Below are positions 1 to 64,000 of a stretch of 64,000 nt of DNA, piece after piece. The DNA is taken from contig NZ_SOQZ01000001.1 of the NCBI RefSeq assembly GCF_004366715.1, forward strand, positions 1 through 64,000, read 5' to 3'. This stretch comes from Meridianimaribacter flavus. Lineage in GTDB: Bacteria; Bacteroidota; Bacteroidia; Flavobacteriales; Flavobacteriaceae. The notes beneath the pieces were generated by a model. It had not been told where the DNA came from and made no database searches. It saw only the letters and a list, made by a program, of their open reading frames with translations. The position numbers were made by a program, and so were the translations under genes. Each line of letters starts with the position of its first letter. Position 1 is the stretch's first letter.

Positions 1-1350
1 ATCAACTGTTTGTGGTGTACTGCCTTGGTCGTCACTAATTGTAATTGTCCCTGCTGAACCTAAACTAGTTAAATCAACTTCTACTAAAAATTGATCACCA
101 TTAGCACAATCGCTAACCGTTGAAAATATTGCCTCAGCGTCTACACAAGTGTTTTCAGTAATTGTTAATGTATATGGTGTACTTTGAGGCGATGGCCATG
201 TTGAAATTACTATATAATAGGTTGTTCCACTTGTAACAGTGTAATTATCTATCAGCATATCTCCTCCGGCAAATCCATTTACAGCTCCTGTTTCACATTG
301 CGAACCTATGTTAGCACAATCTGTATATACAAAGATACCTGTGTAAGTACCTACACCTGATAATGCAATATCAATTGAAGTATCAACTGCTGGTGTATAT
401 GAATACACAACATCGTCTCCTCCTAAATATCCTGAAGTTGAACCACAGTTAGCTCCTGGTCCTCCAGTGTAATCATCTCCATAATTAGAAGTATCATCTG
501 TTGTTACATAAGGTAATGGTGTGGTTACCATTATTGGGTTGCTACAAATAGAACCTGCAGGTGGCTCTTCTCTAGTTGTAAAACTTAACTCAGCACATCC
601 CTGAGCATCTCCATTAGAATTATATGGTGTTACATTAACAAAATACTCAGTACTATAAGCTAACGGAGTGCTTGGTGTATAAGTTAACACGTTTCCTAAA
701 TCTAGGTCATTTACAATATCGACACCTCCTGTAGATGTTCCTATAGAAATTCTATATCCTGTTGCTCCACCAGTAGCTTGAGTCCAATTGATAGCTGTGT
801 CTTCAAGTACATCAATCGAATCGTCAACTGGAGTGGTAAAAGTAGAACAAGATGGAGGGTCTACTAATTCTACAGCATTAAATGCTGTAACATCAAAATC
901 TAAGTCATTTGGTGATCCCCATTGCCCAATTGCAATGTAAACGGTTTCACCTGCTCCAACATTTGCTAAAACTGTCTGAGACACATTACCTGTTGTTGAA
1001 CTTGCAGATGCTAAACACCCTTCTAGAGCAGTACCATTACAATCAGAAAAGATACCAATACCATTCCAACCATTTCTGGTAAAAATAGTCATAGATATTT
1101 CTTCATCGTTAGCTCCAGCGGTATACCCAAAAAGGTACACATCGTCATCCCAGTAGAATGCATTTGAAGTACATGAATCTGGATTTGGGTCATTCCAATC
1201 TTCAATTCCAGCTGTTCCTGGTGTAGTTATCCCGTCAGCTGTATAACCATCGGTTATCATAATAGGGGAATCGCAGCTAAATTGCGCTATTGATGTTTGG
1301 CAAAATGCCAACAAAAAGCTTAAACTTAGCCAAATAGTAATTTTTTTCAT
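1..1350 (-). CDS. Large secreted protein with fibronectin-III-like segment (5' part only)
   Basis: The frame is open from an ATG at 1350 to the window edge, so only the first 450 residues are visible and the C-terminus is missing. The N-terminus (MKKITIWLSLSFLLAF...SIAQ) is a Sec signal peptide with a cleavage site near residue 22. Next come a Cys-containing beta-rich segment, an Ig/fibronectin-III-like segment (the ...INWTQATGGATGYRIS stretch is typical), and a second Cys-rich segment with GDDVVYSYTP, as in adhesin-like exoproteins that usually end in a type IX sorting domain. Composition is rich in Thr, Gly and Asp and poor in Lys. Its function is not known. Export by Sec and then T9SS is inferred from the family style, since the sorting domain lies outside the window. 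Confidence 0.85.
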   Translation of the reverse strand, partial: MKKITIWLSLSFLLAFCQTSIAQFSCDSPIMITDGYTADGITTPGTAGIEDWNDPNPDSCTSNAFYWDDDVYLFGYTAGANDEEISMTIFTRNGWNGIGIFSDCNGTALEGCLASASSTTGNVSQTVLANVGAGETVYIAIGQWGSPNDLDFDVTAFNAVELVDPPSCSTFTTPVDDSIDVLEDTAINWTQATGGATGYRISIGTSTGGVDIVNDLDLGNVLTYTPSTPLAYSTEYFVNVTPYNSNGDAQGCAELSFTTREEPPAGSICSNPIMVTTPLPYVTTDDTSNYGDDYTGGPGANCGSTSGYLGGDDVVYSYTPAVDTSIDIALSGVGTYTGIFVYTDCANIGSQCETGAVNGFAGGDMLIDNYTVTSGTTYYIVISTWPSPQSTPYTLTITENTCVDAEAIFSTVSDCANGDQFLVEVDLTSLGSAGTITISDDQGSTPQTVD

Positions 1351-1582
1351 TTGGTTTTAGCAGTTAATAATTGAACAAATTATTTTATATAATCTCAAGA
1401 TATTGATTGTTAATACCTTAATACTATGTTTATAAAAATTAATCTGGGGTTATAAACAATCATAGTATTTAAGCAATACCTGATAAGCTACCGAAGATAA
1501 AAAAAAAGTATCTTAACAACCCATTAACATTATGATAATAGATTAAATGCATTTATCTCCGATAAAATGATTAAGCACTTTT

Positions 1583-2521
1583 TTAATATGTTTTTTTTAA
1601 CTCAATAAATACTGGAAAATGATCACTAAATCCGCCTTTGTATTTTTTTCCAACAAAAGTTCTGTAAGGCTGACCTTTATACTTACCATTATATTGTGTT
1701 AAAAATTTTGAGTCAAAAATATTGGCGTCAGAAAATTTTAATGTACTTGGTTTAGTTTCAAGAAAATTTATTGATACCATTATTTGGTCAAAAACATTCC
1801 AATTAAAATCATGATTAAGACTTCCTTTGTCAATGCTTCTTAAATTTTGCATTGGATTATAAAGATTTGCACCTGCCACTAACTCTTCAACACTATCGTC
1901 ATCTGGGTTATCATTAAAATCGCCCATAACAATAATTTTTGAATTAGGGTTCTCTTGTTTTAAACGGTTAACAACTTCAATATTCTTTTGAGCAGCCAAC
2001 ACTCTTTTATATGATGATGCTTCTTCACCTTCTCTTCTTGATGGCCAATGGTTAACTATAATATGTATTTCTTCTTCTCCCAACATACCAGAAACCAAAA
2101 GAACATCTCTAGTGAAATCTATTTCACCATCTTCATCTGTGATGAAAATATTGAAGGTTTCAGAAGAATTTACTGTAAATACATCCTTATTATATATAAG
2201 AGCAACATCTATTCCTCGTTCATCAAGTGAATTATAATGCACATAATCGTAATTAATGGATTGCAAATCTTTACTCGCAAGCAAATCTTTTAATACACGC
2301 TTATTTTCAACCTCAGCTAAACCAACAATTGCTGGAGGTGTAGTATTCTCATCAGTTCCAATCTGTGAAATTACCGATCCAATTTTGTAAATTTTCCTAT
2401 CGTATTTTTTTTGAGTCCATCTTTTATCCGAAGTTGGTAAAAAATCATCATCATTAGTAAATGGATCATTATGAATGTCGAATAAATTTTCAATATTATA
2501 AAACGCTATCGTGTATTGCAT
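1583..2521 (-). CDS. Endonuclease/exonuclease/phosphatase (EEP) family protein
   Basis: 312 residues with the EEP (DNase I-like) fold motifs in order: FYNIENLFD (metal-binding Asn/Glu), GLAEVEN (catalytic Glu), NHWPSR (His), VMGDFNDNP (Asp/Asn) and the C-terminal SDHFPV (Asp-His). These residues coordinate Mg2+ and activate water for phosphodiester or phosphomonoester hydrolysis in this superfamily. There is no signal peptide, so it is probably cytoplasmic. The substrate cannot be inferred; Bacteroidota homologs are usually annotated only as endonuclease. It is transcribed alone, divergent from hflX, with 99 bp between the two starts. Confidence 0.9.
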   Translation of the reverse strand: MQYTIAFYNIENLFDIHNDPFTNDDDFLPTSDKRWTQKKYDRKIYKIGSVISQIGTDENTTPPAIVGLAEVENKRVLKDLLASKDLQSINYDYVHYNSLDERGIDVALIYNKDVFTVNSSETFNIFITDEDGEIDFTRDVLLVSGMLGEEEIHIIVNHWPSRREGEEASSYKRVLAAQKNIEVVNRLKQENPNSKIIVMGDFNDNPDDDSVEELVAGANLYNPMQNLRSIDKGSLNHDFNWNVFDQIMVSINFLETKPSTLKFSDANIFDSKFLTQYNGKYKGQPYRTFVGKKYKGGFSDHFPVFIELKKTY

Positions 2522-2596
2522 TGAATGTAGTTTTGCTTAAAAGAATAGACTAAAGGAAGCTCTAAAAATAAGAAAATTAAACTGCAAACAATTGTG

Positions 2597-2604
2597 TAAC
2601 TTTG
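2597..2604 (+). promoter_or_regulatory. Predicted -7 box of hflX
   Basis: TAACTTTG matches the Bacteroidota -7 consensus TAnnTTTG and lies 16 nt before the hflX ATG. No clear -33 TTG is seen at the usual distance. Confidence 0.5.
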
Positions 2605-2620
2605 TGCTTTAAATTAATAT

Positions 2621-3841
2621 ATGCTAGAAAAAAAGGACATAACGTTAGAAAAAGCAGTTTTAATAGGTGTAATTACTAAAGAACAAGACGAGTCTAAATC
2701 CAAAGAGTATCTCGATGAGCTTGAGTTTTTAACCTATACTGCTGGTGGCGAAGTGGTAAAACGTTTTACCCAAAAAATGGATATGCCAAACCCAAAAACT
2801 TTTATTGGGTCTGGTAAAATGAATGACGTACAAGAATTTATTAATGAAAATGAAATTGGTACCGCAATTTTTGATGACGAGTTATCTCCAGCCCAAGAGC
2901 GCAACATAAGTAAAATACTTAACTGCAAGGTCTTGGACAGAACCAATTTAATTCTCGATATTTTTGCGCAACGTGCACAAACCAGTTATGCAAGAACACA
3001 GGTTGAGCTTGCTCAATGCGAATATTTACTACCTAGACTTAAAGGAATGTGGACTCACCTTGAGCGACAAAAAGGAGGAATTGGTATGCGTGGTCCTGGT
3101 GAAACCGAAATAGAAACTGACCGACGTATTGTACGTGATAAAATTGCGTTGCTTAAAGCCAAGATAAAAACCATTGACAAACAAATGTCTGTGCAACGAG
3201 GTAACAGAGGTCAAATGGTTAGAGTTGCACTTGTAGGTTACACCAATGTTGGAAAATCTACCTTAATGAATGTTGTAAGTAAAAGTGAAGTATTTGCCGA
3301 AAACAAACTATTTGCAACGCTAGACACTACTGTACGAAAAGTAGTTATTCAAAACCTTCCGTTTTTAATGACTGACACAGTAGGATTCATTAGAAAACTA
3401 CCAACTCAATTAGTTGAAAGTTTTAAAAGTACTTTAGATGAAGTTCGAGAAGCTGATTTATTACTTCATGTGGTTGATATTTCGCACCCTAATTTTGAAG
3501 AGCATATTGAATCGGTAAATAAAATATTAGATGAAATTCATAGCTCTGACAAACCTACTATAATGGTGTTTAATAAAATTGATGCCTATGAAGCCGAACC
3601 ATTTGATGAAGACGATTTAATGGAAGAACGCACTAAAGCACATTACTCTCTTGAAGAGTGGAGAACCACTTGGATGAATAAAATAGGTGATTACGCTTTG
3701 TTTATTTCAGCATTGAATAAAGAGAACCTAGAAGACTTTAGAAAACGTGTTTATGATGAAGTTAGAAAAATTCATATCACACGCTTCCCTTACAATCACT
3801 TTTTGTATCCAGATTATTCCAACGAAGATTTTGAATCATAA
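2621..3841 (+). CDS. hflX: GTPase HflX
   Basis: 406 residues, the usual length for HflX, a ribosome-associated GTPase that splits stalled or heat-damaged 70S ribosomes. The N-terminal HflX domain is followed by the family signature GGIGMRGPGETEIETDRR near residue 150. The G domain has G1 GYTNVGKST from residue 206, G3 DTVG and G4 NKID. A long charged helix links the two domains, as in the family. The gene is monocistronic and ends at a strong hairpin terminator shared with the convergent DUF3078 gene. Confidence 0.97.
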   Translation: MLEKKDITLEKAVLIGVITKEQDESKSKEYLDELEFLTYTAGGEVVKRFTQKMDMPNPKTFIGSGKMNDVQEFINENEIGTAIFDDELSPAQERNISKILNCKVLDRTNLILDIFAQRAQTSYARTQVELAQCEYLLPRLKGMWTHLERQKGGIGMRGPGETEIETDRRIVRDKIALLKAKIKTIDKQMSVQRGNRGQMVRVALVGYTNVGKSTLMNVVSKSEVFAENKLFATLDTTVRKVVIQNLPFLMTDTVGFIRKLPTQLVESFKSTLDEVREADLLLHVVDISHPNFEEHIESVNKILDEIHSSDKPTIMVFNKIDAYEAEPFDEDDLMEERTKAHYSLEEWRTTWMNKIGDYALFISALNKENLEDFRKRVYDEVRKIHITRFPYNHFLYPDYSNEDFES

Positions 3842-3869
3842 AAAAAGCACGCTAGTTAGCGTGCTTTTT
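3842..3869. terminator. Bidirectional terminator between hflX and the DUF3078 gene
   Basis: Perfect 8-bp stem GCACGCTA / TAGCGTGC with a 2-nt loop, flanked by A5 and T5 runs, so it can work on both strands. Confidence 0.9.
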
Positions 3870-3889
3870 AATATTATATTCTATTTCAA

Positions 3890-4828
3890 TTAGAATTTAT
3901 AGCTTAATCCTAATGTCCAATAGGTTTGTAAATCATTATCTACATTACCAAAAGAAGGCTCGTCATCTCCAGATAAAGGATCAAAATTACCTAAAGCATA
4001 GTTTAACGCTTCTTGTTTGTTGCTTCTTAAACCAAAGTCAAAACCAACACCAATCATTTTCCATAGTGTGTAACCAAAAGAGTTTGTCCATGTCCAGTTA
4101 GAAAGGTCAGAACTCTTATAGCTTTGGAACATTGATAAGTTAGATTTAAAGTTTACAGCTCCTATTTGTCTTGTATAGTCTGCTACAATTTTAGCACCAA
4201 GAGATGAATCAAAAATTGCATCATTATCAGCAAATACAAAGTTGTAGTTTAAAGGGTGAACAACAACTATTAAATTATCAACAGGAGTCCAAGTAAAACC
4301 AACACCTACATCTAAATATCCAGGATCGTTAAAGTTGTTTAAAAGTGTCGTTCTGTACTCTAATAATGCAGAAGCTGCTAATTTGTTGGTGATATTTCTA
4401 CCATATAAAGATGATAAGTTAAACACATCTGTTGTTGGGTTAAAATCATCATCATCTAAATCAGTATCCTTATCATCAAGTTTAATCCAGTTAAGGTTTG
4501 CGGTTAATGCATTTCTCCAGAAATATTTTTCTTGAATTAAATTAGCATAACCGTTAAAAGATACACCTATACTACCTGATGAGTTATTTGGTGTTCCTTG
4601 TGCATACCAATTGTTAAAGTTAGAAATGCTTCCTCCAATTGTACCAAAAGCACCTACTCTCCATCCTGGAAGCGCATCAATTTGAGCTTGTAGAGCATTA
4701 ACTCTACCTTGTATAGCTACAATCGAATCCTTTTTTGCTGCTTGTTCAGCCTTTAGTTCTTCCATTGTTTGAGCGTTAGTTGTAAACGCTACTGTAATTA
4801 AAGCAATTGTAAATAATAGTTTCTTCAT
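3890..4828 (-). CDS. DUF3078 outer-membrane protein
   Basis: 312 residues. A signal peptide (cleaved after TTNAQ, about residue 20) is followed by a short coiled-coil helix (residues ~22-52, rich in Glu, Ala and Lys) and then a Gly/Asn/aromatic-rich beta-strand region ending in the aromatic C-terminus LSYKF typical of outer-membrane barrels. This matches the DUF3078 family, which in flavobacteria commonly lies next to SUF and DUF2480 genes, as it does here. The molecular role is unknown. A possible -7 box (TATTTTTG read on the minus strand) is at 4861-4868. Confidence 0.85.
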   Translation of the reverse strand: MKKLLFTIALITVAFTTNAQTMEELKAEQAAKKDSIVAIQGRVNALQAQIDALPGWRVGAFGTIGGSISNFNNWYAQGTPNNSSGSIGVSFNGYANLIQEKYFWRNALTANLNWIKLDDKDTDLDDDDFNPTTDVFNLSSLYGRNITNKLAASALLEYRTTLLNNFNDPGYLDVGVGFTWTPVDNLIVVVHPLNYNFVFADNDAIFDSSLGAKIVADYTRQIGAVNFKSNLSMFQSYKSSDLSNWTWTNSFGYTLWKMIGVGFDFGLRSNKQEALNYALGNFDPLSGDDEPSFGNVDNDLQTYWTLGLSYKF

Positions 4829-4901
4829 TATACTTCTTTTTAAATCAAATTTTTACTGTACAAAAATAGTCTTTTTCTTAGACTCAACTTTATTACAAAA
4901 G

Positions 4902-5414
4902 TCACATTTTACCTTTCTTATATAAAGGTACAGTTGAGCAAGCTTCACCATACATAATAGATTTTGCTATAGGTTGTAATTTTGAAATAAGCAATGTGTA
5001 AGCAGATTCAGGGATAGGTTTGTTGGCACATCCTTTTATAATAAGAGGTTTTTCAGAATAGTCTGAAACATCTAATTGCGATATAATATCTTGGTAAATT
5101 GCTGTTTCTAAAGTCACCAAATCACCAACTACAATTTTTTTGGCATAAGCCGAAACATGCGATGTAATAAGTAAATACGCCCAAGATGGAATTATGGCAT
5201 CTACCGAACACGTTAATGCTAAATAAGCATCTTGATATTGTGACCAATCGTGCTCCTTAACAAAAGATCTAAAATCAGATTCTTTTAAAATAAGTTCTTG
5301 AAACAGCCAGTCTTTTATATCAAATAACACGCGTTGCCCTTTTGGATAGTAGTCTTCCAAATCTATAGTAACAAGTTTACTATTTGCGACTCTGTTTATA
5401 ATTTCTTCTGCCAT
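4902..5414 (-). CDS. DUF2480 family protein
   Basis: 170 residues, soluble, with no signal peptide. It matches the Bacteroidota-restricted DUF2480 family, which usually sits beside the SUF genes. It contains three Cys (TCSVDA, KGCANKP, EACSTVP), of interest for a protein linked to Fe-S assembly, although no catalytic role is known. A -7 box lies only 4 nt before the ATG, so the mRNA is predicted to be almost leaderless. It is separated from the DUF59 gene by an ABC transporter. Confidence 0.88.
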   Translation of the reverse strand: MAEEIINRVANSKLVTIDLEDYYPKGQRVLFDIKDWLFQELILKESDFRSFVKEHDWSQYQDAYLALTCSVDAIIPSWAYLLITSHVSAYAKKIVVGDLVTLETAIYQDIISQLDVSDYSEKPLIIKGCANKPIPESAYTLLISKLQPIAKSIMYGEACSTVPLYKKGKM

Positions 5415-5418
5415 ACTA

Positions 5419-5426
5419 CAAAGATA
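5419..5426 (-). promoter_or_regulatory. Predicted -7 box of the DUF2480 gene
   Basis: CAAAGATA on the plus strand reads TATCTTTG on the minus strand, an exact TAnnTTTG match. Only 4 nt separate it from the ATG, so the transcript would start at or next to the start codon. Confidence 0.5.
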
Positions 5427-5435
5427 AATTGTTTT

Positions 5436-5450
5436 ACTCGATAATCGAGT
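5436..5450. promoter_or_regulatory. 15-bp perfect palindrome upstream of the DUF2480 gene
   Basis: ACTCGAT-A-ATCGAGT: 7-bp arms and a 1-nt spacer, placed just upstream of the predicted -7 box and spanning the -33 region. It could be an operator; the binding protein is unknown. Confidence 0.4.
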
Positions 5451-5467
5451 GTTTAATATGTTGAAAG

Positions 5468-7303
5468 CTATTGATAACCTTCGGCTTGAAGTGTAAATAA
5501 TTCAGCATATAACGATTTGTTTGCCATTAAGGCTTCGTGAGTTCCTATTTCAAGAACACGACCTTCTTCTAGAACCAAAATCCTATCGGCTTGTCTAACT
5601 GTGCTAAATCTATGCGAAATAATAATGCTTGTTTTTCCTTCGGTAAGTCCAATAAACCTTGTGAACACATCACTTTCAGCTTTGGCATCAAGCGCTGATG
5701 TAGGTTCGTCTAAAATCATTACTTCGGCATTTTTCATATATGCTCTTGCCAAAGCTACTTTTTGCCATTGTCCACCAGAAAGTTCCATACCGTTTACAAA
5801 ACGTTTTCCTAATTGTTGGTTGTAACCGTGTTTTAGCTCTGAAATCACATCATTTGCTAAACTTAATTCAGCAGCATTTTCAATTTTTTCTTGATTGTTC
5901 AGTTCGTCAATATCACCAATAGCTATGTTTTCTTTTACAGTAAATTCATACTTAAAGAAATCTTGAAAAATCACTCCAAAAAACTCTTGGTATTCGGCTT
6001 TATTAAAGCGATTTATATTAATACCATCTAATAAAATTTCTCCAGAAGTTGGTTCGTAAAAACGTAATAACAATTTGGTTAATGTGGTTTTTCCTGCACC
6101 ATTTTGACCGACAAACGCTAGTTTTTCGCCAGCTTGTAATATAAACGAAATGCCTTTTAATATTTCAACTTCAGAACCTGGATACGAAAAACGCACATCT
6201 TTAAACTCAAAACCTTGTTTAATCTGTTTTGGTAATGGCACATCTTCTTTGGTTTTTGAAGCCACAGAAATATCAACAAAATCAAAATAATCTTTAAGAT
6301 ATAAAGCACTTTCAGAAATACGTGTGAATTTTGAAAAGAAGTCTTGAAGGTTTTTCATAAGCCTATTGAAAGACCCAGAAAGAAACGTAAGTTCACCTAG
6401 TGTAATAGCACCAGAAAGCACACGATAAATGATAAACACATAAGCACCATAATAACTTAATGAACCCAAAACGTTAAACACAAAACCTAAAGCTGAACGT
6501 TTTATAGCAAGGGTTTTGTTGAGTTCATAGTATTCTTCTGAAAGATTTTTAAACCGATTTACAACAAAATCTGTAAGTCCAAAAAGCTTTATTTCTTTTG
6601 CTGTTTTATCATTGGCACCAATAAATCGTAAGTAATCCAACTCTCTACGTTCAGAAGTCCAGCTTCTTGCCAATGAATATTGTTGTTGACTAAAGCGAAC
6701 TTCGTTAATAAACGACGGAATTATACTCAACACCAACAAGATGATTAAATACGGTTCAAAATAAATTAAACCTGCCACAAGTGTTGCAATAGAAATGGCG
6801 CTTTGTGCTTGTCCTAACACGTTAGACATAAGTCCAACACGACCTGTGCTTTGTGTTCTGGCACGTTCTAGCTTATCGTAAAAATCGGCATCTTCTAACA
6901 GGCTAATGTTAATTTGATTGGTCTTTTTTATAATAGTAACCGAGGTTGCAATATTATATTCATCGCCAAGTAAACCATCGGTTAGTGAAATAGCGCGACT
7001 TACCAAGTCTGATAAAATAACTAGGGTAAATTCTACAGCAACATAGGTCCAAAGTTGGGTGTAATCTGTAACCTCTAATGAGGTTTGAAGAATAATTTCA
7101 TCTATAATGAGTTTTCCAACCCATAAAATGATAACAGGAAGCAATGCGCCAATTAATCTGCAAAAGGCAGCAAGTATAAAAAGTTTTTTGTTTACGTTCC
7201 AGATTTCTCTAAAAAACCTAGGAATGTAAACAAGCGCATTAAAAGACGACTTAAGATTAGGTTTTTTATCGTCTTTTAATGAAGTAGGCGTACGTCTTGG
7301 CAT
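5468..7303 (-). CDS. ABC transporter, fused permease and ATPase (exporter type)
   Basis: 611-residue half-transporter. The N-terminal membrane domain (residues ~35-330, about six helices) is followed by a nucleotide-binding domain with Walker A GQNGAGKTT (~residue 395), signature LSGGQWQ, Walker B VMILDEPTSALD and H-loop SHRFSTVR. It would work as a homo- or heterodimer, exporting lipid, peptide or drug; the substrate cannot be predicted. It lies between the DUF59/SufE genes and the DUF2480 gene, an unusual position that separates genes normally adjacent in flavobacteria. The gap to the DUF59 gene is only 13 bp, so it is probably co-transcribed with sufE. Confidence 0.93.
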   Translation of the reverse strand: MPRRTPTSLKDDKKPNLKSSFNALVYIPRFFREIWNVNKKLFILAAFCRLIGALLPVIILWVGKLIIDEIILQTSLEVTDYTQLWTYVAVEFTLVILSDLVSRAISLTDGLLGDEYNIATSVTIIKKTNQINISLLEDADFYDKLERARTQSTGRVGLMSNVLGQAQSAISIATLVAGLIYFEPYLIILLVLSIIPSFINEVRFSQQQYSLARSWTSERRELDYLRFIGANDKTAKEIKLFGLTDFVVNRFKNLSEEYYELNKTLAIKRSALGFVFNVLGSLSYYGAYVFIIYRVLSGAITLGELTFLSGSFNRLMKNLQDFFSKFTRISESALYLKDYFDFVDISVASKTKEDVPLPKQIKQGFEFKDVRFSYPGSEVEILKGISFILQAGEKLAFVGQNGAGKTTLTKLLLRFYEPTSGEILLDGININRFNKAEYQEFFGVIFQDFFKYEFTVKENIAIGDIDELNNQEKIENAAELSLANDVISELKHGYNQQLGKRFVNGMELSGGQWQKVALARAYMKNAEVMILDEPTSALDAKAESDVFTRFIGLTEGKTSIIISHRFSTVRQADRILVLEEGRVLEIGTHEALMANKSLYAELFTLQAEGYQ

Positions 7304-7316
7304 TTATAAAACCTTA

Positions 7317-7640
7317 TTAAAGCATACCAAGTTCTAACTTGGCTTCTTCGCTCATTAAATCTTGACTCCAAGGCGGATCAAAAGTAATTTCTACTTCAGC
7401 AGATTTTACTTCGTCTATTGATTTCACCTTTTCTTCAACTTCCATAGGCAATGTTTCAGCAACAGGACAATTAGGTGTTGTTAAAGTCATTAGGATTTTT
7501 ACATCATAATCTTCGTTAACAAAAACGTCGTAAATTAATCCAAGCTCATAGATGTCTACAGGAATTTCTGGGTCAAAAATAGATTTTAAAACCTTTACTA
7601 TTTTTTCGCCCAAAGCATTTGTATCTATTGTGGTTTCCAT
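7317..7640 (-). CDS. DUF59/MIP18-family Fe-S assembly factor (SufT-like)
   Basis: 107 residues, a complete MIP18/DUF59 domain (...DPEIPVDIYELGLIYDV...) with the conserved TPNCPVAE loop, whose Cys is implicated in Fe-S cluster maturation in SufT/PaaD/MIP18 proteins. It starts 1 bp after the sufE stop and is clearly co-transcribed with it. It probably delivers SUF-built clusters to target proteins. Confidence 0.92.
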   Translation of the reverse strand: METTIDTNALGEKIVKVLKSIFDPEIPVDIYELGLIYDVFVNEDYDVKILMTLTTPNCPVAETLPMEVEEKVKSIDEVKSAEVEITFDPPWSQDLMSEEAKLELGML

Positions 7641-7641
7641 A

Positions 7642-8064
7642 TTAATTTAATTGTGTTTGGTACGCAACTGCATACATTTTTAATTGTTTTATCATACTTA
7701 CTAAACCGTTAGCTCTAGTAGGTGATAAATGTTCTTTTAGTCCAATCTCATCAATAAAATCTGTATTAGCTTCTATGATGTCTTTCGGATGTTGGTTTGA
7801 GAATACACGAATTAAAATAGCGATAATACCTTTGGTAATAATAGCATCACTATCTGCTGTAAAAACAACTTTGTCTGCTTCTAAATTGGCATGTACCCAA
7901 ACTTTACTTTGGCATCCTTTTATAATAAAATCGTCGGTTTTGTATTGTGCATCAATTAGTGGAAGTGTTTTACCTAAATCTATCATGTATTGGTAACGCT
8001 CTTCCCAATCATCAAACATTGAAAATTCGTCTATAATCTCGTTTTGTATCTCTTGTATTGTCAC
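7642..8064 (-). CDS. sufE: SufE, sulfur acceptor for cysteine desulfurase
   Basis: The predicted product is 140 residues with the SufE fold. The acceptor Cys is in IIKGCQSKVWV; it takes persulfide from SufS and passes it to the SufBCD scaffold. The frame extends upstream to a TTG at 8082, but that codon overlaps a -7 box (8080-8087) and the extra residues are not typical of the family. I therefore choose the GTG at 8062-8064, giving the usual N-terminus MTIQEIQNEIIDEF. It is separated from sufS by two inserted genes and appears to have its own promoter. Confidence 0.93.
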   Translation of the reverse strand: MTIQEIQNEIIDEFSMFDDWEERYQYMIDLGKTLPLIDAQYKTDDFIIKGCQSKVWVHANLEADKVVFTADSDAIITKGIIAILIRVFSNQHPKDIIEANTDFIDEIGLKEHLSPTRANGLVSMIKQLKMYAVAYQTQLN

Positions 8065-8079
8065 AGTCTTTCTTTTATG

Positions 8080-8110
8080 CAAAAATACGAATAGTTATAC
8101 AGCTTTTCAA
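8080..8110 (-). promoter_or_regulatory. Promoter of the sufE-DUF59 operon
   Basis: On the minus strand, a -33 TTG (8108-8110) is followed by 20 nt and a -7 box TATTTTTG (8080-8087). Spacing and boxes both fit the Bacteroidota consensus (TTG, 17-23 nt, TAnnTTTG). It abuts the stop codon of the META-domain gene and supports a GTG start at 8064. Confidence 0.6.
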
Positions 8111-8929
8111 TTATTTACCCATTTCGGCAGTTGCCAATAATTTTTCAATTAAAGGCGCAACATATTTATTAGGGTTTCCAGCATCAAACGCAGGTGTTTG
8201 ATAGGTTTTTCCTTTATATTCAATTATTAATCGACCTATTGGAGCACCATCATATTGATGAGCTTTTGAAGGTGATTCTAGTGTATTTAATTTTTCTAAA
8301 TCTAATTCTTGAATCAATTTATTTAAAGTAGCTAAATCTTCTTCAGAACACGTTTTTTTAGCTTCTTTTAAATCTCTTCCTTTTAGAGTAGTCATAATAC
8401 CATTTTGCAATTTTAACGAATTATGAAATCCTCTTGTAGTTGCAGAGTACTCAATTATATAATCGCTTTCTTGTGCAACTTTATTAGACTTTGTTTCGGT
8501 TTTAGAAGCTTTTAATATCACTGTGTCTCCACTCATAAAACTCAACTCTTCATTTGCAAAAACCAACGTTTGGGTTTTAGATAATGCACTTAGCATTTTT
8601 CGTTCAATTGCATTAATACTGTCCATACAAAATCGCTTTGTAGACATTAGAGGTCCAAAAGTAATTGAATCATTTTCAAACGTATAATCTCCCATAAATT
8701 GATTACAACCAGAATATCCTGATACTTTATTTGTCTTATTATCAAAGGAAATGGTCAAATCGTCAGGTAATGTCTCGTTTTCATCAATGGCTACTATTTT
8801 ATAAGTTCCTGATAACGTCACTTTTTCTCTATTCATAACGTTCTCATTACTATTTGTAAGCGAATCTTGTTTTGATGCTCCACAAGAGTTCAATAGTACT
8901 AGGTTTAATATGAGTAAAATTAATTTCAT
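8111..8929 (-). CDS. META-domain lipoprotein
   Basis: 272 residues. A lipobox-like LVLLNSC near residue 16 indicates a lipid-anchored envelope protein. Residues ~38-130 form a META/HslJ-like domain (GTYKIVAID...NKVSGYSGCNQFMGDYT...). The C-terminal half (residues ~150-272) is a second, unnamed domain (DYIIEYSATTRGFHNSLKL...) seen in Bacteroidota lipoproteins. The role is unknown; META domains are linked to envelope stress and tolerance phenotypes in other bacteria. It lies inside the otherwise contiguous SUF region. Confidence 0.82.
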   Translation of the reverse strand: MKLILLILNLVLLNSCGASKQDSLTNSNENVMNREKVTLSGTYKIVAIDENETLPDDLTISFDNKTNKVSGYSGCNQFMGDYTFENDSITFGPLMSTKRFCMDSINAIERKMLSALSKTQTLVFANEELSFMSGDTVILKASKTETKSNKVAQESDYIIEYSATTRGFHNSLKLQNGIMTTLKGRDLKEAKKTCSEEDLATLNKLIQELDLEKLNTLESPSKAHQYDGAPIGRLIIEYKGKTYQTPAFDAGNPNKYVAPLIEKLLATAEMGK

Positions 8930-8966
8930 CTTCTACGTATTTTTGGTTTAGATAATTAATAATACA

Positions 8967-8995
8967 AAAAAGACGCCAAAATTGACGTCTTTTAA
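8967..8995 (-). terminator. Terminator after the M43 protease gene
   Basis: AAAAGACG...CGTCTTTT hairpin with about 12-bp arms and a very short loop. The single mismatch becomes a G-U pair in minus-strand RNA, which fits use by the upstream minus-strand gene. Confidence 0.75.
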
Positions 8996-9016
8996 AAAAT
9001 TATATAATTTAAAGGT

Positions 9017-10090
9017 TTAGTTTACCATAGCACTTCTTGGTCCTCCAGATGCAAAAATTGAACGCATTCTTGATTTTTGCCCTTCAGTGAACATATACAT
9101 ACATGCATCGTCTACATAATCCATATAATTCATTGTCATGTCATTTGAACGACAGTTAACCGTTGGATAAGATGGACATCCATAATTTGGTCCATCAGAA
9201 GAAGGAGTATCAGATACAAAATCGTCTTGACGACATCTTCCATCTCCCCAAATATGACGTAAATTTAAGTAATGTCCTACTTCATGTGTAGTAGTTCTTC
9301 CTTCATCAAAAGGAGCAGAAAGATATCCTGTTGTTCCGAAAAAATTAGGCCCTACAACAACACCATCGGTAGCAGTTGGTCCACCAGGAAATTGAGCGTA
9401 TCCTAAAATACCTCCACCTATGTTACAAACCCAAATATTCAAATGTGTTTCAGGAGTTATAGGAGGATAAGTACTTTTAACTAAATCATTAGTTCCCCAA
9501 GATGTTCTTGAGTTAGAATGTCTAAACACGCCTGCTAATGAAAATGTGATTTCAGAATCTGCAACAAGACCTGCAAACTCTGTTGGTACTTGACTAGCAT
9601 CGCTATTTGTTGCTCTAAAATCTTCATTTAAAACATCAATTTGAGAATTAATTTGATTATCACTAATGTTTTCGTTTGAGTTACTATAAACTACATGTAC
9701 ATAAACAGGAATGTTAATTATTCCAAGGTTATCATCACCAGAGCCTCCATCTCCACCAGAGCCTCCTCCGTTTCCATTTCCGTTTCCGTTTCCAGCTCCA
9801 TCAGGTTTTTTTGCTGCAATGGTTGCTCTTGAATGATATTCGATATTATACATTTCTTTTTCCAGACTAGGATTTTCATTTAAAAGCCTGTTTAAATTCA
9901 CCATTGAATAACATGCTTTTGAATTACCTTCAGATATTCTTGAAGCCTCATCAGTATCAGCATCGGTATAGAGATAAAAATCACTCATATCAACTTTGGA
10001 TTGATCGGTATTAGAAACCTCATTTTGATCGTCATTACATGACGTAAAAAGTAAAGCCAAAGCAGCCATACCTAAAAGTGTTTTTTTCAT
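9017..10090 (-). CDS. Secreted M43 (pappalysin-type) zinc metalloprotease, lipoprotein
   Basis: 357 residues. A lipobox (LLFTSC, Cys ~18) is followed by a variable N-terminal region, a Gly/Asn/Asp-rich linker (~residues 97-125) and the protease domain. The zinc site is HEVGHYLNLRH (residues 269-279) and the Met-turn is NYMDYVDD, as in metzincins of family M43. It should be surface-tethered or exported and cleave extracellular protein. Most M43 enzymes in this group have C-terminal sorting domains; this one stops just after the catalytic domain and relies on the lipid anchor. It separates sufS from sufE. Confidence 0.92.
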   Translation of the reverse strand: MKKTLLGMAALALLFTSCNDDQNEVSNTDQSKVDMSDFYLYTDADTDEASRISEGNSKACYSMVNLNRLLNENPSLEKEMYNIEYHSRATIAAKKPDGAGNGNGNGNGGGSGGDGGSGDDNLGIINIPVYVHVVYSNSNENISDNQINSQIDVLNEDFRATNSDASQVPTEFAGLVADSEITFSLAGVFRHSNSRTSWGTNDLVKSTYPPITPETHLNIWVCNIGGGILGYAQFPGGPTATDGVVVGPNFFGTTGYLSAPFDEGRTTTHEVGHYLNLRHIWGDGRCRQDDFVSDTPSSDGPNYGCPSYPTVNCRSNDMTMNYMDYVDDACMYMFTEGQKSRMRSIFASGGPRSAMVN

Positions 10091-10256
10091 AATTATGTAG
10101 TATTTAATTTAAAATATTGCCGAATATATAATTATTTAGCAATTTTTTAACATAATTAATAAAAAAATATTTAATTTTTCGACAAAATACATCACCCTCT
10201 TTTAGTTAAAAAAGAGTTAAAACAATGTTAATTAATTGATAATTAATGAATTGTTA

Positions 10257-11474
10257 TTAAGATAACATCATTTGTGCTTTTTTGACACCTTCTACTAAAG
10301 CATCAATCTCTTCTTTAGTATTATAAAATGCAAATGAAGCTCTAACAGTACCAGGAATTTTGTAGAAATCCATAATAGGTTGTGCACAATGATGACCTGT
10401 ACGAACAGCTATACCTAGTTTATCTAGAATAGTACCTACATCATAAGGATGAATTCCTTCTAAATTAAAAGAAACAACTGATGTTTTGTGCTTAGAAGTT
10501 CCGTAAATTTTAAGTCCATCGATAGCTAGTAACTTTTCAGTAGCATACTCAAGTAGCTCATGCTCATAGTTTGCAATAGCATCAAAACCTATTGCATTCA
10601 TGTAATCAATTGCAGCTCCAAAAGCAATGCCTCCACAAATATTTGGTGTTCCTGCTTCGAATTTGTGAGGTAAATCGGCATAAGTTGTTTTTTCAAAAGT
10701 AACTTCAGCAATCATTTCGCCACCACCTTGATATGGAGGCAACAGGTTTAACCATTTTTCTTTTCCGTAAAGAATACCAACTCCTGTTGGACCACACATT
10801 TTATGCGCTGAAGCGACATAAAAATCAACATCTAAAGCCTGAACATCTGGTTTAATATGTGGACACGCTTGAGCTCCATCAATTAAAACCGCAGCATCTA
10901 CTTGATGCGCTTTTTCAATGATAGCCTCAATTGGGTTAATGGTCCCTAGTGCATTTGAAATATGATTAACGAACACCAATTTGGTGTTTTGAGACAATAG
11001 CTTGTCAAATTCTGACATAACCAACTCACCATCTTGGTTCATTGGAATGACTTTTAGCGTTGCTCCTGTACGTTCACACAACATTTGCCAAGGCACAATA
11101 TTACTGTGGTGTTCCAAGGCAGAAACAATAATTTCGTCACCTTTTTTTAATAGTGATGAAAACCCATTAGCTACTAAATTAATACCATGTGTAGTACCAG
11201 AAGTAAAAATAATCTCGTGAGATTTTTTGGCATTAAAATGCGCTTGTATTTTCAGTCTAGCTTCTTCATATTTGTCAGTTGCTTCCTGACTTAGTGTATG
11301 AACACCTCTGTGTATATTAGCATTATAACCACTGTAATAATCAACAATACAATCAATTACCTGCTGTGGTGTTTGCGAAGTTGCAGCGTTATCAAAATAC
11401 ACTAATGGTTTACCATTGACTTTTCTTGAAAGTATTGGAAAGTCTTTTCGTATGTTAGCTACATTTAAAGACAT
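10257..11474 (-). CDS. sufS: Cysteine desulfurase SufS
   Basis: 405 residues, a PLP-dependent class V aminotransferase-fold enzyme of group II. The PLP Lys is in SAHKMCGP (~residue 225) and the persulfide-forming catalytic Cys is C363 in RTGHHCAQP. It removes sulfur from cysteine, giving alanine and enzyme persulfide for SufE and SufBCD. It starts 6 bp after the sufD stop and is the last gene of the sufA/B/C/D/S run. Confidence 0.97.
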   Translation of the reverse strand: MSLNVANIRKDFPILSRKVNGKPLVYFDNAATSQTPQQVIDCIVDYYSGYNANIHRGVHTLSQEATDKYEEARLKIQAHFNAKKSHEIIFTSGTTHGINLVANGFSSLLKKGDEIIVSALEHHSNIVPWQMLCERTGATLKVIPMNQDGELVMSEFDKLLSQNTKLVFVNHISNALGTINPIEAIIEKAHQVDAAVLIDGAQACPHIKPDVQALDVDFYVASAHKMCGPTGVGILYGKEKWLNLLPPYQGGGEMIAEVTFEKTTYADLPHKFEAGTPNICGGIAFGAAIDYMNAIGFDAIANYEHELLEYATEKLLAIDGLKIYGTSKHKTSVVSFNLEGIHPYDVGTILDKLGIAVRTGHHCAQPIMDFYKIPGTVRASFAFYNTKEEIDALVEGVKKAQMMLS

Positions 11475-11480
11475 AAACCG

Positions 11481-12794
11481 TTATAAATCAAACCCAATAT
11501 TAACGCCTAATTTTTTAGCGATAAGCTTAGTAATGCGTTGTTTTATTTCTGGGATTTTTACCGAATTCAATACATTGTTACTAAATGCATACATTAAAAG
11601 CGCTCTAGCTTCTTTTTCTGGTATTCCTCTTGAACGCATATAAAACATAGCACTTTCATCTAATTGACCAATAGTACAACCATGTGAACATTTTACATCA
11701 TCAGCAAAAATCTCCAATTGAGGTTTAGAGTTTATGGTTGCTTTGTCACTAACTAAAATATTGTTGTTAGACTGGTAAGCATTGGTTTTTTGTGCTTCTT
11801 TTTCAACAACAACTTGACCGTTAAACACACCTGTAGCACTATCTCCAAAAATACCTTTGTAATCTTGATGACTTTCGCAATTTGGTTCTATATGATGTAC
11901 TAAAGTATTATGGTCAACATGCTGCTTATCTCCAATAATTGTGATGCCTTTTAAAGTAGAATCTATACGCTCACCATTTTGGTAGAAATTAAGATTGTTT
12001 CTTGTTAGTTTTCCTCCAAATGAAAACGTATGTACAGACACATGACTTTCTTGTTTTTGCTTGATAAACGTATTATCAATTAATGAAGCGTTTTGATTAT
12101 CGTTTTGTATTTTATAATAGTCAGCAATGGCACGCTTGTTTGCAAAAATTTCAGTTACTGAATTGGTTAATACAGGGTTATCTGTAAGACTTTGATGACG
12201 TTCTATGATTTGCACATGAGAATTTTCGTCAACAACAATTAAGTTACGTGGTTGCAACATTAAAGCGGCTTCATTTCCTGTTGAAAAATGCACGATTTGA
12301 ATTGGTTTTTCAACCAACTTATTCTTAGGAATATGAATGTATGCACCTTCACTAGAAAATGCTGTATTTAGTGATGGTAAACTGTCTTTTGTTGCAGCTT
12401 TATTAAAATAGTTTTCAATAACTAATCTGTATTTAGGCTTAGCCAAAGCAGCAGACATTAAACAAACGTCAATACCATCGTGTGTGGTTTGAGACAAATG
12501 TGAAGAATACTTACCGTCAATAAAAATAATTTTATAACTATCAATATCGTGGATTAGGTAAGGCTTGATATCTTTATACTCAATAGCATTTTCAGTCTTT
12601 GGGAAAAGGCTGTAATCGTGTTTTAAAACACTATTAAGAGAAGTATATTTCCAAGCTTCTTCTTTTTTAGTAGGAAATCCTTTTTGCTCAAATGTTTTTA
12701 TAGCTTCATTTCTTATATCATGAATTGGAGAAGCATCTTCTAAATGATCTTCAAAAGCAAAAAACGATGAGACTAATTTATCTTTTAATTCCAT
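11481..12794 (-). CDS. sufD: SufD, scaffold subunit of SufBCD
   Basis: 437 residues. A poorly conserved helical N-terminus is followed by the right-handed beta-helix core of the SufB/SufD family; the C-terminal signature (FADDVKCSHGCTIGQLDE...YMRSRGIPEKEARAL) is clear and has the conserved Cys-His. It pairs with SufB and SufC in the Fe-S scaffold complex and is needed for iron entry. It lies between sufC and sufS on the same strand. Confidence 0.96.
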   Translation of the reverse strand: MELKDKLVSSFFAFEDHLEDASPIHDIRNEAIKTFEQKGFPTKKEEAWKYTSLNSVLKHDYSLFPKTENAIEYKDIKPYLIHDIDSYKIIFIDGKYSSHLSQTTHDGIDVCLMSAALAKPKYRLVIENYFNKAATKDSLPSLNTAFSSEGAYIHIPKNKLVEKPIQIVHFSTGNEAALMLQPRNLIVVDENSHVQIIERHQSLTDNPVLTNSVTEIFANKRAIADYYKIQNDNQNASLIDNTFIKQKQESHVSVHTFSFGGKLTRNNLNFYQNGERIDSTLKGITIIGDKQHVDHNTLVHHIEPNCESHQDYKGIFGDSATGVFNGQVVVEKEAQKTNAYQSNNNILVSDKATINSKPQLEIFADDVKCSHGCTIGQLDESAMFYMRSRGIPEKEARALLMYAFSNNVLNSVKIPEIKQRITKLIAKKLGVNIGFDL

Positions 12795-12860
12795 TTTTTA
12801 CAGTTTGCAGTTTCAGTTTGTGATATCAACTACCACTTACTGTTAACTGATTACTGGCAT
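12795..12860 (-). repeat. Degenerate CAGTT-type tract between sufC and sufD
   Basis: The 66-bp spacer contains several spaced repeats of CAGT/CAGTTT on one strand (for example CAGTTTGCAG and CAGTTTGTG) and related ACTG words. It has no coding potential and is the longest spacer inside sufBCDS. Confidence 0.4.
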
Positions 12861-13613
12861 TTATGCGCCAACTTCTTCTTTAATCCAATCGTAACCTTTT
12901 TCTTCTAGCTCGTGAGCTAATTCTTTTGGTCCTGATTTTACTATTCGTCCGTTATGTAAAACATGCACATAATCTGGAACGATATAGTCCAATAAACGTT
13001 GGTAATGCGTAATAACAATTACAGCATTGTCTTTACTCTTTAACTTGTTTACTCCATTAGCAACAATACGAAGAGCATCAATATCTAAACCTGAATCGGT
13101 TTCATCCAAAATAGCCAATTTAGGTTCTAACATTGCCATTTGGAAAATTTCATTACGCTTTTTCTCTCCACCTGAAAAACCTTCGTTTAATGAACGTGAT
13201 AAGAACTTACGGTCAATTTCTAAAAGCTCAGATTTTTCACGAATTAATTTCAGCATTTCATTAGCTGGCATTTCTTCAAGTCCTTTTGCTTTACGTGTTT
13301 CGTTGATGGCTGTTTTCATAAAATTGGTAACCGAAACACCTGGTATTTCAACAGGATATTGAAAGGATAGGAAAATACCTTTATGTGCACGCTCTTCAGC
13401 AGCTAGCTCATCGATATTTTCACCTTCAAGAATGATTTCACCTTCTTCAACTTCATAGTCTTCTCTTCCAGCAATTACTGATGCCAAAGTACTTTTACCT
13501 GAACCATTTGGTCCCATAATAGCATGTACCTCTCCTGCTTTAACCTCTAGGTTAATTCCTTTTAGTATTGCTTTGTCCTCAACACTTGCGTGTAAGTTAT
13601 CTATCTTTAACAT
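12861..13613 (-). CDS. sufC: SufC, Fe-S assembly ATPase
   Basis: 250-residue ABC-type ATPase: Walker [10 protein letters not shown] (~residue 35), SufC-type signature SGGEKKRNE, Walker [13 protein letters not shown] and the H-loop (ITHYQR). It is soluble with no membrane partner, as expected of SufC, which drives rearrangement of the SufBCD scaffold. It starts 4 bp beyond the stop of the lipoprotein gene, so translation may be coupled. Confidence 0.97.
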
Positions 13614-13616
13614 ATC

Positions 13617-14042
13617 TTATTTTGTTCCTAATTTTATAACGTTATTCTCATCTGCTTTAGAAGCAGAAACTTTTAGTATTTCTTTAATTTCTACTCTGTA
13701 ATCCCAACCTTCCTCATTTTGTGGTTTCGGAATTATTTTCCCTCTAACCTCAACAGTCACATAATCTGTAGCTTCTTTTTTGTATTGTTGAGCCATATCG
13801 TTTAGCTCATGCATTTTTTTATCGATAACAACTCCATACACTGTATTTTTGGTTTGAATAACAGCTGCATCAGCATAGTATACAAACTCTCCAACCACAA
13901 GCGTCAATCCATCATTTTGCTTTGCTGTTTTACCGTCAACATTTTCGGTAGTTGTTTCGGTAGAACTTGTGTCGTTCTTAGAATCGTTTTTACATGAAAA
14001 CAATACTGCAGATACTAAAAGTGCTAAAAAGATTTTTTTCAT
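13617..14042 (-). CDS. Small lipoprotein encoded inside the suf operon
   Basis: 141 residues with an MKKIFLALLVSAVLFSC lipobox (Cys17), then a Ser/Thr/Asn/Asp-rich spacer and a small beta domain (residues ~45-140) resembling the OB-like domains of envelope lipoproteins. It lies between sufB (17 bp) and sufC (3 bp) on the same strand, so it is surely co-transcribed with cytoplasmic Fe-S assembly genes although it must be exported. I do not recognise a named family; the OB-like assignment is tentative. Confidence 0.8.
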   Translation of the reverse strand: MKKIFLALLVSAVLFSCKNDSKNDTSSTETTTENVDGKTAKQNDGLTLVVGEFVYYADAAVIQTKNTVYGVVIDKKMHELNDMAQQYKKEATDYVTVEVRGKIIPKPQNEEGWDYRVEIKEILKVSASKADENNVIKLGTK

Positions 14043-14059
14043 CTGTTTGTTGTTAGTGT

Positions 14060-15508
14060 TTATCCAACTGAGCCTTCTAAACTTATTTCTAATAACTTTT
14101 GTGCTTCAACAGCAAACTCCATTGGTAACTTGTTTAATACTTCTTTGCTAAAACCGTTTACGATTAAGGCGATTGCTTTTTCGGTATCAATACCACGTTG
14201 GTTACAGTAAAATATCTGGTCTTCACCAATTTTACTGGTTGTTGCTTCGTGCTCTATTTGAGCCGATTTATTTTTAGCTTCAATATATGGGAATGTGTGC
14301 GCTCCACACTCATTACCCATTAGCAAACTATCACATTGTGAAAAATTACGAGCATTGTCTGCACGAGAACTGATTTGAACTAAACCTCTGTAAGAGTTTT
14401 GAGATTTTCCTGCTGAAATACCTTTGGAAATAATGGTTGACTTAGTATTTTTTCCTAAGTGAATCATTTTAGTTCCTGTATCTGCTTGCTGAAAATTATT
14501 AGTTACAGCAATAGAGTAAAACTCACCTACTGAGTTATCTCCTTTTAACACACAGCTTGGATATTTCCAAGTAACAGCACTTCCTGTTTCAACTTGTGTC
14601 CAAGAAATTTTTGAGTTTTTCTCACACAATCCACGTTTGGTTACAAAATTGAAAACGCCTCCTTTACCTTCGGCATTTCCTGGGAACCAGTTCTGAACTG
14701 TTGAATACTTTATCTCAGCATCTTCCATAGCAATAAGCTCAACAACTGCTGCGTGCAATTGGTTTTCATCTCTACTTGGAGCTGTACAACCTTCTAGGTA
14801 ACTTACATAGCTACCTTCGTCTGCAACCACAAGTGTTCTTTCAAATTGTCCTGTTCCTGCTTGGTTAATTCTGAAATAGGTTGATAATTCCATTGGGCAA
14901 CGTACGCCTTTAGGAATGTAACAAAACGACCCATCACTAAATACTGCACTGTTTAACGCTGCGTAAAAATTATCGGTTTTTGGAACAACCGTTCCTATAT
15001 ATTTCTTTACAAGTTCTGGATGTTCTTTAATTGCTTCTGAAATTGAGCAGAAAATAATACCTTTTTCTGCTAATGTTTTTTTGAAGGTTGTTGCAACAGA
15101 AACTGAGTCAACAACAACATCCATTGCTACTCCTGCAAGTTTCTTTTGCTCATCCAAAGAAATCCCTAGCTTATTGAACGTTTCTAATAATTCAGGATCA
15201 ACCTCGTCTAAGCTTTCGTATTTAGGCTTTTTGTTAGGTGCTGAATAATAAGATATGGCTTGAAAATCTGGTTTTTCGTAGTTTACATTTGCCCATTCTG
15301 GTTCAACCATTTGTTCCCAAACTCTAAAGGCTTCCAAACGCCATTCAGTCATCCACTCTGGTTCTTCTTTCTTTTTAGAAATAGCACGAACAACATCTTC
15401 GTTTAAACCCACAGGAAAAGTATCAGATTCTATATCTGTATAAAATCCGTACTCATATTCTTTGGTTTTTAACTCTTCTCTTAAATCGTCTTCGGTATAC
15501 TTACTCAT
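14060..15508 (-). CDS. sufB: SufB, scaffold subunit of SufBCD
   Basis: 482 residues, the normal SufB length, with the beta-helix core and the conserved C-terminal block ([20 protein letters not shown]...[11 protein letters not shown]). It contains the Cys that accepts persulfide and coordinates the nascent cluster. It is the central subunit of the SUF scaffold, receiving sulfur from SufS/SufE and passing clusters to carriers such as SufA. It lies 21 bp downstream of sufA in the same operon. Confidence 0.97.
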
Positions 15509-15529
15509 TAGTTATCTCGCTTCAAAAAA

Positions 15530-15859
15530 TTACAGTGAAAATGATTCACCACAACCGCATGTTCTATTAGCATTAGGGTTGTTAAATACAAATCCGCTTC
15601 CGTTTAAACCTCCTGAATACTCAAGAGTTGTTCCTATAAGGTATAAAAAGCTTTTTTTATCAACAATTATTCTTACACCATTATCTTCGAAAACCTTGTC
15701 TTCTTCATTCTGCGCTTTATCAAACTTTAAATCGTATGATAAACCAGAACAACCTCCACTTTTAACACCTACACGAACAAAGTCTGTTGCTGAGTTGAAA
15801 CCATCTTCGGTCATTAACTCTACAACTTTCTTTTTAGCTGTATCTGATACTTTAATCAT
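15530..15859 (-). CDS. sufA: SufA/IscA-type iron-sulfur carrier
   Basis: 109 residues with the three family cysteines: one in GGCSGLSY and two in the C-terminal TCGCGESF. A-type carriers accept [Fe-S] clusters from the SufBCD scaffold and deliver them to apoproteins. The frame is open further upstream to 15952, but I choose the ATG at 15857-15859 (MIKVSDTAKKK...). That start gives the usual family N-terminus, and a -7 promoter box (15889-15896) lies inside the longer frame. It is the first gene of the suf operon. Confidence 0.95.
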   Translation of the reverse strand: MIKVSDTAKKKVVELMTEDGFNSATDFVRVGVKSGGCSGLSYDLKFDKAQNEEDKVFEDNGVRIIVDKKSFLYLIGTTLEYSGGLNGSGFVFNNPNANRTCGCGESFSL

Positions 15860-15888
15860 AATTGTTTTAATTACGTCTAAATTGACTG

Positions 15889-15923
15889 CAAATATACAAT
15901 ATAAGAAGGGTTTTACCATACAA
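15889..15923 (-). promoter_or_regulatory. Predicted promoter of the suf operon
   Basis: On the minus strand, a -7 box TATATTTG (15889-15896) has a candidate -33 TTG at 15921-15923, with 24-nt spacing, slightly long. It lies 29 bp before the sufA ATG and supports the short SufA start. Confidence 0.45.
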
Positions 15924-16023
15924 CCTAACATTATATTAGCAAATAGTTGCATAAGCTAAACAGATAACACAGCTGCTTACTCATTAATTTATAAAATGGC
16001 ATAAGTTTTTACTACATAATCTT

Positions 16024-16031
16024 TAAATTTG
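16024..16031 (+). promoter_or_regulatory. Predicted -7 box of thiL
   Basis: TAAATTTG, an exact consensus match, ends 4 nt before the thiL ATG, so the transcript would start at or beside the start codon. Confidence 0.5.
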
Positions 16032-16035
16032 CAGC

Positions 16036-17088
16036 ATGATAGAAGATAAAAACCAACAACGTACTCCACTTTCAGAATTAGGAGAATTTGGACTTATAGA
16101 TCATTTAACAAAACACTTTGATGTTAAACATAAATCAACCATTAAAGGTATTGGTGATGATGCTGCTGTGCTAGACTTTAAGTCTAAACAAATTGTACTT
16201 ACAACCGATATGCTAGTTGAAAATGTGCATTTTGATCTTAGCTACATGCCTTTAAAACATTTAGGCTACAAGAGTGTAATGGTCAACCTTTCTGATGTGT
16301 ATGCTATGAATGCCAATGCAACACAAATTACGGTTTCTATTGCTGTTTCTAATCGCTTCCCTGTTGAAGCGCTTGAAGAGCTGTATAGTGGTATTCAAAC
16401 TGCTGCTGCTGTTTATGGTGTTGACGTTATTGGTGGTGACACCACCTCTTCAACTACTGGTTTAATTATTTCGGTTACTGCTGTTGGTGAGGTTGCAGCT
16501 GATGAAGTGGTTTATAGATCAGGAGCAAAACCTAACGACTTACTTGTTGTAACTGGTGATTTAGGTGGCGCATACATGGGTTTACAAATTTTAGAACGCG
16601 AAAAAGAAGTGTTTAAAGTGAACCCTCAAAACCAACCAGACTTGGACATGTACACGTACATTATTGAACGTCAATTAAAACCTGAAGCTAGAAAAGACAT
16701 AGTAAAACTTCTAAAAGACTTGGAAGTAAAACCTACATCTATGATTGATATAAGCGATGGTTTGTCTTCTGAAATTATTCATTTGTGCAAACACAGCGAT
16801 GTTGGTGTTGAATTGTATGAAAACAAAATACCTTTAGACCCTCAAGTAATTTCAACTTGCGAAGAGTTTGATATAGACAGTACAACTGTAGCTTTAAATG
16901 GCGGAGAAGATTATGAACTTTTAATGACGATTTCTCAAGACGATTACCCTAAAATTAAAGCAAACCCAAATTTGAGCGTTATAGGATTTATTACAGAAAA
17001 AAGCAGCGGAATGCATTTGGTAACTAGAGCAGAAGCTAAAATTCCAATAGTTGCTAAGGGTTGGAACGCTCTTAATAATCAGGAATAA
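16036..17088 (+). CDS. thiL: Thiamine-monophosphate kinase
   Basis: 350 residues, ThiL of the PurM/SelD-like ATPase fold. Visible hallmarks are the N-terminal GIGDDAAVL, the TTDMLVENVHF metal/ATP site, VIGGDTTSS and the C-terminal SMIDISDGLSSE and LNGGEDYELL motifs. It phosphorylates thiamine monophosphate to thiamine diphosphate. No other thiamine genes are nearby. Its last 17 bp overlap the convergent 77-residue gene. Confidence 0.96.
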   Translation: MIEDKNQQRTPLSELGEFGLIDHLTKHFDVKHKSTIKGIGDDAAVLDFKSKQIVLTTDMLVENVHFDLSYMPLKHLGYKSVMVNLSDVYAMNANATQITVSIAVSNRFPVEALEELYSGIQTAAAVYGVDVIGGDTTSSTTGLIISVTAVGEVAADEVVYRSGAKPNDLLVVTGDLGGAYMGLQILEREKEVFKVNPQNQPDLDMYTYIIERQLKPEARKDIVKLLKDLEVKPTSMIDISDGLSSEIIHLCKHSDVGVELYENKIPLDPQVISTCEEFDIDSTTVALNGGEDYELLMTISQDDYPKIKANPNLSVIGFITEKSSGMHLVTRAEAKIPIVAKGWNALNNQE

Positions 17089-17305
17089 GCGCTTTTTGTT
17101 TTTTGTTGTGAACTCTTCGGTTGTGTATACGCTCTAAAACCGAATTTATTTCTTTGTATTTTGGTGTTAAAGGAATCATTTCTCCTTTACCATTAATGGT
17201 CGTTTGTGCATTACAGTTTTTGCACTTGTATTCTTTTACATGATACGTAACTTTTTTAGCTACTTTGTACTCATGACCAAATAAAGAACAGTAGAGATTT
17301 TTCAC
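17072..17305 (-). CDS. Small zinc-ribbon-like protein (paralog 1)
   Basis: 77 residues. It carries C-x3-GH near the N-terminus (CSLFGHEY) and C-x2-C (YKCKNCN), a likely Cys/His zinc site, then the motif LTPKYKEIN and a basic C-terminus. It is clearly paralogous to its upstream neighbour: both share KKVT-HVKEY-CK-C and LTPKYKEIN. It resembles the short prophage-like DUF1660 proteins in its Cys/His spacing, but that link is only tentative. It overlaps thiL by 17 bp tail to tail. Confidence 0.75.
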   Translation of the reverse strand: MKNLYCSLFGHEYKVAKKVTYHVKEYKCKNCNAQTTINGKGEMIPLTPKYKEINSVLERIHNRRVHNKKQKALIPDY

Positions 17306-17381
17306 TTGACTTGCTATTTTAGTTATTACTTTAGAGGATTTCTAAATATATGAAAATCAAGTAAAAACTTACAAGCAATTG

Positions 17382-17642
17382 TTAATATATCGATGAACTG
17401 AGTGTTTTTGACTTTAAACGTATCATCCTTCTTGTGTAAATCTCTTCAAGGATAGTATTGATTTCTTTGTACTTAGGCGTAAGCTCAGTTAAATTTCCGT
17501 TGCTATTTGTGGTAAGTTGCTTTTTACAGCGTTTACACGTATATTCTTTTACATGTGAAGTTACTTTTTTTGATACTTCATATTTGTGACCAACTATATC
17601 ACAAACAAGTTTAGAGGCTGGGTTAGTTGTAGTTTTTTTCAT
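17382..17642 (-). CDS. Small zinc-ribbon-like protein (paralog 2)
   Basis: 86 residues from the ATG at 17642; an earlier in-frame ATG at 17681 adds a poor leader. It has C-x3-GH (CDIVGHKY) and C-x2-C (TCKRCKK), then LTPKYKEIN and a basic tail, as in the neighbour downstream. The shared blocks make the pair a tandem duplication. The function is unknown; a Zn-binding, possibly nucleic-acid-associated protein is an inference from the Cys/His pattern and basic charge. Confidence 0.72.
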   Translation of the reverse strand: MKKTTTNPASKLVCDIVGHKYEVSKKVTSHVKEYTCKRCKKQLTTNSNGNLTELTPKYKEINTILEEIYTRRMIRLKSKTLSSSIY

Positions 17643-17702
17643 GTTATCGAGATTTGGGACTGTTAACTTAGAAAAAAACAAAATAAAAACTGTTTAAAAG
17701 CT

Positions 17703-18479
17703 CTAATTTTCGATAAAATGCAAAATATTGTAAGTTAATTCTTTCGTGTTTTCGATATGACTCATGTGTCCATCAGGAAATTCAACAATTTTTACATCAG
17801 AATGTTCAACATGAGATACCGTTGTATTAAACTCTAAAACAGGATCTTTACGTCCAACTATAAGCATTTTGTTTATAGGAAGCGAATTAAAAAACCGTGT
17901 TCTGTCTTTACGCGTTTTCATGCCTTCTAATGCTGCAACAATACCTTGAAGCAAAGTCTCCAAAGCTTGTTCTTTAACAAAATCAATTGCTTCTTTTAAC
18001 GTTTCTCGATTTTCGGGAGCAAACAAATTGGCAACAGACATACTCACAAAGGCTCTATGATTTTGTTTAACTGCTTTTATAGCTCTGTCTCTGTTTAGCT
18101 TACGTTCGTCACTATCCTCTTGAGCGGTAGAATTCATTAAACACAAACCTGTAACATCACTAGTGTAGTTTTCTGCATAAGCTAAAGCAACATATCCACC
18201 CATTGAATGACCAACAAATTTTGCTTGTTCAATCTGCAAATGTTCTAATACAGCTTTTACTGCTTCAGCCATCATTTCCATAGTATGGATATAACCAATA
18301 CTATCTGTTTGTCCATGACCAAGTAAATCTATGGTTACAACTCTGTGGTTTTTAGAAATCTCTGGAGCTAAATTAGTCCACATACTAGAGTTTTCTAAAA
18401 AACCATGTAACAAAACTACTGCTTCGCCTTTACCTTCATCAGTAAAGTATAAATTTATGTTCTTATATTTTATTGTCAT
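17703..18479 (-). CDS. Alpha/beta-fold hydrolase
   Basis: 258 residues with the full hydrolase pattern: HGFLENSS oxyanion loop, nucleophile elbow GHSMGGYVAL, Asp in VGRKDPVL and His in DGHMSHIEN. There is no signal peptide, so it is cytoplasmic. The substrate is not identifiable; the closest style is the small-ester, haloperoxidase-like group. It is divergent from the GH26 gene; a -7 box on its strand (TATCTTTG read from 18497-18504) lies 17 nt before the ATG. Confidence 0.92.
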   Translation of the reverse strand: MTIKYKNINLYFTDEGKGEAVVLLHGFLENSSMWTNLAPEISKNHRVVTIDLLGHGQTDSIGYIHTMEMMAEAVKAVLEHLQIEQAKFVGHSMGGYVALAYAENYTSDVTGLCLMNSTAQEDSDERKLNRDRAIKAVKQNHRAFVSMSVANLFAPENRETLKEAIDFVKEQALETLLQGIVAALEGMKTRKDRTRFFNSLPINKMLIVGRKDPVLEFNTTVSHVEHSDVKIVEFPDGHMSHIENTKELTYNILHFIEN

Positions 18480-18532
18480 TATTTTATAAAGAAATGCAAA
18501 GATAGTGTTATGGGAGAATACTTAAAAACCTT

Positions 18533-18540
18533 TAATTTTG
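18533..18540 (+). promoter_or_regulatory. Predicted -7 box of the GH26 gene
   Basis: TAATTTTG, consensus TAnnTTTG, lies 19 nt before the ATG and is divergent from the minus-strand box at 18497-18504. Confidence 0.4.
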
Positions 18541-18559
18541 AACCTATACCTTATTTACT

Positions 18560-19678
18560 ATGAAATCACTTTCGCTATTTGTTCTTTTATCCTTATTAAT
18601 GTTTAGTTGTTCAAAAAAACCAACCAATCATTTAATAGACAAAAACGCTACTGCTGAAACCATAAACCTTTTTAATAATTTAAAAGAAACTTCTAAAAAA
18701 CACATTCTCTTTGGACACCAACATGCCACTGAATATGGTCATGGCTGGAAAGGAGATAAGGACCGAAGTGATGTAAAATCTGTTGTGGGTTCTCATCCAG
18801 CAGTTATAGGTGTAGATTTTATAAATTTTTCAGGGATTAGCGAACGTAGAACACAACAAGTAATGCATGAATTGAAAAAAAATGTAGAAGACACTTACAA
18901 TAGAGGAGGCATTACCACAATTGCATGGCATTTTAATAATCCTGTTTCTGGAGGTGGTTTTTATTGGAAGGATTCTATCTCAAAACCTGCTGTAAAATAT
19001 ATTATTCCTGGTGGTGAAGCTCATCATGAGTATAAAAAAATCCTTAAAAGAATTGGGTATTGGGCAAACAACCTAAAAGGAGCTGATGGAAAATCGGTTC
19101 CTGTCATTTTTAGACCTTTCCATGAGTTTGATGGTGATTGGTTTTGGTGGGGAAAACCTTATTGCTCAAAAGAAGAATTTATTAGTTTATGGCAATTTAC
19201 CGTTAGTTACTTGAGGGATGAATTGGGTGTTCATAATTTTATTTATGCTTTTTCTCCTGATAACAGATTTACTACCGAAGAAGAATTTTTAGAACGTTAT
19301 CCTGGTGATGAATGGGTAGATATGGTTGGAATGGATAACTATGCCGATTTAGGTCGTGATAGATATGATATAGAAACTGCTGCCAAAAAGCTAAAAATTG
19401 TTTCGGATTATGCTAAAAAGAAACACAAACTAGCTGCTTTTACCGAAACAGGGTTAGAGTCCATCCCTAACACGACTTGGTGGACAGACACCTTACTACA
19501 GCTTTTAAAAACAAACGACTTAGAGCTGTCTTATGTACTTGTGTGGAGAAACGACGAAAACAGTCCTACACATTACTATGCACCATTTCCTGGACAAGTA
19601 AGCGAAGAAAATTTTAAAGCCTTTTATAACGATGAATTTACACTGTTTGAAAACGACCTTAAAAAGATTTACGACTAA
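18560..19678 (+). CDS. Glycoside hydrolase family 26 lipoprotein (beta-mannanase type)
   Basis: 372 residues. The lipobox LLMFSC (Cys ~17) anchors it in the envelope. The single (beta/alpha)8 domain has the GH26 marks: GHQHATEYGHGW, the WHFNNP strand, acid/base Glu in FRPFHEFDGDWFWWG and the nucleophile Glu in AFTETGLES. The family cleaves beta-1,4-mannans and related glycans. It is not within a polysaccharide utilisation locus here (no SusC/SusD), so it probably acts alone on periplasmic or surface oligosaccharides. Its 3' end overlaps the convergent gene by 4 bp. Confidence 0.93.
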   Translation: MKSLSLFVLLSLLMFSCSKKPTNHLIDKNATAETINLFNNLKETSKKHILFGHQHATEYGHGWKGDKDRSDVKSVVGSHPAVIGVDFINFSGISERRTQQVMHELKKNVEDTYNRGGITTIAWHFNNPVSGGGFYWKDSISKPAVKYIIPGGEAHHEYKKILKRIGYWANNLKGADGKSVPVIFRPFHEFDGDWFWWGKPYCSKEEFISLWQFTVSYLRDELGVHNFIYAFSPDNRFTTEEEFLERYPGDEWVDMVGMDNYADLGRDRYDIETAAKKLKIVSDYAKKKHKLAAFTETGLESIPNTTWWTDTLLQLLKTNDLELSYVLVWRNDENSPTHYYAPFPGQVSEENFKAFYNDEFTLFENDLKKIYD

Positions 19679-20331
19679 CTTTTTAGACGTTTAATTACCG
19701 AAAAGGCTTTGTCAACCACTTCGTCTTCAACCAAAACCGTAAACTCGTTGGTAGTCGATACAACTTCGTACAATGCGATACCTTCCCAAGCTAATCGCTT
19801 AAAAATCTGGTAGTACAATCCAGTAACTTTTGAATTGTTCTCAGGAAGACTAATGCTTATTGCTGAAAGATGTTCTTTTAAACCTAGTAAGGTTTCATCT
19901 TTAAAACTTTCTTTTATATAAGCATTTTGAGAACTCGAAATGATAATATTACTCTCTAGAATTCCTCTAGTAAACGCATAAAACACATTACTTTGCGCAT
20001 CAATATGTTGCAAAACCTTAGAATGACTTAGTATAAGCGTTTTAGAATTTTGAAATGTAAAATCACTTAAATTAGACCTCACTGTAATGTCTCCCAAACT
20101 TTCAATAACGCGTTTTAATCGTGGTGAATTTCCTAGATCTTTTGGTGGACTATAACGTCTTAACGCCATCATTATCGCTCCTGTTTTTACAGGCTTTCTA
20201 AGCATTTCGCTAACAGGATCTGCCAATTCTTCTGCCAAAGCGGAATAGTTAATTATATTTCTAGACAAGGCTTCTTCTAAAAAAGGTTGCGCTACTAAAA
20301 GCTCTTCAACACAAGCAGCAATAGTTTTCAT
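19675..20331 (-). CDS. Conserved protein divergent from lysC, ACT-like C-terminus
   Basis: 218 residues, soluble. The N-terminal ~75 residues look like a helical winged-helix or HTH-like region (YSALAEELADPVSEMLRKPV...MALRRY). The C-terminal ~130 residues alternate beta and alpha and end with EFTVLVEDEVVDKAFSVIKRL, reminiscent of an ACT domain. I do not recognise a named family. Position next to an aspartate kinase, whose C-terminus is also made of ACT domains, suggests a sensor or regulator of amino-acid synthesis; this is inference. A -7 box (TAAATTTG) lies at 20357-20364 on its strand. Confidence 0.75.
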   Translation of the reverse strand: MKTIAACVEELLVAQPFLEEALSRNIINYSALAEELADPVSEMLRKPVKTGAIMMALRRYSPPKDLGNSPRLKRVIESLGDITVRSNLSDFTFQNSKTLILSHSKVLQHIDAQSNVFYAFTRGILESNIIISSSQNAYIKESFKDETLLGLKEHLSAISISLPENNSKVTGLYYQIFKRLAWEGIALYEVVSTTNEFTVLVEDEVVDKAFSVIKRLKS

Positions 20332-20406
20332 TTTGTTAATTATTTAACAGTGTGTGCAAATTTAGTTTAATTTTTTAAATTTCATGTGTTTAAACTCTTT
20401 TGAATA

Positions 20407-20414
20407 TAGCTTTG
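20407..20414 (+). promoter_or_regulatory. Predicted -7 box of lysC
   Basis: TAGCTTTG, exact TAnnTTTG, lies 24 nt before the preferred ATG at 20439 and faces the divergent box at 20357-20364. Confidence 0.45.
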
Positions 20415-20438
20415 CTTCAAAATTAATTGAACAAGACT

Positions 20439-21767
20439 ATGCAAGTTTTAAAATTTGGCGGAACATCAGTTGGGTCTATTGAAAATATGACCAACGTAAA
20501 AAACATTATTAATGATGGTTACAGAAAGATTGTAGTGCTTTCAGCAATGTCTGGAACAACTAATGCGCTGGTGGCGATTTCTGAAGCTATAAAACACAAT
20601 AATGTCAACCTAACACCTCAACTTATTGAGAATTTACGCTTAAAATATGTTGATGTTGTTAATGACTTACTGCAAGATTCGCAATTGCATAATGAAGCTC
20701 AAGCTTATGTTCAATCAGTTTTTAAATGTTTGTGTCTTTTAGCTAAAGAAACTCACACTGAACTTTTGTATAATAAAATTGTATCTCAAGGCGAGCTTTT
20801 ATCTACTTTCTTGTTTAGTAGATTTTTACAACAGGAAGGTATTAATGCACAATTGATTTCAGCACTCGATTTTATGCGTATCGATAAAAGCCATGAACCA
20901 GATAATTTTTACATCAAACAAAACTTAACTCGTTGTATTGAGCAATTACCACAAGCAGACATTTACATTACACAAGGTTTTATTTGTTTGGATTCTGAAG
21001 GCGAAGTTGCCAACCTACAACGTGGTGGAAGCGATTATACTGCAACTATTATTGGAGCTGCAATTAATGCTACAGAAGTACAAATTTGGACAGATATTGA
21101 CGGTTTTCATAATAACGACCCACGTTATGTTGAAGACACGCAAGCCATCTCAAACTTGTCGTTTGACGAAGCTGCTGAATTAGCTTATTTTGGTGCTAAA
21201 ATCTTGCATCCGCAAACGGTTATGCCAATTAGAGAGCAAAACATTCCGTTGCGTTTAAAAAACACTATGGCTCCACAAGCTCATGGTACTTTAATTACAA
21301 ATACTATTCATGGTGAAGGTATAAAAGCCATAGCAGCTAAAGATGGTATTACTGCTATAAAGATTAAATCGGCTCGTATGTTGTTAGCTCACGGATTTTT
21401 GAAAAAAGTCTTTGAGGTTTTTGAAAAATACGAAACTTCAATTGATATGATTACCACGTCTGAAATTGCAGTATCATTAACTATTGACGACACCTCTCAC
21501 CTACAACATATTTCTGAAGAATTACAAAAATTTGCCTCAGTTGAAATTGATGATTACAGAACCATTGTTTGTTTAGTTGGCAACAACATTGTGTTTCATC
21601 CTGATACCCCTAAACTGTTCCAGATTTTACAAGATGTTAATGTGCGTATGATTGCCTATGGTGGAAGTAATAATAATATATCACTATTGATAAATACTAG
21701 CGATAAAGTAGAAACTTTAAAAAAGCTACAGCGTTATGTTTTGGAGGAAAGAGCTGTTGTGGTTTAA
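20439..21767 (+). CDS. lysC: Aspartate kinase (monofunctional)
   Basis: 442 residues from the ATG at 20439; the frame extends to a TTG at 20427, but the kinase motif KFGGTSVGS begins directly after MQVL. It has the amino-acid kinase domain (residues ~1-290, with RGGSDYTATIIGAA and TDIDGFHNNDPR) and two C-terminal ACT domains (~300-442) for allosteric control. It makes aspartyl phosphate, the first step to lysine, threonine, methionine and diaminopimelate. No fused homoserine dehydrogenase is present. Confidence 0.95.
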   Translation: MQVLKFGGTSVGSIENMTNVKNIINDGYRKIVVLSAMSGTTNALVAISEAIKHNNVNLTPQLIENLRLKYVDVVNDLLQDSQLHNEAQAYVQSVFKCLCLLAKETHTELLYNKIVSQGELLSTFLFSRFLQQEGINAQLISALDFMRIDKSHEPDNFYIKQNLTRCIEQLPQADIYITQGFICLDSEGEVANLQRGGSDYTATIIGAAINATEVQIWTDIDGFHNNDPRYVEDTQAISNLSFDEAAELAYFGAKILHPQTVMPIREQNIPLRLKNTMAPQAHGTLITNTIHGEGIKAIAAKDGITAIKIKSARMLLAHGFLKKVFEVFEKYETSIDMITTSEIAVSLTIDDTSHLQHISEELQKFASVEIDDYRTIVCLVGNNIVFHPDTPKLFQILQDVNVRMIAYGGSNNNISLLINTSDKVETLKKLQRYVLEERAVVV

Positions 21768-21797
21768 TGTTATTAGGGTAAAACAAATTAAATACAA

Positions 21798-21832
21798 GGA
21801 GTTTATACAGAAAAGTCAAATTTATAAACTCC
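21798..21832. terminator. Inverted repeat at the 3' end of the NgoFVII-like gene
   Basis: GGAGTTTATA / TATAAACTCC, 10-bp arms with a 15-nt loop, covering the nuclease stop codon between two convergent genes. It may act as a terminator but has no strong T-run on either side. Confidence 0.35.
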
Positions 21833-22756
21833 GTCACCAAGTAAAGAAACTTCTATATCTGTTCGACCATAGCTTTCCAAATGATGTCTTCTTACAGGTT
21901 GTCCAAGAGGAACACCAATTCTATTTCTAATGTATTCACCTAATTCTGCTTTTACAGGAAAAGAACTGATTTGTTTTGGATAAATTACACCTTCAACGGG
22001 TTGCGAGCCTTCCAAAAGACCTTCCATAGTTAAACCATCATCCCAAATTATCTCAATAGAATCATTGTGCCTTTGCATTCGTCCTCTACCATCAACTTCA
22101 AGCGGGTTAATTTGTTTTGGCGGAAAAAGATTTGGAAAATCCCTAATATGACTTGTTCTTAAAGCTATGTATGCATCGTTTGGTGTTGTATGATTATTAG
22201 GGTTTTGTCCCCAATTTAATCCTGCTGCATTTTGAACTTCTCCGTTTCTACCTAATAATGTCATTAAACAATGGTCAAATTGTTCACGTTCTTCTACAAC
22301 TCTTTCCATTCCAACTTCTAAACAAGAAATTGAGTTGTTTAAAATATGAGCTATGTAGTCATTTAAAGGTCTGAATGTATCAAAGGTGGTTTCAGCTAAA
22401 ATTTCTCTAAAAGGTGTAGTTAATCCATTGACTGAAAAATTTGCAGAACCAATTAAAGCGTGAATAATATCACCTCTTCTTCGCCATACATAACACTTTG
22501 AATGTACTGGTAAATTCGAATAAAATATATTTAGATTATCTACTTCCCCTTGAATGTTTGTTAGTGAATTATGTAAACTTGGTCTTATGCCTTCTGAACC
22601 ATACATTCCATAAATTACAGTTGAGTTAAATGGCAGTTCTTCCAATCTTGCTACAGGTCTTGGTCCAAGATATCCTGAAAGTACGATTAGTTCATCAGTT
22701 TCGTGAAGTTGATGTCTATGAAATATTAGTTCTTCTAAATCTTGGGTATATAACAT
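21803..22756 (-). CDS. NgoFVII-like type II restriction endonuclease (PLD-fold)
   Basis: 317 residues with a phospholipase-D-type active site HSKCYV...IGSANFS (H85, K87, S104, N106), the arrangement of NgoFVII/BfiI-type restriction enzymes; such nucleases need no metal and form a composite dimer site. The C-terminal ~150 residues would form the DNA-recognition part. NgoFVII-family enzymes normally accompany a C5-cytosine methyltransferase. Here the immediate upstream neighbour is only a 95-codon remnant of one. The gene itself looks intact, with no internal stop or frameshift. Confidence 0.82.
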   Translation of the reverse strand: MLYTQDLEELIFHRHQLHETDELIVLSGYLGPRPVARLEELPFNSTVIYGMYGSEGIRPSLHNSLTNIQGEVDNLNIFYSNLPVHSKCYVWRRRGDIIHALIGSANFSVNGLTTPFREILAETTFDTFRPLNDYIAHILNNSISCLEVGMERVVEEREQFDHCLMTLLGRNGEVQNAAGLNWGQNPNNHTTPNDAYIALRTSHIRDFPNLFPPKQINPLEVDGRGRMQRHNDSIEIIWDDGLTMEGLLEGSQPVEGVIYPKQISSFPVKAELGEYIRNRIGVPLGQPVRRHHLESYGRTDIEVSLLGDGVYKFDFSV

Positions 22757-22758
22757 CT

Positions 22759-23046
22759 TTAATTGATAATTTCAGTTTCGAGTTTAAAAAGACCTTGTTT
22801 TTCAGTCATTTTTCCAATTAGTAATTCGTGTACTACTTCTGCTATTATTTTTGAAAACAGAGGCGGAACAGCATTTCCAATCATTTTGTATTGGTCACCT
22901 TTTGAACCCAAAAACTCAAAATCATCATCAAAAGTTTGTAATCTAGCAGCTTCCCTAACTGTTATTGAACGAGCTTGCTCTGGGTCAGGATGAATATGTC
23001 TTAAACCGTCTAAAAAGCTGGCATATTCAATGTGACTTGAGTATTT
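22759..23046 (-). pseudogene. 3' remnant of a DNA (cytosine-5) methyltransferase
   Basis: An open frame of 95 codons without a start codon, closed upstream by an in-frame TAA at 23047-23049. The translation contains the C5-methyltransferase motifs IX (ARSITVREAARLQTF) and X (YKMIGNAVPPLF), the normal C-terminus of such enzymes. Motifs I, IV, VI and VIII are absent. It lies 2 bp upstream of the NgoFVII-like nuclease, so it is probably what is left of that enzyme's cognate methyltransferase. It is not the missing end of the neighbouring methyltransferase, because both carry their own motif IX. Confidence 0.85.
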
Positions 23047-23064
23047 TTATAGAAAAGTTTAATT

Positions 23065-23259
23065 ATGATAAAAATAGGTAGAGCTATAGAAGGAATATCT
23101 CTTAATGGCAAAGAATGGTTATTAGACTCAAATAATGAGCTAATGACTTTTGATTCTGTTAATGATGCTAAAGAGTTTCTGAAGGAAAATGGTTTTGACA
23201 GCCTTTCAGAAGATGAATTAGAAGATGCTTTTTTCTATGAAGAAGTAGAAGTTAACTGA
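23065..23259 (+). CDS. Small acidic protein of unknown function
   Basis: 64 residues, strongly acidic in its C-terminal half (SLSEDELEDAFFYEEVEV). Good codon structure and an ATG start suggest a real gene. It starts 18 bp beyond the point where the methyltransferase remnant ends and overlaps the convergent HNH gene by 8 bp. I recognise no family. An anti-restriction or immunity role is conceivable from the context and the acidic, DNA-mimic-like composition, but this is speculation. Confidence 0.6.
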   Translation: MIKIGRAIEGISLNGKEWLLDSNNELMTFDSVNDAKEFLKENGFDSLSEDELEDAFFYEEVEVN

Positions 23260-24016
23260 TAAATATTTCTTTCCTGTGAAATTCTAAAAAGTCTTCTCTT
23301 GGAAAAAATTTTTCAGGTGTGTTAATGGTGTTACCCTCAAATTTTTTAATGAAGTTTTCAAAACTTGATTTGTCCGAAAGCTTTTCAAGTCTACTAGAAA
23401 AAGCAATTTCAAAATTATTTGTAATAGTCATTAAACCTTTATCAAATAGTTTATCATATAATGGCGAAAGGCATATACCATTGGAAGGATTCAATCTTTC
23501 TTTCTTATTAGCAGACCAGGGAATAATATGACTAGCAATTAACAGTTCGGGTAAATCAATATTTGAAACTGCACATTTTTGTGAATAAATATTCAGAACC
23601 ACCGTTCTAAAAAATGATTGATTCACTCGTGTTTTCACAACTCTTGAAATATCCTTACCCTCTTTTAGATTTTCCAGTTCTTTTATAGCTTGTTTTTGCA
23701 AAGAATCATTGCCCTCTTTTTCATTAAGTAAAATTTCACTTTCATAAATTAAATCATCCCAGTTATTCGAAAATTCTTGATAAATCTCTCTATCCAACTT
23801 TCCGGCATTTTTCATACCACTAACTCCTCTTTTTTGATGATACGGGTCAAGACTTGCAAAATTTACAAGTTTAAAAGCTACAGCGCTAGGTGTTCTTTGT
23901 ATGAGATTTGCGAGATGGATTACTTCTTTTGTACGTTGATTGTATTTACCAAATGGTATTTTACAATATAGATTAAAGGCTAAAATTAATTCTTCTCTTG
24001 TCCAGTTTCTTCTCAT
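23252..24016 (-). CDS. HNH endonuclease, probable type II restriction enzyme
   Basis: 254 residues. The C-terminal half carries an HNH_2-type nuclease motif: C148, then LLIASHIIPW (H163), RLNPSNGICLSPLYDKLFDKG with its Asn and His-equivalent positions. The N-terminal ~70 residues are a helical DNA-binding-like region (RTPSAVAFKLVNFASLDPYH), common in R-M-associated HNH proteins. It starts 2 bp after the methyltransferase stop, in an apparent XRE regulator - methyltransferase - nuclease operon. The nuclease appears intact. Confidence 0.85.
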   Translation of the reverse strand: MRRNWTREELILAFNLYCKIPFGKYNQRTKEVIHLANLIQRTPSAVAFKLVNFASLDPYHQKRGVSGMKNAGKLDREIYQEFSNNWDDLIYESEILLNEKEGNDSLQKQAIKELENLKEGKDISRVVKTRVNQSFFRTVVLNIYSQKCAVSNIDLPELLIASHIIPWSANKKERLNPSNGICLSPLYDKLFDKGLMTITNNFEIAFSSRLEKLSDKSSFENFIKKFEGNTINTPEKFFPREDFLEFHRKEIFIS

Positions 24017-24018
24017 TG

Positions 24019-25080
24019 CTACGCTGCGTTAGGGATTGAAGCAATTGTTTGAGCTCTTTTTGAGACGTTAGGAACAAAAAAGCGAGTGCGGAAAGCCCGA
24101 CCCTTTAGGGTAACGCCCAAAACAAAATCGTCTGGGAATGATTGTAAACGAGCATTCTCTCTAACACTAGGAACTCTATTCCATTTGTAATGAAAATGAT
24201 TTCTATGTCCTGTGTCGATTGTTTTTGAAGGTTTTAAGCTATGGTATCTAGTCCAAGCTTCATTGAATTTTCTTGAATCACCAACTCCTGGCGGTAAATC
24301 TTTGTGGTTACCACCTTCTGGTACTTGTGAAATAACATTAATAACGTGTTCGGTGTGTTTAGTTCCTAAATGATTATAAAGAACTTTATTACCATTACGC
24401 ATTGTTTTCTGATAATCACTAAATGCCTTTTTATCATATTCAAGCTTTTCATCACCTAAATCAGAAACTAAATCAGGTAAATCGCCAATTGCATCTTTAC
24501 AGCAAACATAACTTTCTGGTGAGTGAGTTGCTTCAGGGAATTCAAAAATTCCTAAATCCTTTCTTAATGCTACAAAAAATACTCTTTTTCTTATTTGTGG
24601 AACTCCATAATCTGGTGCATAAAGTAATTTTGGGTTGCAGTTATAGCCCATTTTTTCACAAAGTTCAATTATTTCTTTTTTCGCTTTGCCACCATAAAGA
24701 GTTAATAGACCTGGAACATTTTCTATAATAATAGCCTTTGGGTTTACTTTTTCCGCAAGTTTGAAAACAGAATAAAAGAGCGAATTTCTTTCATCATTTT
24801 CTTTTCTAGAGCCAGTTAAAGAAAATCCTTGACAAGGTGGACCTGCAATGATTACATCTACTTTGTTATTGTTCGTTACTTCAATTATTTTGTCAATTGA
24901 AGAATCTTCGTGAAGGTCTAGTAATAATGATTTGGAATTATTGTGGTTTTTCTCGAATGTTTTTAATGCAATTTCGGTATTATCAACTCCAAGTAAAACG
25001 TGAAAACCTGCTTGCTGAAATCCATATGAAAATCCTCCGCAACCTGAAAATAAGTCTATTGCTGTAAATTTTTTACTCAT
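24019..25080 (-). CDS. DNA (cytosine-5) methyltransferase with replaced C-terminus
   Basis: About 353 residues (start ATG at 25080; an ATG at 25086 gives two more). Counted from 25086, motifs I DLFSGCGG (11-18), IV AGPPCQGFS with catalytic C85, VI ENVPG (122-126), VIII QIRKRVFFVA (164-173) and IX RVPSVRENARLQSF (304-317) are all present. Motif X (GNAVPP), which completes the AdoMet pocket, is missing. From about residue 324 the frame runs through a dispersed repeat (24026-24118) and the last ~31 residues are repeat-encoded. The enzyme is therefore truncated and may be inactive. Confidence 0.88.
   Translation of the reverse strand: MSKKFTAIDLFSGCGGFSYGFQQAGFHVLLGVDNTEIALKTFEKNHNNSKSLLLDLHEDSSIDKIIEVTNNNKVDVIIAGPPCQGFSLTGSRKENDERNSLFYSVFKLAEKVNPKAIIIENVPGLLTLYGGKAKKEIIELCEKMGYNCNPKLLYAPDYGVPQIRKRVFFVALRKDLGIFEFPEATHSPESYVCCKDAIGDLPDLVSDLGDEKLEYDKKAFSDYQKTMRNGNKVLYNHLGTKHTEHVINVISQVPEGGNHKDLPPGVGDSRKFNEAWTRYHSLKPSKTIDTGHRNHFHYKWNRVPSVRENARLQSFPDDFVLGVTLKGRAFRTRFFVPNVSKRAQTIASIPNAA
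24026..24118 (+). repeat. Dispersed GCGTTA...TAACGCCC repeat, copy 1
   Basis: A 93-bp element bounded by GCGTTA and TAACGC, i.e. inverted ends. Shared blocks with copy 2 (56110-56185) include GCGTTAGsGATTGmAGC, GAGCTC, GCGGAAAGC and GTAACGCCC. It lies inside the 3' end of the C5 methyltransferase frame and supplies its stop codon region. It is GC-richer than its surroundings and could form a structured RNA or hairpin. Confidence 0.7.
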
Positions 25081-25405
25081 TGTCAAAATTGAATTGTCCT
25101 TGTTTTGTATTAGTGTTTTTCAAATAATTAGCTGTATCCTCTGCAACGGAAAAAATGGAATCCGAACATTTATATTTGAATGCTTCTCTTGCAAATTTGT
25201 CAGCGAAAAATAGGTCGGTTATTAGTTGTAGTTCGATATTAAATAACTTTGAAAGTTCTTTTAGTTTAGATTTGCTAAATTTTTGACTACCATTTTCGAT
25301 TCGACTTATAGCACTCGTATTTATTCCGATTTTTGCTCCAAATTCAGTTTGTGTCCACTCTCGTTTCTCTCTTTCAGTCTTTAAAAAATGTCCGAAACTT
25401 GCCAT
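25073..25405 (-). CDS. XRE-family regulator (C-protein-like)
   Basis: 110 residues. Residues ~5-60 form an HTH_3 domain (WTQTEFGAKIGINTSAISRIENG); the tail is longer than in minimal C proteins and acidic at its end. It lies directly upstream of the methyltransferase and overlaps its 5' end, the classic place for a controller that delays nuclease expression in type II R-M systems. Two 9-bp palindromic sites between its promoter and start (25412-25436) are good autoregulatory operator candidates. Confidence 0.85.
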   Translation of the reverse strand: MASFGHFLKTEREKREWTQTEFGAKIGINTSAISRIENGSQKFSKSKLKELSKLFNIELQLITDLFFADKFAREAFKYKCSDSIFSVAEDTANYLKNTNTKQGQFNFDNE

Positions 25406-25411
25406 GTTTAT

Positions 25412-25436
25412 GATTTAATCAAAAAATGATTTGATC
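25412..25436 (-). promoter_or_regulatory. Paired operator candidates for the XRE regulator
   Basis: GATTTAATC (25412-25420, a perfect GATT-T-AATC palindrome) and GATTTGATC (25428-25436), start-to-start spacing 16 bp, lie between the predicted transcription start and the regulator ATG. Binding here would block transcription. Confidence 0.5.
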
Positions 25437-25445
25437 TATTTTTAG

Positions 25446-25479
25446 CAAATGTATAAATAATTTGCGATTTTTAGGTCAA
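25446..25479 (-). promoter_or_regulatory. Promoter of the R-M operon
   Basis: On the minus strand a -33 TTG (25477-25479) is followed by 23 nt and -7 TACATTTG (25446-25453). Both boxes and the spacing fit the Bacteroidota consensus. Confidence 0.55.
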
Positions 25480-25492
25480 CCTTTTTTCTATA

Positions 25493-25714
25493 TTACCTCT
25501 TATAAATCGCTCCAGTAGCAAAATCAACAATAAGACCAGGTGCAAAAAGTAGAATATCTGCAATAAGCCATCCCACTCTAACATCGCGTTGTTGTTGTCC
25601 TGGTGCAGGTTTTGTTTTTTGACTCGATGAAATTGGTCCACCTAAAATAGTGGCACATCCTGTGGTGCTAAAAAGCAAGCTTAAACAAAGTAAGCCTATG
25701 CAAATACGTTTCAT
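25493..25714 (-). CDS. Small lipoprotein
   Basis: 73 residues. The lipobox (LFSTTGC, Cys20) is followed by ATILGGPISSS and a hydrophobic segment (LIADILLFAPGLIVDFATGAIY), the pattern of small Bacteroidota lipoproteins of unknown role. It starts 20 bp after the pepP stop on the same strand and is likely co-transcribed with pepP. It marks the right edge of the R-M island. Confidence 0.8.
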   Translation of the reverse strand: MKRICIGLLCLSLLFSTTGCATILGGPISSSQKTKPAPGQQQRDVRVGWLIADILLFAPGLIVDFATGAIYKR

Positions 25715-25734
25715 ATATAATCAGTTTTTGGTTA

Positions 25735-27027
25735 TTATGCGTTCATCAACTCCTCAATCTCTTCTGCTTCAATTGGGATATTACCCATTAAGTTAAAAGG
25801 TTCTCCGCTTTCTTGGATTACCACATCATCTTCCAAACGAATACCAAGCCCTTCATCTGGAATATAAATACCAGGTTCTACGGTAAAGACCATGTTGGCT
25901 TGCATTGGTTCGTGTAGTAAACCATAATCGTGCGTATCTAAACCAATATGGTGACTGGTACCATGCATAAAGTATTTTTTATACGCAGGCCAATCAGGAT
26001 TTTCGTTCTGCACATCAGCTTTATCCAATAGTCCAAGACCTAATAATTCAGAGGTCATGAGCTTACCAACTTCAACATGGTAGTCTGCCCAAATAGTTCC
26101 TGGAACCAATAGTTTAGTCGCTTCATTTTTTACGCGTAACACTGCATTGTAAACCGCTTTTTGGCGTTCAGTATACTTTCCGTTTACAGGAATGGTACGG
26201 CTTAAATCACTAGAGTAATTCGCATATTCGGCAGCTGTATCAAACAGGATTAAATCTCCATCTTTACACTGTTGGTTGTTTTCAATATAGTGCAATACAT
26301 TAGCATTGTTTCCTGAAGCGATAATTGGTGTATACGCAAAACCTTTAGAACGATTTCTTAAGAATTCGTGCATCATTTCAGCTTCAATCTCAAACTCCCA
26401 AACACCAGGTTTCACAAACCCTAATACTCTACGAAACGCTTTTTCGGTAATATTACAAGCCTGCTGCATGAGTTCAATTTCTATTGGGTCTTTTACTGAG
26501 CGTAAACGTTGTAAAATAGGATTACTCTTGGCTACTGAATGCGCAGGATATTTATCTTTAAGCCATTTAGTAAAACGGTCTTCGCGTGTTTCAGTTTCTA
26601 CATTGGCTCTGTAATGTTCATTAGTATTTATATAAACCGTATCGCATTGCGTCATGACTTCGAACATAATTTTCTCTAAGTCTTGTAACCAATACACGGT
26701 TTTGATTCCGCTAGTTGTAAAAGCGGCTTCTTTTGTTAGTTTTTCACCTTCCCAAACTGCAATATGCGCGTTGGTTTCTTTTAAGAATAACATTTCACGA
26801 TGTTTAGGATTTGGACAATCAGGGAAAAGCACTAAAATGCTTTCTTCCTGATCTACTCCACTTAAATAAAAAATGTCTCTATGTTGCTCAAAAGGCATCG
26901 TGCTATCTGCACTTACAGGGTAGATGTCGTTACTATTAAAAACCGCCAAACTACTTGGTTTCATTTGCGATATAAAATTTTTACGGTTTTTTATAAAAAG
27001 TTTGCTATCTATTGGATGATATTTCAT
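25735..27027 (-). CDS. pepP: Xaa-Pro aminopeptidase
   Basis: 430 residues. The N-terminal creatinase-like domain (~1-170) is followed by the pita-bread M24 domain with the five metal ligands in LFDTAAEY, YSSDLSR, HGTSHHIG, FTVEPGIYIP and IRLEDDVV. It releases N-terminal residues that precede proline. Length is typical and there is no signal peptide. It is alone apart from the small downstream lipoprotein gene. Confidence 0.95.
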   Translation of the reverse strand: MKYHPIDSKLFIKNRKNFISQMKPSSLAVFNSNDIYPVSADSTMPFEQHRDIFYLSGVDQEESILVLFPDCPNPKHREMLFLKETNAHIAVWEGEKLTKEAAFTTSGIKTVYWLQDLEKIMFEVMTQCDTVYINTNEHYRANVETETREDRFTKWLKDKYPAHSVAKSNPILQRLRSVKDPIEIELMQQACNITEKAFRRVLGFVKPGVWEFEIEAEMMHEFLRNRSKGFAYTPIIASGNNANVLHYIENNQQCKDGDLILFDTAAEYANYSSDLSRTIPVNGKYTERQKAVYNAVLRVKNEATKLLVPGTIWADYHVEVGKLMTSELLGLGLLDKADVQNENPDWPAYKKYFMHGTSHHIGLDTHDYGLLHEPMQANMVFTVEPGIYIPDEGLGIRLEDDVVIQESGEPFNLMGNIPIEAEEIEELMNA

Positions 27028-27087
27028 AAGAAAAATTTATTTTTTTATTCCCTTGAAAATGGGAATCTTATTAATATTCAGTTATCT

Positions 27088-27156
27088 GTCACGCTGAGTT
27101 TATCTAACTGTTTTTCTATTAGATTAAAGCTTTAGATTCGACAAGCTCAACTAGAC
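27088..27156. repeat. Degenerate REP-like inverted repeat
   Basis: GTCACGCTGAGTTTATC (from 27088) and TTCGACAAGCTCAACTAGAC (27137-27156) are imperfect inverse copies, about 14 of 20 bases matching, of the GTCA...TGAGCTTGTCGAA family common in flavobacterial intergenic DNA. It lies in the 266-bp gap between the divergent pepP and BNR-protein genes; nothing else recognisable is there. Confidence 0.5.
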
Positions 27157-27293
27157 AATAACGTTTCATTTCTTCAAAAATAAGCAAACAAAAACGCAAG
27201 CCCAAGCTTGTTATGATATTCTGTTAAACTTTTAATCCAAATTTTGCAACTAGCAGTATTATCGTTAATTTTCATTCCAAGAAAACCAACATC

Positions 27294-30137
27294 ATGAAAT
27301 TTAAAAACACGCTCTTCTTAAGTACAGCACTTTTTTCACTTTTTTGCTTTAGTCAACAACCCTCAACCAATGCTGATGTTGTTGAAAAAGCGTTTCAACA
27401 AAAAAACAAATTAACTCAAAACTCATTGGTTAAAAACATTGTTTTTGAAAACATTGGACCTACTGTAATGAGTGGTCGTGTTACTGATGTTGATGTCAAC
27501 CCTAATGACCCAACCGAGTTTTATGTGGCTTATGCTTCAGGAGGTGTTTGGCATACAACAAACAACGGTTCAACCTTTACACCAATTCTAGATAATGCAA
27601 ACACACAAAACGTTGGAGATATTGCAGTAGACTGGAACAACAAAACCATATGGGTTGGTACAGGAGAAAATAATAGCTCTCGTTCATCTTATGCTGGAAT
27701 TGGAATTTTAAAATCGACTGATAATGGTAAAAACTGGACCAATGTAGGTTTAAAAGATTCTCATCATATTGGGCGAATTCTTATAAACCCTAATAATCCT
27801 AATGAGGTTATTATTGGTGTTACAGGACATTTATACTCTCCTAATCAAGAACGCGGAATTTACAAAACTACTGATGGTGGAAATACATGGTCACAAAAAT
27901 TATTTGTTGACGATATGAGTGGAATTATTGATGTGCAACATTCTCCTAACAACTTCAATATCATGTATGCTGCATCGTGGACTAAAGACAGAAAAGCTTG
28001 GAATTTTGATGGAAGCGGAAATAATTCTGCAATATATAAAAGTACTGATGCTGGAGAAACCTGGACTAAAATTTCAACTGAAAAAAGTGGTTTTCCAACA
28101 GGAACTGGAGTAGGTAGAATTGGTTTAGCTATATTTAATGACAATGTCGTTTATGCATTGCATGACAGTCAATTCCGAAGAACTTCTGAAGGTAAAAAAG
28201 AAACTTCAAACACGCTTTCAAAAGACGATTTTAAAACCATGACCACTGATGCGTTTTTAAAACTTGACGACAAAAAGCTAAACGAGTATTTAAAAACCAA
28301 CGGTTTTCAAGAAAAATACAGAGCACAAAACGTAAAGCAACTGGTAAGCAGTGGTACTGTAAAACCAATAGACTTAGCAAGATATCTTGAAGATGCTAAC
28401 TCCATGTTATTTGATACTCCTGTTGTTGGAGCTGAAGTCTACAAAAGTGAAGATGGTGGAGCAACTTGGAAAAAAACTCACAAAGATTACATTGACGATT
28501 TATACTATAGTTATGGTTATTATTTTGGAGAAATACGCGTTGACCCACAAGATGTAAATGGTATTTACATTTTAGGCGTACCAATTTTAAAATCAAAAGA
28601 TGGTGGAGCAACTTTTAAATCTATTAGTGCAGAAAACGTTCATAGCGATCACCAAGCACTTTGGGTAAACCCTAAAAAATCTGGTCATTTAATTAATGGT
28701 AATGATGGTGGTTTAAACATGAGCTATGACGATGGTGAAAGTTGGGAAAAACTTAATGTAAATTCAGTAGGCCAGTTTTACACTATCAATGTAGATAATG
28801 CAAGTCCTTACAACGTTTATGGAGGATTGCAAGACAATGGTGTTTGGGTTGGATCTCATACTGCAAGAGAAGATAAAAGTTGGCATCAAAGTGGTCAATA
28901 TCCATGGAAAAGTATCATGGGAGGAGATGGTATGCAAGTACAAATTGACAGTAGAAACCACAACATCGTTTACACTGGTTATCAATTTGGAAACTATTTT
29001 AGATTAAATCTAGAAACTAACGACCAAGCTTATATTCAACCAAAACACGAATTAGGAGAAAACCCTTATCGTTTTAACTGGCAAACGCCTATTTTACTAT
29101 CACCTCACAATCAAGACATCTTGTATTTAGGAGGAAACAAGTTAATGCGCTCCATGAATCAAGGAACCGATTGGCAAGCCATAAGTGGTGATTTAACCAA
29201 TGGTGGAAAAAAAGGAAATGTTGCCTACGGAACCTTAACAACTATTAGCGAGTCACCTTTTCAATTCGGACTAATTTACACAGGTAGTGATGATGGTCTT
29301 GTACAAATCACTAAAGATGCTGGCGGAAGTTGGCAAAACATATCAAGCACATTCCCTAAAGACCTTTGGGTAAGTCGTGTTATTGCTTCGCAACACAAAA
29401 AAGAACGTGTTTATGCTACGTTGAATGGTTATCGTTGGGACGACTTTAAAGTGTATGCCTATATGAGTAACGACTATGGAAAAACTTGGAAAAATATCGG
29501 TTCAAACATTCCTGCTTCTCCTGTAAACGTTATTAAAGAAGACCCTAAAAACGAAAACATCCTGTACTTAGGAACCGATAATGGAGCTTATGTATCTTTT
29601 GATATGGGAAACTCATGGGAAGCGTTTAGTAATGGCTTACCTAATGTTGCTGTTCATGATATTGTTATTCAACCTGAAGCAAATGATTTGCTATTAGGAA
29701 CGCATGGTCGTAGCATCTATAAAACCAATATTGCGCATTTACAGCAAATGAACTCTAAAATGCAAACCAATGCTATTACCTTATTTGATGTAAACGATGT
29801 AAGACACTCTTCGCGTTGGGGAAGTTCTTGGGGACAATGGTACGATACTTTTGAACCTGAAATTGAAATTGCATTTTATTCAAACTCATCTGAACCTAAG
29901 AACATAAAAATTGTATCAGAAAATAATTCTGAATTAAATACTATTAAAATCACTTCAAGTAAAGGATTCAATTACGCTAGCTACGATTTAACTATAACCG
30001 AAAAAGGTAAAAAAGCATTAGAAAAAGAAAACTCTAGCTTAGACATTAACAAATCTGAAAACGGAAAGTACTATTTACCAAAAGGAACTTATACTGTTCA
30101 AATTGATGGCACAAGTACTAAGTTTGAAATAAAATAA
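27294..30137 (+). CDS. Secreted BNR/VPS10-type beta-propeller protein
   Basis: 947 residues. A signal peptide (MKFKNTLFLSTALFSLFCFS) is followed by many sialidase-type repeats with Asp-box-like motifs (STDNGKNWT, TTDGGNTWS, STDAGETWT, SEDGGATWK, TKDAGGSWQ, SNDYGKTWK). These indicate one or two large beta propellers as in sortilin/VPS10 and exo-xyloglucanase-like proteins. The last ~100 residues are a separate small domain. No catalytic residues can be assigned. It is followed without a gap by an AraC gene. Confidence 0.9.
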   Translation: MKFKNTLFLSTALFSLFCFSQQPSTNADVVEKAFQQKNKLTQNSLVKNIVFENIGPTVMSGRVTDVDVNPNDPTEFYVAYASGGVWHTTNNGSTFTPILDNANTQNVGDIAVDWNNKTIWVGTGENNSSRSSYAGIGILKSTDNGKNWTNVGLKDSHHIGRILINPNNPNEVIIGVTGHLYSPNQERGIYKTTDGGNTWSQKLFVDDMSGIIDVQHSPNNFNIMYAASWTKDRKAWNFDGSGNNSAIYKSTDAGETWTKISTEKSGFPTGTGVGRIGLAIFNDNVVYALHDSQFRRTSEGKKETSNTLSKDDFKTMTTDAFLKLDDKKLNEYLKTNGFQEKYRAQNVKQLVSSGTVKPIDLARYLEDANSMLFDTPVVGAEVYKSEDGGATWKKTHKDYIDDLYYSYGYYFGEIRVDPQDVNGIYILGVPILKSKDGGATFKSISAENVHSDHQALWVNPKKSGHLINGNDGGLNMSYDDGESWEKLNVNSVGQFYTINVDNASPYNVYGGLQDNGVWVGSHTAREDKSWHQSGQYPWKSIMGGDGMQVQIDSRNHNIVYTGYQFGNYFRLNLETNDQAYIQPKHELGENPYRFNWQTPILLSPHNQDILYLGGNKLMRSMNQGTDWQAISGDLTNGGKKGNVAYGTLTTISESPFQFGLIYTGSDDGLVQITKDAGGSWQNISSTFPKDLWVSRVIASQHKKERVYATLNGYRWDDFKVYAYMSNDYGKTWKNIGSNIPASPVNVIKEDPKNENILYLGTDNGAYVSFDMGNSWEAFSNGLPNVAVHDIVIQPEANDLLLGTHGRSIYKTNIAHLQQMNSKMQTNAITLFDVNDVRHSSRWGSSWGQWYDTFEPEIEIAFYSNSSEPKNIKIVSENNSELNTIKITSSKGFNYASYDLTITEKGKKALEKENSSLDINKSENGKYYLPKGTYTVQIDGTSTKFEIK

Positions 30138-30979
30138 TGCATGAAAACGAACACTATTTTACTGTAAAACCAAATAATAAGGCTTTACAGCAATACATTG
30201 CATATTATTATTTTAATGCCTCTAATACTGAAGGTTTTGTTAAGTCGTACATTTTTTATCCACATTATAGAAATGCTATAACAGTTTACAAGCAATCTAA
30301 AATTAGTTTCTCTGGTTCAGAGTCAAGAGTAACGCCTTGTGCAAAACAGTCTTTTGAGATTATTTATACTGGTATTCATTTAACTGCAAGATCAGGAATT
30401 ATACAAGCGCCTTTTGATAAAATAGGAATTGTGTTTCAGCCTTTAGGCTTAAATCATTTTTTGTCACAACCCTTATCAACAGTTGTCACAGAGACTCCAA
30501 AAGTGAATTTTGATTATTTCGGAAAAGACTTTGAGCAAGTACTAACTCAGGTTTACAGCACTAATTCAACCCGTGAAAAAGCAAACCTATTAGACGCTTT
30601 TTTCAGCTCTAAAATTACTCATTTCCAAGATGAGCTATTTTTAAAAGCTGTTGATTTACTATTCAAAACAGAGTTAAATATACAAGAGGTTTCAAATACT
30701 TTAGGAATCAACCGAAAAACCCTGTTGCGTTTATTTCAAAAACACTTAAACTGTTCTCCTAAAGCGTTTTCTACGCTCATAAAATTTAGAAAAGCTATTG
30801 ACATTTATCAAAAGCAAAAACCAGCTTTAACCGATTTGGCTTATCAAAACGACTATTATGATCAAGCCGATTTTATCAAACACTTTAAAAAAGTAACTGG
30901 ATTTAACCCAAAAGCCTTTTTTGGCAATTTATCTCATCTTGGTACAGAAGATACCTTTTGGACTATTTTAAATTCGTAA
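30137..30979 (+). CDS. AraC-family transcriptional regulator
   Basis: 280 residues. The N-terminal ~150 residues resemble the DUF6597-like cupin/ligand domain of AraC proteins. The C-terminal ~100 residues carry two helix-turn-helix motifs (NIQEVSNTLGINRKTLLRLF and LTDLAYQNDYYDQADFIKHF...GFNPKAFF). Its ATG overlaps the stop of the BNR-protein gene (TAATG), so the two are translationally coupled. The target is probably local, such as the esterase or BNR genes, but unknown. Confidence 0.92.
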   Translation: MHENEHYFTVKPNNKALQQYIAYYYFNASNTEGFVKSYIFYPHYRNAITVYKQSKISFSGSESRVTPCAKQSFEIIYTGIHLTARSGIIQAPFDKIGIVFQPLGLNHFLSQPLSTVVTETPKVNFDYFGKDFEQVLTQVYSTNSTREKANLLDAFFSSKITHFQDELFLKAVDLLFKTELNIQEVSNTLGINRKTLLRLFQKHLNCSPKAFSTLIKFRKAIDIYQKQKPALTDLAYQNDYYDQADFIKHFKKVTGFNPKAFFGNLSHLGTEDTFWTILNS

Positions 30980-31044
30980 ACATTTCAAAAGTTAAAGATT
31001 GAGACACTGTCCCATTTCTACAATTTTTTAATCATAACAACTGC

Positions 31045-31052
31045 TAGTTTTG
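31045..31052 (+). promoter_or_regulatory. Predicted -7 box of the esterase gene
   Basis: TAGTTTTG, exact TAnnTTTG, ends 28 nt before the ATG at 31081 and only 4 nt before the alternative ATG at 31057, which favours the downstream start. Confidence 0.4.
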
Positions 31053-31080
31053 CTTTATGATTATAAAACTCATCTCATCA

Positions 31081-32295
31081 ATGAAACGAACAATTGCATT
31101 TATTATCGTGCTTTTTTTAAGCTATTCAACGGTAGCTCAAGAATACTCAGGCACTTCAAAAACACACACAATCGCATCTAAAGTTTTTGAAGACGCTCGC
31201 GAAATAAGAGTGTTTTTACCCTATTCATACACTGCATCGCAAGAGCAAACTTATCCTACTATTTATTTATTTGACGCACAATTTGACGCCATGTTTGATA
31301 TGACTAGTGGCATTACAGATTACTTGGCTCAAATTGGTGAACTTACCGAGTTTATAATTGTTGGTATTAAAACCAAACATAGACCTAGAGAGTTTACACC
31401 AAAAAGTATCGATGAACGCACTGTTTCCGATTGGGAAAACACTGAAATTGGTAAAGCCTATCTATTGGAAAATTATTTATTACAAGAGGTGTTTCCGCTT
31501 GTTGAATCATCATATAGAACAAAGCCTTTGCGTTTAGCTATAGGTCATTCTTTAGGCGGAACTTTTGTGCTGAATTCTATATTATCGCATCCCGAAATGT
31601 TCAAAGGCATTATTGCAATTAGTCCAAACGTTTCCTACGATTATGAACAATTAGTGCATCGATTCGATGCTTATTTCAAAACTCATGACACGCTCAACAA
31701 ATTCATTTTTGTAAGCGCAGGAACTGTTGGAAATATGGAAAATAGATTTGCTGCATCATTAAAAAAATTAGATGATGTTATTTCCTATCATAAACCAAAA
31801 GGTCTTAAATACAACTACAAAGTCTTTCAAGATGAAAACCACTCTACTTCACCTTTACCAACAATATCACAAGGACTGATGGCTTTTGGTGACCTTTGGG
31901 TAATGAGTGAAACTCAAAAACAAAATTATTTAAACGATGATAAACAAAGCTTTTTAAGTCATCTTAAAGCATTTTATTCTGACTTGTCCGATTGGGCAGG
32001 ATTTGAAGTTTTGCCCACTGTTGATGAAGCTAACATGTTTGGCTATGATTGTTTAAATAAAGATCCAAAAGCTGCTCTCAACGTTTTTGATTGGGCTTTA
32101 AATCTTTATCCAAATGATGCAAACTTACATGATAGTAAAGCTGAAGCTTATGAAAAAAACGGAGACTTAAAAAATGCAAAATTATACTACAAAAAAGCCT
32201 TGAACGTTCTAGAAAAAAATAAAGCAACATTGCATCCTGAAGACTATGCGTTTTATCTTGAAAAGTTCACAGAGCATTTAAAAAAATTGGATTAA
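31081..32295 (+). CDS. Secreted esterase (Fes/IroE-like) with C-terminal TPR
   Basis: 404 residues from the ATG at 31081, where a clean signal peptide begins (MKRTIAFIIVLFLSYSTVAQ); an ATG at 31057 adds eight residues. The alpha/beta-hydrolase domain of the putative-esterase family (~30-290) has the nucleophile elbow GHSLGG and a likely catalytic His in DENHSTSP. Residues ~335-400 form one or two TPR units (PNDANLHDSKAEAYEKNGDL...). Relatives hydrolyse enterobactin-type or small acyl esters; the substrate here is unknown. Confidence 0.9.
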   Translation: MKRTIAFIIVLFLSYSTVAQEYSGTSKTHTIASKVFEDAREIRVFLPYSYTASQEQTYPTIYLFDAQFDAMFDMTSGITDYLAQIGELTEFIIVGIKTKHRPREFTPKSIDERTVSDWENTEIGKAYLLENYLLQEVFPLVESSYRTKPLRLAIGHSLGGTFVLNSILSHPEMFKGIIAISPNVSYDYEQLVHRFDAYFKTHDTLNKFIFVSAGTVGNMENRFAASLKKLDDVISYHKPKGLKYNYKVFQDENHSTSPLPTISQGLMAFGDLWVMSETQKQNYLNDDKQSFLSHLKAFYSDLSDWAGFEVLPTVDEANMFGYDCLNKDPKAALNVFDWALNLYPNDANLHDSKAEAYEKNGDLKNAKLYYKKALNVLEKNKATLHPEDYAFYLEKFTEHLKKLD

Positions 32296-32342
32296 ACGTA
32301 CTTTTCTTAGTATTTTAGAGTTATAAAGAAAAACCAAATCTC

Positions 32343-33212
32343 ATGAAAACTCTAAATCTTTTTACTTGTTTAATGTGTCTACTATTGTTTGCGTGCAGTG
32401 AAGATAATGATGACACTCAACAACCAAACAATCCAAATTTAGTCATAAAACTAAAATTTGACCCAAACCAAGAACGATTAAACAATATTGGAGAACCAGC
32501 AACTATTCCATCAGGAAATGCTGCACAGTCGCCAAACGTAAACCGTATGAGTGCCAACTATATTGAATTGGCTCCTGGAGCATTTACAGCGCTTGGTGAT
32601 GGTGAAGTTATTTTTTCAGGAGACGAAACAACTGCTGGAGGAAACAATGCAATTAACTTCCAAAATGCTCAGTTTGCTGGTGACAATGAAACCTTTTTAA
32701 CTATCCCTCTAAGTGATGTCACAGCAGGAACTTATGAGTGGGTTCGTGTCTCATTAGCTTACCAAGAAGGAGAAATTGATTTTCTATTAAATGGTACAGA
32801 TTATACTGGTACCTTAGGTAGTTTTGTAGGCTACAATACCTACATCACATCTTTTGATTTGAATGGTGAAACCATAGACGTAAATGGAAATAGACTACAA
32901 GGCTTTTGGGCTTTTGAAGCCGAAGGGTTTGTTACCCAAGGACAAGCTCCAGAAGGTGCTACAACAGTTCCAAACCCATTATTTGACTCATCACCTATAC
33001 CTCAAGGGTCTTGTGTGGTTACTGGTGAGTTTGAAAATGGATTTACTATAACAGGAAATGAAACCCAAGATATTGTAGTAACATTATCATTTTCAATAAA
33101 CAACAGTTTTGAATGGACCGAAGTTAACGCTGACGGAAAATACGAACCAAGTACTGGAGAGCAAGTGGTTGATATGGGACTTCGTGGATTAATTCCTATG
33201 GTTTCAAATTAA
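32343..33212 (+). CDS. Unrecognised lipoprotein
   Basis: 289 residues. The lipobox CLLLFAC (Cys ~18) is followed by an acidic/Asn-rich spacer and a beta-rich, Gly/Thr/Asn-rich domain with no identifiable catalytic motif. C-terminal strands (GEFENGFTITGN...VVTLSFSINNSFEW) recall small Ig- or calycin-like adhesin domains of Bacteroidota exoproteins. It follows the esterase gene by 47 bp on the same strand. I do not recognise a named family. Confidence 0.8.
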   Translation: MKTLNLFTCLMCLLLFACSEDNDDTQQPNNPNLVIKLKFDPNQERLNNIGEPATIPSGNAAQSPNVNRMSANYIELAPGAFTALGDGEVIFSGDETTAGGNNAINFQNAQFAGDNETFLTIPLSDVTAGTYEWVRVSLAYQEGEIDFLLNGTDYTGTLGSFVGYNTYITSFDLNGETIDVNGNRLQGFWAFEAEGFVTQGQAPEGATTVPNPLFDSSPIPQGSCVVTGEFENGFTITGNETQDIVVTLSFSINNSFEWTEVNADGKYEPSTGEQVVDMGLRGLIPMVSN

Positions 33213-33258
33213 TTTCTGTTTAAAATCATTCTAAATACACAATTATAACGTTTGAGCT

Positions 33259-33289
33259 TTGTCTAAAACAGCAATGTAGCTTATCTTTG
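33259..33289 (+). promoter_or_regulatory. Promoter of sdhCAB
   Basis: A -33 TTG (33259-33261) is followed by 20 nt and -7 TATCTTTG (33282-33289), a full consensus promoter 25 nt before the sdhC ATG. Confidence 0.65.
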
Positions 33290-33314
33290 TTGGGATAAAA
33301 ATTAAACTTCAACA

Positions 33315-33989
33315 ATGAGCGGAATTCTAAATTCTTCGATTGGAAGAAAATTTGCCATGGCACTTTCGGCATTCTTCCTTATGATTTTCTTATTACAGCA
33401 TTTTGCGATTAATATTCTTTCAGTTTTTAGTGCAGACGCATTTAACGAAGCTTCTCATTTTATGGGAACGTTTTGGGCTGTACAGTATTTATTGCAACCT
33501 GTATTAATTTTTGGTGTAATCTTTCACTTTGTGATGGGTTTTGTACTAGAAATTAAAAACAACAAAGCAAGACAAATAAGCTATGCTAAAAACAATGGAG
33601 CTGCAAATTCATCTTGGATGAGCCGCAACATGATTTGGAGTGGTTTAGCAATTTTAGCTTTTATAGTGCTTCACTTTATTGATTTCTGGATTCCGGAGAT
33701 TAATACAAAATATATTGTTGGTGATATGTCTGGTATGCACAATGGTGAGTTCAGATACTTTCACGAATTAGTAGAAAAATTCCATAGTCCACTTCGTGTT
33801 GGAGCTTATGTAGTAGCATTTGTGTTTTTAGCATTGCACTTACTGCATGGTTTTAATTCGGCATTTCAATCGGTTGGTGCTAACAACAAGTACACAAAAG
33901 GATTGAAAACATTTAGTAAAATTTATGCAATAGGTATTCCAGCAGGATTCATCTTTATTGCATTGTTTCATCATTTAACAGGACATTAA
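33315..33989 (+). CDS. sdhC: Succinate dehydrogenase cytochrome b subunit
   Basis: 224 residues, five predicted membrane helices (~12-33, 52-75, 105-122, 160-180, 198-218) and several membrane His for haem b, matching the single-subunit, di-haem type B anchor of the Bacteroidota complex II. It binds quinone and anchors SdhA and SdhB. First gene of sdhCAB. Confidence 0.96.
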
Positions 33990-33999
33990 AATATCTAAT

Positions 34000-36012
34000 A
34001 TGGCTTTAGATTCTAAAATACCTCAAGGTCCAATTGCAGACAAATGGACAAATTATAAAAATCATATCAATCTTGTTAACCCAGCAAACAAGCGTCTTAT
34101 TGATGTTATTGTTGTTGGTACAGGATTAGCAGGTGGTTCTGCTGCTGCAACTTTAGCAGAGCTAGGCTACAATGTAAAAGCATTTTGCTTTCAAGATTCA
34201 CCAAGACGTGCGCACTCTATTGCGGCTCAAGGTGGTATTAATGCAGCAAAAAACTATCAAGGAGATGGTGACTCTACATACCGATTATTTTACGATACTG
34301 TAAAAGGTGGTGATTACCGTTCTCGTGAAGCAAACGTATACCGTTTGGCTGAGGTTTCAGCAAATATTATTGACCAATGTGTGGCGCAAGGTGTGCCTTT
34401 TGCACGTGAGTATGGTGGACTTTTAGACAACCGTTCTTTTGGTGGTGTATTAGTATCGCGTACATTTTATGCAGCAGGTCAAACAGGTCAGCAGTTATTA
34501 TTAGGTGCTTACTCTGCTATGAACCGCCAAATTGGTCGTGGAAAAATAAAAATGTACAACCGTCACGAAATGCTAGATGTTGTTATCGTTGATGGTAAAG
34601 CACGTGGAATTATAACACGTAATTTAATTACAGGTGAAATAGAAAGACATTCAGCACACGCTGTTGTTTTAGGAACAGGTGGTTATGGTAACGTATTCTT
34701 CTTATCAACTAATGCGATGGGAAGTAATGTTACTGCAGCTTGGAAAGCTCACAAACGTGGTGCTTACTTCGCTAACCCTTGTTATACACAAATTCACCCA
34801 ACATGTATTCCGGTTTCTGGAGATCATCAGTCTAAACTAACGTTAATGTCTGAATCTTTAAGAAATGATGGTCGTATTTGGGTACCAAAGCACATGAAAG
34901 ATGTAGAAGCTATTAGAGCTGGTCAATTAAAACCAACACAAATAGCTGAAGAAGATAGAGATTATTATCTAGAGCGTCGTTATCCAGCGTTTGGTAACCT
35001 TGTACCTCGTGATGTTGCTTCTCGTGCAGCTAAAGAGCGTTGCGATGCTGGTTACGGAGTAAATGCAACTGGAGAAGCCGTTTATTTAGATTTTGCTTCG
35101 GCAATTCAACGTTACGGAAAAGAGCAAGCGCACATTAAAGGTTTAGATGAAAACGATGCAGCTTTGGTAAAAAAGTTAGGTCAAGAAGTTGTAAGAGTTA
35201 AGTATGGTAACTTATTCCAGATGTACGAAAAAATCGTAGATCAAAACCCATACGAAACACCAATGATGATTTATCCTGCGGTACACTATACTATGGGAGG
35301 AATTTGGGTAGATTATAACTTAATGACAACCGTACCTGGATTATATGCTATTGGAGAAGCTAACTTCTCTGATCATGGTGCTAACCGTCTTGGTGCTTCG
35401 GCATTAATGCAAGGTTTAGCTGATGGTTACTTTGTATTACCATACACCATTGGAGATTATCTAGCTGATGATATTAGAACAGGACCTATTTCTACAGACA
35501 CTAAAGAGTTTGAAGAAGCAGAGAAAAATGTAAAAGATAGAATAGCAAGTTTAATCAACAACAACGGATCACATTCAGTAGATTACTTCCACAAGAAATT
35601 AGGAAAAATCATGTGGAACAAAGTAGGAATGTCTCGTAACGAAAAAGGATTAAAAGAAGCTATTGAAGAGATTTCAACACTTCGTAAAGAGTTCTGGGCA
35701 GATGTAAAAGTTCCAGGAACAGCTGATGAATACAACGAAGAACTTGCAAAAGCAGGTCGTGTAGCAGACTTTTTAGAGTTAGGAGAATTATTTGCTAAAG
35801 ATGCTTTACACAGAACAGAGTCTTGTGGAGGTCACTTTAGAGAAGAGTCTGTTGAAGAAGACGGTCCTCAAAAAGGTGAAGCAAAACGTGATGACGAAAA
35901 CTTTACGTATGTAGCAGCTTGGGAATACAAAGGAGAACCTAAAGATGCAGTGCTTCATAAAGAAGACTTGGAATTTAAAGATATTGAATTAAAACAACGT
36001 TCGTATAAATAA
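34000..36012 (+). CDS. sdhA: Succinate dehydrogenase flavoprotein subunit
   Basis: 670 residues. The FAD-binding [10 protein letters not shown] and the covalent-FAD histidine motif [13 protein letters not shown] are at the N-terminus; the capping and active-site regions ([29 protein letters not shown]) follow. It oxidises succinate to fumarate in the TCA cycle. It starts 10 bp after sdhC. Length and motifs are normal for the type B enzyme. Confidence 0.98.
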
Positions 36013-36020
36013 GAAAGACT

Positions 36021-36767
36021 ATGAATTTAACCTTAAAAATTTGGCGTCAGAAGAACGCAAGCGATAAAGGAAAAATGGTAGATTATTCAGTAAGTGATAT
36101 TTCACCAGATATGTCTTTCCTTGAAATGTTAGATGTTTTAAACGAACAACTTATCGAGCAAGGTGAACAGCCTGTAGCTTTCGATCATGACTGTCGTGAA
36201 GGTATTTGTGGTATGTGTTCACTTTATATTAACGGAGAAGCACATGGACCAGATCGTGGTGTAACAACGTGTCAGTTACACATGCGTATGTTTAAAGATG
36301 GTGATACCATTACTATAGAGCCATTTAGAGCAACAGCTTTCCCAGTAATTAAGGATTTAGTTGTAGATAGAAGTGCTTTTGATCGTGTACAACATGCAGG
36401 AGGATTTATTTCTGTAAACACCTCTGGTAATACTATTGATGCTAACGCCATTCCTGTAAATAAGCACGATGCAGATGATGCATTTGCTGCTGCAACATGT
36501 ATTGGTTGTGGTGCTTGTGTAGCGAGTTGTAAAAACTCGTCTGCAATGTTATTTGTTGGAGCTAAAGTATCGCAGTTTGCATTATTACCACAAGGTCAAG
36601 TTGAAGCAACTGATCGTGTACTAAACATGGTGAAGCAAATGGATGAAGAAGGCTTTGGAAACTGTACTAATACAGGTGCATGTGAAGTTGAGTGCCCAAA
36701 AGGTATTTCTCTTGAAAACATTGCTCGTATGAACCGCGAATACTTAAAAGCGGCTTTTAAAGGCTAA
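36021..36767 (+). CDS. sdhB: Succinate dehydrogenase iron-sulfur subunit
   Basis: 248 residues. The [2Fe-2S] ferredoxin domain has [14 protein letters not shown] and a downstream Cys (TTCQLH). The C-terminal domain has [11 protein letters not shown] for [4Fe-4S] and [14 protein letters not shown] for the [3Fe-4S] centre. It passes electrons from SdhA to the quinone site in SdhC. Last gene of the operon. Confidence 0.98.
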
Positions 36768-36777
36768 AAGTGAAGCT

Positions 36778-36800
36778 GTCAGACTTAGCTTGTCGAAGTC
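36778..36800. repeat. REP-like GTCAGACTTAGCTTGTCGAAGTC element
   Basis: A single arm of the GCTTGTCGAAG repeat family, with an internal GACTT...AAGTC inverted repeat, 10 bp after the sdhB stop. Related to the longer element at 27088. Confidence 0.45.
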
Positions 36801-36820
36801 TTCAAACTTATATAAAATCA

Positions 36821-36860
36821 AAAAATCCCAAGGTAAATTTATATCTTGGGATTTTATTTT
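36821..36860 (+). terminator. Terminator after sdhCAB
   Basis: AAATCCCAAG / CTTGGGATTT, 10- to 11-bp stem with a 12-nt loop and a T-rich tail, before the next plus-strand gene. Confidence 0.8.
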
Positions 36861-36875
36861 GAATAAAAATTTTAA

Positions 36876-38648
36876 ATGCAAGACCCAAATAAATTTTACA
36901 GAACTCAGTTAGAGCAGCATAAATCAGAATCAAAACGCATTTATAAAAAAATGAGTTTGTTTAGTGTTTTAAGGTTATCGACTTTTTGCGTAACAATTTT
37001 TGGCGTCTATCTAACCTATCAAAATTGGCAAGTTGCAGCAATTATAGCTGTGATTGGTATTGCTGTATTTCTGTTTTTATTGTCTAGATATACAGATCTT
37101 AAAACCAAACGCGAACTACACAAACGATTAGCCACTATTAATGAAGATGAAATTAAAATAGCCTCAGGTGATTTTTATGATAGAGCAGATGGAAAAGTAT
37201 TTCAAAATCCTGCTCATGCCTATAGTTTAGATATCGATTTGTTTGGAAGAGGTTCTTTCTTTCAGTACATCAACAGAACAACTATAAATGAAGGTACACA
37301 ATCACTTGTTAATTGTTTGTTGGAAAACGATATTACTAATATTGAAGCACGACAAAATGCGATTAAAGAATTAGCTGATGAGCCTGAATGGAGGCAATAC
37401 TATTCTGGTGTAGCGCAAGGTGTAAAAGTGGAACATTCTGCAAAATCTATTATTGAATGGCTAAAGGGTTACAAACCATTTTTAAACGCAACATTATATT
37501 GGTTCACAATAGGTTTTAGTGTAGCTTCAGTAGCGCTTTTGGTCTTAGGATTTACTGAAATTATTCCAATAAAATATGCTGGATATTGGTTGCTTTTAGG
37601 CTTAGCGATTACTGGAAGATTTTTAAAATCAATCAATAATGTTGCCCAAAACACCGAAAAAGCTAAAGACACCTTTAGGCAATATGCTTTATTACTGAAA
37701 GAAATTGAACAGAAAGAATTTCAGTCTGAGTTATTGCAACAACAGCAACAAAAAATACAGTCTGAAGGTGAAAAAGCCTCACAAATATTTACAAAATTCT
37801 CAAAAGCTTTAGACGCCTTAGATAACCGAAATAACTTTATCTCAGCCATTTTTGGAAATGGGTATTTGCTTTGGGATATAAGGCAAACGTATCGCATAGA
37901 GCAATGGATAATCAAGTATGCGCACAAGGTTGAGGATTGGTTTGAAGTGGTGACGTTTTTTGATGCGTACAACACTTTAGGTAACTACGCTTACAATCAT
38001 CAAGACTTTAGTTATCCTGAAATTACTTCAGAAAATATTACAATTAAAGCAGAAAGTTTAGGACATCCTTTACTAAATGCTGAAAAACGAATTGATAGCG
38101 ATTTAGAATTGTTACAAGAGCAATTCTTTATTGTAACAGGCGCAAATATGGCAGGCAAGAGTACGTTTTTAAGAACCGTTGCGTTGCACATTGTTATGGC
38201 AAATGTTGGTTTGCCTATTTGTGCTAAAACAAGCAAATACAAGCCGATTAAACTCATTACAAGTATGCGCACTACAGATTCGTTGACAGATGATAGTTCG
38301 TACTTTTTTAGTGAGCTCACACGACTAAAATTTATTGTAGACACTATTGCTGAAGACAAAAACTATTTCGTGATTTTAGATGAAATCTTAAAGGGTACCA
38401 ATTCAACAGATAAAGCCATTGGCTCAAGAAAGTTTGTAGAAAAATTAGTGGGTCAAAAGGCAACAGGAATTATAGCAACGCACGATTTAAGTCTTACTGA
38501 AATTGAAACCGAATTAGAAGCTGTAAAAAACTATTACTTTGATGCCGAAATTAAAAATGACGAACTCTTTTTTGATTATAAACTAAAGAAAGGTGTTTGC
38601 CAAAACATGAACGCGAGTTTCTTATTGAAAAAGATGGAAATTGTATAA
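36876..38648 (+). CDS. Membrane-anchored MutS-family ATPase
   Basis: 590 residues. Two hydrophobic stretches (residues ~30-72 and ~203-250) precede a helical core and a C-terminal MutS ATPase domain with Walker A TGANMAGKSTFLRT (~residue 425), Walker B YFVILDEILKGTNS and the TSMRTTDSLTDDSSYF block. It lacks the mismatch-binding (MutS I) domain of canonical MutS, so it is one of the short MutS-like proteins. DNA substrate and role are unknown; membrane placement makes classical mismatch repair unlikely. Confidence 0.9.
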   Translation: MQDPNKFYRTQLEQHKSESKRIYKKMSLFSVLRLSTFCVTIFGVYLTYQNWQVAAIIAVIGIAVFLFLLSRYTDLKTKRELHKRLATINEDEIKIASGDFYDRADGKVFQNPAHAYSLDIDLFGRGSFFQYINRTTINEGTQSLVNCLLENDITNIEARQNAIKELADEPEWRQYYSGVAQGVKVEHSAKSIIEWLKGYKPFLNATLYWFTIGFSVASVALLVLGFTEIIPIKYAGYWLLLGLAITGRFLKSINNVAQNTEKAKDTFRQYALLLKEIEQKEFQSELLQQQQQKIQSEGEKASQIFTKFSKALDALDNRNNFISAIFGNGYLLWDIRQTYRIEQWIIKYAHKVEDWFEVVTFFDAYNTLGNYAYNHQDFSYPEITSENITIKAESLGHPLLNAEKRIDSDLELLQEQFFIVTGANMAGKSTFLRTVALHIVMANVGLPICAKTSKYKPIKLITSMRTTDSLTDDSSYFFSELTRLKFIVDTIAEDKNYFVILDEILKGTNSTDKAIGSRKFVEKLVGQKATGIIATHDLSLTEIETELEAVKNYYFDAEIKNDELFFDYKLKKGVCQNMNASFLLKKMEIV

Positions 38649-38655
38649 TAAAAAA

Positions 38656-38685
38656 CCCTTTCCAAAAAATTAGGAAAGGGCTCTT
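38656..38685 (+). terminator. Terminator between the MutS-like and phytase genes
   Basis: CCCTTTCC / GGAAAGGG stem (38656-38663 and 38673-38680) with an A-rich loop. It lies between convergent genes. Confidence 0.7.
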
Positions 38686-38712
38686 AATCAATTTAAAAAA
38701 ATAACTCAGCGA

Positions 38713-39726
38713 TTATTTTAACTTTAGAGAATCTAAGGCATGATAGAAAAAATCTTGTTGATCATTCATAGACACAAACAATCCGTTTGGAAATTTTTTA
38801 CCAAGGGATTCTGTTACTACATCGCAACCATCGGTTTCTATCGTTCCTAAGTTTATCGTTTTAACAAAACTATTATCACTTCTTTTAAAAATATTGAAGC
38901 TGTGATCTTGCTGGTTGGACACAATCAAAAATCCATTATCTCCACCGTAAGTTGCTATAGCAATACCTTCAATATCATCTTTAAAATATTCACTGCCAAA
39001 CAATGCTATTTCTTTATCTCCTTGTTTTGGATCAGCGTGGTATTTTCTAATTCCAACACCTTCATCAGAATAATACACATATCCTAAAGCATCGTCAACA
39101 GCAATAGCTTCAATTTCTTTTTGTCCACTAAAAGTTCCTAGCTTTCTCAATAAATTAGCATGTACTCCCAATGAATCACTTACCAAAGCATATTGATAAA
39201 GATAACCTTGAGTTGGTCCTGCTTTTCTGCTTACAAATGCTGAAACTTCACCTGTTTTTGGGTTTTTATAGATTGAAATTCCCATAGGTCTTTTCATTTC
39301 TATATTAGTTTCATCAGTAAATACTTTATAACCTCCATTATCTAAAGGTTTCATATCTGGAACTGAGTATAAACGGATTTGGTTTTTCTCTCTTTCAGTA
39401 AACATCATAATATCTGTTTCAGTAGAATCAGTCAATTTAAAACCATATTCTATATCAACGTTATTAGGATAGCTAACTCCTGTAAGGCTTTTTTCTTTTA
39501 TGATTTTTCCGTCTAAATCAAAAGCATAAACACCTCCATTTACCTCATCTTTATCGGTTCCAAAGACAATACTTTGCTCAGGATTTTCACGATTTATCCA
39601 TATTGCTGGATCATCACTATCGTGTGGTAGTTTTTCAGTTTTTAGTGTTGGCGCCACTTCTGGCAATCCGTTTCCACAAGAAAACAGTACTAAAGCAATA
39701 GCGCCTAATATAAATGTGTTCTTCAT
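38713..39726 (-). CDS. Beta-propeller phytase (3-phytase), lipoprotein
   Basis: 337 residues from the ATG at 39724-39726; an ATG at 39750 overlaps the upstream gene and spoils the signal. The lipobox is VLFSC. The protein has the six-bladed phytase propeller: HDSDDPAIW, GTDKDEVNGGVYAFD, YPNNVDIEYGF, KEIEAIAVDDALGYVYYSDE and the Ca2+/phosphate-binding acidic loops. It releases phosphate from phytate in a Ca2+-dependent reaction. It follows the TonB receptor by 4 bp, so the two are co-expressed. Confidence 0.93.
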   Translation of the reverse strand: MKNTFILGAIALVLFSCGNGLPEVAPTLKTEKLPHDSDDPAIWINRENPEQSIVFGTDKDEVNGGVYAFDLDGKIIKEKSLTGVSYPNNVDIEYGFKLTDSTETDIMMFTEREKNQIRLYSVPDMKPLDNGGYKVFTDETNIEMKRPMGISIYKNPKTGEVSAFVSRKAGPTQGYLYQYALVSDSLGVHANLLRKLGTFSGQKEIEAIAVDDALGYVYYSDEGVGIRKYHADPKQGDKEIALFGSEYFKDDIEGIAIATYGGDNGFLIVSNQQDHSFNIFKRSDNSFVKTINLGTIETDGCDVVTESLGKKFPNGLFVSMNDQQDFFYHALDSLKLK

Positions 39727-39730
39727 CTTC

Positions 39731-42568
39731 TTACTTCTTAAACAAATCATACTTTAAACCAAATGTTAAACGCTTTTCGTAGTATTCCATTTGCATGGTT
39801 CTACTACTTACACCTTGATAATAACGTAACGGTTGGTTGGTAATGTTGTTGATGTTAAGGTATAAGCTCAAGTTTTTGTTGATAGCAACATTAGCATTAA
39901 AATCTAAGAAAAGTTGCTCATCATAATATCTATCTTCAAACGCATTTCCACCAATTTCATCAATGTAAGCATCAGAATAGTTAGCTGATAAACGTAAACT
40001 AAAGTTTTTACCTGCATACCCTAAAGAACCGTTGAACATGTTAGGTGCTGTTTGTGGTAAATCTAAGTCTGTACGCTCTTCACCATCTTCATTACGAATA
40101 CCATCTGTACTAGATGTTAAGTACGTATAGTTTAAGTAAACACTAAAGTTCTTTGCAAATCCTGGAAGGAAATCTAAACGACGTTGAAAAGAAACCTCAG
40201 CTCCAAATACTGATGCATCGTCACCATTTAATGGTTGATATACTTCGAATCCATCTTCGTTTTCACTTTGGAAAGTGTACACAAAATCTTGAATATCTTT
40301 ATAGAATAATCCACCTGAAATGATACCTACTGATTTAAAATAGTGCTCAGCCATAACATCAAAGTTCATAGATGTTGTTGGGTCTAACTCAGAGTTTCCT
40401 AAGAAAATTTCTTCGTCTTCGTTATTGATTTCTCTATAAGGTACTAAATCAACATAATTAGGTCTAGCCAAAGTATTCGTCCATGCAAAACGTAATATTG
40501 TGTTGTCGTTAAGGTTATACTTAAAATGAACACCTGGTAAAATATTAGTATATGAGTTTTTGTCTTTTACAACGTTAATCCCTGAAACATCACCTTCAGT
40601 ATCAAACTCAAGTTCATTTCCTTCACTTTCAATAGAAGTATGCTCCAATCTTACACCTGCTAGTACGCTTAACTTATCTGATAAATCTTGGTTTAACATT
40701 GCGTAACCAGCATATACGTTTTCGTTTACATCAAAGTTTGCAGTAATATATTCTTCTGGAAGGTTTTCAGCTTCAAACAAGTTAGAGTCATTTAAGTTTA
40801 GACCTCCTAAAAATTCAGGACTTGCAAAATTACCTACTTGGTATTGACCACCTGCAAGAAAATCAGAATCAGAATAGTTTCTTGTTGGCACCATTCCTAA
40901 AAACTCTAAAGCTCCAGTCTCGTCACCATATTCTGTAAAGTCGTTTTCACGATTTTTGTTTTTCAATCTGGTTTTTGCTCCAAATTTTAAGAATCCATCC
41001 CTACCGTTTACAACAGACATTGGTACTTGTGCATTAACAAATAAGTTAAAGTCTTTTTCTTCGGTATATTGGTTTTCTTCAGTTAATTCACCAAACTCAA
41101 AATCTTCATAATTAGCATCAGTTGCACTTACAGGTGAAAACAATGGTTTGTCTTGATTATTATTAAAGTTAACTGCATATTCACTTTCATACTCTAAATA
41201 ACGCTCATTTAAACGTTCTTCTGAAGCTTTTGAAAACGAAGCCATCCAATCCATTTGAACTTTACCAAACAAGTGCTCACCACCTAAGCTGTAGTTTTGC
41301 ATACGTTGGTCTTCTAATCTTGCATTTTTATTTCGCTTGCTGTCAATTCCTCCTTTTGATTGACGCTTAGCTTCTACAGGAAACATCGTTAAGTTTCCAT
41401 TAGCATCAACCGAAAAATCTCCTGCTCCAATATCTTCTCCATCTAAAATTTCATGCTCTAGCCTAAAACGGTTTTCTCTATCGTCTCTCCAGTTATAGAT
41501 AGATTTAAAGTAAACTGTGTTATTCTTATCTAACTTATAATCTAAATTTGCTGAAAAACTTCTACGCACACGTTGTACTAAATACTCTCTAATTTCAAAT
41601 ACGTTTGCATAAGGGTTTACGTCAACTTCTTCAAGGTTATCTTCATCTCCATTGTTAAACTCAAACTCATCAGTCCACTCTGCTTCGACATTGTCACTTC
41701 CAAAGTCGTTATCGTTGATAGATGCTGAAACCATCCATCCGAACTTATTGTTTTTGCTACGATCTCCTACTAAGAAAGATCCGTTTAAAATTCTCTTGTC
41801 AGTAATAAAGTTAATACCAGAACCTGCTGTTGCAGATAAACGGAATCCTTGAGGTGACGTTTTTGTAATAAGGTTTACCGAACCACCAAGTGCATCTCCA
41901 TCCATATCAGGAGTAACTGCTTTGTTTACTTCAATAGTTTGGATCATGTCTGAAGGAATTAAATCCATTTGTACGTTACGGTTATCACCTTCAGCCGAAG
42001 GAATTCTGCTTCCGTTTAATGTTACTGAATTTAATTGAGGAGAAAGACCACGAACAATAATGTTACGCGCTTCACCTTGGTCAACCTGCATTGTAATACC
42101 AGGAATACGCTTTACAGCATCTCCAATATTAGCGTCTGGGAATTTACCAATTTGATCAGTTGATACAATATTAGTAATGTTTGTTTTATTTTTTTGAGTG
42201 TTTAGTGCTCTGGCTTGACTTCCAAAACCATAAGCCACAACTTCTACTTCATCAAGCTCAGTACTTTTAGAAGTTAGTGTAATGTTCAATTCTGTTGTTT
42301 GAGAAGCAGTCACTGTTACTTCTTGCTTAAAATCGGCATAACCCAAATATTTAATTAAAAGGTTATACGTGCCTTCAGGTATATCTACCATAGTAAATTT
42401 ACCGTCAAAATCGGAAACGACAGCTTTTTTAAGCTCTTCAATCATTACAGTTGCTCCTGGAACTGTAATTCCGTTGTCATCTGTTATAATACCTTGTAGA
42501 TTTCCTGACTGAGAAAACCCATAAAAGGATACAGATATAAATAATAGTAAAGTAAATAAATGTTTCAT
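39731..42568 (-). CDS. TonB-dependent receptor (linked to phytase)
   Basis: 945 residues. Signal peptide (to about residue 19), carboxypeptidase-regulatory-like domain (~20-110: NLQGIITDDNGITVPGATV), plug domain (~125-235) and a 22-strand barrel ending in an aromatic strand (LTFGLKYDLFKK). No SusD partner lies beside it. Position directly upstream of a phytase suggests uptake of inositol phosphates or a released product. A -7 box reading TAGTTTTG lies at 42592-42599, 23 nt before the ATG. Confidence 0.95.
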   Translation of the reverse strand: MKHLFTLLLFISVSFYGFSQSGNLQGIITDDNGITVPGATVMIEELKKAVVSDFDGKFTMVDIPEGTYNLLIKYLGYADFKQEVTVTASQTTELNITLTSKSTELDEVEVVAYGFGSQARALNTQKNKTNITNIVSTDQIGKFPDANIGDAVKRIPGITMQVDQGEARNIIVRGLSPQLNSVTLNGSRIPSAEGDNRNVQMDLIPSDMIQTIEVNKAVTPDMDGDALGGSVNLITKTSPQGFRLSATAGSGINFITDKRILNGSFLVGDRSKNNKFGWMVSASINDNDFGSDNVEAEWTDEFEFNNGDEDNLEEVDVNPYANVFEIREYLVQRVRRSFSANLDYKLDKNNTVYFKSIYNWRDDRENRFRLEHEILDGEDIGAGDFSVDANGNLTMFPVEAKRQSKGGIDSKRNKNARLEDQRMQNYSLGGEHLFGKVQMDWMASFSKASEERLNERYLEYESEYAVNFNNNQDKPLFSPVSATDANYEDFEFGELTEENQYTEEKDFNLFVNAQVPMSVVNGRDGFLKFGAKTRLKNKNRENDFTEYGDETGALEFLGMVPTRNYSDSDFLAGGQYQVGNFASPEFLGGLNLNDSNLFEAENLPEEYITANFDVNENVYAGYAMLNQDLSDKLSVLAGVRLEHTSIESEGNELEFDTEGDVSGINVVKDKNSYTNILPGVHFKYNLNDNTILRFAWTNTLARPNYVDLVPYREINNEDEEIFLGNSELDPTTSMNFDVMAEHYFKSVGIISGGLFYKDIQDFVYTFQSENEDGFEVYQPLNGDDASVFGAEVSFQRRLDFLPGFAKNFSVYLNYTYLTSSTDGIRNEDGEERTDLDLPQTAPNMFNGSLGYAGKNFSLRLSANYSDAYIDEIGGNAFEDRYYDEQLFLDFNANVAINKNLSLYLNINNITNQPLRYYQGVSSRTMQMEYYEKRLTFGLKYDLFKK

Positions 42569-42591
42569 TGATAGGTTAATTTTGTTTTAGA

Positions 42592-42599
42592 CAAAACTA
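42592..42599 (-). promoter_or_regulatory. Predicted -7 box of the TonB receptor-phytase operon
   Basis: CAAAACTA on the plus strand reads TAGTTTTG on the minus strand, an exact TAnnTTTG match; no clear -33 TTG. Confidence 0.4.
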
Positions 42600-42725
42600 G
42601 ACCTAAGCCATGTTTTGTAGCTTTAGAATGTGTTAACAAATAGTAACTAACCCTTGAAAAACAACTATAAAACATAGCAACATTTACAATTACTTAACAC
42701 TCGATAAAGATTTGGAAAACATTTC

Positions 42726-44300
42726 CTATAAATTGAGTAAGTAGGCTTGCAAATCGTCTTTGGAGTCTAATGGCATTTTTTTTCTTAGTCTGTATCGAGC
42801 AATTCTAACGCTATCAGAAGTAATACGAAGTATCTCTGCGATTTCTTTAGATGATAAATTTAATCTTAGTAATAAGCATAAGCGCATTTCAGAAGACGAC
42901 AACTTTTCTAAAGCAGATTGTTTTAAAATTTTAAAAAACGCTGGATGAATTTGACCAAAATAACCCATAAGTTCTGTCCACTCATTATTATTGTTTAAGT
43001 CAGCTTCAATTTCACTTGCTAGTTCCTGTAATTTGGTTTTTACTAGCTCACTATTTCTTCCTTTTAATTTGGTAAGTGTTTTTGAAACATCAGAAAGCAT
43101 TTTGTTTTTATGCGCAATGTGTAAACTATAATTAGTTAACGAAGATACTTTTATATCTATTTCGCGTTTTAGAGCTTGTTCTTCGGCTGTTTTTTTGTCT
43201 AAATCGGCTTGTAGCAACTGTTGTTGATATTCTAAAATGTGTTTCTCGTGTTTTCGTCTCTTTTTCCAGTACAAAAAACCAACTATAAGTGCTAAAATAA
43301 TGGCTCCAGTAATAGTTAAGATAATATACTGCCTTACTTTATTAATCTGGTTTTGCTTGTTTAGAAGTTTAACTTCGGCTTCTTTTTCTTTTACCTCATA
43401 TAGTACTTGCATTGCACTTACTATTTCGGCATTGTTTTGTCTAAGTTCTTGTTCGTTAACTATGCTTTGGTTATTAAGGTAACTGTATGCTTTTTCATAA
43501 TCTCCCAAATCAGCATAAGTTCTTGCTAAATCTTTTAAAGCACTTTCTATTTGAGATTCATTATTAGTTTTTTGAGCTAGCATTAAAGCTTGCTCAGTAT
43601 ACCCAAGCGCTTTACTATAATTACCTGTTTTACGATTGACATCACCAAGGTTATTAATGATGTTAATTTGAAGGTCGATTTCACTATTCTTAGCAAATGT
43701 ATTTGCAGTTTTAAAATATTGATATGCTAAGTCATACTGCTCTAAATCTTCATAAATGCTTCCAATATTTTCATTGGTGCTTGCTAAACCTGTACTGTCA
43801 TTTAGCACATTAAAAATAGAAAGACTTAACTTTTGAAATTCTAAAGCCTTTTCATAATTACCTTGTTTTTCTGCCACACTACCCAACAAAGCATTTGCTT
43901 TTGCTTTTCCTCTTGAGTAATTTATGTCTTCAGAAATTGTTAAGCTATTTTGCGCATACTTGTTGGCTTCACTATACTTTTTTAAATCAAGGTTTATTGT
44001 TGAAAGTGCATTTTGAATATAAACCAGTCCTGAATCTTTAGTTTTATGAATATCAAGATACGCTTGATAGTTCTTTATCGCTTCACTATAGAGTTCTAAG
44101 CGACTGAAAAAATCTCCTAGTTTAACATGCACCTGTGCTGTTTTTGAAGTGTTGGAACTGGTTTTAGCCAACTCAAGTTCCTTTTTTAAATCATATAACT
44201 TAGTGTCGATCTCATTTGTAGTATTGATTGACATTTGAGCACAAAGAGACACAGATATAAAAAAAGCAAATATTGTAATGGTTTGTTTATAAGTAGACAA
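42726..44300 (-). CDS. TPR sensor-regulator with C-terminal HTH
   Basis: 524 residues. A signal peptide or N-terminal anchor is followed by about six TPRs (~40-300), one membrane helix (~332-352, IILTITGAIILALIVGFLYW), a coiled coil (~360-420) and a LuxR/GerE-like HTH (LSSKEIAEILRITSDSVRIARYRLRKKM). This one-piece transmembrane regulator type is common in Bacteroidota. It lies just upstream of the TonB receptor and phytase genes on the same strand and may regulate them, for example in response to phosphate; this is inferred from position. Confidence 0.9.
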   Translation of the reverse strand: MSTYKQTITIFAFFISVSLCAQMSINTTNEIDTKLYDLKKELELAKTSSNTSKTAQVHVKLGDFFSRLELYSEAIKNYQAYLDIHKTKDSGLVYIQNALSTINLDLKKYSEANKYAQNSLTISEDINYSRGKAKANALLGSVAEKQGNYEKALEFQKLSLSIFNVLNDSTGLASTNENIGSIYEDLEQYDLAYQYFKTANTFAKNSEIDLQINIINNLGDVNRKTGNYSKALGYTEQALMLAQKTNNESQIESALKDLARTYADLGDYEKAYSYLNNQSIVNEQELRQNNAEIVSAMQVLYEVKEKEAEVKLLNKQNQINKVRQYIILTITGAIILALIVGFLYWKKRRKHEKHILEYQQQLLQADLDKKTAEEQALKREIDIKVSSLTNYSLHIAHKNKMLSDVSKTLTKLKGRNSELVKTKLQELASEIEADLNNNNEWTELMGYFGQIHPAFFKILKQSALEKLSSSEMRLCLLLRLNLSSKEIAEILRITSDSVRIARYRLRKKMPLDSKDDLQAYLLNL

Positions 44301-44387
44301 AATGCAAACTATTTTATAAACCTATAAAGAAACGCTACAAGTGTTACCCAAACTTATTGTTTGTATGATGTTAATGTTATGAAATAA

Positions 44388-44420
44388 AAAAGCGGCTTAG
44401 AAATACATCTAGCCGCTTTA
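44388..44420 (-). terminator. Terminator after rplU-rpmA
   Basis: AAAGCGGCT...AGCCGCTTT hairpin, 9-bp core stem extended by a bulged TAG/CTA, with T-rich flank in the minus-strand direction, 22 bp after the rpmA stop. Confidence 0.8.
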
Positions 44421-44441
44421 ATTTTTTAAAAGAACTGTTTC

Positions 44442-44702
44442 TTAAGCCTCGAAAGGTTCTACAGAAACGTAAGATTTACCACCTTTTTTCTTTTCAAACT
44501 TTACAATACCATCTACTTTAGCGTGTAAAGTGTGGTCTTTCCCAGCATACACATTCTCTCCTGGATTGTGAGCTGTACCTCTTTGTCTTACGATGATGTT
44601 TCCAGCTACAGCAGCTTGACCACCAAAAATCTTAACACCTAATCGTTTCGATTCTGATTCTCTACCGTTCTTGGAACTACCTACTCCTTTTTTATGAGCC
44701 AT
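44442..44702 (-). CDS. rpmA: Ribosomal protein bL27
   Basis: 86 residues, complete bL27: N-terminal [20 protein letters not shown], then the conserved [17 protein letters not shown] and the HTLHA segment. The N-terminus begins directly with the mature-type sequence, so no proteolytic processing is needed, as usual outside Firmicutes. Second gene of the rplU-rpmA operon. Confidence 0.98.
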
Positions 44703-44744
44703 TGTATTAAGGTTTTATATTGTTAATATTAAATGATACAGAAA

Positions 44745-45410
44745 TTATTTTTCTATACCACCATCTAATTTGTCTTGTAATTCTTTTAATTCATCCCATT
44801 TCCCATCAGCTGCTAATTTAGCTTGCTTTGGCCAAGTGTCTGGTACATGACTACCACGAACGTCTGCGATGATTTCTGAAATTTGCTCTGGTTTAGCTTT
44901 AGCTAAATCTGCATAAGTTGCAATACCAGCTTCAATTAAAGTTTCAGCGATTTTTGGACCAATACCTTCGATTTTCTTTAAATCGTCAGCTTTTCCTGCT
45001 GCTTTTTTTGGTGCAGCTTTAGCTTCTACTTTAGGTTCAGCTTTTTTAGTTTCTTTTTTTGGAGCAGCTTTCTCAGCTTTTTTAGCTGGCTTAGCTCCTG
45101 AAGCTACGATGCTTTCAATAACGATTTCAGATAAGGCTTGTCTGTGACCATTTTTTACACGGTAACCTTTTCTTCTTTTCTTTTTGAAAACAATAACTTT
45201 ATCACCTTTTAGGTGCTTAACGACTTTTGCTCCTACTTGAGCTCCGTCTATAGCTGGGGCGCCTACAGTTACATTGTTACCATCACCAATTAAAAGAACG
45301 TTATCGAAAGAAACTTTCTCACCTTCTTCTGTTGCTAAACGGTTAACAAAAACTTTTTGGTCTTTTTCAACTTTAAATTGATGCCCTGCTATCTCTACAA
45401 TTGCGTACAT
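44745..45410 (-). CDS. rplU: Ribosomal protein bL21 with C-terminal helix-hairpin-helix extension
   Basis: 221 residues, about twice the usual ~103. Residues 1-~100 are a normal bL21 (MYAIVEIAGHQFKVEKDQ...KKKRRKGYRVKNGHRQ). A Lys/Ala/Pro/Glu-rich linker follows (~103-143), then a helix-hairpin-helix domain (KIEGIGPKIAETLIEAGIAT; ends in DELKELQDKLDGGIEK). The fusion is in frame with no suspicious junction and is known in several Bacteroidota; its role on the ribosome is not known. Confidence 0.96.
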   Translation of the reverse strand: MYAIVEIAGHQFKVEKDQKVFVNRLATEEGEKVSFDNVLLIGDGNNVTVGAPAIDGAQVGAKVVKHLKGDKVIVFKKKRRKGYRVKNGHRQALSEIVIESIVASGAKPAKKAEKAAPKKETKKAEPKVEAKAAPKKAAGKADDLKKIEGIGPKIAETLIEAGIATYADLAKAKPEQISEIIADVRGSHVPDTWPKQAKLAADGKWDELKELQDKLDGGIEK

Positions 45411-45457
45411 AGCGTAACGTTTAAGTTTGTGTTAATAATTTTACTCAAAAATGAGTG

Positions 45458-45487
45458 CAAATATACGCCTAAATCTTTAATCTACAA
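45458..45487 (-). promoter_or_regulatory. Promoter of the rplU-rpmA operon
   Basis: On the minus strand -33 TTG (45485-45487), 19 nt, -7 TATATTTG (45458-45465). Both boxes and spacing match the consensus, about 47 nt before the rplU ATG. Confidence 0.65.
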
Positions 45488-45492
45488 ACCTT

Positions 45493-45948
45493 TTATGCTT
45501 TTTGAGAGATATTATAGCTTTTTTTGAGTAATTGCATGAATGTTAAGGTGAGCACAACGGTTGAAGCCAATCCTTCAATTAAGATAATAAACACTAAAAT
45601 TCCAGTGCCTTCTCCATAGTTACTAAACCATTCTCCTAAAAGCGTTTCAGTAAATTTTGGGTCTATATGAAACATGTAAATAGCCATAAAAGCTGTAAAT
45701 AAAACTGTTCCTACAAAACCTGTTATTAATCCTGTTTTAAAACCGTCAATATAAGTAAAGCTGTCACTAACAGATAACTTATAATATTTTATGCCGTAAT
45801 AAATACCTGTGGCCATAATAAGCCCATTAAAAAGTCTTAACCAAATATTCTCATGAAGATTAAACAATCTTACAAACAAAAAATAGGCTATTAAAGTTAC
45901 CGCAATAAAAATTCCATATTTTAATGCTACCGATAAAGATGTTTTCAT
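45493..45948 (-). CDS. DUF4199-like membrane protein
   Basis: 151 residues from the ATG at 45946-45948. The frame extends to 46134 but the extra residues are Lys/Cys/Tyr-rich and unlike a membrane-protein leader. Four hydrophobic helices are predicted and the loop SFTYIDGFKTGLITGFVGTV matches the DUF4199 style. Function unknown. It is divergent from the M16 peptidase gene. Confidence 0.78.
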   Translation of the reverse strand: MKTSLSVALKYGIFIAVTLIAYFLFVRLFNLHENIWLRLFNGLIMATGIYYGIKYYKLSVSDSFTYIDGFKTGLITGFVGTVLFTAFMAIYMFHIDPKFTETLLGEWFSNYGEGTGILVFIILIEGLASTVVLTLTFMQLLKKSYNISQKA

Positions 45949-46058
45949 AATATAAATGTTTGAAATCAAGTCCTTTAAATTTCGTGAAAATTTGCGTATA
46001 TAAATAATTTTATGCCTCTTTTTTACATTTATTTCACACAATGCGTAGTATGATTTAC

Positions 46059-46066
46059 TATTTTTG
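46059..46066 (+). promoter_or_regulatory. Predicted -7 box upstream of the M16 peptidase pair
   Basis: TATTTTTG, exact consensus, implies a leader of roughly 65 nt for the 46136 gene. Confidence 0.35.
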
Positions 46067-46135
46067 TGAAACTTGTAACATTTTTCGCAACTCGAAGACT
46101 TACAATTTATATTATAAACTAAAAACAAACTCACA

Positions 46136-47464
46136 ATGAAAAAAAGCTTATTTACTTTAGCTGCATTTGTATTAGCTGGTTTTGCTACATCTGCACAAGA
46201 AGTTGAATTTGAAGAATTTGATCTAGATAACGGATTACACGTTATTTTGCATCAAGATAATACTGCTCCAGTTGTTATCACCTCAGTTATGTACAACGTA
46301 GGTGGAAAAGATGTTGGAGGAACTCCTGATGCACCTCGTACAGGGTTTGCACACTTTTTTGAGCACCTTTTATTTGAAGGGTCTGAAAACATTGAGCGTG
46401 GGGAATTTATGAAAATTATTCCTGCAAATGGTGGTACATTTAATGCTAATACTTCTCAAGACAGAACGTACTACTATGAAATTTTTCCTTCAAATAAATT
46501 GGAGTTAGGGTTATGGTTAGAGTCTGAAAGAATGCTTCATCCAGTTATTGACCAAGTAGGTGTTGATACTCAAAACGAAGTTGTAAAAGAAGAAAAACGC
46601 CAACGTTATGATGCTCCTTATGGTGGAATTTTAGAGGCTATTGGATCAAACTTGTTTAAAGTTCACCCATACAAAGACCCTAATATTGGCTACATGGAAG
46701 ATTTAGACGCTTCTACATTAGAAGAGTTTAATCAGTATTTCAAAGATTATTATGGACCAAATAATGCGGTTTTAGTTGTTGCTGGAGACATTGACATTAA
46801 TAAAACCAAGAAAATGGTTAGCGATTATTTTAGTGAAGTAAAAAGAGGTCCTGAAGTAGTAAGAAACTTCCCCAAAGAAACTCCAATTACTGAGACTATC
46901 AAAGCTCAAGCATTTGACAAAAACATTCAAGTACCAGCAATTATAGCTACTTATAGAACTCCTGGTTTTGGAACAAGAGATGCTTATGTTTTAGACATGA
47001 TTTCTTCTTACTTAAGTGGAGGGAAAAGTTCTGTATTGTACAAAAAGCTAGTTGACGAACAAAAACAAGCTTTAGCTGTACAAGCTGTAAACCTTGGTCA
47101 AATGGATTACAGTGTATTTGCTTTATTTGCTATTCCATTAGGAGAAGTTGATTTAACAACACTTTTAACTGAAATGGATGAGGAAATTGCTGTAATGCAA
47201 ACTGAATTAATCTCTGAGCGTGATTACCAAAAACTTATCAATCAATTTGAAAATCAATTTGTAAACTCTAACTCAAGTATTGCAGGTATTGCAAGCTCAT
47301 TAGCTACATACTACCTACTTTATGGAGATGTAAATTTAATCAATAAAGAAATTGATATTTACAGATCAATTACTAGAGAAGAAATTCGTGATGTGGCAAA
47401 AAAATATCTTAGCCCTAATCAGCGTGTAGAATTGGAATACTTACCTCAAAAAGACGAAAACTAA
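46136..47464 (+). CDS. M16-family zinc peptidase, catalytic subunit
   Basis: 442 residues with a signal peptide (cleaved near residue 20, ATSAQ). The inverted zinc motif is HFFEH (residues 73-77) with a distal Glu in the EEKRQRYDAPYG region, as in pitrilysin/processing-peptidase M16B. Two M16 halves are present. It probably acts as a heterodimer with the next product, which lacks the zinc site. Expected to be periplasmic. Confidence 0.95.
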   Translation: MKKSLFTLAAFVLAGFATSAQEVEFEEFDLDNGLHVILHQDNTAPVVITSVMYNVGGKDVGGTPDAPRTGFAHFFEHLLFEGSENIERGEFMKIIPANGGTFNANTSQDRTYYYEIFPSNKLELGLWLESERMLHPVIDQVGVDTQNEVVKEEKRQRYDAPYGGILEAIGSNLFKVHPYKDPNIGYMEDLDASTLEEFNQYFKDYYGPNNAVLVVAGDIDINKTKKMVSDYFSEVKRGPEVVRNFPKETPITETIKAQAFDKNIQVPAIIATYRTPGFGTRDAYVLDMISSYLSGGKSSVLYKKLVDEQKQALAVQAVNLGQMDYSVFALFAIPLGEVDLTTLLTEMDEEIAVMQTELISERDYQKLINQFENQFVNSNSSIAGIASSLATYYLLYGDVNLINKEIDIYRSITREEIRDVAKKYLSPNQRVELEYLPQKDEN

Positions 47465-47465
47465 G

Positions 47466-49544
47466 ATGAAAACGATATATAATAACATGAAAACAAAACT
47501 ATCTGTATTAATTGTACTGTTTTTTGTGACAGTAAGTGTTACTGCTCAAATAGACCGTTCTAAACCACCTAAAGCAGGACCAGAACCAAAAATTTCGTTG
47601 GAAGTTCCTAGTGAGTTTGAATTAAAAAACGGATTAAAAGTATTGGTTGTTGAAAATCATAAATTACCAAGAGTATCGTATTCATTACGTATTGACAACA
47701 ACCCAATAGCTACTGGTCAAAAAGCAGGTGTAGAAAGCATCTTAGGAAGCATGTTAGGAAATGGTACTACTTCTATTTCTAAAGATGAGTTTAATGAAGA
47801 AATAGACTTTTTAGGTGCTAGTCTTAACTTTGGGTTTAGTGGTGGATTCGCTAGCTCTTTATCAAAATATTCTGATCGTGTTTTAGAATTAATGGCAGAT
47901 GCTGCAATTAATCCTTTATTAACTGAAGAGGAGTTTGAAAAAGAAAAAGTAAAACTAATTGAAAGCCTAAAACAAGAAGAAAAAAGTATTGACGCTATTA
48001 GTAGTCGTGTACGTAACGTATTAGCTTATGGAAAAAATCATGCTTATGGTGAATACATAACAGAAGAAACTATTAACAATATAACTTTTGGAGATGTAGT
48101 TGCTTTTTATGAAAAGTATTTTAATCCTAACAACGCTTATTTAGTTGTTATAGGTGATATTGACTACAGAACTATTAAAAAGCAAATTGAAGCTCACTTT
48201 AATGGATGGGAAAAATCTATTGACGTTTCTAATAAAGTCCTTCCTGCTGCACCTAATGCGCAATACACTCAAATCAATTTTGTGGATTTCCCAACAGCTA
48301 CACAATCAAGCATTACTGTAACTAACAATGTTGATTTAAAAATGAATGATAAAGATTATCATGCAGCTTTAATTGCAAACAACATCTTAGGAGGTGGTGG
48401 AGAAGGTTATCTGTTTAAAAACCTTCGTGAAGAGCATGGATATACTTATGGTGCTTACTCTAGTCTTGGAGCTAGTAGATATGGTTTAGGACGTTTCAAC
48501 GCTTCTGCTAAAGTTAGAAACATGGTAACTGACAGTGCTGTAGTTGAAGCATTAAAAGAAATCAATCGTATTAAAACTGAACCTGTAGACCCACAAACAC
48601 TTAGAGACGCTAAGGCAAAATATGTTGGTAACTTTATTATGGGATTAGAGCAACCACAAACTGTGGCTAACTATGCTTTAAACATTAAGTTAAACAACTT
48701 ACCTAAAGATTTCTATACTACTTATCTTCAAAAAATCAACGATGTAACTGTTGAAGATGTACAAAGAGTATCTAACAAATACTTTAAAACTGAAAATGCT
48801 CGTGTAGTAGTTGTAGGTAAAGGAAGTGATGTTTTAGAAAACCTTGAAAAAACAGGTATTCCAATTAAATATTACGATGCATATGCAAACCCTGTTGAAA
48901 AACCAAACTATGATGTAGCAATGCCTGAAGGTGTAGATGCTAAAAAAGTTATTAATGACTATTTAGAAGCTGTAGGTGGAAAAGCAAAAATTGAATCTAC
49001 TAACTCTATATTAGTCTCTTACGAAGCATCAGCAATGGGAGCAACTATTGTAAGTGAAGAAAAACGTCTTGATGGAAAAGCTTCTCAAAGCATTTCTATG
49101 AATGGTAGCCCTATGATGGCTGTTGTAATGACTCAAGAAAAAGTTACAATGAACAAAAACCCATTACCAGAAAATATGGCTAAAGACATGAGCATTATGG
49201 CTGGTTTATTCCCAGAATTAAATATGCTTAATGCTGATAATGTAAAATTAGCTGGAATTGAGTCTATTGATGGTAAAGATGCTTATAGAGTTGAGGTTTC
49301 AGGAGAAGTAATTTCTCTAGCGTATTTTTATGATGTTGAAACTGGATTAAAAGTAAAAGAGATTCAAACAACTAATATGCAAGGTCAAACTCAAAGCCAA
49401 GAAACCGATTTAAAAGATTACCAGTTAATTGAAGGATTGAAGTTTCCTGGAGTTAGATCTGGAAGTCAAATGGGACAAGTTATTGAGTTTAAACTTAAAG
49501 AAGTTAAAATCAACGAAGGTGTATCTGATGCTGATTTTGACTAA
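47466..49544 (+). CDS. M16-family non-catalytic partner with extra C-terminal domain
   Basis: 692 residues (a second ATG at 47487 starts an equally good signal peptide, MKTKLSVLIVLFFVTVSV). Two M16 halves span ~40-480. The HxxEH position is replaced (GVESILGSMLGNG), so it has no zinc, but the R/Y substrate motif is kept (NLREEHGYTYGAYSS). Residues ~485-692 are an added beta-rich domain (LEAVGGKAKIES...), LolA/DUF4292-like in style. It starts 1 bp after the catalytic subunit gene. Confidence 0.92.
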   Translation: MKTIYNNMKTKLSVLIVLFFVTVSVTAQIDRSKPPKAGPEPKISLEVPSEFELKNGLKVLVVENHKLPRVSYSLRIDNNPIATGQKAGVESILGSMLGNGTTSISKDEFNEEIDFLGASLNFGFSGGFASSLSKYSDRVLELMADAAINPLLTEEEFEKEKVKLIESLKQEEKSIDAISSRVRNVLAYGKNHAYGEYITEETINNITFGDVVAFYEKYFNPNNAYLVVIGDIDYRTIKKQIEAHFNGWEKSIDVSNKVLPAAPNAQYTQINFVDFPTATQSSITVTNNVDLKMNDKDYHAALIANNILGGGGEGYLFKNLREEHGYTYGAYSSLGASRYGLGRFNASAKVRNMVTDSAVVEALKEINRIKTEPVDPQTLRDAKAKYVGNFIMGLEQPQTVANYALNIKLNNLPKDFYTTYLQKINDVTVEDVQRVSNKYFKTENARVVVVGKGSDVLENLEKTGIPIKYYDAYANPVEKPNYDVAMPEGVDAKKVINDYLEAVGGKAKIESTNSILVSYEASAMGATIVSEEKRLDGKASQSISMNGSPMMAVVMTQEKVTMNKNPLPENMAKDMSIMAGLFPELNMLNADNVKLAGIESIDGKDAYRVEVSGEVISLAYFYDVETGLKVKEIQTTNMQGQTQSQETDLKDYQLIEGLKFPGVRSGSQMGQVIEFKLKEVKINEGVSDADFD

Positions 49545-49566
49545 TTAAGTCTTTAAATAATTTTTT

Positions 49567-49599
49567 AAAAACCGAAGTGTATACACTTCGGTTTTTTTT
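49567..49599 (+). terminator. Terminator after the M16 pair
   Basis: A perfectly self-complementary 22-bp core ACCGAAGTGT...ACACTTCGGT with A- and T-runs on both sides. Confidence 0.88.
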
Positions 49600-49661
49600 A
49601 TGCAATACTACTGTAAATCACAAAATTCGTTAATTATTTCACTAAAAACAGCAATATTTAT

Positions 49662-49669
49662 TAGATTTG
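49662..49669 (+). promoter_or_regulatory. Predicted -7 box and leader of the HMA lipoprotein gene
   Basis: TAGATTTG, exact consensus. An AAAGGAGAAAA purine-rich stretch, an unusually strong Shine-Dalgarno for this group, precedes the ATG at 49721. Confidence 0.4.
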
Positions 49670-49720
49670 TTTCAAATTAAAATTCACTAAATACCCTAAA
49701 GGAGAAAAATTTAATTCATT

Positions 49721-50110
49721 ATGAAAACAATAAAAAATATATTAGTTGTCTCTGTTTTAGCACTTTTTATAGTGTCTTGTAAAAACGATGCAAAACCTGA
49801 AGTTAAAACTGTTGATACCAATGTTGAAGAAACTTCAGTAAAGTTGGACCCAAATGCTACTTACGCAAAAGCTGAGTTTGGTATTGAAGGAATGACATGT
49901 GCTATTGGTTGTGCAAAAACCATCGAAAAGAAACTTGCTAAAATGGAAGGTGTAAAATCTGCTACTGTAGATTTTGACAAGCATTTAGCAATGGTTGAAT
50001 ATGACGAAGCTAAAGTTACCACAAGCTCTTTAGAAGAAGCGGTTACTAAAGCTGGTGATATGTATAAAGTTAATAACATGAAAACGGTTGAATCGTTCTC
50101 AAACAAATAA
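49721..50110 (+). CDS. Envelope lipoprotein with heavy-metal-associated (HMA) domain
   Basis: 129 residues. The lipobox FIVSC (Cys ~20) is followed by a short acidic spacer and an HMA fold (~45-118) with GMTCAIGCAKTIEKKL: the Cys pair is C-x3-C rather than the usual C-x2-C, giving an altered metal site. HMA domains bind Cu+ or Zn2+ and usually occur in P-type ATPases or cytosolic chaperones; here the domain is tethered outside the inner membrane. No ATPase or CopZ gene is nearby. Confidence 0.9.
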   Translation: MKTIKNILVVSVLALFIVSCKNDAKPEVKTVDTNVEETSVKLDPNATYAKAEFGIEGMTCAIGCAKTIEKKLAKMEGVKSATVDFDKHLAMVEYDEAKVTTSSLEEAVTKAGDMYKVNNMKTVESFSNK

Positions 50111-50140
50111 AAAGGTTAGTTACTAACTACAATTAAATAA

Positions 50141-50170
50141 AAAAGCCACTCAAAAATGAGTGGCTTTTTT
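50141..50170. terminator. Terminator between the HMA and YCII genes
   Basis: GCCACTCA / TGAGTGGC, 8-bp stem with a 4-nt loop and A/T runs on both sides, serving convergent genes. Confidence 0.9.
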
Positions 50171-50172
50171 TA

Positions 50173-50712
50173 TTATCGTAAAGGAAACCCTTTTGCTGCC
50201 CACCAAGGATGGATTTCAATTTCCAGTCGTCCTGCTTGTACCATTGGATCAGCATTTGCTAAACTGTCGGCCATTTTTTGTGTTGGCACATTATATATGG
50301 TAATACCTCTTATATCTCCATCGTCACCAAAAGGTCCTGAAATATCAGCATAACCTAAATCGTACATTTTTTGTAAATGTGCTAAATGCTCTTCCTGTAA
50401 AATTGCAGCTTCCTCTTCATTTTGATTTCGTATTGTACCTCGCTTTAAAAAAGCAATAAAATACTGTTGCATGATTATAGTGTCTTGCGTCTTTTCATCA
50501 ACATAATCAAAGGTCTTAAACCCTTTTGCAGTAAGTTCATTTTTTAACTCACTAATAGACTTTTCAGGTGTTACCTCTTCCTCTACTTCAATTAGGGTTG
50601 AGTCCTCAACAGCTTCAAAAGGTTCTTCTATCTCAGTAGTGGTTTGTTTAGGCTCTTCTTTGCATGCAACATATAATAATGCTACAACGCACAATGGTAT
50701 TAGTCTTTTCAT
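50173..50712 (-). CDS. YCII-domain lipoprotein
   Basis: 179 residues. The lipobox LLYVAC (Cys17) is followed by an acidic, low-complexity region (~20-60) and a YCII/ferredoxin-like domain (QYFIAFLKRGT...HLAHLQKMYDLGYADISGPFGDDGDIRG...). YciI-type domains are small dimeric enzymes or regulators with a conserved His/Asp; a lipid-anchored form is less common. Its 5' end overlaps the CYTH gene by 4 bp, so the two are one operon. Confidence 0.88.
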   Translation of the reverse strand: MKRLIPLCVVALLYVACKEEPKQTTTEIEEPFEAVEDSTLIEVEEEVTPEKSISELKNELTAKGFKTFDYVDEKTQDTIIMQQYFIAFLKRGTIRNQNEEEAAILQEEHLAHLQKMYDLGYADISGPFGDDGDIRGITIYNVPTQKMADSLANADPMVQAGRLEIEIHPWWAAKGFPLR

Positions 50713-51182
50713 AACTTCCAGGTGTTGTATGGTTTTTTGCTTATTTGTGAATTATAATATTTAATGTCTCCTGTTACTTCTTCTCCTAACCAATCGGGTT
50801 TTTCAAAATGTTCATCTTTGGAGCTTAGTTCAACTTCGGCAATAATTAAGCCTTCATTATCTCCAAAAAATTCATCAACTTCAAAGATATGTTGTGCAAC
50901 TTTAATCTCATAACGCATTTTGTCAATCACTCCTTTTTCGCAGAGTTTTAAAAGCGCTTCAGCATCTGTTTTATCGATGTCTTTTTCCCATTCAAAACGC
51001 GATAATCCATCACTTGTAGATGGTCCTTTTACAGTCAATACACCTTTATCACCTTTGAGTCTTACTCTAACTGTTCGTGCTTTGTCAGTATTTAAAAACC
51101 CTTGTACTATATGCATTTTTGAATACGCTTGGTTTTTAAACGCATGAGAAGTTACTAAAAATTTACGTTCTATTTCAATCAT
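50709..51182 (-). CDS. CYTH-domain enzyme (triphosphate tunnel metalloenzyme)
   Basis: 157 residues with the signature MIEIERKFLV and the alternating EVEL, DEFFGDN, RVRLKGDKG patterns of CYTH proteins. These bind triphosphates in a beta-barrel tunnel with Mg2+; family members hydrolyse tripolyphosphate or thiamine triphosphate or make cAMP. Substrate unknown here. Co-transcribed with the YCII lipoprotein gene. Confidence 0.93.
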   Translation of the reverse strand: MIEIERKFLVTSHAFKNQAYSKMHIVQGFLNTDKARTVRVRLKGDKGVLTVKGPSTSDGLSRFEWEKDIDKTDAEALLKLCEKGVIDKMRYEIKVAQHIFEVDEFFGDNEGLIIAEVELSSKDEHFEKPDWLGEEVTGDIKYYNSQISKKPYNTWKL

Positions 51183-51237
51183 AGTTTTGACTAAATGAGC
51201 AGGATATCAATTCACGCTTTAAAATACAAATTTTGAG

Positions 51238-51257
51238 ATTCCTGCCTTCGCAGGAAT
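51238..51257. repeat. Short inverted repeat ATTCCTGC-CTTC-GCAGGAAT
   Basis: Perfect 8-bp arms around a 4-nt loop in the 90-bp gap between the CYTH gene and dinB. It resembles a short dispersed hairpin repeat of flavobacterial genomes. Confidence 0.5.
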
Positions 51258-51260
51258 TAG

Positions 51261-51268
51261 TAAATTTA
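51261..51268 (+). promoter_or_regulatory. Possible -7 box of dinB
   Basis: TAAATTTA matches TAnnTTTG at 7 of 8 positions and lies 4 nt before the dinB ATG. The transcript would be almost leaderless. Confidence 0.35.
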
Positions 51269-51272
51269 CACT

Positions 51273-52382
51273 ATGCAAAACGATTTACCAATACGAAAGA
51301 TTATTCATGTAGATATGGATGCTTTTTATGCATCTGTAGAGCAAATGGACAATCCTGAATTAAAAGGTAAACCCATTGCTGTTGGTGGTAGTAGTAAACG
51401 TGGTGTTGTAAGTGCTGCAAGCTACGAAGCCAGAACATTTGGTGTAAGAAGTGCTATGAGTGGTGTTAAAGCAAGACGTCTTTGTCCTGAGCTTATTTTT
51501 GTGCGTCCGCGTTTTGATCGCTACCATGAAATTTCTAAAAAAATCAGGAAAATTTTTCATGATTATACCGATTTGGTAGAACCGTTATCGCTTGATGAAG
51601 CTTATCTTGATGTTACCCAAAACAAAAAAGGACACCCAAGCGCAACACTTATTGCTAAAGATATAAGGCAACGTATTTTTAATGAAGTTGGCTTAACTGC
51701 TTCTGCAGGAATTTCTATCAATAAATTTATTGCAAAAGTAGCTAGCGATTACAATAAACCTAACGGACAAAAAACCGTGAATCCTGAAGAAGTGCTTGAG
51801 TTTTTAGAAGCTCTAGACATTAGAAAATTTTATGGTGTTGGTAAAGTTACTGCCGAAAAAATGTACCAAAAAGGCATTTTTACAGGAAAAGATTTAAAAG
51901 CAAAATCGCTGGAATATCTAGATGCACATTTTGGCAAATCTGGGCGTTACTATTACTATGTGGTTAGAGGCATTCATAACAGCGAAGTAAAGCCAAATAG
52001 AACCAGAAAATCTTTAGCTGCTGAACGCACCTTTAGTGAAAACCTGTCTTCTGAAGTGTTTATGCTTGAAAAACTAGACCATATTGCTGAAGAAGTAGCA
52101 CGACGTTTAAACAAAAGCTCAGTTGCTGGAAAAACTGTAACCTTAAAAATAAAATACAGCGATTTTACACTACAAACACGTAGTAAAACCTTACCTTATT
52201 TTATTAGTGATAAGAGTATTATTTTAGAGACTGCTAAAGATTTATTATACCAAGACAAGTTAAGCAATTCGGTACGTTTATTGGGTATTTCATTATCTAA
52301 TTTAAACACTGAAACTTCTAAAAAAAGCACTGTAAAAACACCCGAAAAAGCAGTGAGTGTACAATTGCAGTTTGAGTTTTAA
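51273..52382 (+). CDS. dinB: DNA polymerase IV
   Basis: 369 residues, a Y-family polymerase with HVDMDAFYASVEQ and SLDEAYLDVT catalytic carboxylates, the thumb HhH (FYGVGKVTAEKM) and the little-finger domain. The C-terminal TVKTPEKAVSVQLQFEF ends in a QLxF-like beta-clamp-binding motif. It carries out error-prone translesion synthesis. The final 20 codons and the 3' flank are repeated twice more downstream (53564 and 54809). No LexA-like operator was recognised. Confidence 0.96.
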   Translation: MQNDLPIRKIIHVDMDAFYASVEQMDNPELKGKPIAVGGSSKRGVVSAASYEARTFGVRSAMSGVKARRLCPELIFVRPRFDRYHEISKKIRKIFHDYTDLVEPLSLDEAYLDVTQNKKGHPSATLIAKDIRQRIFNEVGLTASAGISINKFIAKVASDYNKPNGQKTVNPEEVLEFLEALDIRKFYGVGKVTAEKMYQKGIFTGKDLKAKSLEYLDAHFGKSGRYYYYVVRGIHNSEVKPNRTRKSLAAERTFSENLSSEVFMLEKLDHIAEEVARRLNKSSVAGKTVTLKIKYSDFTLQTRSKTLPYFISDKSIILETAKDLLYQDKLSNSVRLLGISLSNLNTETSKKSTVKTPEKAVSVQLQFEF

Positions 52383-52450
52383 GGTATTTGAATTTATCAA
52401 AAAAATATCGACCTTAGTTTAACTGTGATATTGATGATTAAAACTATCCA
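52321..52450 (+). repeat. dinB 3'-tail repeat, copy 1 (resident)
   Basis: The last ~20 codons of dinB plus ~70 bp after its stop. Homologous sequence recurs at 53564 and 54809. It begins with AAAAAAGCACTG, very close to the AAAAAAGCCACTG that opens the other two copies and forms the left arm of the pyk-side terminator. Confidence 0.85.
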
Positions 52451-52520
52451 TATCTTTATCATTTACTCAGTCAAAAGACATACTCGCTCATTTTAGTTTT
52501 TAGTAAACGTAATTCAACAT

Positions 52521-52528
52521 TAAATTTG
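52521..52528 (+). promoter_or_regulatory. Predicted -7 box of cassette gene 1
   Basis: TAAATTTG, exact consensus, 20 nt before the ATG at 52549 and outside the repeated tail, so the cassette carries its own promoter. Confidence 0.4.
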
Positions 52529-52548
52529 AAAATCAAAATGTAAAATTC

Positions 52549-53487
52549 ATGAAAAACATTTTAGTCCTAATTTTCCTGCTTTTCAGTTCAATTACTTTTG
52601 GGCAAAAAGTTATAATCAAGGGAGTTGCAATTGATACTACTAAAAACAGGAATAGAGTTAGAATTTCAGTTAACGATACACTTTCAAAATATTTTTCAGC
52701 AGATTTACCAAAATACAATAGACATTCAGAAATTACTAAAAACAAAGATTTATTTGTGACAGCAGATGAAAATGGAAATTTTAAAATAAAGGTAAAATTG
52801 ACTGACTCATTATTTTTCAAATCTCCGCAACACATAACTGAATCATATCTTGTTTCAGATTTGGCTAAAAGAGATAGTATAAGAATTGAATTAAAACCAA
52901 AAGTTTGCACTGAATATATTCCTTGCAAAGAAAAACCTAAAATGCTTTATGCGTTTATTGGAAAAAAAATAAATGTAGAACCTGCTGATGACGTTTATTA
53001 TTGCAATATAATCTCAATGGATTCAAAGTATGATGCTAAATATAAAATCCTTGAAAATTTGCATGGTGATTATCCTAAAGATACAATAAGTTTTATTTCG
53101 TATGACCATTTTTCTATAAAAAAATATAGCGATTTTGAAAATGTATTAATATATGTTGCTGATTATTGTGGTGAGTTAATTCATGTCAAATATCAATATC
53201 ACAATTTATATAAAACTATTGACGGAAAATGGGCTTCGCCATATAATCCTTATATCTATAGAAAAATTGATTCAACATTTCACATAAAGCCAAGAAAAAT
53301 TGAATTTGAAAAACCAATGGAATTTGAGTTTAAAGAAGAGAATTTGGAATTAATAAAAGAAAAATACCCTGAACCTTATTATGAGATTAAAAATGGAAAG
53401 GTTAAGGTTTTATATGGTAATTATCCGAATGAACTTTTTGAATTAAAAAAACTCACAGTTCTGAAAGAATTAGGTTTTTTTAAATAA
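52549..53487 (+). CDS. Cassette gene 1: secreted protein of unknown function
   Basis: 312 residues. A signal peptide (MKNILVLIFLLFSSITFGQ) precedes a carboxypeptidase-regulatory-like beta-sandwich (~20-120: KVIIKGVAIDTT...DENGNFKIKVKLTDSLFF) and a Tyr/Lys-rich remainder with four scattered Cys. Codon choice is more AT-rich than that of dinB. It is the first of three unrelated single-gene units between dinB and pyk. I do not recognise its family. Confidence 0.75.
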   Translation: MKNILVLIFLLFSSITFGQKVIIKGVAIDTTKNRNRVRISVNDTLSKYFSADLPKYNRHSEITKNKDLFVTADENGNFKIKVKLTDSLFFKSPQHITESYLVSDLAKRDSIRIELKPKVCTEYIPCKEKPKMLYAFIGKKINVEPADDVYYCNIISMDSKYDAKYKILENLHGDYPKDTISFISYDHFSIKKYSDFENVLIYVADYCGELIHVKYQYHNLYKTIDGKWASPYNPYIYRKIDSTFHIKPRKIEFEKPMEFEFKEENLELIKEKYPEPYYEIKNGKVKVLYGNYPNELFELKKLTVLKELGFFK

Positions 53488-53537
53488 AAACTACTGGTAA
53501 CAACGTGTATAATCTATTACTCGCTTATTGCTAAACC

Positions 53538-53552
53538 AATAACAAGCTACTA
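53538..53552 (+). repeat. Cassette right-end motif, unit 1
   Basis: AATAACAAGCTACTA is identical to 56057-56071 at the end of unit 3 and similar to 54784-54797 at the end of unit 2. It lies 12-15 bp before the next AAAAAAGCCACTG. Confidence 0.6.
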
Positions 53553-53563
53553 TCTCCTAAAAT

Positions 53564-53668
53564 AAAAAAGCCACTGTAAAAACACCTGAAAAAGCAGTAA
53601 GTGTACAATTGCAGTTTGAGTTTTAAAGTGTTGACTTTATCAAAAAAATAGTCGTACTTCGTTTAACT
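53564..53668 (+). repeat. dinB 3'-tail repeat, copy 2
   Basis: It encodes in frame the same tail as dinB (TVKTPEKAVSVQLQFEF and stop) with two synonymous changes, followed by flank homologous to copies 1 and 3 up to GTTTAACT. It has no upstream dinB sequence, so it is only a tail. Confidence 0.85.
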
Positions 53669-53781
53669 TAAGCTAAAAACTAGTCTTTAAGAAAGTTATT
53701 AGTTGTAATTTTTTTAAAAACTTAACGCAACCATTTAATAATATTTACATCTATATCATGAGAACCACAAATAACTAAATT

Positions 53782-54618
53782 ATGAGAAAAACATTATTTC
53801 TATTACTGCTTAATTCATTTCTCTCTTGTTCTAATGACAATTCATTAGAAAATAATGAAAATATTTTTGTTGGTGATGTCAATTTATTGACTCAAGAGGA
53901 GGTAGAGTCTTTTGGTTCAAATAATTATACTGAAATTACAGGCGACTTAAATATTGGTGACCCAGATTTTATAACTGATATAAATAACTTAGGATTTTTA
54001 TCCTCATTAGAAGAAGTTGGTAATTTATCTATTTCTGTTGATGATTTAGTTAACCTTAATGGACTAAATAATTTAACAGTTATAAATGGTGATTTTTATA
54101 TTCGTTCTATTAATACTATGGAAAATTTTAGTGGTCTTGATAATTTAACTGAAATTAATGGTGATTTTAAAATTGTGCGTTCTTTATTTCAAAATCTTAT
54201 GGGTTTAGATAATCTGAATACTATTAATGGAAATTTAGAGATTTCTTCGGGTTATGCATTAACTTCTCTTTCAGGTCTTTTATTATCAACAATTGGAGGT
54301 GATTTAATGATAGAAAACTGTGATTTTCTGACTAATTTATCAGGTGCAGAAACCTTGACAGCTATAAATGGAAATTTATATATTCAGAATAATGATAATT
54401 TAACTTCATTAATTGGGTTAGAAAACTTATTAGTAACAGATGATATTATAATTGGAGGTGAAACACAGTTTGGTTGGGATGCACCAAATGAATTATTGTC
54501 TGATTTCTGTGATCTAACAAATCTCTTCAATAATGGCATCTATGGAGAATTAGTAATTACAAATAATCTATATAATCCTTCTTTGGATGATATTCTAAAT
54601 AATAACTGCAGCCTATAA
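53782..54618 (+). CDS. Cassette gene 2: leucine-rich L-domain-like lipoprotein
   Basis: 278 residues. The lipobox SFLSC (Cys ~16) is followed by about eight ~22-residue repeats of the type xGLxNLTxINGxxxI (e.g. GLDNLTEINGDFKI, NLTSLIGLENL), as in receptor L-domain or BspA-like leucine-rich proteins. It is probably a surface-exposed ligand- or adhesion-type protein. It is not related in sequence to cassette genes 1 or 3. Confidence 0.82.
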   Translation: MRKTLFLLLLNSFLSCSNDNSLENNENIFVGDVNLLTQEEVESFGSNNYTEITGDLNIGDPDFITDINNLGFLSSLEEVGNLSISVDDLVNLNGLNNLTVINGDFYIRSINTMENFSGLDNLTEINGDFKIVRSLFQNLMGLDNLNTINGNLEISSGYALTSLSGLLLSTIGGDLMIENCDFLTNLSGAETLTAINGNLYIQNNDNLTSLIGLENLLVTDDIIIGGETQFGWDAPNELLSDFCDLTNLFNNGIYGELVITNNLYNPSLDDILNNNCSL

Positions 54619-54808
54619 ACTATAGCTAACAATTACTGCAATTTATTGTGATCAAAATTCCTGTCGGAATTTCAACGCAATTTTACTGCCTTTCGGCTAT
54701 TATGGAAAAGGTCTTGAGAATTTTTTCGCAACTTTTTTCATATACAAATATGTTAAACGAAAACCACTTTCTAGCACTCGTCTATGACAAGTTGCTATGT
54801 TCCTAAAT
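54619..54808 (+). other. Non-coding end of cassette 2
   Basis: 190 bp without a plausible gene. It holds a 7-bp hairpin AAATTCC-TGTC-GGAATTT (54655-54672), an inverted ATAGC...GCTAT pair bracketing the segment (near 54620 and 54794), and an ATGACAAGTTGCTA version of the right-end motif of cassettes 1 and 3. Confidence 0.6.
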
Positions 54809-54940
54809 AAAAAAGCCACTGTAAAAACACCCGAAAAAGTAGTGAGTGTACAACTACAGTTTGAGTTTTAAGGTATTTGAATTTATCAAAAAAATAGTCG
54901 TACTTCGTTTAATTGTGATATGGATAATTAAAACTGTCCT
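54809..54940 (+). repeat. dinB 3'-tail repeat, copy 3
   Basis: It encodes TVKTPEKVVSVQLQFEF and stop in frame: one conservative change (A to V) and one Leu codon changed at two positions (TTG to CTA). The flank matches copy 1 further than copy 2 does, through the AAAACTgTCC block. Confidence 0.85.
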
Positions 54941-54969
54941 TATTTTTACTATTAGCTACAATAACTCAA

Positions 54970-56007
54970 ATGATATCGCATTCACTTACAATTGGAGAAA
55001 TAATTGACAAATTAAAAACTAAAATTTTTGATTTCGAAAGTCCAACTGATATTCAAAATGACTATCTGGAGCGCGAAAATGGCATTAAAAGAACAATAGA
55101 TAATTGCATGATGCTGATGAAGGAATTTGCAATTACGCCAGGTCTAGATAAACTTACAAAACGACAGGAACTCAAAACTGAAAAATGCATCGAAAACTTA
55201 TCTAGATATGTGAAACAATTAATGGAGGAGTTAGATGAAGACAAAATCAAGATTTATTGTGATAACTTAAAAAAGGAAAAACAATTCAGTATCAGTCCGA
55301 ACAGACCTTTTGAACCAGACCTTACATTCATGTTATCGAATTCTTTTCATATTGCGATTAGAACAGAAATTCTATGGTCAAGAAGAGTAACTGTTTTACA
55401 AGCAATTCAAATATCTAAAGGAGAATTGGATTTAAATGATTTAGGAAAACATTTACCAGATTTACTAAAAGAAATCAAAACTAAAATTATTCCAAACGTC
55501 AAACATCACGAATTTTATCTTTCATTCGCTGACAGCATTAATGAAGCTGTTAAATGTTATGATAAAAAGCTATTTAGAGGATGCAATTTAATCCTAATTA
55601 CAACCATTGAAGGAATGGTAAGACAATTAGCTAATTTTCTTTCAATACCTCACGAACTAGGAGAAAACTTTTCTGAAGATAAGTACATGTCATTAAATAG
55701 ATTATTAAGAGATGTAACTTGGAAAAAAGATATAATTATCGATGAAACAAGACTGTCATTAATGCTAGGAAAGAATAAAACTTTAAAAGAATATCGAAGC
55801 GAATTTGGAATAGATAGAGAAAATGTACTAATTGATTTAGACACGCGTTTAGATTTTCTTAAAGGCAGGTTTAAAGATGACAGAGATTTAATTTTACATG
55901 GTTCTTATCAAGAGTACAATAAGAAATGGAATTTATATCTTAATTTTTCTGCTTTTGAGGAAACTTATGAAGTATGTGAATATTATTTAAAAAAGTACAG
56001 TAGCTAA
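54970..56007 (+). CDS. Cassette gene 3: HEPN-like protein
   Basis: 345 residues, soluble and almost all helical. The C-terminal region has FRGCNLILITTIEGMVRQLA and then RDLILHGSYQEY, an R-x4-H motif (R305, H310) followed by Gly. This is the arrangement of HEPN RNase domains found in abortive-infection and toxin proteins (Apea-like type). The N-terminal ~180 residues are unassigned. HEPN assignment is by motif and helical context only. A defence function is inferred, in line with its position in a variable locus. Confidence 0.72.
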   Translation: MISHSLTIGEIIDKLKTKIFDFESPTDIQNDYLERENGIKRTIDNCMMLMKEFAITPGLDKLTKRQELKTEKCIENLSRYVKQLMEELDEDKIKIYCDNLKKEKQFSISPNRPFEPDLTFMLSNSFHIAIRTEILWSRRVTVLQAIQISKGELDLNDLGKHLPDLLKEIKTKIIPNVKHHEFYLSFADSINEAVKCYDKKLFRGCNLILITTIEGMVRQLANFLSIPHELGENFSEDKYMSLNRLLRDVTWKKDIIIDETRLSLMLGKNKTLKEYRSEFGIDRENVLIDLDTRLDFLKGRFKDDRDLILHGSYQEYNKKWNLYLNFSAFEETYEVCEYYLKKYSS

Positions 56008-56070
56008 CAACGTATAAAATTGCTTTAGCAAGTGCCAGAGCACACAACCACTCATCAATAACAAGCTACT
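55999..56070 (+). repeat. Inverted repeat at the cassette 3 right end
   Basis: AGTAGCT (55999-56005, overlapping the gene 3 stop) and AGCTACT (56064-56070) bracket 58 bp that contain the right-end motif shared with cassette 1. Such paired ends are attC-like in outline, but the integron core sites (RYYYAAC / GTTRRRY) are absent. Confidence 0.5.
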
Positions 56071-56076
56071 AAAACA

Positions 56077-56106
56077 AAAAAGCCACTGAATTATCAGTGG
56101 TTTTTG
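56077..56106. terminator. Complete terminator between the cassette array and pyk
   Basis: AAAAAAGCCACTG-AATTAT-CAGTGGTTTTT. The left arm recurs, without the right arm, at the start of dinB-tail copies 2 and 3, which marks this as the ancestral dinB/pyk boundary. Confidence 0.8.
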
Positions 56107-56109
56107 TTT

Positions 56110-56185
56110 GCGTTAGCGATTGCAGCATTGTTGGAGCTCCTCAAAGAGAGCGACTGCGGAAAGCGCGACCCTTGTGGTAACGCCC
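56110..56185 (+). repeat. Dispersed GCGTTA...TAACGCCC repeat, copy 2
   Basis: A 76-bp relative of 24026-24118 with the same ends and internal blocks (GATTGCAGC, GGAGCTC, GCGGAAAGC, GTAACGCCC). It lies 10 bp beyond the pyk stop, next to the terminator. Confidence 0.7.
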
Positions 56186-56195
56186 AAAAAATAGT

Positions 56196-57638
56196 TTAAA
56201 AACTACAGCTTGTAATTTCAGTAACTCTTAGTGTATTTACCATACCTTTTTCTTGTATAGGCATTGCAGCTAGACTTACCAGCATATCTCCTGTTTCTAG
56301 ATAGCCTTTTTTACAGGCAATAGCGTTAACGTCTTCAATGGTTTCATCTGTACTTACAAACTTGTCGTAATAAAACGCTTTAACTCCCCAAAGCAAGCTT
56401 AATTGTGTTAAAATACGTTTGTTGGATGTAAATACCAAGATGTGAGAACTTGGTCTCCAAGCCGAAATTTGAAACGCTGTGTAACCACTATTGGTTAATG
56501 TAGAAATGGCTTTGGCATCAATTTCGTTTGCCATATGTGCTGCATGGTAGCAAATAGATTTTGTAATGTAACGCTTGGTACGAATGTGTGGTGGCGATTG
56601 TGGTACTTGTATAAGTGGCGAATCTTCAACACTTCTAATAATGTTTGCCATTTGCCTAATAACTTGTACTGGATAACTCCCAACCGATGTTTCTCCTGAA
56701 AGCATTACTGCATCTGCTCCATCCATAACCGAGTTTGCCACATCGTTAACCTCAGCACGTGTTGGTGTTAAACTAGAAATCATGGTTTCCATCATTTGCG
56801 TAGCAATAATTACAGGAATTCTTGCGCGTTTTGCACGTAATACCAATTGCTTTTGGATAAGCGGAACTTCCTCGGCAGGAATTTCTACACCTAAATCACC
56901 ACGAGCTACCATTAATCCGTCGCAATAGGCAACAATTTTATCGATATTCTCAACAGCTTCAGGTTTTTCAATCTTAGCGATAATTGGAATTTTATGCTCG
57001 CTATGTTCTTTGATAAGTTCTTCAAGCTGAATTAAATCTTCAGCGTGACGCACAAAGGATAACGCAATCCAATCTACTTGCATTTTTATTGCAAAAATGG
57101 CGTCTTCAATATCCTTTTCAGTAAGTGCAGGTTGCGAAATATTGGTGTTAGGAAGGTTAACTCCTTTTTTAGATTTTAAGGGTCCACCTTGAATAACGCG
57201 TGCTTTTACTTCCGATTTTTTATCGGTTGAAACCACTTCAAAAATTAATTTTCCGTCGTCTAAAAGTATGCGTTCTCCTGGTTTTGCATCTTGTGGAAAA
57301 CTGTCATAAGTCATGTAAACACGCTCTTTTGTGCCTTCAAAACGCTTTCCGGTTGCAAAAATAATTTCGTCACCTTCATTAACGATGACTTCGCCTTTCA
57401 TTACGCCAACACGAAGTTTTGGTCCTTGCAAATCACCTAAAATGGCTGCATTGTATCCAAACTCATCGTTAAGCTCTCTTATCATTTTTATGCGCTGTTC
57501 AACATCTTTGTAGTCGGCATGTGAAAAGTTAATTCTAAACACATCAACACCTTCCTCTAGCATGCCTTTTAAAACATCTTTTGTACTGGTTGCTGGTCCT
57601 AATGTTGCTACTATTTTGGTTTTCTTTCTTTTTGGCAT
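56196..57638 (-). CDS. pyk: Pyruvate kinase
   Basis: 480 residues with the TIM-barrel motifs (TKIVATLGPAT, DGLMVARGDLGVEIP, VIIATQMMETMI, MDGADAVMLSGETSVG) and a C-terminal regulatory domain of ordinary length. It converts PEP and ADP to pyruvate and ATP. It starts 3 bp after the IPExxxVDY gene and is the last gene of the acpP-fabF-rnc run. Confidence 0.97.
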   Translation of the reverse strand: MPKRKKTKIVATLGPATSTKDVLKGMLEEGVDVFRINFSHADYKDVEQRIKMIRELNDEFGYNAAILGDLQGPKLRVGVMKGEVIVNEGDEIIFATGKRFEGTKERVYMTYDSFPQDAKPGERILLDDGKLIFEVVSTDKKSEVKARVIQGGPLKSKKGVNLPNTNISQPALTEKDIEDAIFAIKMQVDWIALSFVRHAEDLIQLEELIKEHSEHKIPIIAKIEKPEAVENIDKIVAYCDGLMVARGDLGVEIPAEEVPLIQKQLVLRAKRARIPVIIATQMMETMISSLTPTRAEVNDVANSVMDGADAVMLSGETSVGSYPVQVIRQMANIIRSVEDSPLIQVPQSPPHIRTKRYITKSICYHAAHMANEIDAKAISTLTNSGYTAFQISAWRPSSHILVFTSNKRILTQLSLLWGVKAFYYDKFVSTDETIEDVNAIACKKGYLETGDMLVSLAAMPIQEKGMVNTLRVTEITSCSF

Positions 57639-57641
57639 TAA

Positions 57642-58121
57642 TTAAAAAATTAAGTGGTCTTTAGATTTTAGTTGTTCTACATCTACACTGTAAGCTGTAA
57701 TAACTTGTGGTATAGACTGTATTTTATTGAGAATTATTTTCTCGTTTAAATATTGGGTGTCATTATCTATTTTAAACAGATAGTCAACGTTTTTCAATTC
57801 TGGTAATAGGTGATATGTTTTTAAGACTTTGCCTTGAGCTTCAAATAAAGATCCTGTACTTTGCAGGCTGTCTTCTTCTTTTTTACACACATTGGACATA
57901 AGGTTCCAAGTAGTGTATTGTTCTTTGTCTTCCCACTCATAAATAGAGTAAGATGCCGAAAAATACTTGTAGTCTAAATCTTGTGGTTTACGCTCTAAAT
58001 TTATCTCTAAATTTTTATTAAGAAGATAAGCCAATCTATAATCTTCCAGTCTGCAATGAATAGCTAAAAGCGTGAAAGAAGCATCATAGAAATCGTCAAC
58101 AAGTAATTTATGCAATGCCAT
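57642..58121 (-). CDS. IPExxxVDY family protein
   Basis: 159 residues, soluble. It carries LPELKNVDYLF, the IPExxxVDY signature of a Bacteroidota-restricted family that lies beside rnc and pyk, as here. Function unknown. The 115-bp gap to rnc carries no recognisable element, but the shared strand and conserved order suggest co-transcription. Confidence 0.9.
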   Translation of the reverse strand: MALHKLLVDDFYDASFTLLAIHCRLEDYRLAYLLNKNLEINLERKPQDLDYKYFSASYSIYEWEDKEQYTTWNLMSNVCKKEEDSLQSTGSLFEAQGKVLKTYHLLPELKNVDYLFKIDNDTQYLNEKIILNKIQSIPQVITAYSVDVEQLKSKDHLIF

Positions 58122-58236
58122 AATTAATCAACTATACGCTGTAAATATAGTATAATATAATAATTAAAAAATGAAGTTAACATTAATCTTATCAAGACCT
58201 GTTAACGAAAACGTTTGAATTTTTACAAGCGTCTAA

Positions 58237-58983
58237 TTATTCGTTAAAAAATTTGGTAATTTTATTTTGAAACGCAAAAAAAGCACGTTTTGAAGCCTTT
58301 TCTTCGGCTTTCTTTTTTGAAGTTGCTCTTGCCTTTGCCACCACTTTATCGTCTATAGATAATTTAACCGAAAAGTGTTTTAGGTTATCGTTTCCTGTAT
58401 CTTCATACACATTGTAGTCAAAGGTCTTTTTTTCTTTTTGGCACCACTCAATAAGTAAGCTTTTGTAGCTAATAACCTTACCTTCTAGGGTTTCAATATC
58501 AACATGCGGATTAATTACTCTTTTAAAAATAAATTTTTCGCAGTATCTATAACCTCTGTCTAAAAATATGGCTCCAACTAAGGCTTCAAAAAGATTACCA
58601 TGAATGTTATTACCAAAATTGGATTTTGAAATTTTGCTTTCTACAAAGTCAATTAAATTAAGCTCTTTACCCAATTCGTTAAGGTGTTCTCTACTTACAA
58701 TTTTAGAACGCATTTTTGTAAGATAGCCTTCATCTCCATGAGGAACTTCGCTAAAAAGATAAGCTGCTATTACTGAGCTTAACATGGCATCGCCAACAAA
58801 CTCTAGTCTTTCATAGTTAATTGCATTTCCTTTTTTGTCCTTTATATTCATAGAACGATGGGTAAATGCAGTAATGTAGTAGTTCTTGTTTTTGGGTTTA
58901 AACCCTAGAATATTTTTTAGTTGCAAAAAAAAATTCCCGTTATCGTTAGAACGGGAATTTAATATGTTACGAATGTAATTCAT
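58237..58983 (-). CDS. rnc: Ribonuclease III
   Basis: 248 residues. The RNase III domain has the signature NYERLEFVGDAMLSSVIA and the second carboxylate motif GNLFEALVGAIFLDRGY (~residue 130). The C-terminal dsRNA-binding domain follows (~175-245: SYKSLLIEWCQKEKK...AKARATSKKKAEEKAS). It processes rRNA and structured mRNA. It starts 7 bp after fabF. Confidence 0.96.
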   Translation of the reverse strand: MNYIRNILNSRSNDNGNFFLQLKNILGFKPKNKNYYITAFTHRSMNIKDKKGNAINYERLEFVGDAMLSSVIAAYLFSEVPHGDEGYLTKMRSKIVSREHLNELGKELNLIDFVESKISKSNFGNNIHGNLFEALVGAIFLDRGYRYCEKFIFKRVINPHVDIETLEGKVISYKSLLIEWCQKEKKTFDYNVYEDTGNDNLKHFSVKLSIDDKVVAKARATSKKKAEEKASKRAFFAFQNKITKFFNE

Positions 58984-58990
58984 TCAGGAA

Positions 58991-60241
58991 TTAATCTAAT
59001 TTTTTAAATAATACACAAGCATTGTGACCTCCAAATCCAAATGTATTACTCATAGCAACTTTAACGTCTCTTTTTTGAGCTTTATTTAATGTTAAATTTA
59101 ATTCAGGATCAATAGTTTCATCTACTACTTCGTGGTTTATTGTTGGAGGCACTACACCATGTTCTATTGCTAAAATAGCAGCAATAGACTCTATAGCTCC
59201 TGCAGCTCCAAGTAAATGTCCAGTCATGGACTTAGTAGAGTTAATATTGATGTGTTTTGCGTGGTCACCAAACACTTCCGAAATCGCTTTAAGTTCAGCA
59301 ACATCTCCAAGAGGTGTTGATGTACCATGCGTGTTGATATGGTCAACTTCTTCAGGGTTTATACCAGCATTATCTAAACAATTTCTCATTACAGCCATTA
59401 CACCTATACCTTCAGGGTGAGGAGCTGTCATATGATGCGCATCTGAAGACAATCCGCCTCCAATAACTTCAGCATATATTTTTGCACCTCTTGCTTTAGC
59501 ATGCTCGTACTCTTCAAGAATTATTGCTCCTGCACCTTCTCCTAATACAAAACCATCTCTGGTTGCGTCAAAAGGTCTTGAAGCGGTTTCAGGACTTTCG
59601 TTTCTTGTTGATAATGCATGCATAGCATTAAAACCACCCATTCCAGCAATGGTTACTGCTGCTTCACTACCACCTGTTACTATAACATCACAGTGCCCTA
59701 AACGAATATAGTTTAAAGCATCAATCATAGCATTGGCAGAGGATGCACAGGCAGATACTGTTGTGTAATTAGGACCCATAAATCCATGTTTAATAGATAT
59801 GTTTCCTGGAGCAATATCTGCAATCATTTTTGGGATGAAAAATGGATTAAATCTTGGTGTTCCATCTCCAGCCGCAAAGTTTAGTACTTCGTCCTGGAAT
59901 GTTTCCAAACCTCCAATACCTGCTCCCCAAATAACTCCAACTTTCAATTTATCAACAGCCTCAAGATCTAGTTTCGCATCTGCAATAGCTTCATCAGAAG
60001 CTACCATTGCATATTGCGTAAATCTGTCCATCTTTCTAGCTTCTTTTCTGTCAAGAAAATCGGTAGCGTTAAAGTTTTTTAATTCGCAAGCGAATTTGGT
60101 TTTGAACTTTTCAGTATCAAAATATGTTATAGGTGCTGCACCACTTTTTCCTTGTAATAAGCCTTCCCAATATTGATCTTTGGTATTGCCTATAGGAGTA
60201 AGTGCACCTAACCCAGTAACTACAACTCGCCTTAATTCCAT
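58991..60241 (-). CDS. fabF: Beta-ketoacyl-ACP synthase II
   Basis: 416 residues, thiolase fold. The catalytic Cys is in TVSACASSANA and the two His are in NTHGTSTPLGD and STKSMTGHLLGAAGA. It condenses malonyl-ACP with acyl-ACP in fatty-acid elongation. It lies 13 bp downstream of acpP, the usual partner. Confidence 0.98.
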   Translation of the reverse strand: MELRRVVVTGLGALTPIGNTKDQYWEGLLQGKSGAAPITYFDTEKFKTKFACELKNFNATDFLDRKEARKMDRFTQYAMVASDEAIADAKLDLEAVDKLKVGVIWGAGIGGLETFQDEVLNFAAGDGTPRFNPFFIPKMIADIAPGNISIKHGFMGPNYTTVSACASSANAMIDALNYIRLGHCDVIVTGGSEAAVTIAGMGGFNAMHALSTRNESPETASRPFDATRDGFVLGEGAGAIILEEYEHAKARGAKIYAEVIGGGLSSDAHHMTAPHPEGIGVMAVMRNCLDNAGINPEEVDHINTHGTSTPLGDVAELKAISEVFGDHAKHININSTKSMTGHLLGAAGAIESIAAILAIEHGVVPPTINHEVVDETIDPELNLTLNKAQKRDVKVAMSNTFGFGGHNACVLFKKLD

Positions 60242-60254
60242 AAATTAACGTGAA

Positions 60255-60488
60255 TTATTTTGCTTCTTCTATATATGAGATAGCTTGACCAACTGTTGCA
60301 ATGTTCTCAGCTTGATCATCTGGAATTTGGATATCAAATTCCTTTTCGAATTCCATAATTAATTCTACAGTGTCTAATGAATCTGCTCCTAAATCGTTTG
60401 TGAAGCTTGCTTCAGTTACAACTTCGTTCTCATCAACACCTAATTTGTCTACGATAATCGCTTTTACTCTTGATGCAATGTCTGACAT
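60255..60488 (-). CDS. acpP: Acyl carrier protein
   Basis: 77 residues, the normal ACP length. The phosphopantetheine Ser is in [16 protein letters not shown]. It carries fatty acyl chains for FabF and other synthases. First gene of the operon; a -7 box (TATTTTTG on the minus strand, 60520-60527) lies 31 nt before the ATG. Confidence 0.98.
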
Positions 60489-60519
60489 AATTTTTAAATT
60501 TTAAGTTTTAATTAGAGCG

Positions 60520-60527
60520 CAAAAATA
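60520..60527 (-). promoter_or_regulatory. Predicted -7 box of acpP-fabF-rnc
   Basis: CAAAAATA on the plus strand reads TATTTTTG, matching TAnnTTTG. Confidence 0.4.
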
Positions 60528-60639
60528 AAAAAACTTTATTTAATACACATCTTTACTTTAAAAATGTGAATGTAATTTACTAAAATTACTTTTAAGTATT
60601 TCTATTTTGGCTTCTAATTGTTAATAATTATTCTTTTTT

Positions 60640-60669
60640 TTGTTTCGAATAATCCTAACATTATATCTG
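60640..60669 (+). promoter_or_regulatory. Predicted promoter of purN
   Basis: A -33 TTG (60640-60642), 19 nt, -7 TATATCTG (60662-60669; one mismatch to TAnnTTTG) ends 3 nt before the purN ATG, so an almost leaderless mRNA is expected. Confidence 0.4.
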
Positions 60670-60672
60670 TAA

Positions 60673-61239
60673 ATGAAACGTATTGTAATTTTTGCGTCCG
60701 GAAGTGGAACCAATGCTGAAAATTTAATTAAGTTTTTTCACAACAGAGATAATGCGTCTGTTATTCAGGTGTTGACCAACAATCCTCATGCCAAAGTACT
60801 AGAACGCGCAAAAAACCTGAACGTTAGCGCTTTATCATTCAACAGAGTTGCTTTCTCAAAAACCAATGATGTCCTAAACATCCTAAAAGCTGCTCAACCA
60901 GACTTAATAATACTAGCTGGTTTTTTATGGAAGTTTCCTGAGCATATTTTACAACATTTCCCTAATAAAGTCATTAATATTCATCCTGCTTTATTACCTA
61001 AATATGGAGGAAAAGGTATGTACGGTATGCACGTTCATGAAGCTGTTGTAGCAAATAACGAAACCGAAACTGGTATTACCATTCATTATGTTAACGAAAA
61101 CTATGATGAAGGTGCTATTATTTTTCAGGCTAAATGTAGCGTAGAATCGTCTGATACTGCTGAAGCTGTAGCGGCAAAAATTCATGAGCTTGAAATGGAG
61201 TATTTTCCAAAAGTAGTTGAAGACTTATTAAAGTCATAA
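60673..61239 (+). CDS. purN: Phosphoribosylglycinamide formyltransferase
   Basis: 188 residues, PurN with the folate-binding FASGSGTNAENL start and the catalytic Asn/His/Asp set (NIHPALLPKYGG, HYVNENYDEGAII). It formylates GAR in de novo purine synthesis. The pathway's first enzyme, purF, begins 2.4 kb downstream on the same strand. Confidence 0.96.
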   Translation: MKRIVIFASGSGTNAENLIKFFHNRDNASVIQVLTNNPHAKVLERAKNLNVSALSFNRVAFSKTNDVLNILKAAQPDLIILAGFLWKFPEHILQHFPNKVINIHPALLPKYGGKGMYGMHVHEAVVANNETETGITIHYVNENYDEGAIIFQAKCSVESSDTAEAVAAKIHELEMEYFPKVVEDLLKS

Positions 61240-61249
61240 TACTAAGGCA

Positions 61250-61945
61250 ATGACTGAAATTATAGATTTAAGCCAAGACATTTATGAAGGTATGCCTGTT
61301 TATAAAGATTTGCCTCAAGTAAAAATGTCTGTTCATAACACCCACGAAGATTGGGATGGCGATTTTGATTCTAAAACCAAAACGCCTGCTGTACATAAAC
61401 TAGAATTAGGCGAGCATACAGGCACTCATGTTGACGCTTTAAACCACATGGCAAAACAATATAAAGGTCAGTCTATCGACACAATGCCTTTATCAATGTT
61501 TTATACAGAAGGAATTTGCTTAGACCTTTCTCACAAATCTTTTAGAGAATTAATTGAAATAAGCGATTTGGAAACCGCTTGTAAAAAGCAAGATGTAAGC
61601 ATTAAAAAAAATGATACTGTATTAATTTATACAGACCATTATAGAAAAGCATTTGGAACGGAAAACTGGAGCAAAGGACCAGGAATTAGTGCAGAAGCAG
61701 CCAGATGGTTGGGAAATCAAAAAATTGCTGCTTTTGGAGTGGAAACAATGTCTCCAGGTGTTTCAGGAATTTCAAACAAAGAAGTACATCATATTTGTGG
61801 TGAATTAGGATTTACGCACTATGAAAACATGGTTAATTTATATAAGTTAATAGGAAGAAAAAGATTTCGTTTTATTGCCTTACCTTTAAAGATTAAAGGA
61901 GGAACAGGTTCTCCTGTAAGAGCTGTTGCTGTTTTTGAAAATTAG
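61250..61945 (+). CDS. Cyclase family protein (kynurenine formamidase-like)
   Basis: 231 residues. The metal-binding motif HTGTHVDALNH is the family hallmark and the DLSQDIYEGMPVYKDLP start is typical. Relatives are Zn2+/Mn2+ amidohydrolases such as N-formylkynurenine formamidase; the substrate is not certain. It starts 10 bp after purN and is probably co-transcribed. Confidence 0.9.
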   Translation: MTEIIDLSQDIYEGMPVYKDLPQVKMSVHNTHEDWDGDFDSKTKTPAVHKLELGEHTGTHVDALNHMAKQYKGQSIDTMPLSMFYTEGICLDLSHKSFRELIEISDLETACKKQDVSIKKNDTVLIYTDHYRKAFGTENWSKGPGISAEAARWLGNQKIAAFGVETMSPGVSGISNKEVHHICGELGFTHYENMVNLYKLIGRKRFRFIALPLKIKGGTGSPVRAVAVFEN

Positions 61946-61951
61946 TAGTTC

Positions 61952-62593
61952 ATGTCCAAAAAAAAGAAAAAATACTACACAGTTTGGAAAGGCCATCACA
62001 CAGGTGTTTTTGAATCTTGGGATGATTGCAAAGCTCAAATAAAAGATTTTCAAGGTGCTCAATACAAATCGTTTCCCACATTTGAAGCCGCTAAAAAGGC
62101 TTTAAAAAGTAATTATTTTGACTACGTAGGGAAAAACAAAACATTTAAAAGCGAACTTTCTGAAGCACAGTTAAAAAAAATAGGTCAGCCTAATTACAAC
62201 TCAATCTCTGTTGATGCAGCTTCCAGCGGAAACCCTGGAAAAATGGAATATAGAGGTGTAGACACCAAAACAAAAAAGCAACTCTTTATTCAAGGTCCTT
62301 TTGAAGAAGGCACAAATAATATTGGTGAATTTTTAGCCATTGTTCATGGTTTAGCTCTGCTAAAAAAGAAAAACAGTAATTGCTTAATATATACCGATTC
62401 TAAAACTGCAATGAGTTGGGTAAAAAAGAAAACCTGTAATACCAAACTAGAGCGCAATGATAAAAACAAGGTACTCTTTGAACTTGTTGACAGAGCAGTA
62501 AACTGGTTAAAAAATAATACTTACACTACCGTAATTGTAAAATGGGAAACCAAAGCTTGGGGAGAAATTCCTGCAGATTTCGGCAGAAAATAA
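61952..62593 (+). CDS. rnhA: Ribonuclease HI with viroplasmin-type N-terminus
   Basis: 213 residues. The N-terminal ~50 residues are a caulimovirus viroplasmin-like RNA/DNA-binding domain (KYYTVWKGHHTGVFESWDDC). The C-terminal RNase H domain shows Asp in ISVDAAS, Glu in NIGEFLAI, Asp in IYTDSKTA and a final Asp in EIPADFG. It degrades RNA in RNA-DNA hybrids. This architecture is usual in Bacteroidota. Confidence 0.92.
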   Translation: MSKKKKKYYTVWKGHHTGVFESWDDCKAQIKDFQGAQYKSFPTFEAAKKALKSNYFDYVGKNKTFKSELSEAQLKKIGQPNYNSISVDAASSGNPGKMEYRGVDTKTKKQLFIQGPFEEGTNNIGEFLAIVHGLALLKKKNSNCLIYTDSKTAMSWVKKKTCNTKLERNDKNKVLFELVDRAVNWLKNNTYTTVIVKWETKAWGEIPADFGRK

Positions 62594-62619
62594 TATTCGT
62601 TATTTAGAGCTTAAAACCC

Positions 62620-62627
62620 TATCTTTG
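62620..62627 (+). promoter_or_regulatory. Predicted -7 box of the PfkB-family kinase gene
   Basis: TATCTTTG, exact consensus, 22 nt before the ATG at 62650. Confidence 0.45.
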
Positions 62628-62649
62628 CACAAAATTTTGAAATCTCTTT

Positions 62650-63576
62650 ATGAGCAAATTAGTAATCGTAGGTACTGTAGCTTTTGATGCTATTGAAACA
62701 CCTTTCGGAAAAACCGATAAGATATTGGGAGGAGCAGCAACTTTTATAGGTTTGTCTGCTTCACAGTTTAATGTAGATTCTGCAATTGTATCGGTTGTTG
62801 GAGGAGATTTTCCTCAAGAATATTTAGATTTATTATCTGAAAAAAATATTGATATTTCAGGAATAGAAATCATAAAAGACGGTAAAACGTTCTTTTGGAG
62901 TGGTCGCTACCATAACGACATGAACTCTAGAGATACCTTAGCAACTGAGCTTAATGTATTAGCTGATTTCAATCCTGTTGTACCACAAGATTATAAAGAC
63001 GCTGAAATTGTAATGCTTGGTAACTTACACCCAATAGTACAATCTAGTGTTTTGGATCAAATGACTAAAAAGCCAAAACTGGCTATTTTAGACACTATGA
63101 ATTTTTGGATGGACTCAGCGCTTGAAGATTTACACAATGTTATAAAGCGTGTTGATGTTATTACCATTAACGATGAAGAAGCTAGACAATTAACAGGAGA
63201 ATATTCTCTTGTAGTAGCTGCAAGAAAAATTCATGAAATGGGACCAAAATATGTAGTTATTAAAAAAGGAGAGCATGGTGCATTGTTGTTTCATGACGAT
63301 AGTGTGTTTTATGCTCCTGCTTTACCTCTTGAAGAGGTGTTTGACCCAACTGGAGCAGGTGATACTTTTGCTGGCGGATTTGCAGGTTATTTAGCAAAAA
63401 CAGGAGATGTCTCTTTTGAAAACATGAAAAACGCTGTTATTTATGGCTCTACACTGGCCTCATTTTGTGTAGAAAAATTTGGTACAGAGCGCATGAAAAA
63501 CCTCCCTAAAAAAGAAGTTCATCAACGCTTGCAGCAGTTTAAAGACTTAACACAATTTGATATTGAACTAACATAA
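62650..63576 (+). CDS. PfkB-family carbohydrate/nucleoside kinase
   Basis: 308 residues, ribokinase fold. An N-terminal GGAATFIGLSASQF motif and a C-terminal DPTGAGDTFAGGFAGYLA with the catalytic Asp and anion hole are present. Substrate might be a sugar or adenosine-like nucleoside; purine genes on both sides favour the latter weakly. It ends just before a strong terminator. Confidence 0.9.
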   Translation: MSKLVIVGTVAFDAIETPFGKTDKILGGAATFIGLSASQFNVDSAIVSVVGGDFPQEYLDLLSEKNIDISGIEIIKDGKTFFWSGRYHNDMNSRDTLATELNVLADFNPVVPQDYKDAEIVMLGNLHPIVQSSVLDQMTKKPKLAILDTMNFWMDSALEDLHNVIKRVDVITINDEEARQLTGEYSLVVAARKIHEMGPKYVVIKKGEHGALLFHDDSVFYAPALPLEEVFDPTGAGDTFAGGFAGYLAKTGDVSFENMKNAVIYGSTLASFCVEKFGTERMKNLPKKEVHQRLQQFKDLTQFDIELT

Positions 63577-63579
63577 ACC

Positions 63580-63610
63580 AACGCGCTCAAAACTGAGCGC
63601 GTTTTATTTT
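63580..63610 (+). terminator. Terminator after the PfkB kinase gene
   Basis: AACGCGCTCA / TGAGCGCGTT, 10-bp stem with a 4-nt loop followed by TTTATTTTT. Confidence 0.9.
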
Positions 63611-63634
63611 TGTAACTCACAACAACACAACACA

Positions 63635-64000
63635 ATGAGTGATGCTTTAAAACACGAATGCGGAATCGCACAAATAAGGCTTTTAAAACCATTAGAATTT
63701 TATAAAGAAAAATATGGGAGTGCTTTTTATGGCGTAAACAAAATGTATCTCATGATGGAGAAACAGCACAATCGTGGACAAGATGGTGCAGGTTTTGCCA
63801 GCATTAAATTAGATACAACTCCAGGAGAACGTTATATAAGTAGAGTGCGCTCTATTGCTCAACAACCCATTCAAGATATTTTTGGGCAAATTAACGATCG
63901 TATCAATAAAGAATTAAGTGAACATCCTGAATATGCTGATGATGTAGAAGCACAAAAAAAGAACATTCCTTACATAGGAGAGGTGCTTTTAGGTCATGTT
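63635..64000 (+). CDS. purF: Amidophosphoribosyltransferase-like protein (5' part only)
   Basis: The first 122 codons from the ATG at 63635; the frame runs off the window. MSDALKHECGIA holds the class II glutamine-amidotransferase Cys (residue 9), and YLMMEKQHNRGQDGAGFA matches the QxRGQxxAG block of the PurF glutaminase. The large Bacteroidota form of PurF starts this way. It would make phosphoribosylamine from PRPP and glutamine. Confidence 0.88.
   Translation, partial: MSDALKHECGIAQIRLLKPLEFYKEKYGSAFYGVNKMYLMMEKQHNRGQDGAGFASIKLDTTPGERYISRVRSIAQQPIQDIFGQINDRINKELSEHPEYADDVEAQKKNIPYIGEVLLGHV

Follow-up and report, generated by a model that had tools for sequence, protein, structure and literature searches.

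The DNA analysed, called the window here, is a stretch of 64,000 nucleotides from the genome of Meridianimaribacter flavus (3.2 Mb, a draft of 14 contigs, 99.99% complete), and the locus described sits within a 1.05-Mb contig. It is an island on the minus strand whose neighbours are an aspartate-kinase-like gene (20427-21767) and an aminopeptidase-P-like gene (25735-27027), with a 73-aa ORF between the island and the latter gene. Its features, in descending coordinates, are:

25446..25479, minus strand: promoter-like TTG-N-TAnnTTTG motif upstream of the HTH gene, from a pattern scan
25073..25405, minus strand: 110-aa HTH regulator, first gene of the module (PF01381, E 8.7e-14)
24119..25086, minus strand: M1', C5 methyltransferase fragment without motif X (PF00145, positions 1-298 of 324)
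24026..24121, minus strand: dispersed GGGCGTT...CTAACGC repeat, fused in frame to M1', the stop of the tail lying 2 nt before the HNH ATG
23012..24118, no strand assigned: replacing segment of 1,107 bp, in the place of 1,096 bp in the intact locus L008
23252..24016, minus strand: 254-aa HNH nuclease (HNH_2; PF13391, E 2.4e-12)
23065..23259, plus strand: S64, a 64-aa acidic ORF overlapping the HNH end by 8 bp on the opposite strand
22759..23011, minus strand: M2', final ~84 codons of a second C5 methyltransferase, motifs IX-X (PF00145, positions 270-322 of 324)
21803..22756, minus strand: NgoFVII-family PLD + B3-like restriction nuclease, a complete single open frame of 317 aa (PF09565, PF20731)

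The nuclease matches PF09565 with E 2.9e-33 and PF20731 with E 1.3e-26 and has the site residues H85-S-K87 and G103-S-A-N106, so the sequence-only reading was right that the frame is complete with its H-x-K...GSxN site. With a PF09565 PLD domain holding HxK and GSxN and a PF20731 B3-like domain, it is a member of the NgoFVII nuclease family. The best PDB relative of the family profile is R.NgoAVII (4rct, E 1.8e-14), and the window sequence alone has no PDB match at E up to 1. A disabling change of the active site, which would have counted against the sequence-only reading, is not visible: the window nuclease departs at 0 of the 36 columns that are invariant in 13 other family members, and likewise at 0 of the 52 columns common to at least 12 of these 13. 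A conspicuous S for R near the C-terminus falls in a variable column and was rejected as an inactivating change.

Both methylases are fragments. The open frame of M1' covers 24019-25086 and its methylase homology ends at 24119, the last ~32 residues being read from the dispersed repeat; motif X is missing, in keeping with the truncated methyltransferase noticed earlier at 24-25 kb. The open frame of M2' (22759-23046, minus strand) has 95 codons and a stop, with no ATG, GTG or TTG before codon 46. It retains motifs IX-X as had been read from the sequence, although DNA homology to intact M2 ends at 23011, so that its first 11-12 codons are cassette DNA. A profile search of the 99.99%-complete genome for PF00145 gives two matches, M1' and M2', both broken. 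Thus the complete cognate methylase of a Type II restriction-modification system is lacking as far as C5 enzymes go, and the search for another complete C5 methylase that had been recommended at the outset comes out empty.

What the locus looked like before can be read from eight close relatives of the nuclease, found in one scan of the genome_contigs collection. The order M1-M2-nuclease is intact in seven of the eight loci (L008, L009, L010, L012, L013, L014, L015), both methylases standing before the nuclease (M1 356-362 aa, M2 397-419 aa). An HTH gene lies ahead of the module in four of the seven (L008, L009, L010, L014), and the L013 contig starts at M1. Two methylases of this kind and two HTH genes are also present on a Lactococcus plasmid (L091), where the nuclease points the other way. 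In L012 (Sphingobacterium gobiense) an extra 140-aa ORF at 8007-8426 lies between M2 and the nuclease; it is a lone NgoFVII B3-like DNA-binding domain (PF20731). The closest relative is L008, a locus in a Winogradskyella MAG, which is ~99% identical to the window on either side of the swap without gaps: 99.2% over 1,361 bp (25479-24119) and 98.9% over 1,209 bp (23011-21803). The shared stretch stops at the module edges. Within it, the HTH protein is identical in L008 and M1' DNA is 99% identical to intact M1 as far as 24119, and the promoter-like motif falls inside the alignment starting at 25479 and was thus kept from the intact module. TTG-N-TAnnTTTG is a promoter-like type of motif, and its presence is no evidence of function. 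The 1,096 bp lost relative to L008 comprise the M1 end and the first ~330 codons of M2.

Comparison with the intact loci changes how the island is divided. The sequence-only reading counted two nucleases and no complete methylase, which stands, as only PF00145 fragments are present; a division into two separate systems does not. M1 and M2 are parts of one module with one nuclease rather than remnants of two systems, and the HNH gene is an invader that arrived with the replacing DNA, not the original partner of M1. The HNH protein as cognate nuclease of M1 was ruled out, as no HNH gene occurs inside the module in the seven intact relatives. A survey of the phylum (395 genomes, 98 with a PF09565 match) gave seven other loci at E <1e-12 that were examined, the rest of the matches being less strong and for the most part in larger proteins. 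L099, one of these seven, is doubtful. In five of the other six a C5 methylase adjoins the nuclease and is not visibly broken in the piece read (the L096 piece ends inside), and in the sixth (L094/L128) the methylase is split by an insert. Since the surveyed loci mostly keep the methylase, a nuclease without a complete one is the exception in this small set. The split locus (L128 6103-8149, G565:C132) has a single C5 methylase interrupted after motif VIII by ~1 kb with a 255-aa NOV_C-domain ORF and an 81-aa ORF; its nuclease frame is intact and a Vsr gene adjoins.

The replacing segment has three parts, namely the repeat, the HNH gene and S64. The GGGCGTT...CTAACGC repeat occurs in at least 11 copies in the genome (150 of 584 candidate places were scored), and the copies with listed surroundings are mostly located between long ORFs. 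A second copy in the window (56110-56188) lies 7 bp after a pyruvate kinase gene (56196-57638, minus strand; PF00224). As a candidate integron attC site the repeat was set aside by eye, because its GTT and AAC ends are in opposite order. Rfam, run on window positions 20000-57000, gave three weak matches, all outside the island, and the repeat folds as a single strand no better than shuffled sequences do. The HNH protein is fitted over nearly its whole length by the PADLOC model PDLC04132 (E 5.3e-94). The match of its C-terminal half to NF045808 (phosphorothioate-dependent; E 1.7e-18) scores 66.8 bits, below the curated cut-off of 180, which places it outside that family. The C-terminal half of its family profile matches VcaM4I (6yex, E 1e-21), the N-terminal half being uncovered. 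An H-to-Y change in the HNH motif was rejected as a sign of inactivity, Y being present also in L061-L064 and L068. S64 contains 17 D+E and 5 K+R, has no Pfam, NCBIfam or PADLOC match at E 0.01, and was found in 1 of 247 genomes searched (M. flavus itself) and in no plasmid. Apart from HNH and S64 no gene was recognised in 23012-24118, where the other listed frames of at least 60 aa run antisense to HNH; no mobility enzyme was found there, so the segment is not an autonomous transposon.

The break is very recent. Between the nuclease genes of the window and L008 there are 6 synonymous and 2 nonsynonymous changes (p 0.002 for a nonsynonymous count this low), and the already broken M1' differs by 5 synonymous and 2 nonsynonymous (p 0.006). 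As the broken M1' shows the same substitution pattern, the constraint on the nuclease dates from before the break, which looks too recent for nuclease decay to be visible. The relatives' nucleases compared with that of the window give dN/dS of 0.02-0.09, most dS values being saturated. In the nuclease tree L010 and L011 are paired (support 100), and the window and L008 stay unresolved at the root (support 34) despite their 99.2% identity.

The same replacement is found again in L011, a contig binned as Saprospiraceae, with the layout HTH-M1-repeat-HNH-S64-nuclease. The cut in M1 falls in the T-run that is also cut in the window, the two positions being ~3 nt apart. On the right, the cassette reaches the beginning of the nuclease gene, with loss of M2 and of the nuclease start codon. 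The M1 tree unites window M1 with that of intact L008 (support 100) and L011 M1 with that of intact L010 (support 99), M1 dS being 0.025 for window-L008, 0.39 for L011-L010 and about 1.6 between the two groups. HNH (71% identity, dN/dS 0.08, dS near or at saturation) and S64 (78% identity, dN/dS 0.14, dS about 1.5) diverge between window and L011 as much as other genes of the loci, which makes two insertions indistinguishable from recombinational exchange of an old cassette; on either account the cassette arrived in two lineages separately or was lost from two. In two further genomes (L024 in G010, L047 in G183) the methylase cut is a C5 enzyme of HpaII type: it ends after motif VIII in the GGGCGTT repeat, with an HNH relative behind it; in L047 the methylase and HNH are both frameshifted as well, and no HpaII nuclease was found there. 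In L024 the HpaII nuclease follows HNH, its called ORF being without about 104 N-terminal profile positions. On their extent, the HpaII-type nuclease ORFs behind HNH in L024 (708-1484, profile positions 105-358 of 359) and L025 (711-1262, positions 186-359 of 359) are probably dead. L024 and L047 may be one event, so at least three cassette events are counted. All four fusions (window, L011, L024, L047) use the same repeat frame and end with a stop codon placed exactly 2 nt ahead of an ATG at the beginning of HNH, and this frame is the only fully open one in 3 of the 4 loci.

To place these cases, 38 loci with a good HNH relative were read (window, L011, L021-L026, L047, L061-L089), mostly with ~1.5 kb of flank; 11 of the 42 hits of one HNH search and the weaker hits L027, L029-L046 and L049 lie outside this count. 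The repeat adjoins HNH in five of the 38 (window, L011, L024, L047, L026), a weak repeat match ~600 bp from HNH in L063 being excluded. In L026 the repeat has a small ORF on one side and a Vsr gene on the other; it is downstream of Vsr, which has its own stop. Vsr genes lie beside HNH relatives in L026, L061, L078 and L080. A cut C5 methylase precedes HNH also in five loci (window, L011, L024, L047 and the gonococcal, NgoAXIII-like L088, the last without the repeat). Against a strict preference for methylases, the other 33 of the 38 have no methylase fragment before HNH in the piece read. The same point is made by six genomes (G409, G528, G571, G257, G393, G261) with a complete-looking C5 methylase within ~5 kb of HNH, which also speak against any general exclusion of m5C. 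The idea that HNH excludes C5 methylases is unsupported in general, PF00145 matches being present in 27 of 37 HNH-bearing genomes (M. flavus included) vs 25 of 36 without HNH. The 37 genomes are those with strong full-length hits, G040, G168, G183, G296, G299, G300, G544, G547, G586, G616 and the weaker hits of one HNH search being excluded. Matches above 300 bits occur in 0 of the 37 and 15 of the 36, by a post hoc threshold and confounded by taxonomy, since the second set is one family. Among viral contigs there was no confirmed relative of HNH or of the nuclease and no exact repeat-HNH junction, and five phage records have HNH matches, at <60% identity. In a limited literature search no title pointed to takeover of methylase genes by a repeat-HNH cassette, and an 11-base piece of the repeat occurs in two papers whose titles are unrelated.

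Taken together, we consider it probable that the locus is a recently broken HTH-M1-M2-nuclease module of NgoFVII/NgoAVII type, in which a repeat-HNH-S64 cassette replaced parts of both methylases and left the nuclease stranded and tolerated, most probably through poor expression or inactivity without a partner. The restriction-modification module would have been acquired horizontally. A cassette of repeat, HNH and small ORF has replaced the M1 3' end and the first ~330 M2 codons, joining M1 at a T-run in the frame where the repeat is open. Only 2 nt separate the stop of the fused gene from the start codon of HNH, whose translation may therefore be coupled to that of M1'. With both cognate methylases removed, the nuclease remains downstream, most probably tolerated because it is poorly expressed or because it is inactive without methylase or another partner. 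Loss of a methylase with retention of its nuclease is expected to be lethal. The sequence-only reading held that such an orphan should kill the cell unless inactive or protected by another methylase; the orphan state, itself of a known kind, was borne out, and the lethality only in part, given 74 systems with a full-length restriction gene and a possibly inactive (truncated or frameshifted) methylase and a PaeR7I methylase deletion that did not kill (the latter cited there), both from the accessible part of PMC3488263, and given the ATPase need of CglI and NgoAVII. The simplest explanation of survival would be absent expression or activity of the nuclease. Downstream nucleases are damaged in other cases, by start codon loss in L011 and shortened HpaII ORFs in L024 and L025. 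Against the same reading, the window nuclease has no visible break, and transcription into it is possible, since the promoter motif is retained and the minus strand of 21700-25500 showed nothing resembling a terminator. GCSGC as its target is a guess by family; the window holds 10 such sites, against 10.4 (maximal-order) or 19.6 (first-order Markov) expected, counts from which specificity is not deducible, and the sites would offer targets to a nuclease of this specificity if it were expressed and acted independently.

A rival reading, unlikely but not to be neglected, is that the nuclease is of the ATPase-dependent type and does no harm for want of its N-protein. For cleavage R.CglI and R.NgoAVII require both N-protein and ATP according to the accessible text of PMC4267653, the family profile, though not the window sequence alone, finds 4rct, and the Z1 domain PF10593 has 0 matches in the genome with a positive C. 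glutamicum control. The intact sister modules argue the other way: no Z1 occurs in the ten larger ORFs near those of L008-L010, L012, L014 and L015 (the L013 contig is too short), and none of the genes annotated near the Lactococcus module is named as N-protein. N-dependence is hence not simply transferable to the window nuclease, and the strong constraint on the sister nucleases suggests that the subfamily probably works without a linked N-protein. That HNH and S64 functionally replace the methylases, the acidic S64 inhibiting a nuclease, is improbable. Both are constrained between the window and L011, yet L011 keeps S64 beside an NgoFVII nuclease deprived of its start codon, so S64 is not kept against that nuclease, and the rarity of S64 in the genomes and plasmids searched also speaks against such a role. 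An active and expressed nuclease from which a methylase encoded elsewhere protects the cell would fit the intact frame and conserved residues and the kept promoter motif; with two PF00145 matches genome-wide, both broken, we think it hardly likely, and most probably tolerance is not owed to another C5 methylase, the search covering C5 enzymes and leaving m4C or m6A enzymes possible.

M.AquI is a C5 methylase made of two chains, and M1' and M2' might jointly form a functional split enzyme of this kind, M1' holding motifs I-IX and M2' motifs IX-X; the split L128 methylase, too, adjoins an intact nuclease. This is very unlikely, as the M2' frame has no start codon ahead of codon 46, M1' already has its own motif IX plus a foreign tail, and L011 has M1 cut likewise with no M2' detectable. 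That the draft state of the genome produced the arrangement as an assembly artefact has a negligible chance, since the same layout recurs with diverged sequence in the unrelated assembly of L011 and the locus lies inside its contig.

The preferred reading, a broken module with a stranded nuclease, leaves the nature of the cassette to be considered. A possible, though doubtful, generalisation is that the repeat-HNH cassette moves as a unit and has repeatedly captured the C5 methylase genes of restriction loci: it would enter at a T-run, fuse in the one useful frame, place the methylase stop 2 nt ahead of its own start codon, its nuclease thereby drawing on the expression signals of the methylase for translation, and, with variable downstream deletion, leave methylase-less nuclease loci behind. 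The repeated takeover is the part worth following. If it is true that repeat-HNH favours methylase genes, this would be a route converting restriction systems to another form of nuclease locus, and some members of the known class of solitary restriction genes would be accounted for by the preference.

Of the known systems, NgoAVII and CglI are similar to the window in that the nuclease has both domains (PF09565 + PF20731) and that C5 methylase genes are linked to it in the intact relatives. The window-type module differs in having two methylases, not one, which are broken in the window, and in the missing DEAD-Z1 N-protein, with PF10593 absent from the genome and not seen beside the intact relatives. 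VcaM4I, a modification-dependent HNH nuclease according to the accessible text of PMC7897488, is similar to the window HNH in the C-terminal half, and modification dependence of the latter is putative. NgoAXIII of Neisseria gonorrhoeae shares the arrangement of a truncated C5 methylase with an HNH gene behind it, which belongs to the family of the window HNH (39% identical); it differs in having no GGGCGTT repeat match, in keeping Vsr and in having no NgoFVII nuclease match in 10.7 kb. The available main text of PMC6789123 describes NgoAXIII as V plus a methylase remnant, and the term HNH is absent from it. The gonococcal locus (L088 3956-5744; NZ_CP119142.1 369359-380102, a chromosome-sized record listed as plasmid) reads as Vsr, C5 methylase remnant, 113-aa ORF and HNH gene. 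A further parallel is class ii of the solitary restriction enzymes as described in the accessible part of PMC3488263, to which the locus belongs: the nuclease is full-length, truncated methylases lie within 4 kb, complete orthologous systems exist elsewhere, and no cognate (C5) methylase is found in the genome. The same text discusses non-expression, inactivity and methylase dependence of such nucleases. The locus differs from that class in that the cause is visible, namely replacement by repeat-HNH-S64, with parallels in other genomes; as the break arose naturally and very recently (dS about 0.03 from its intact relative), it is a good place to test how cells survive such a loss.
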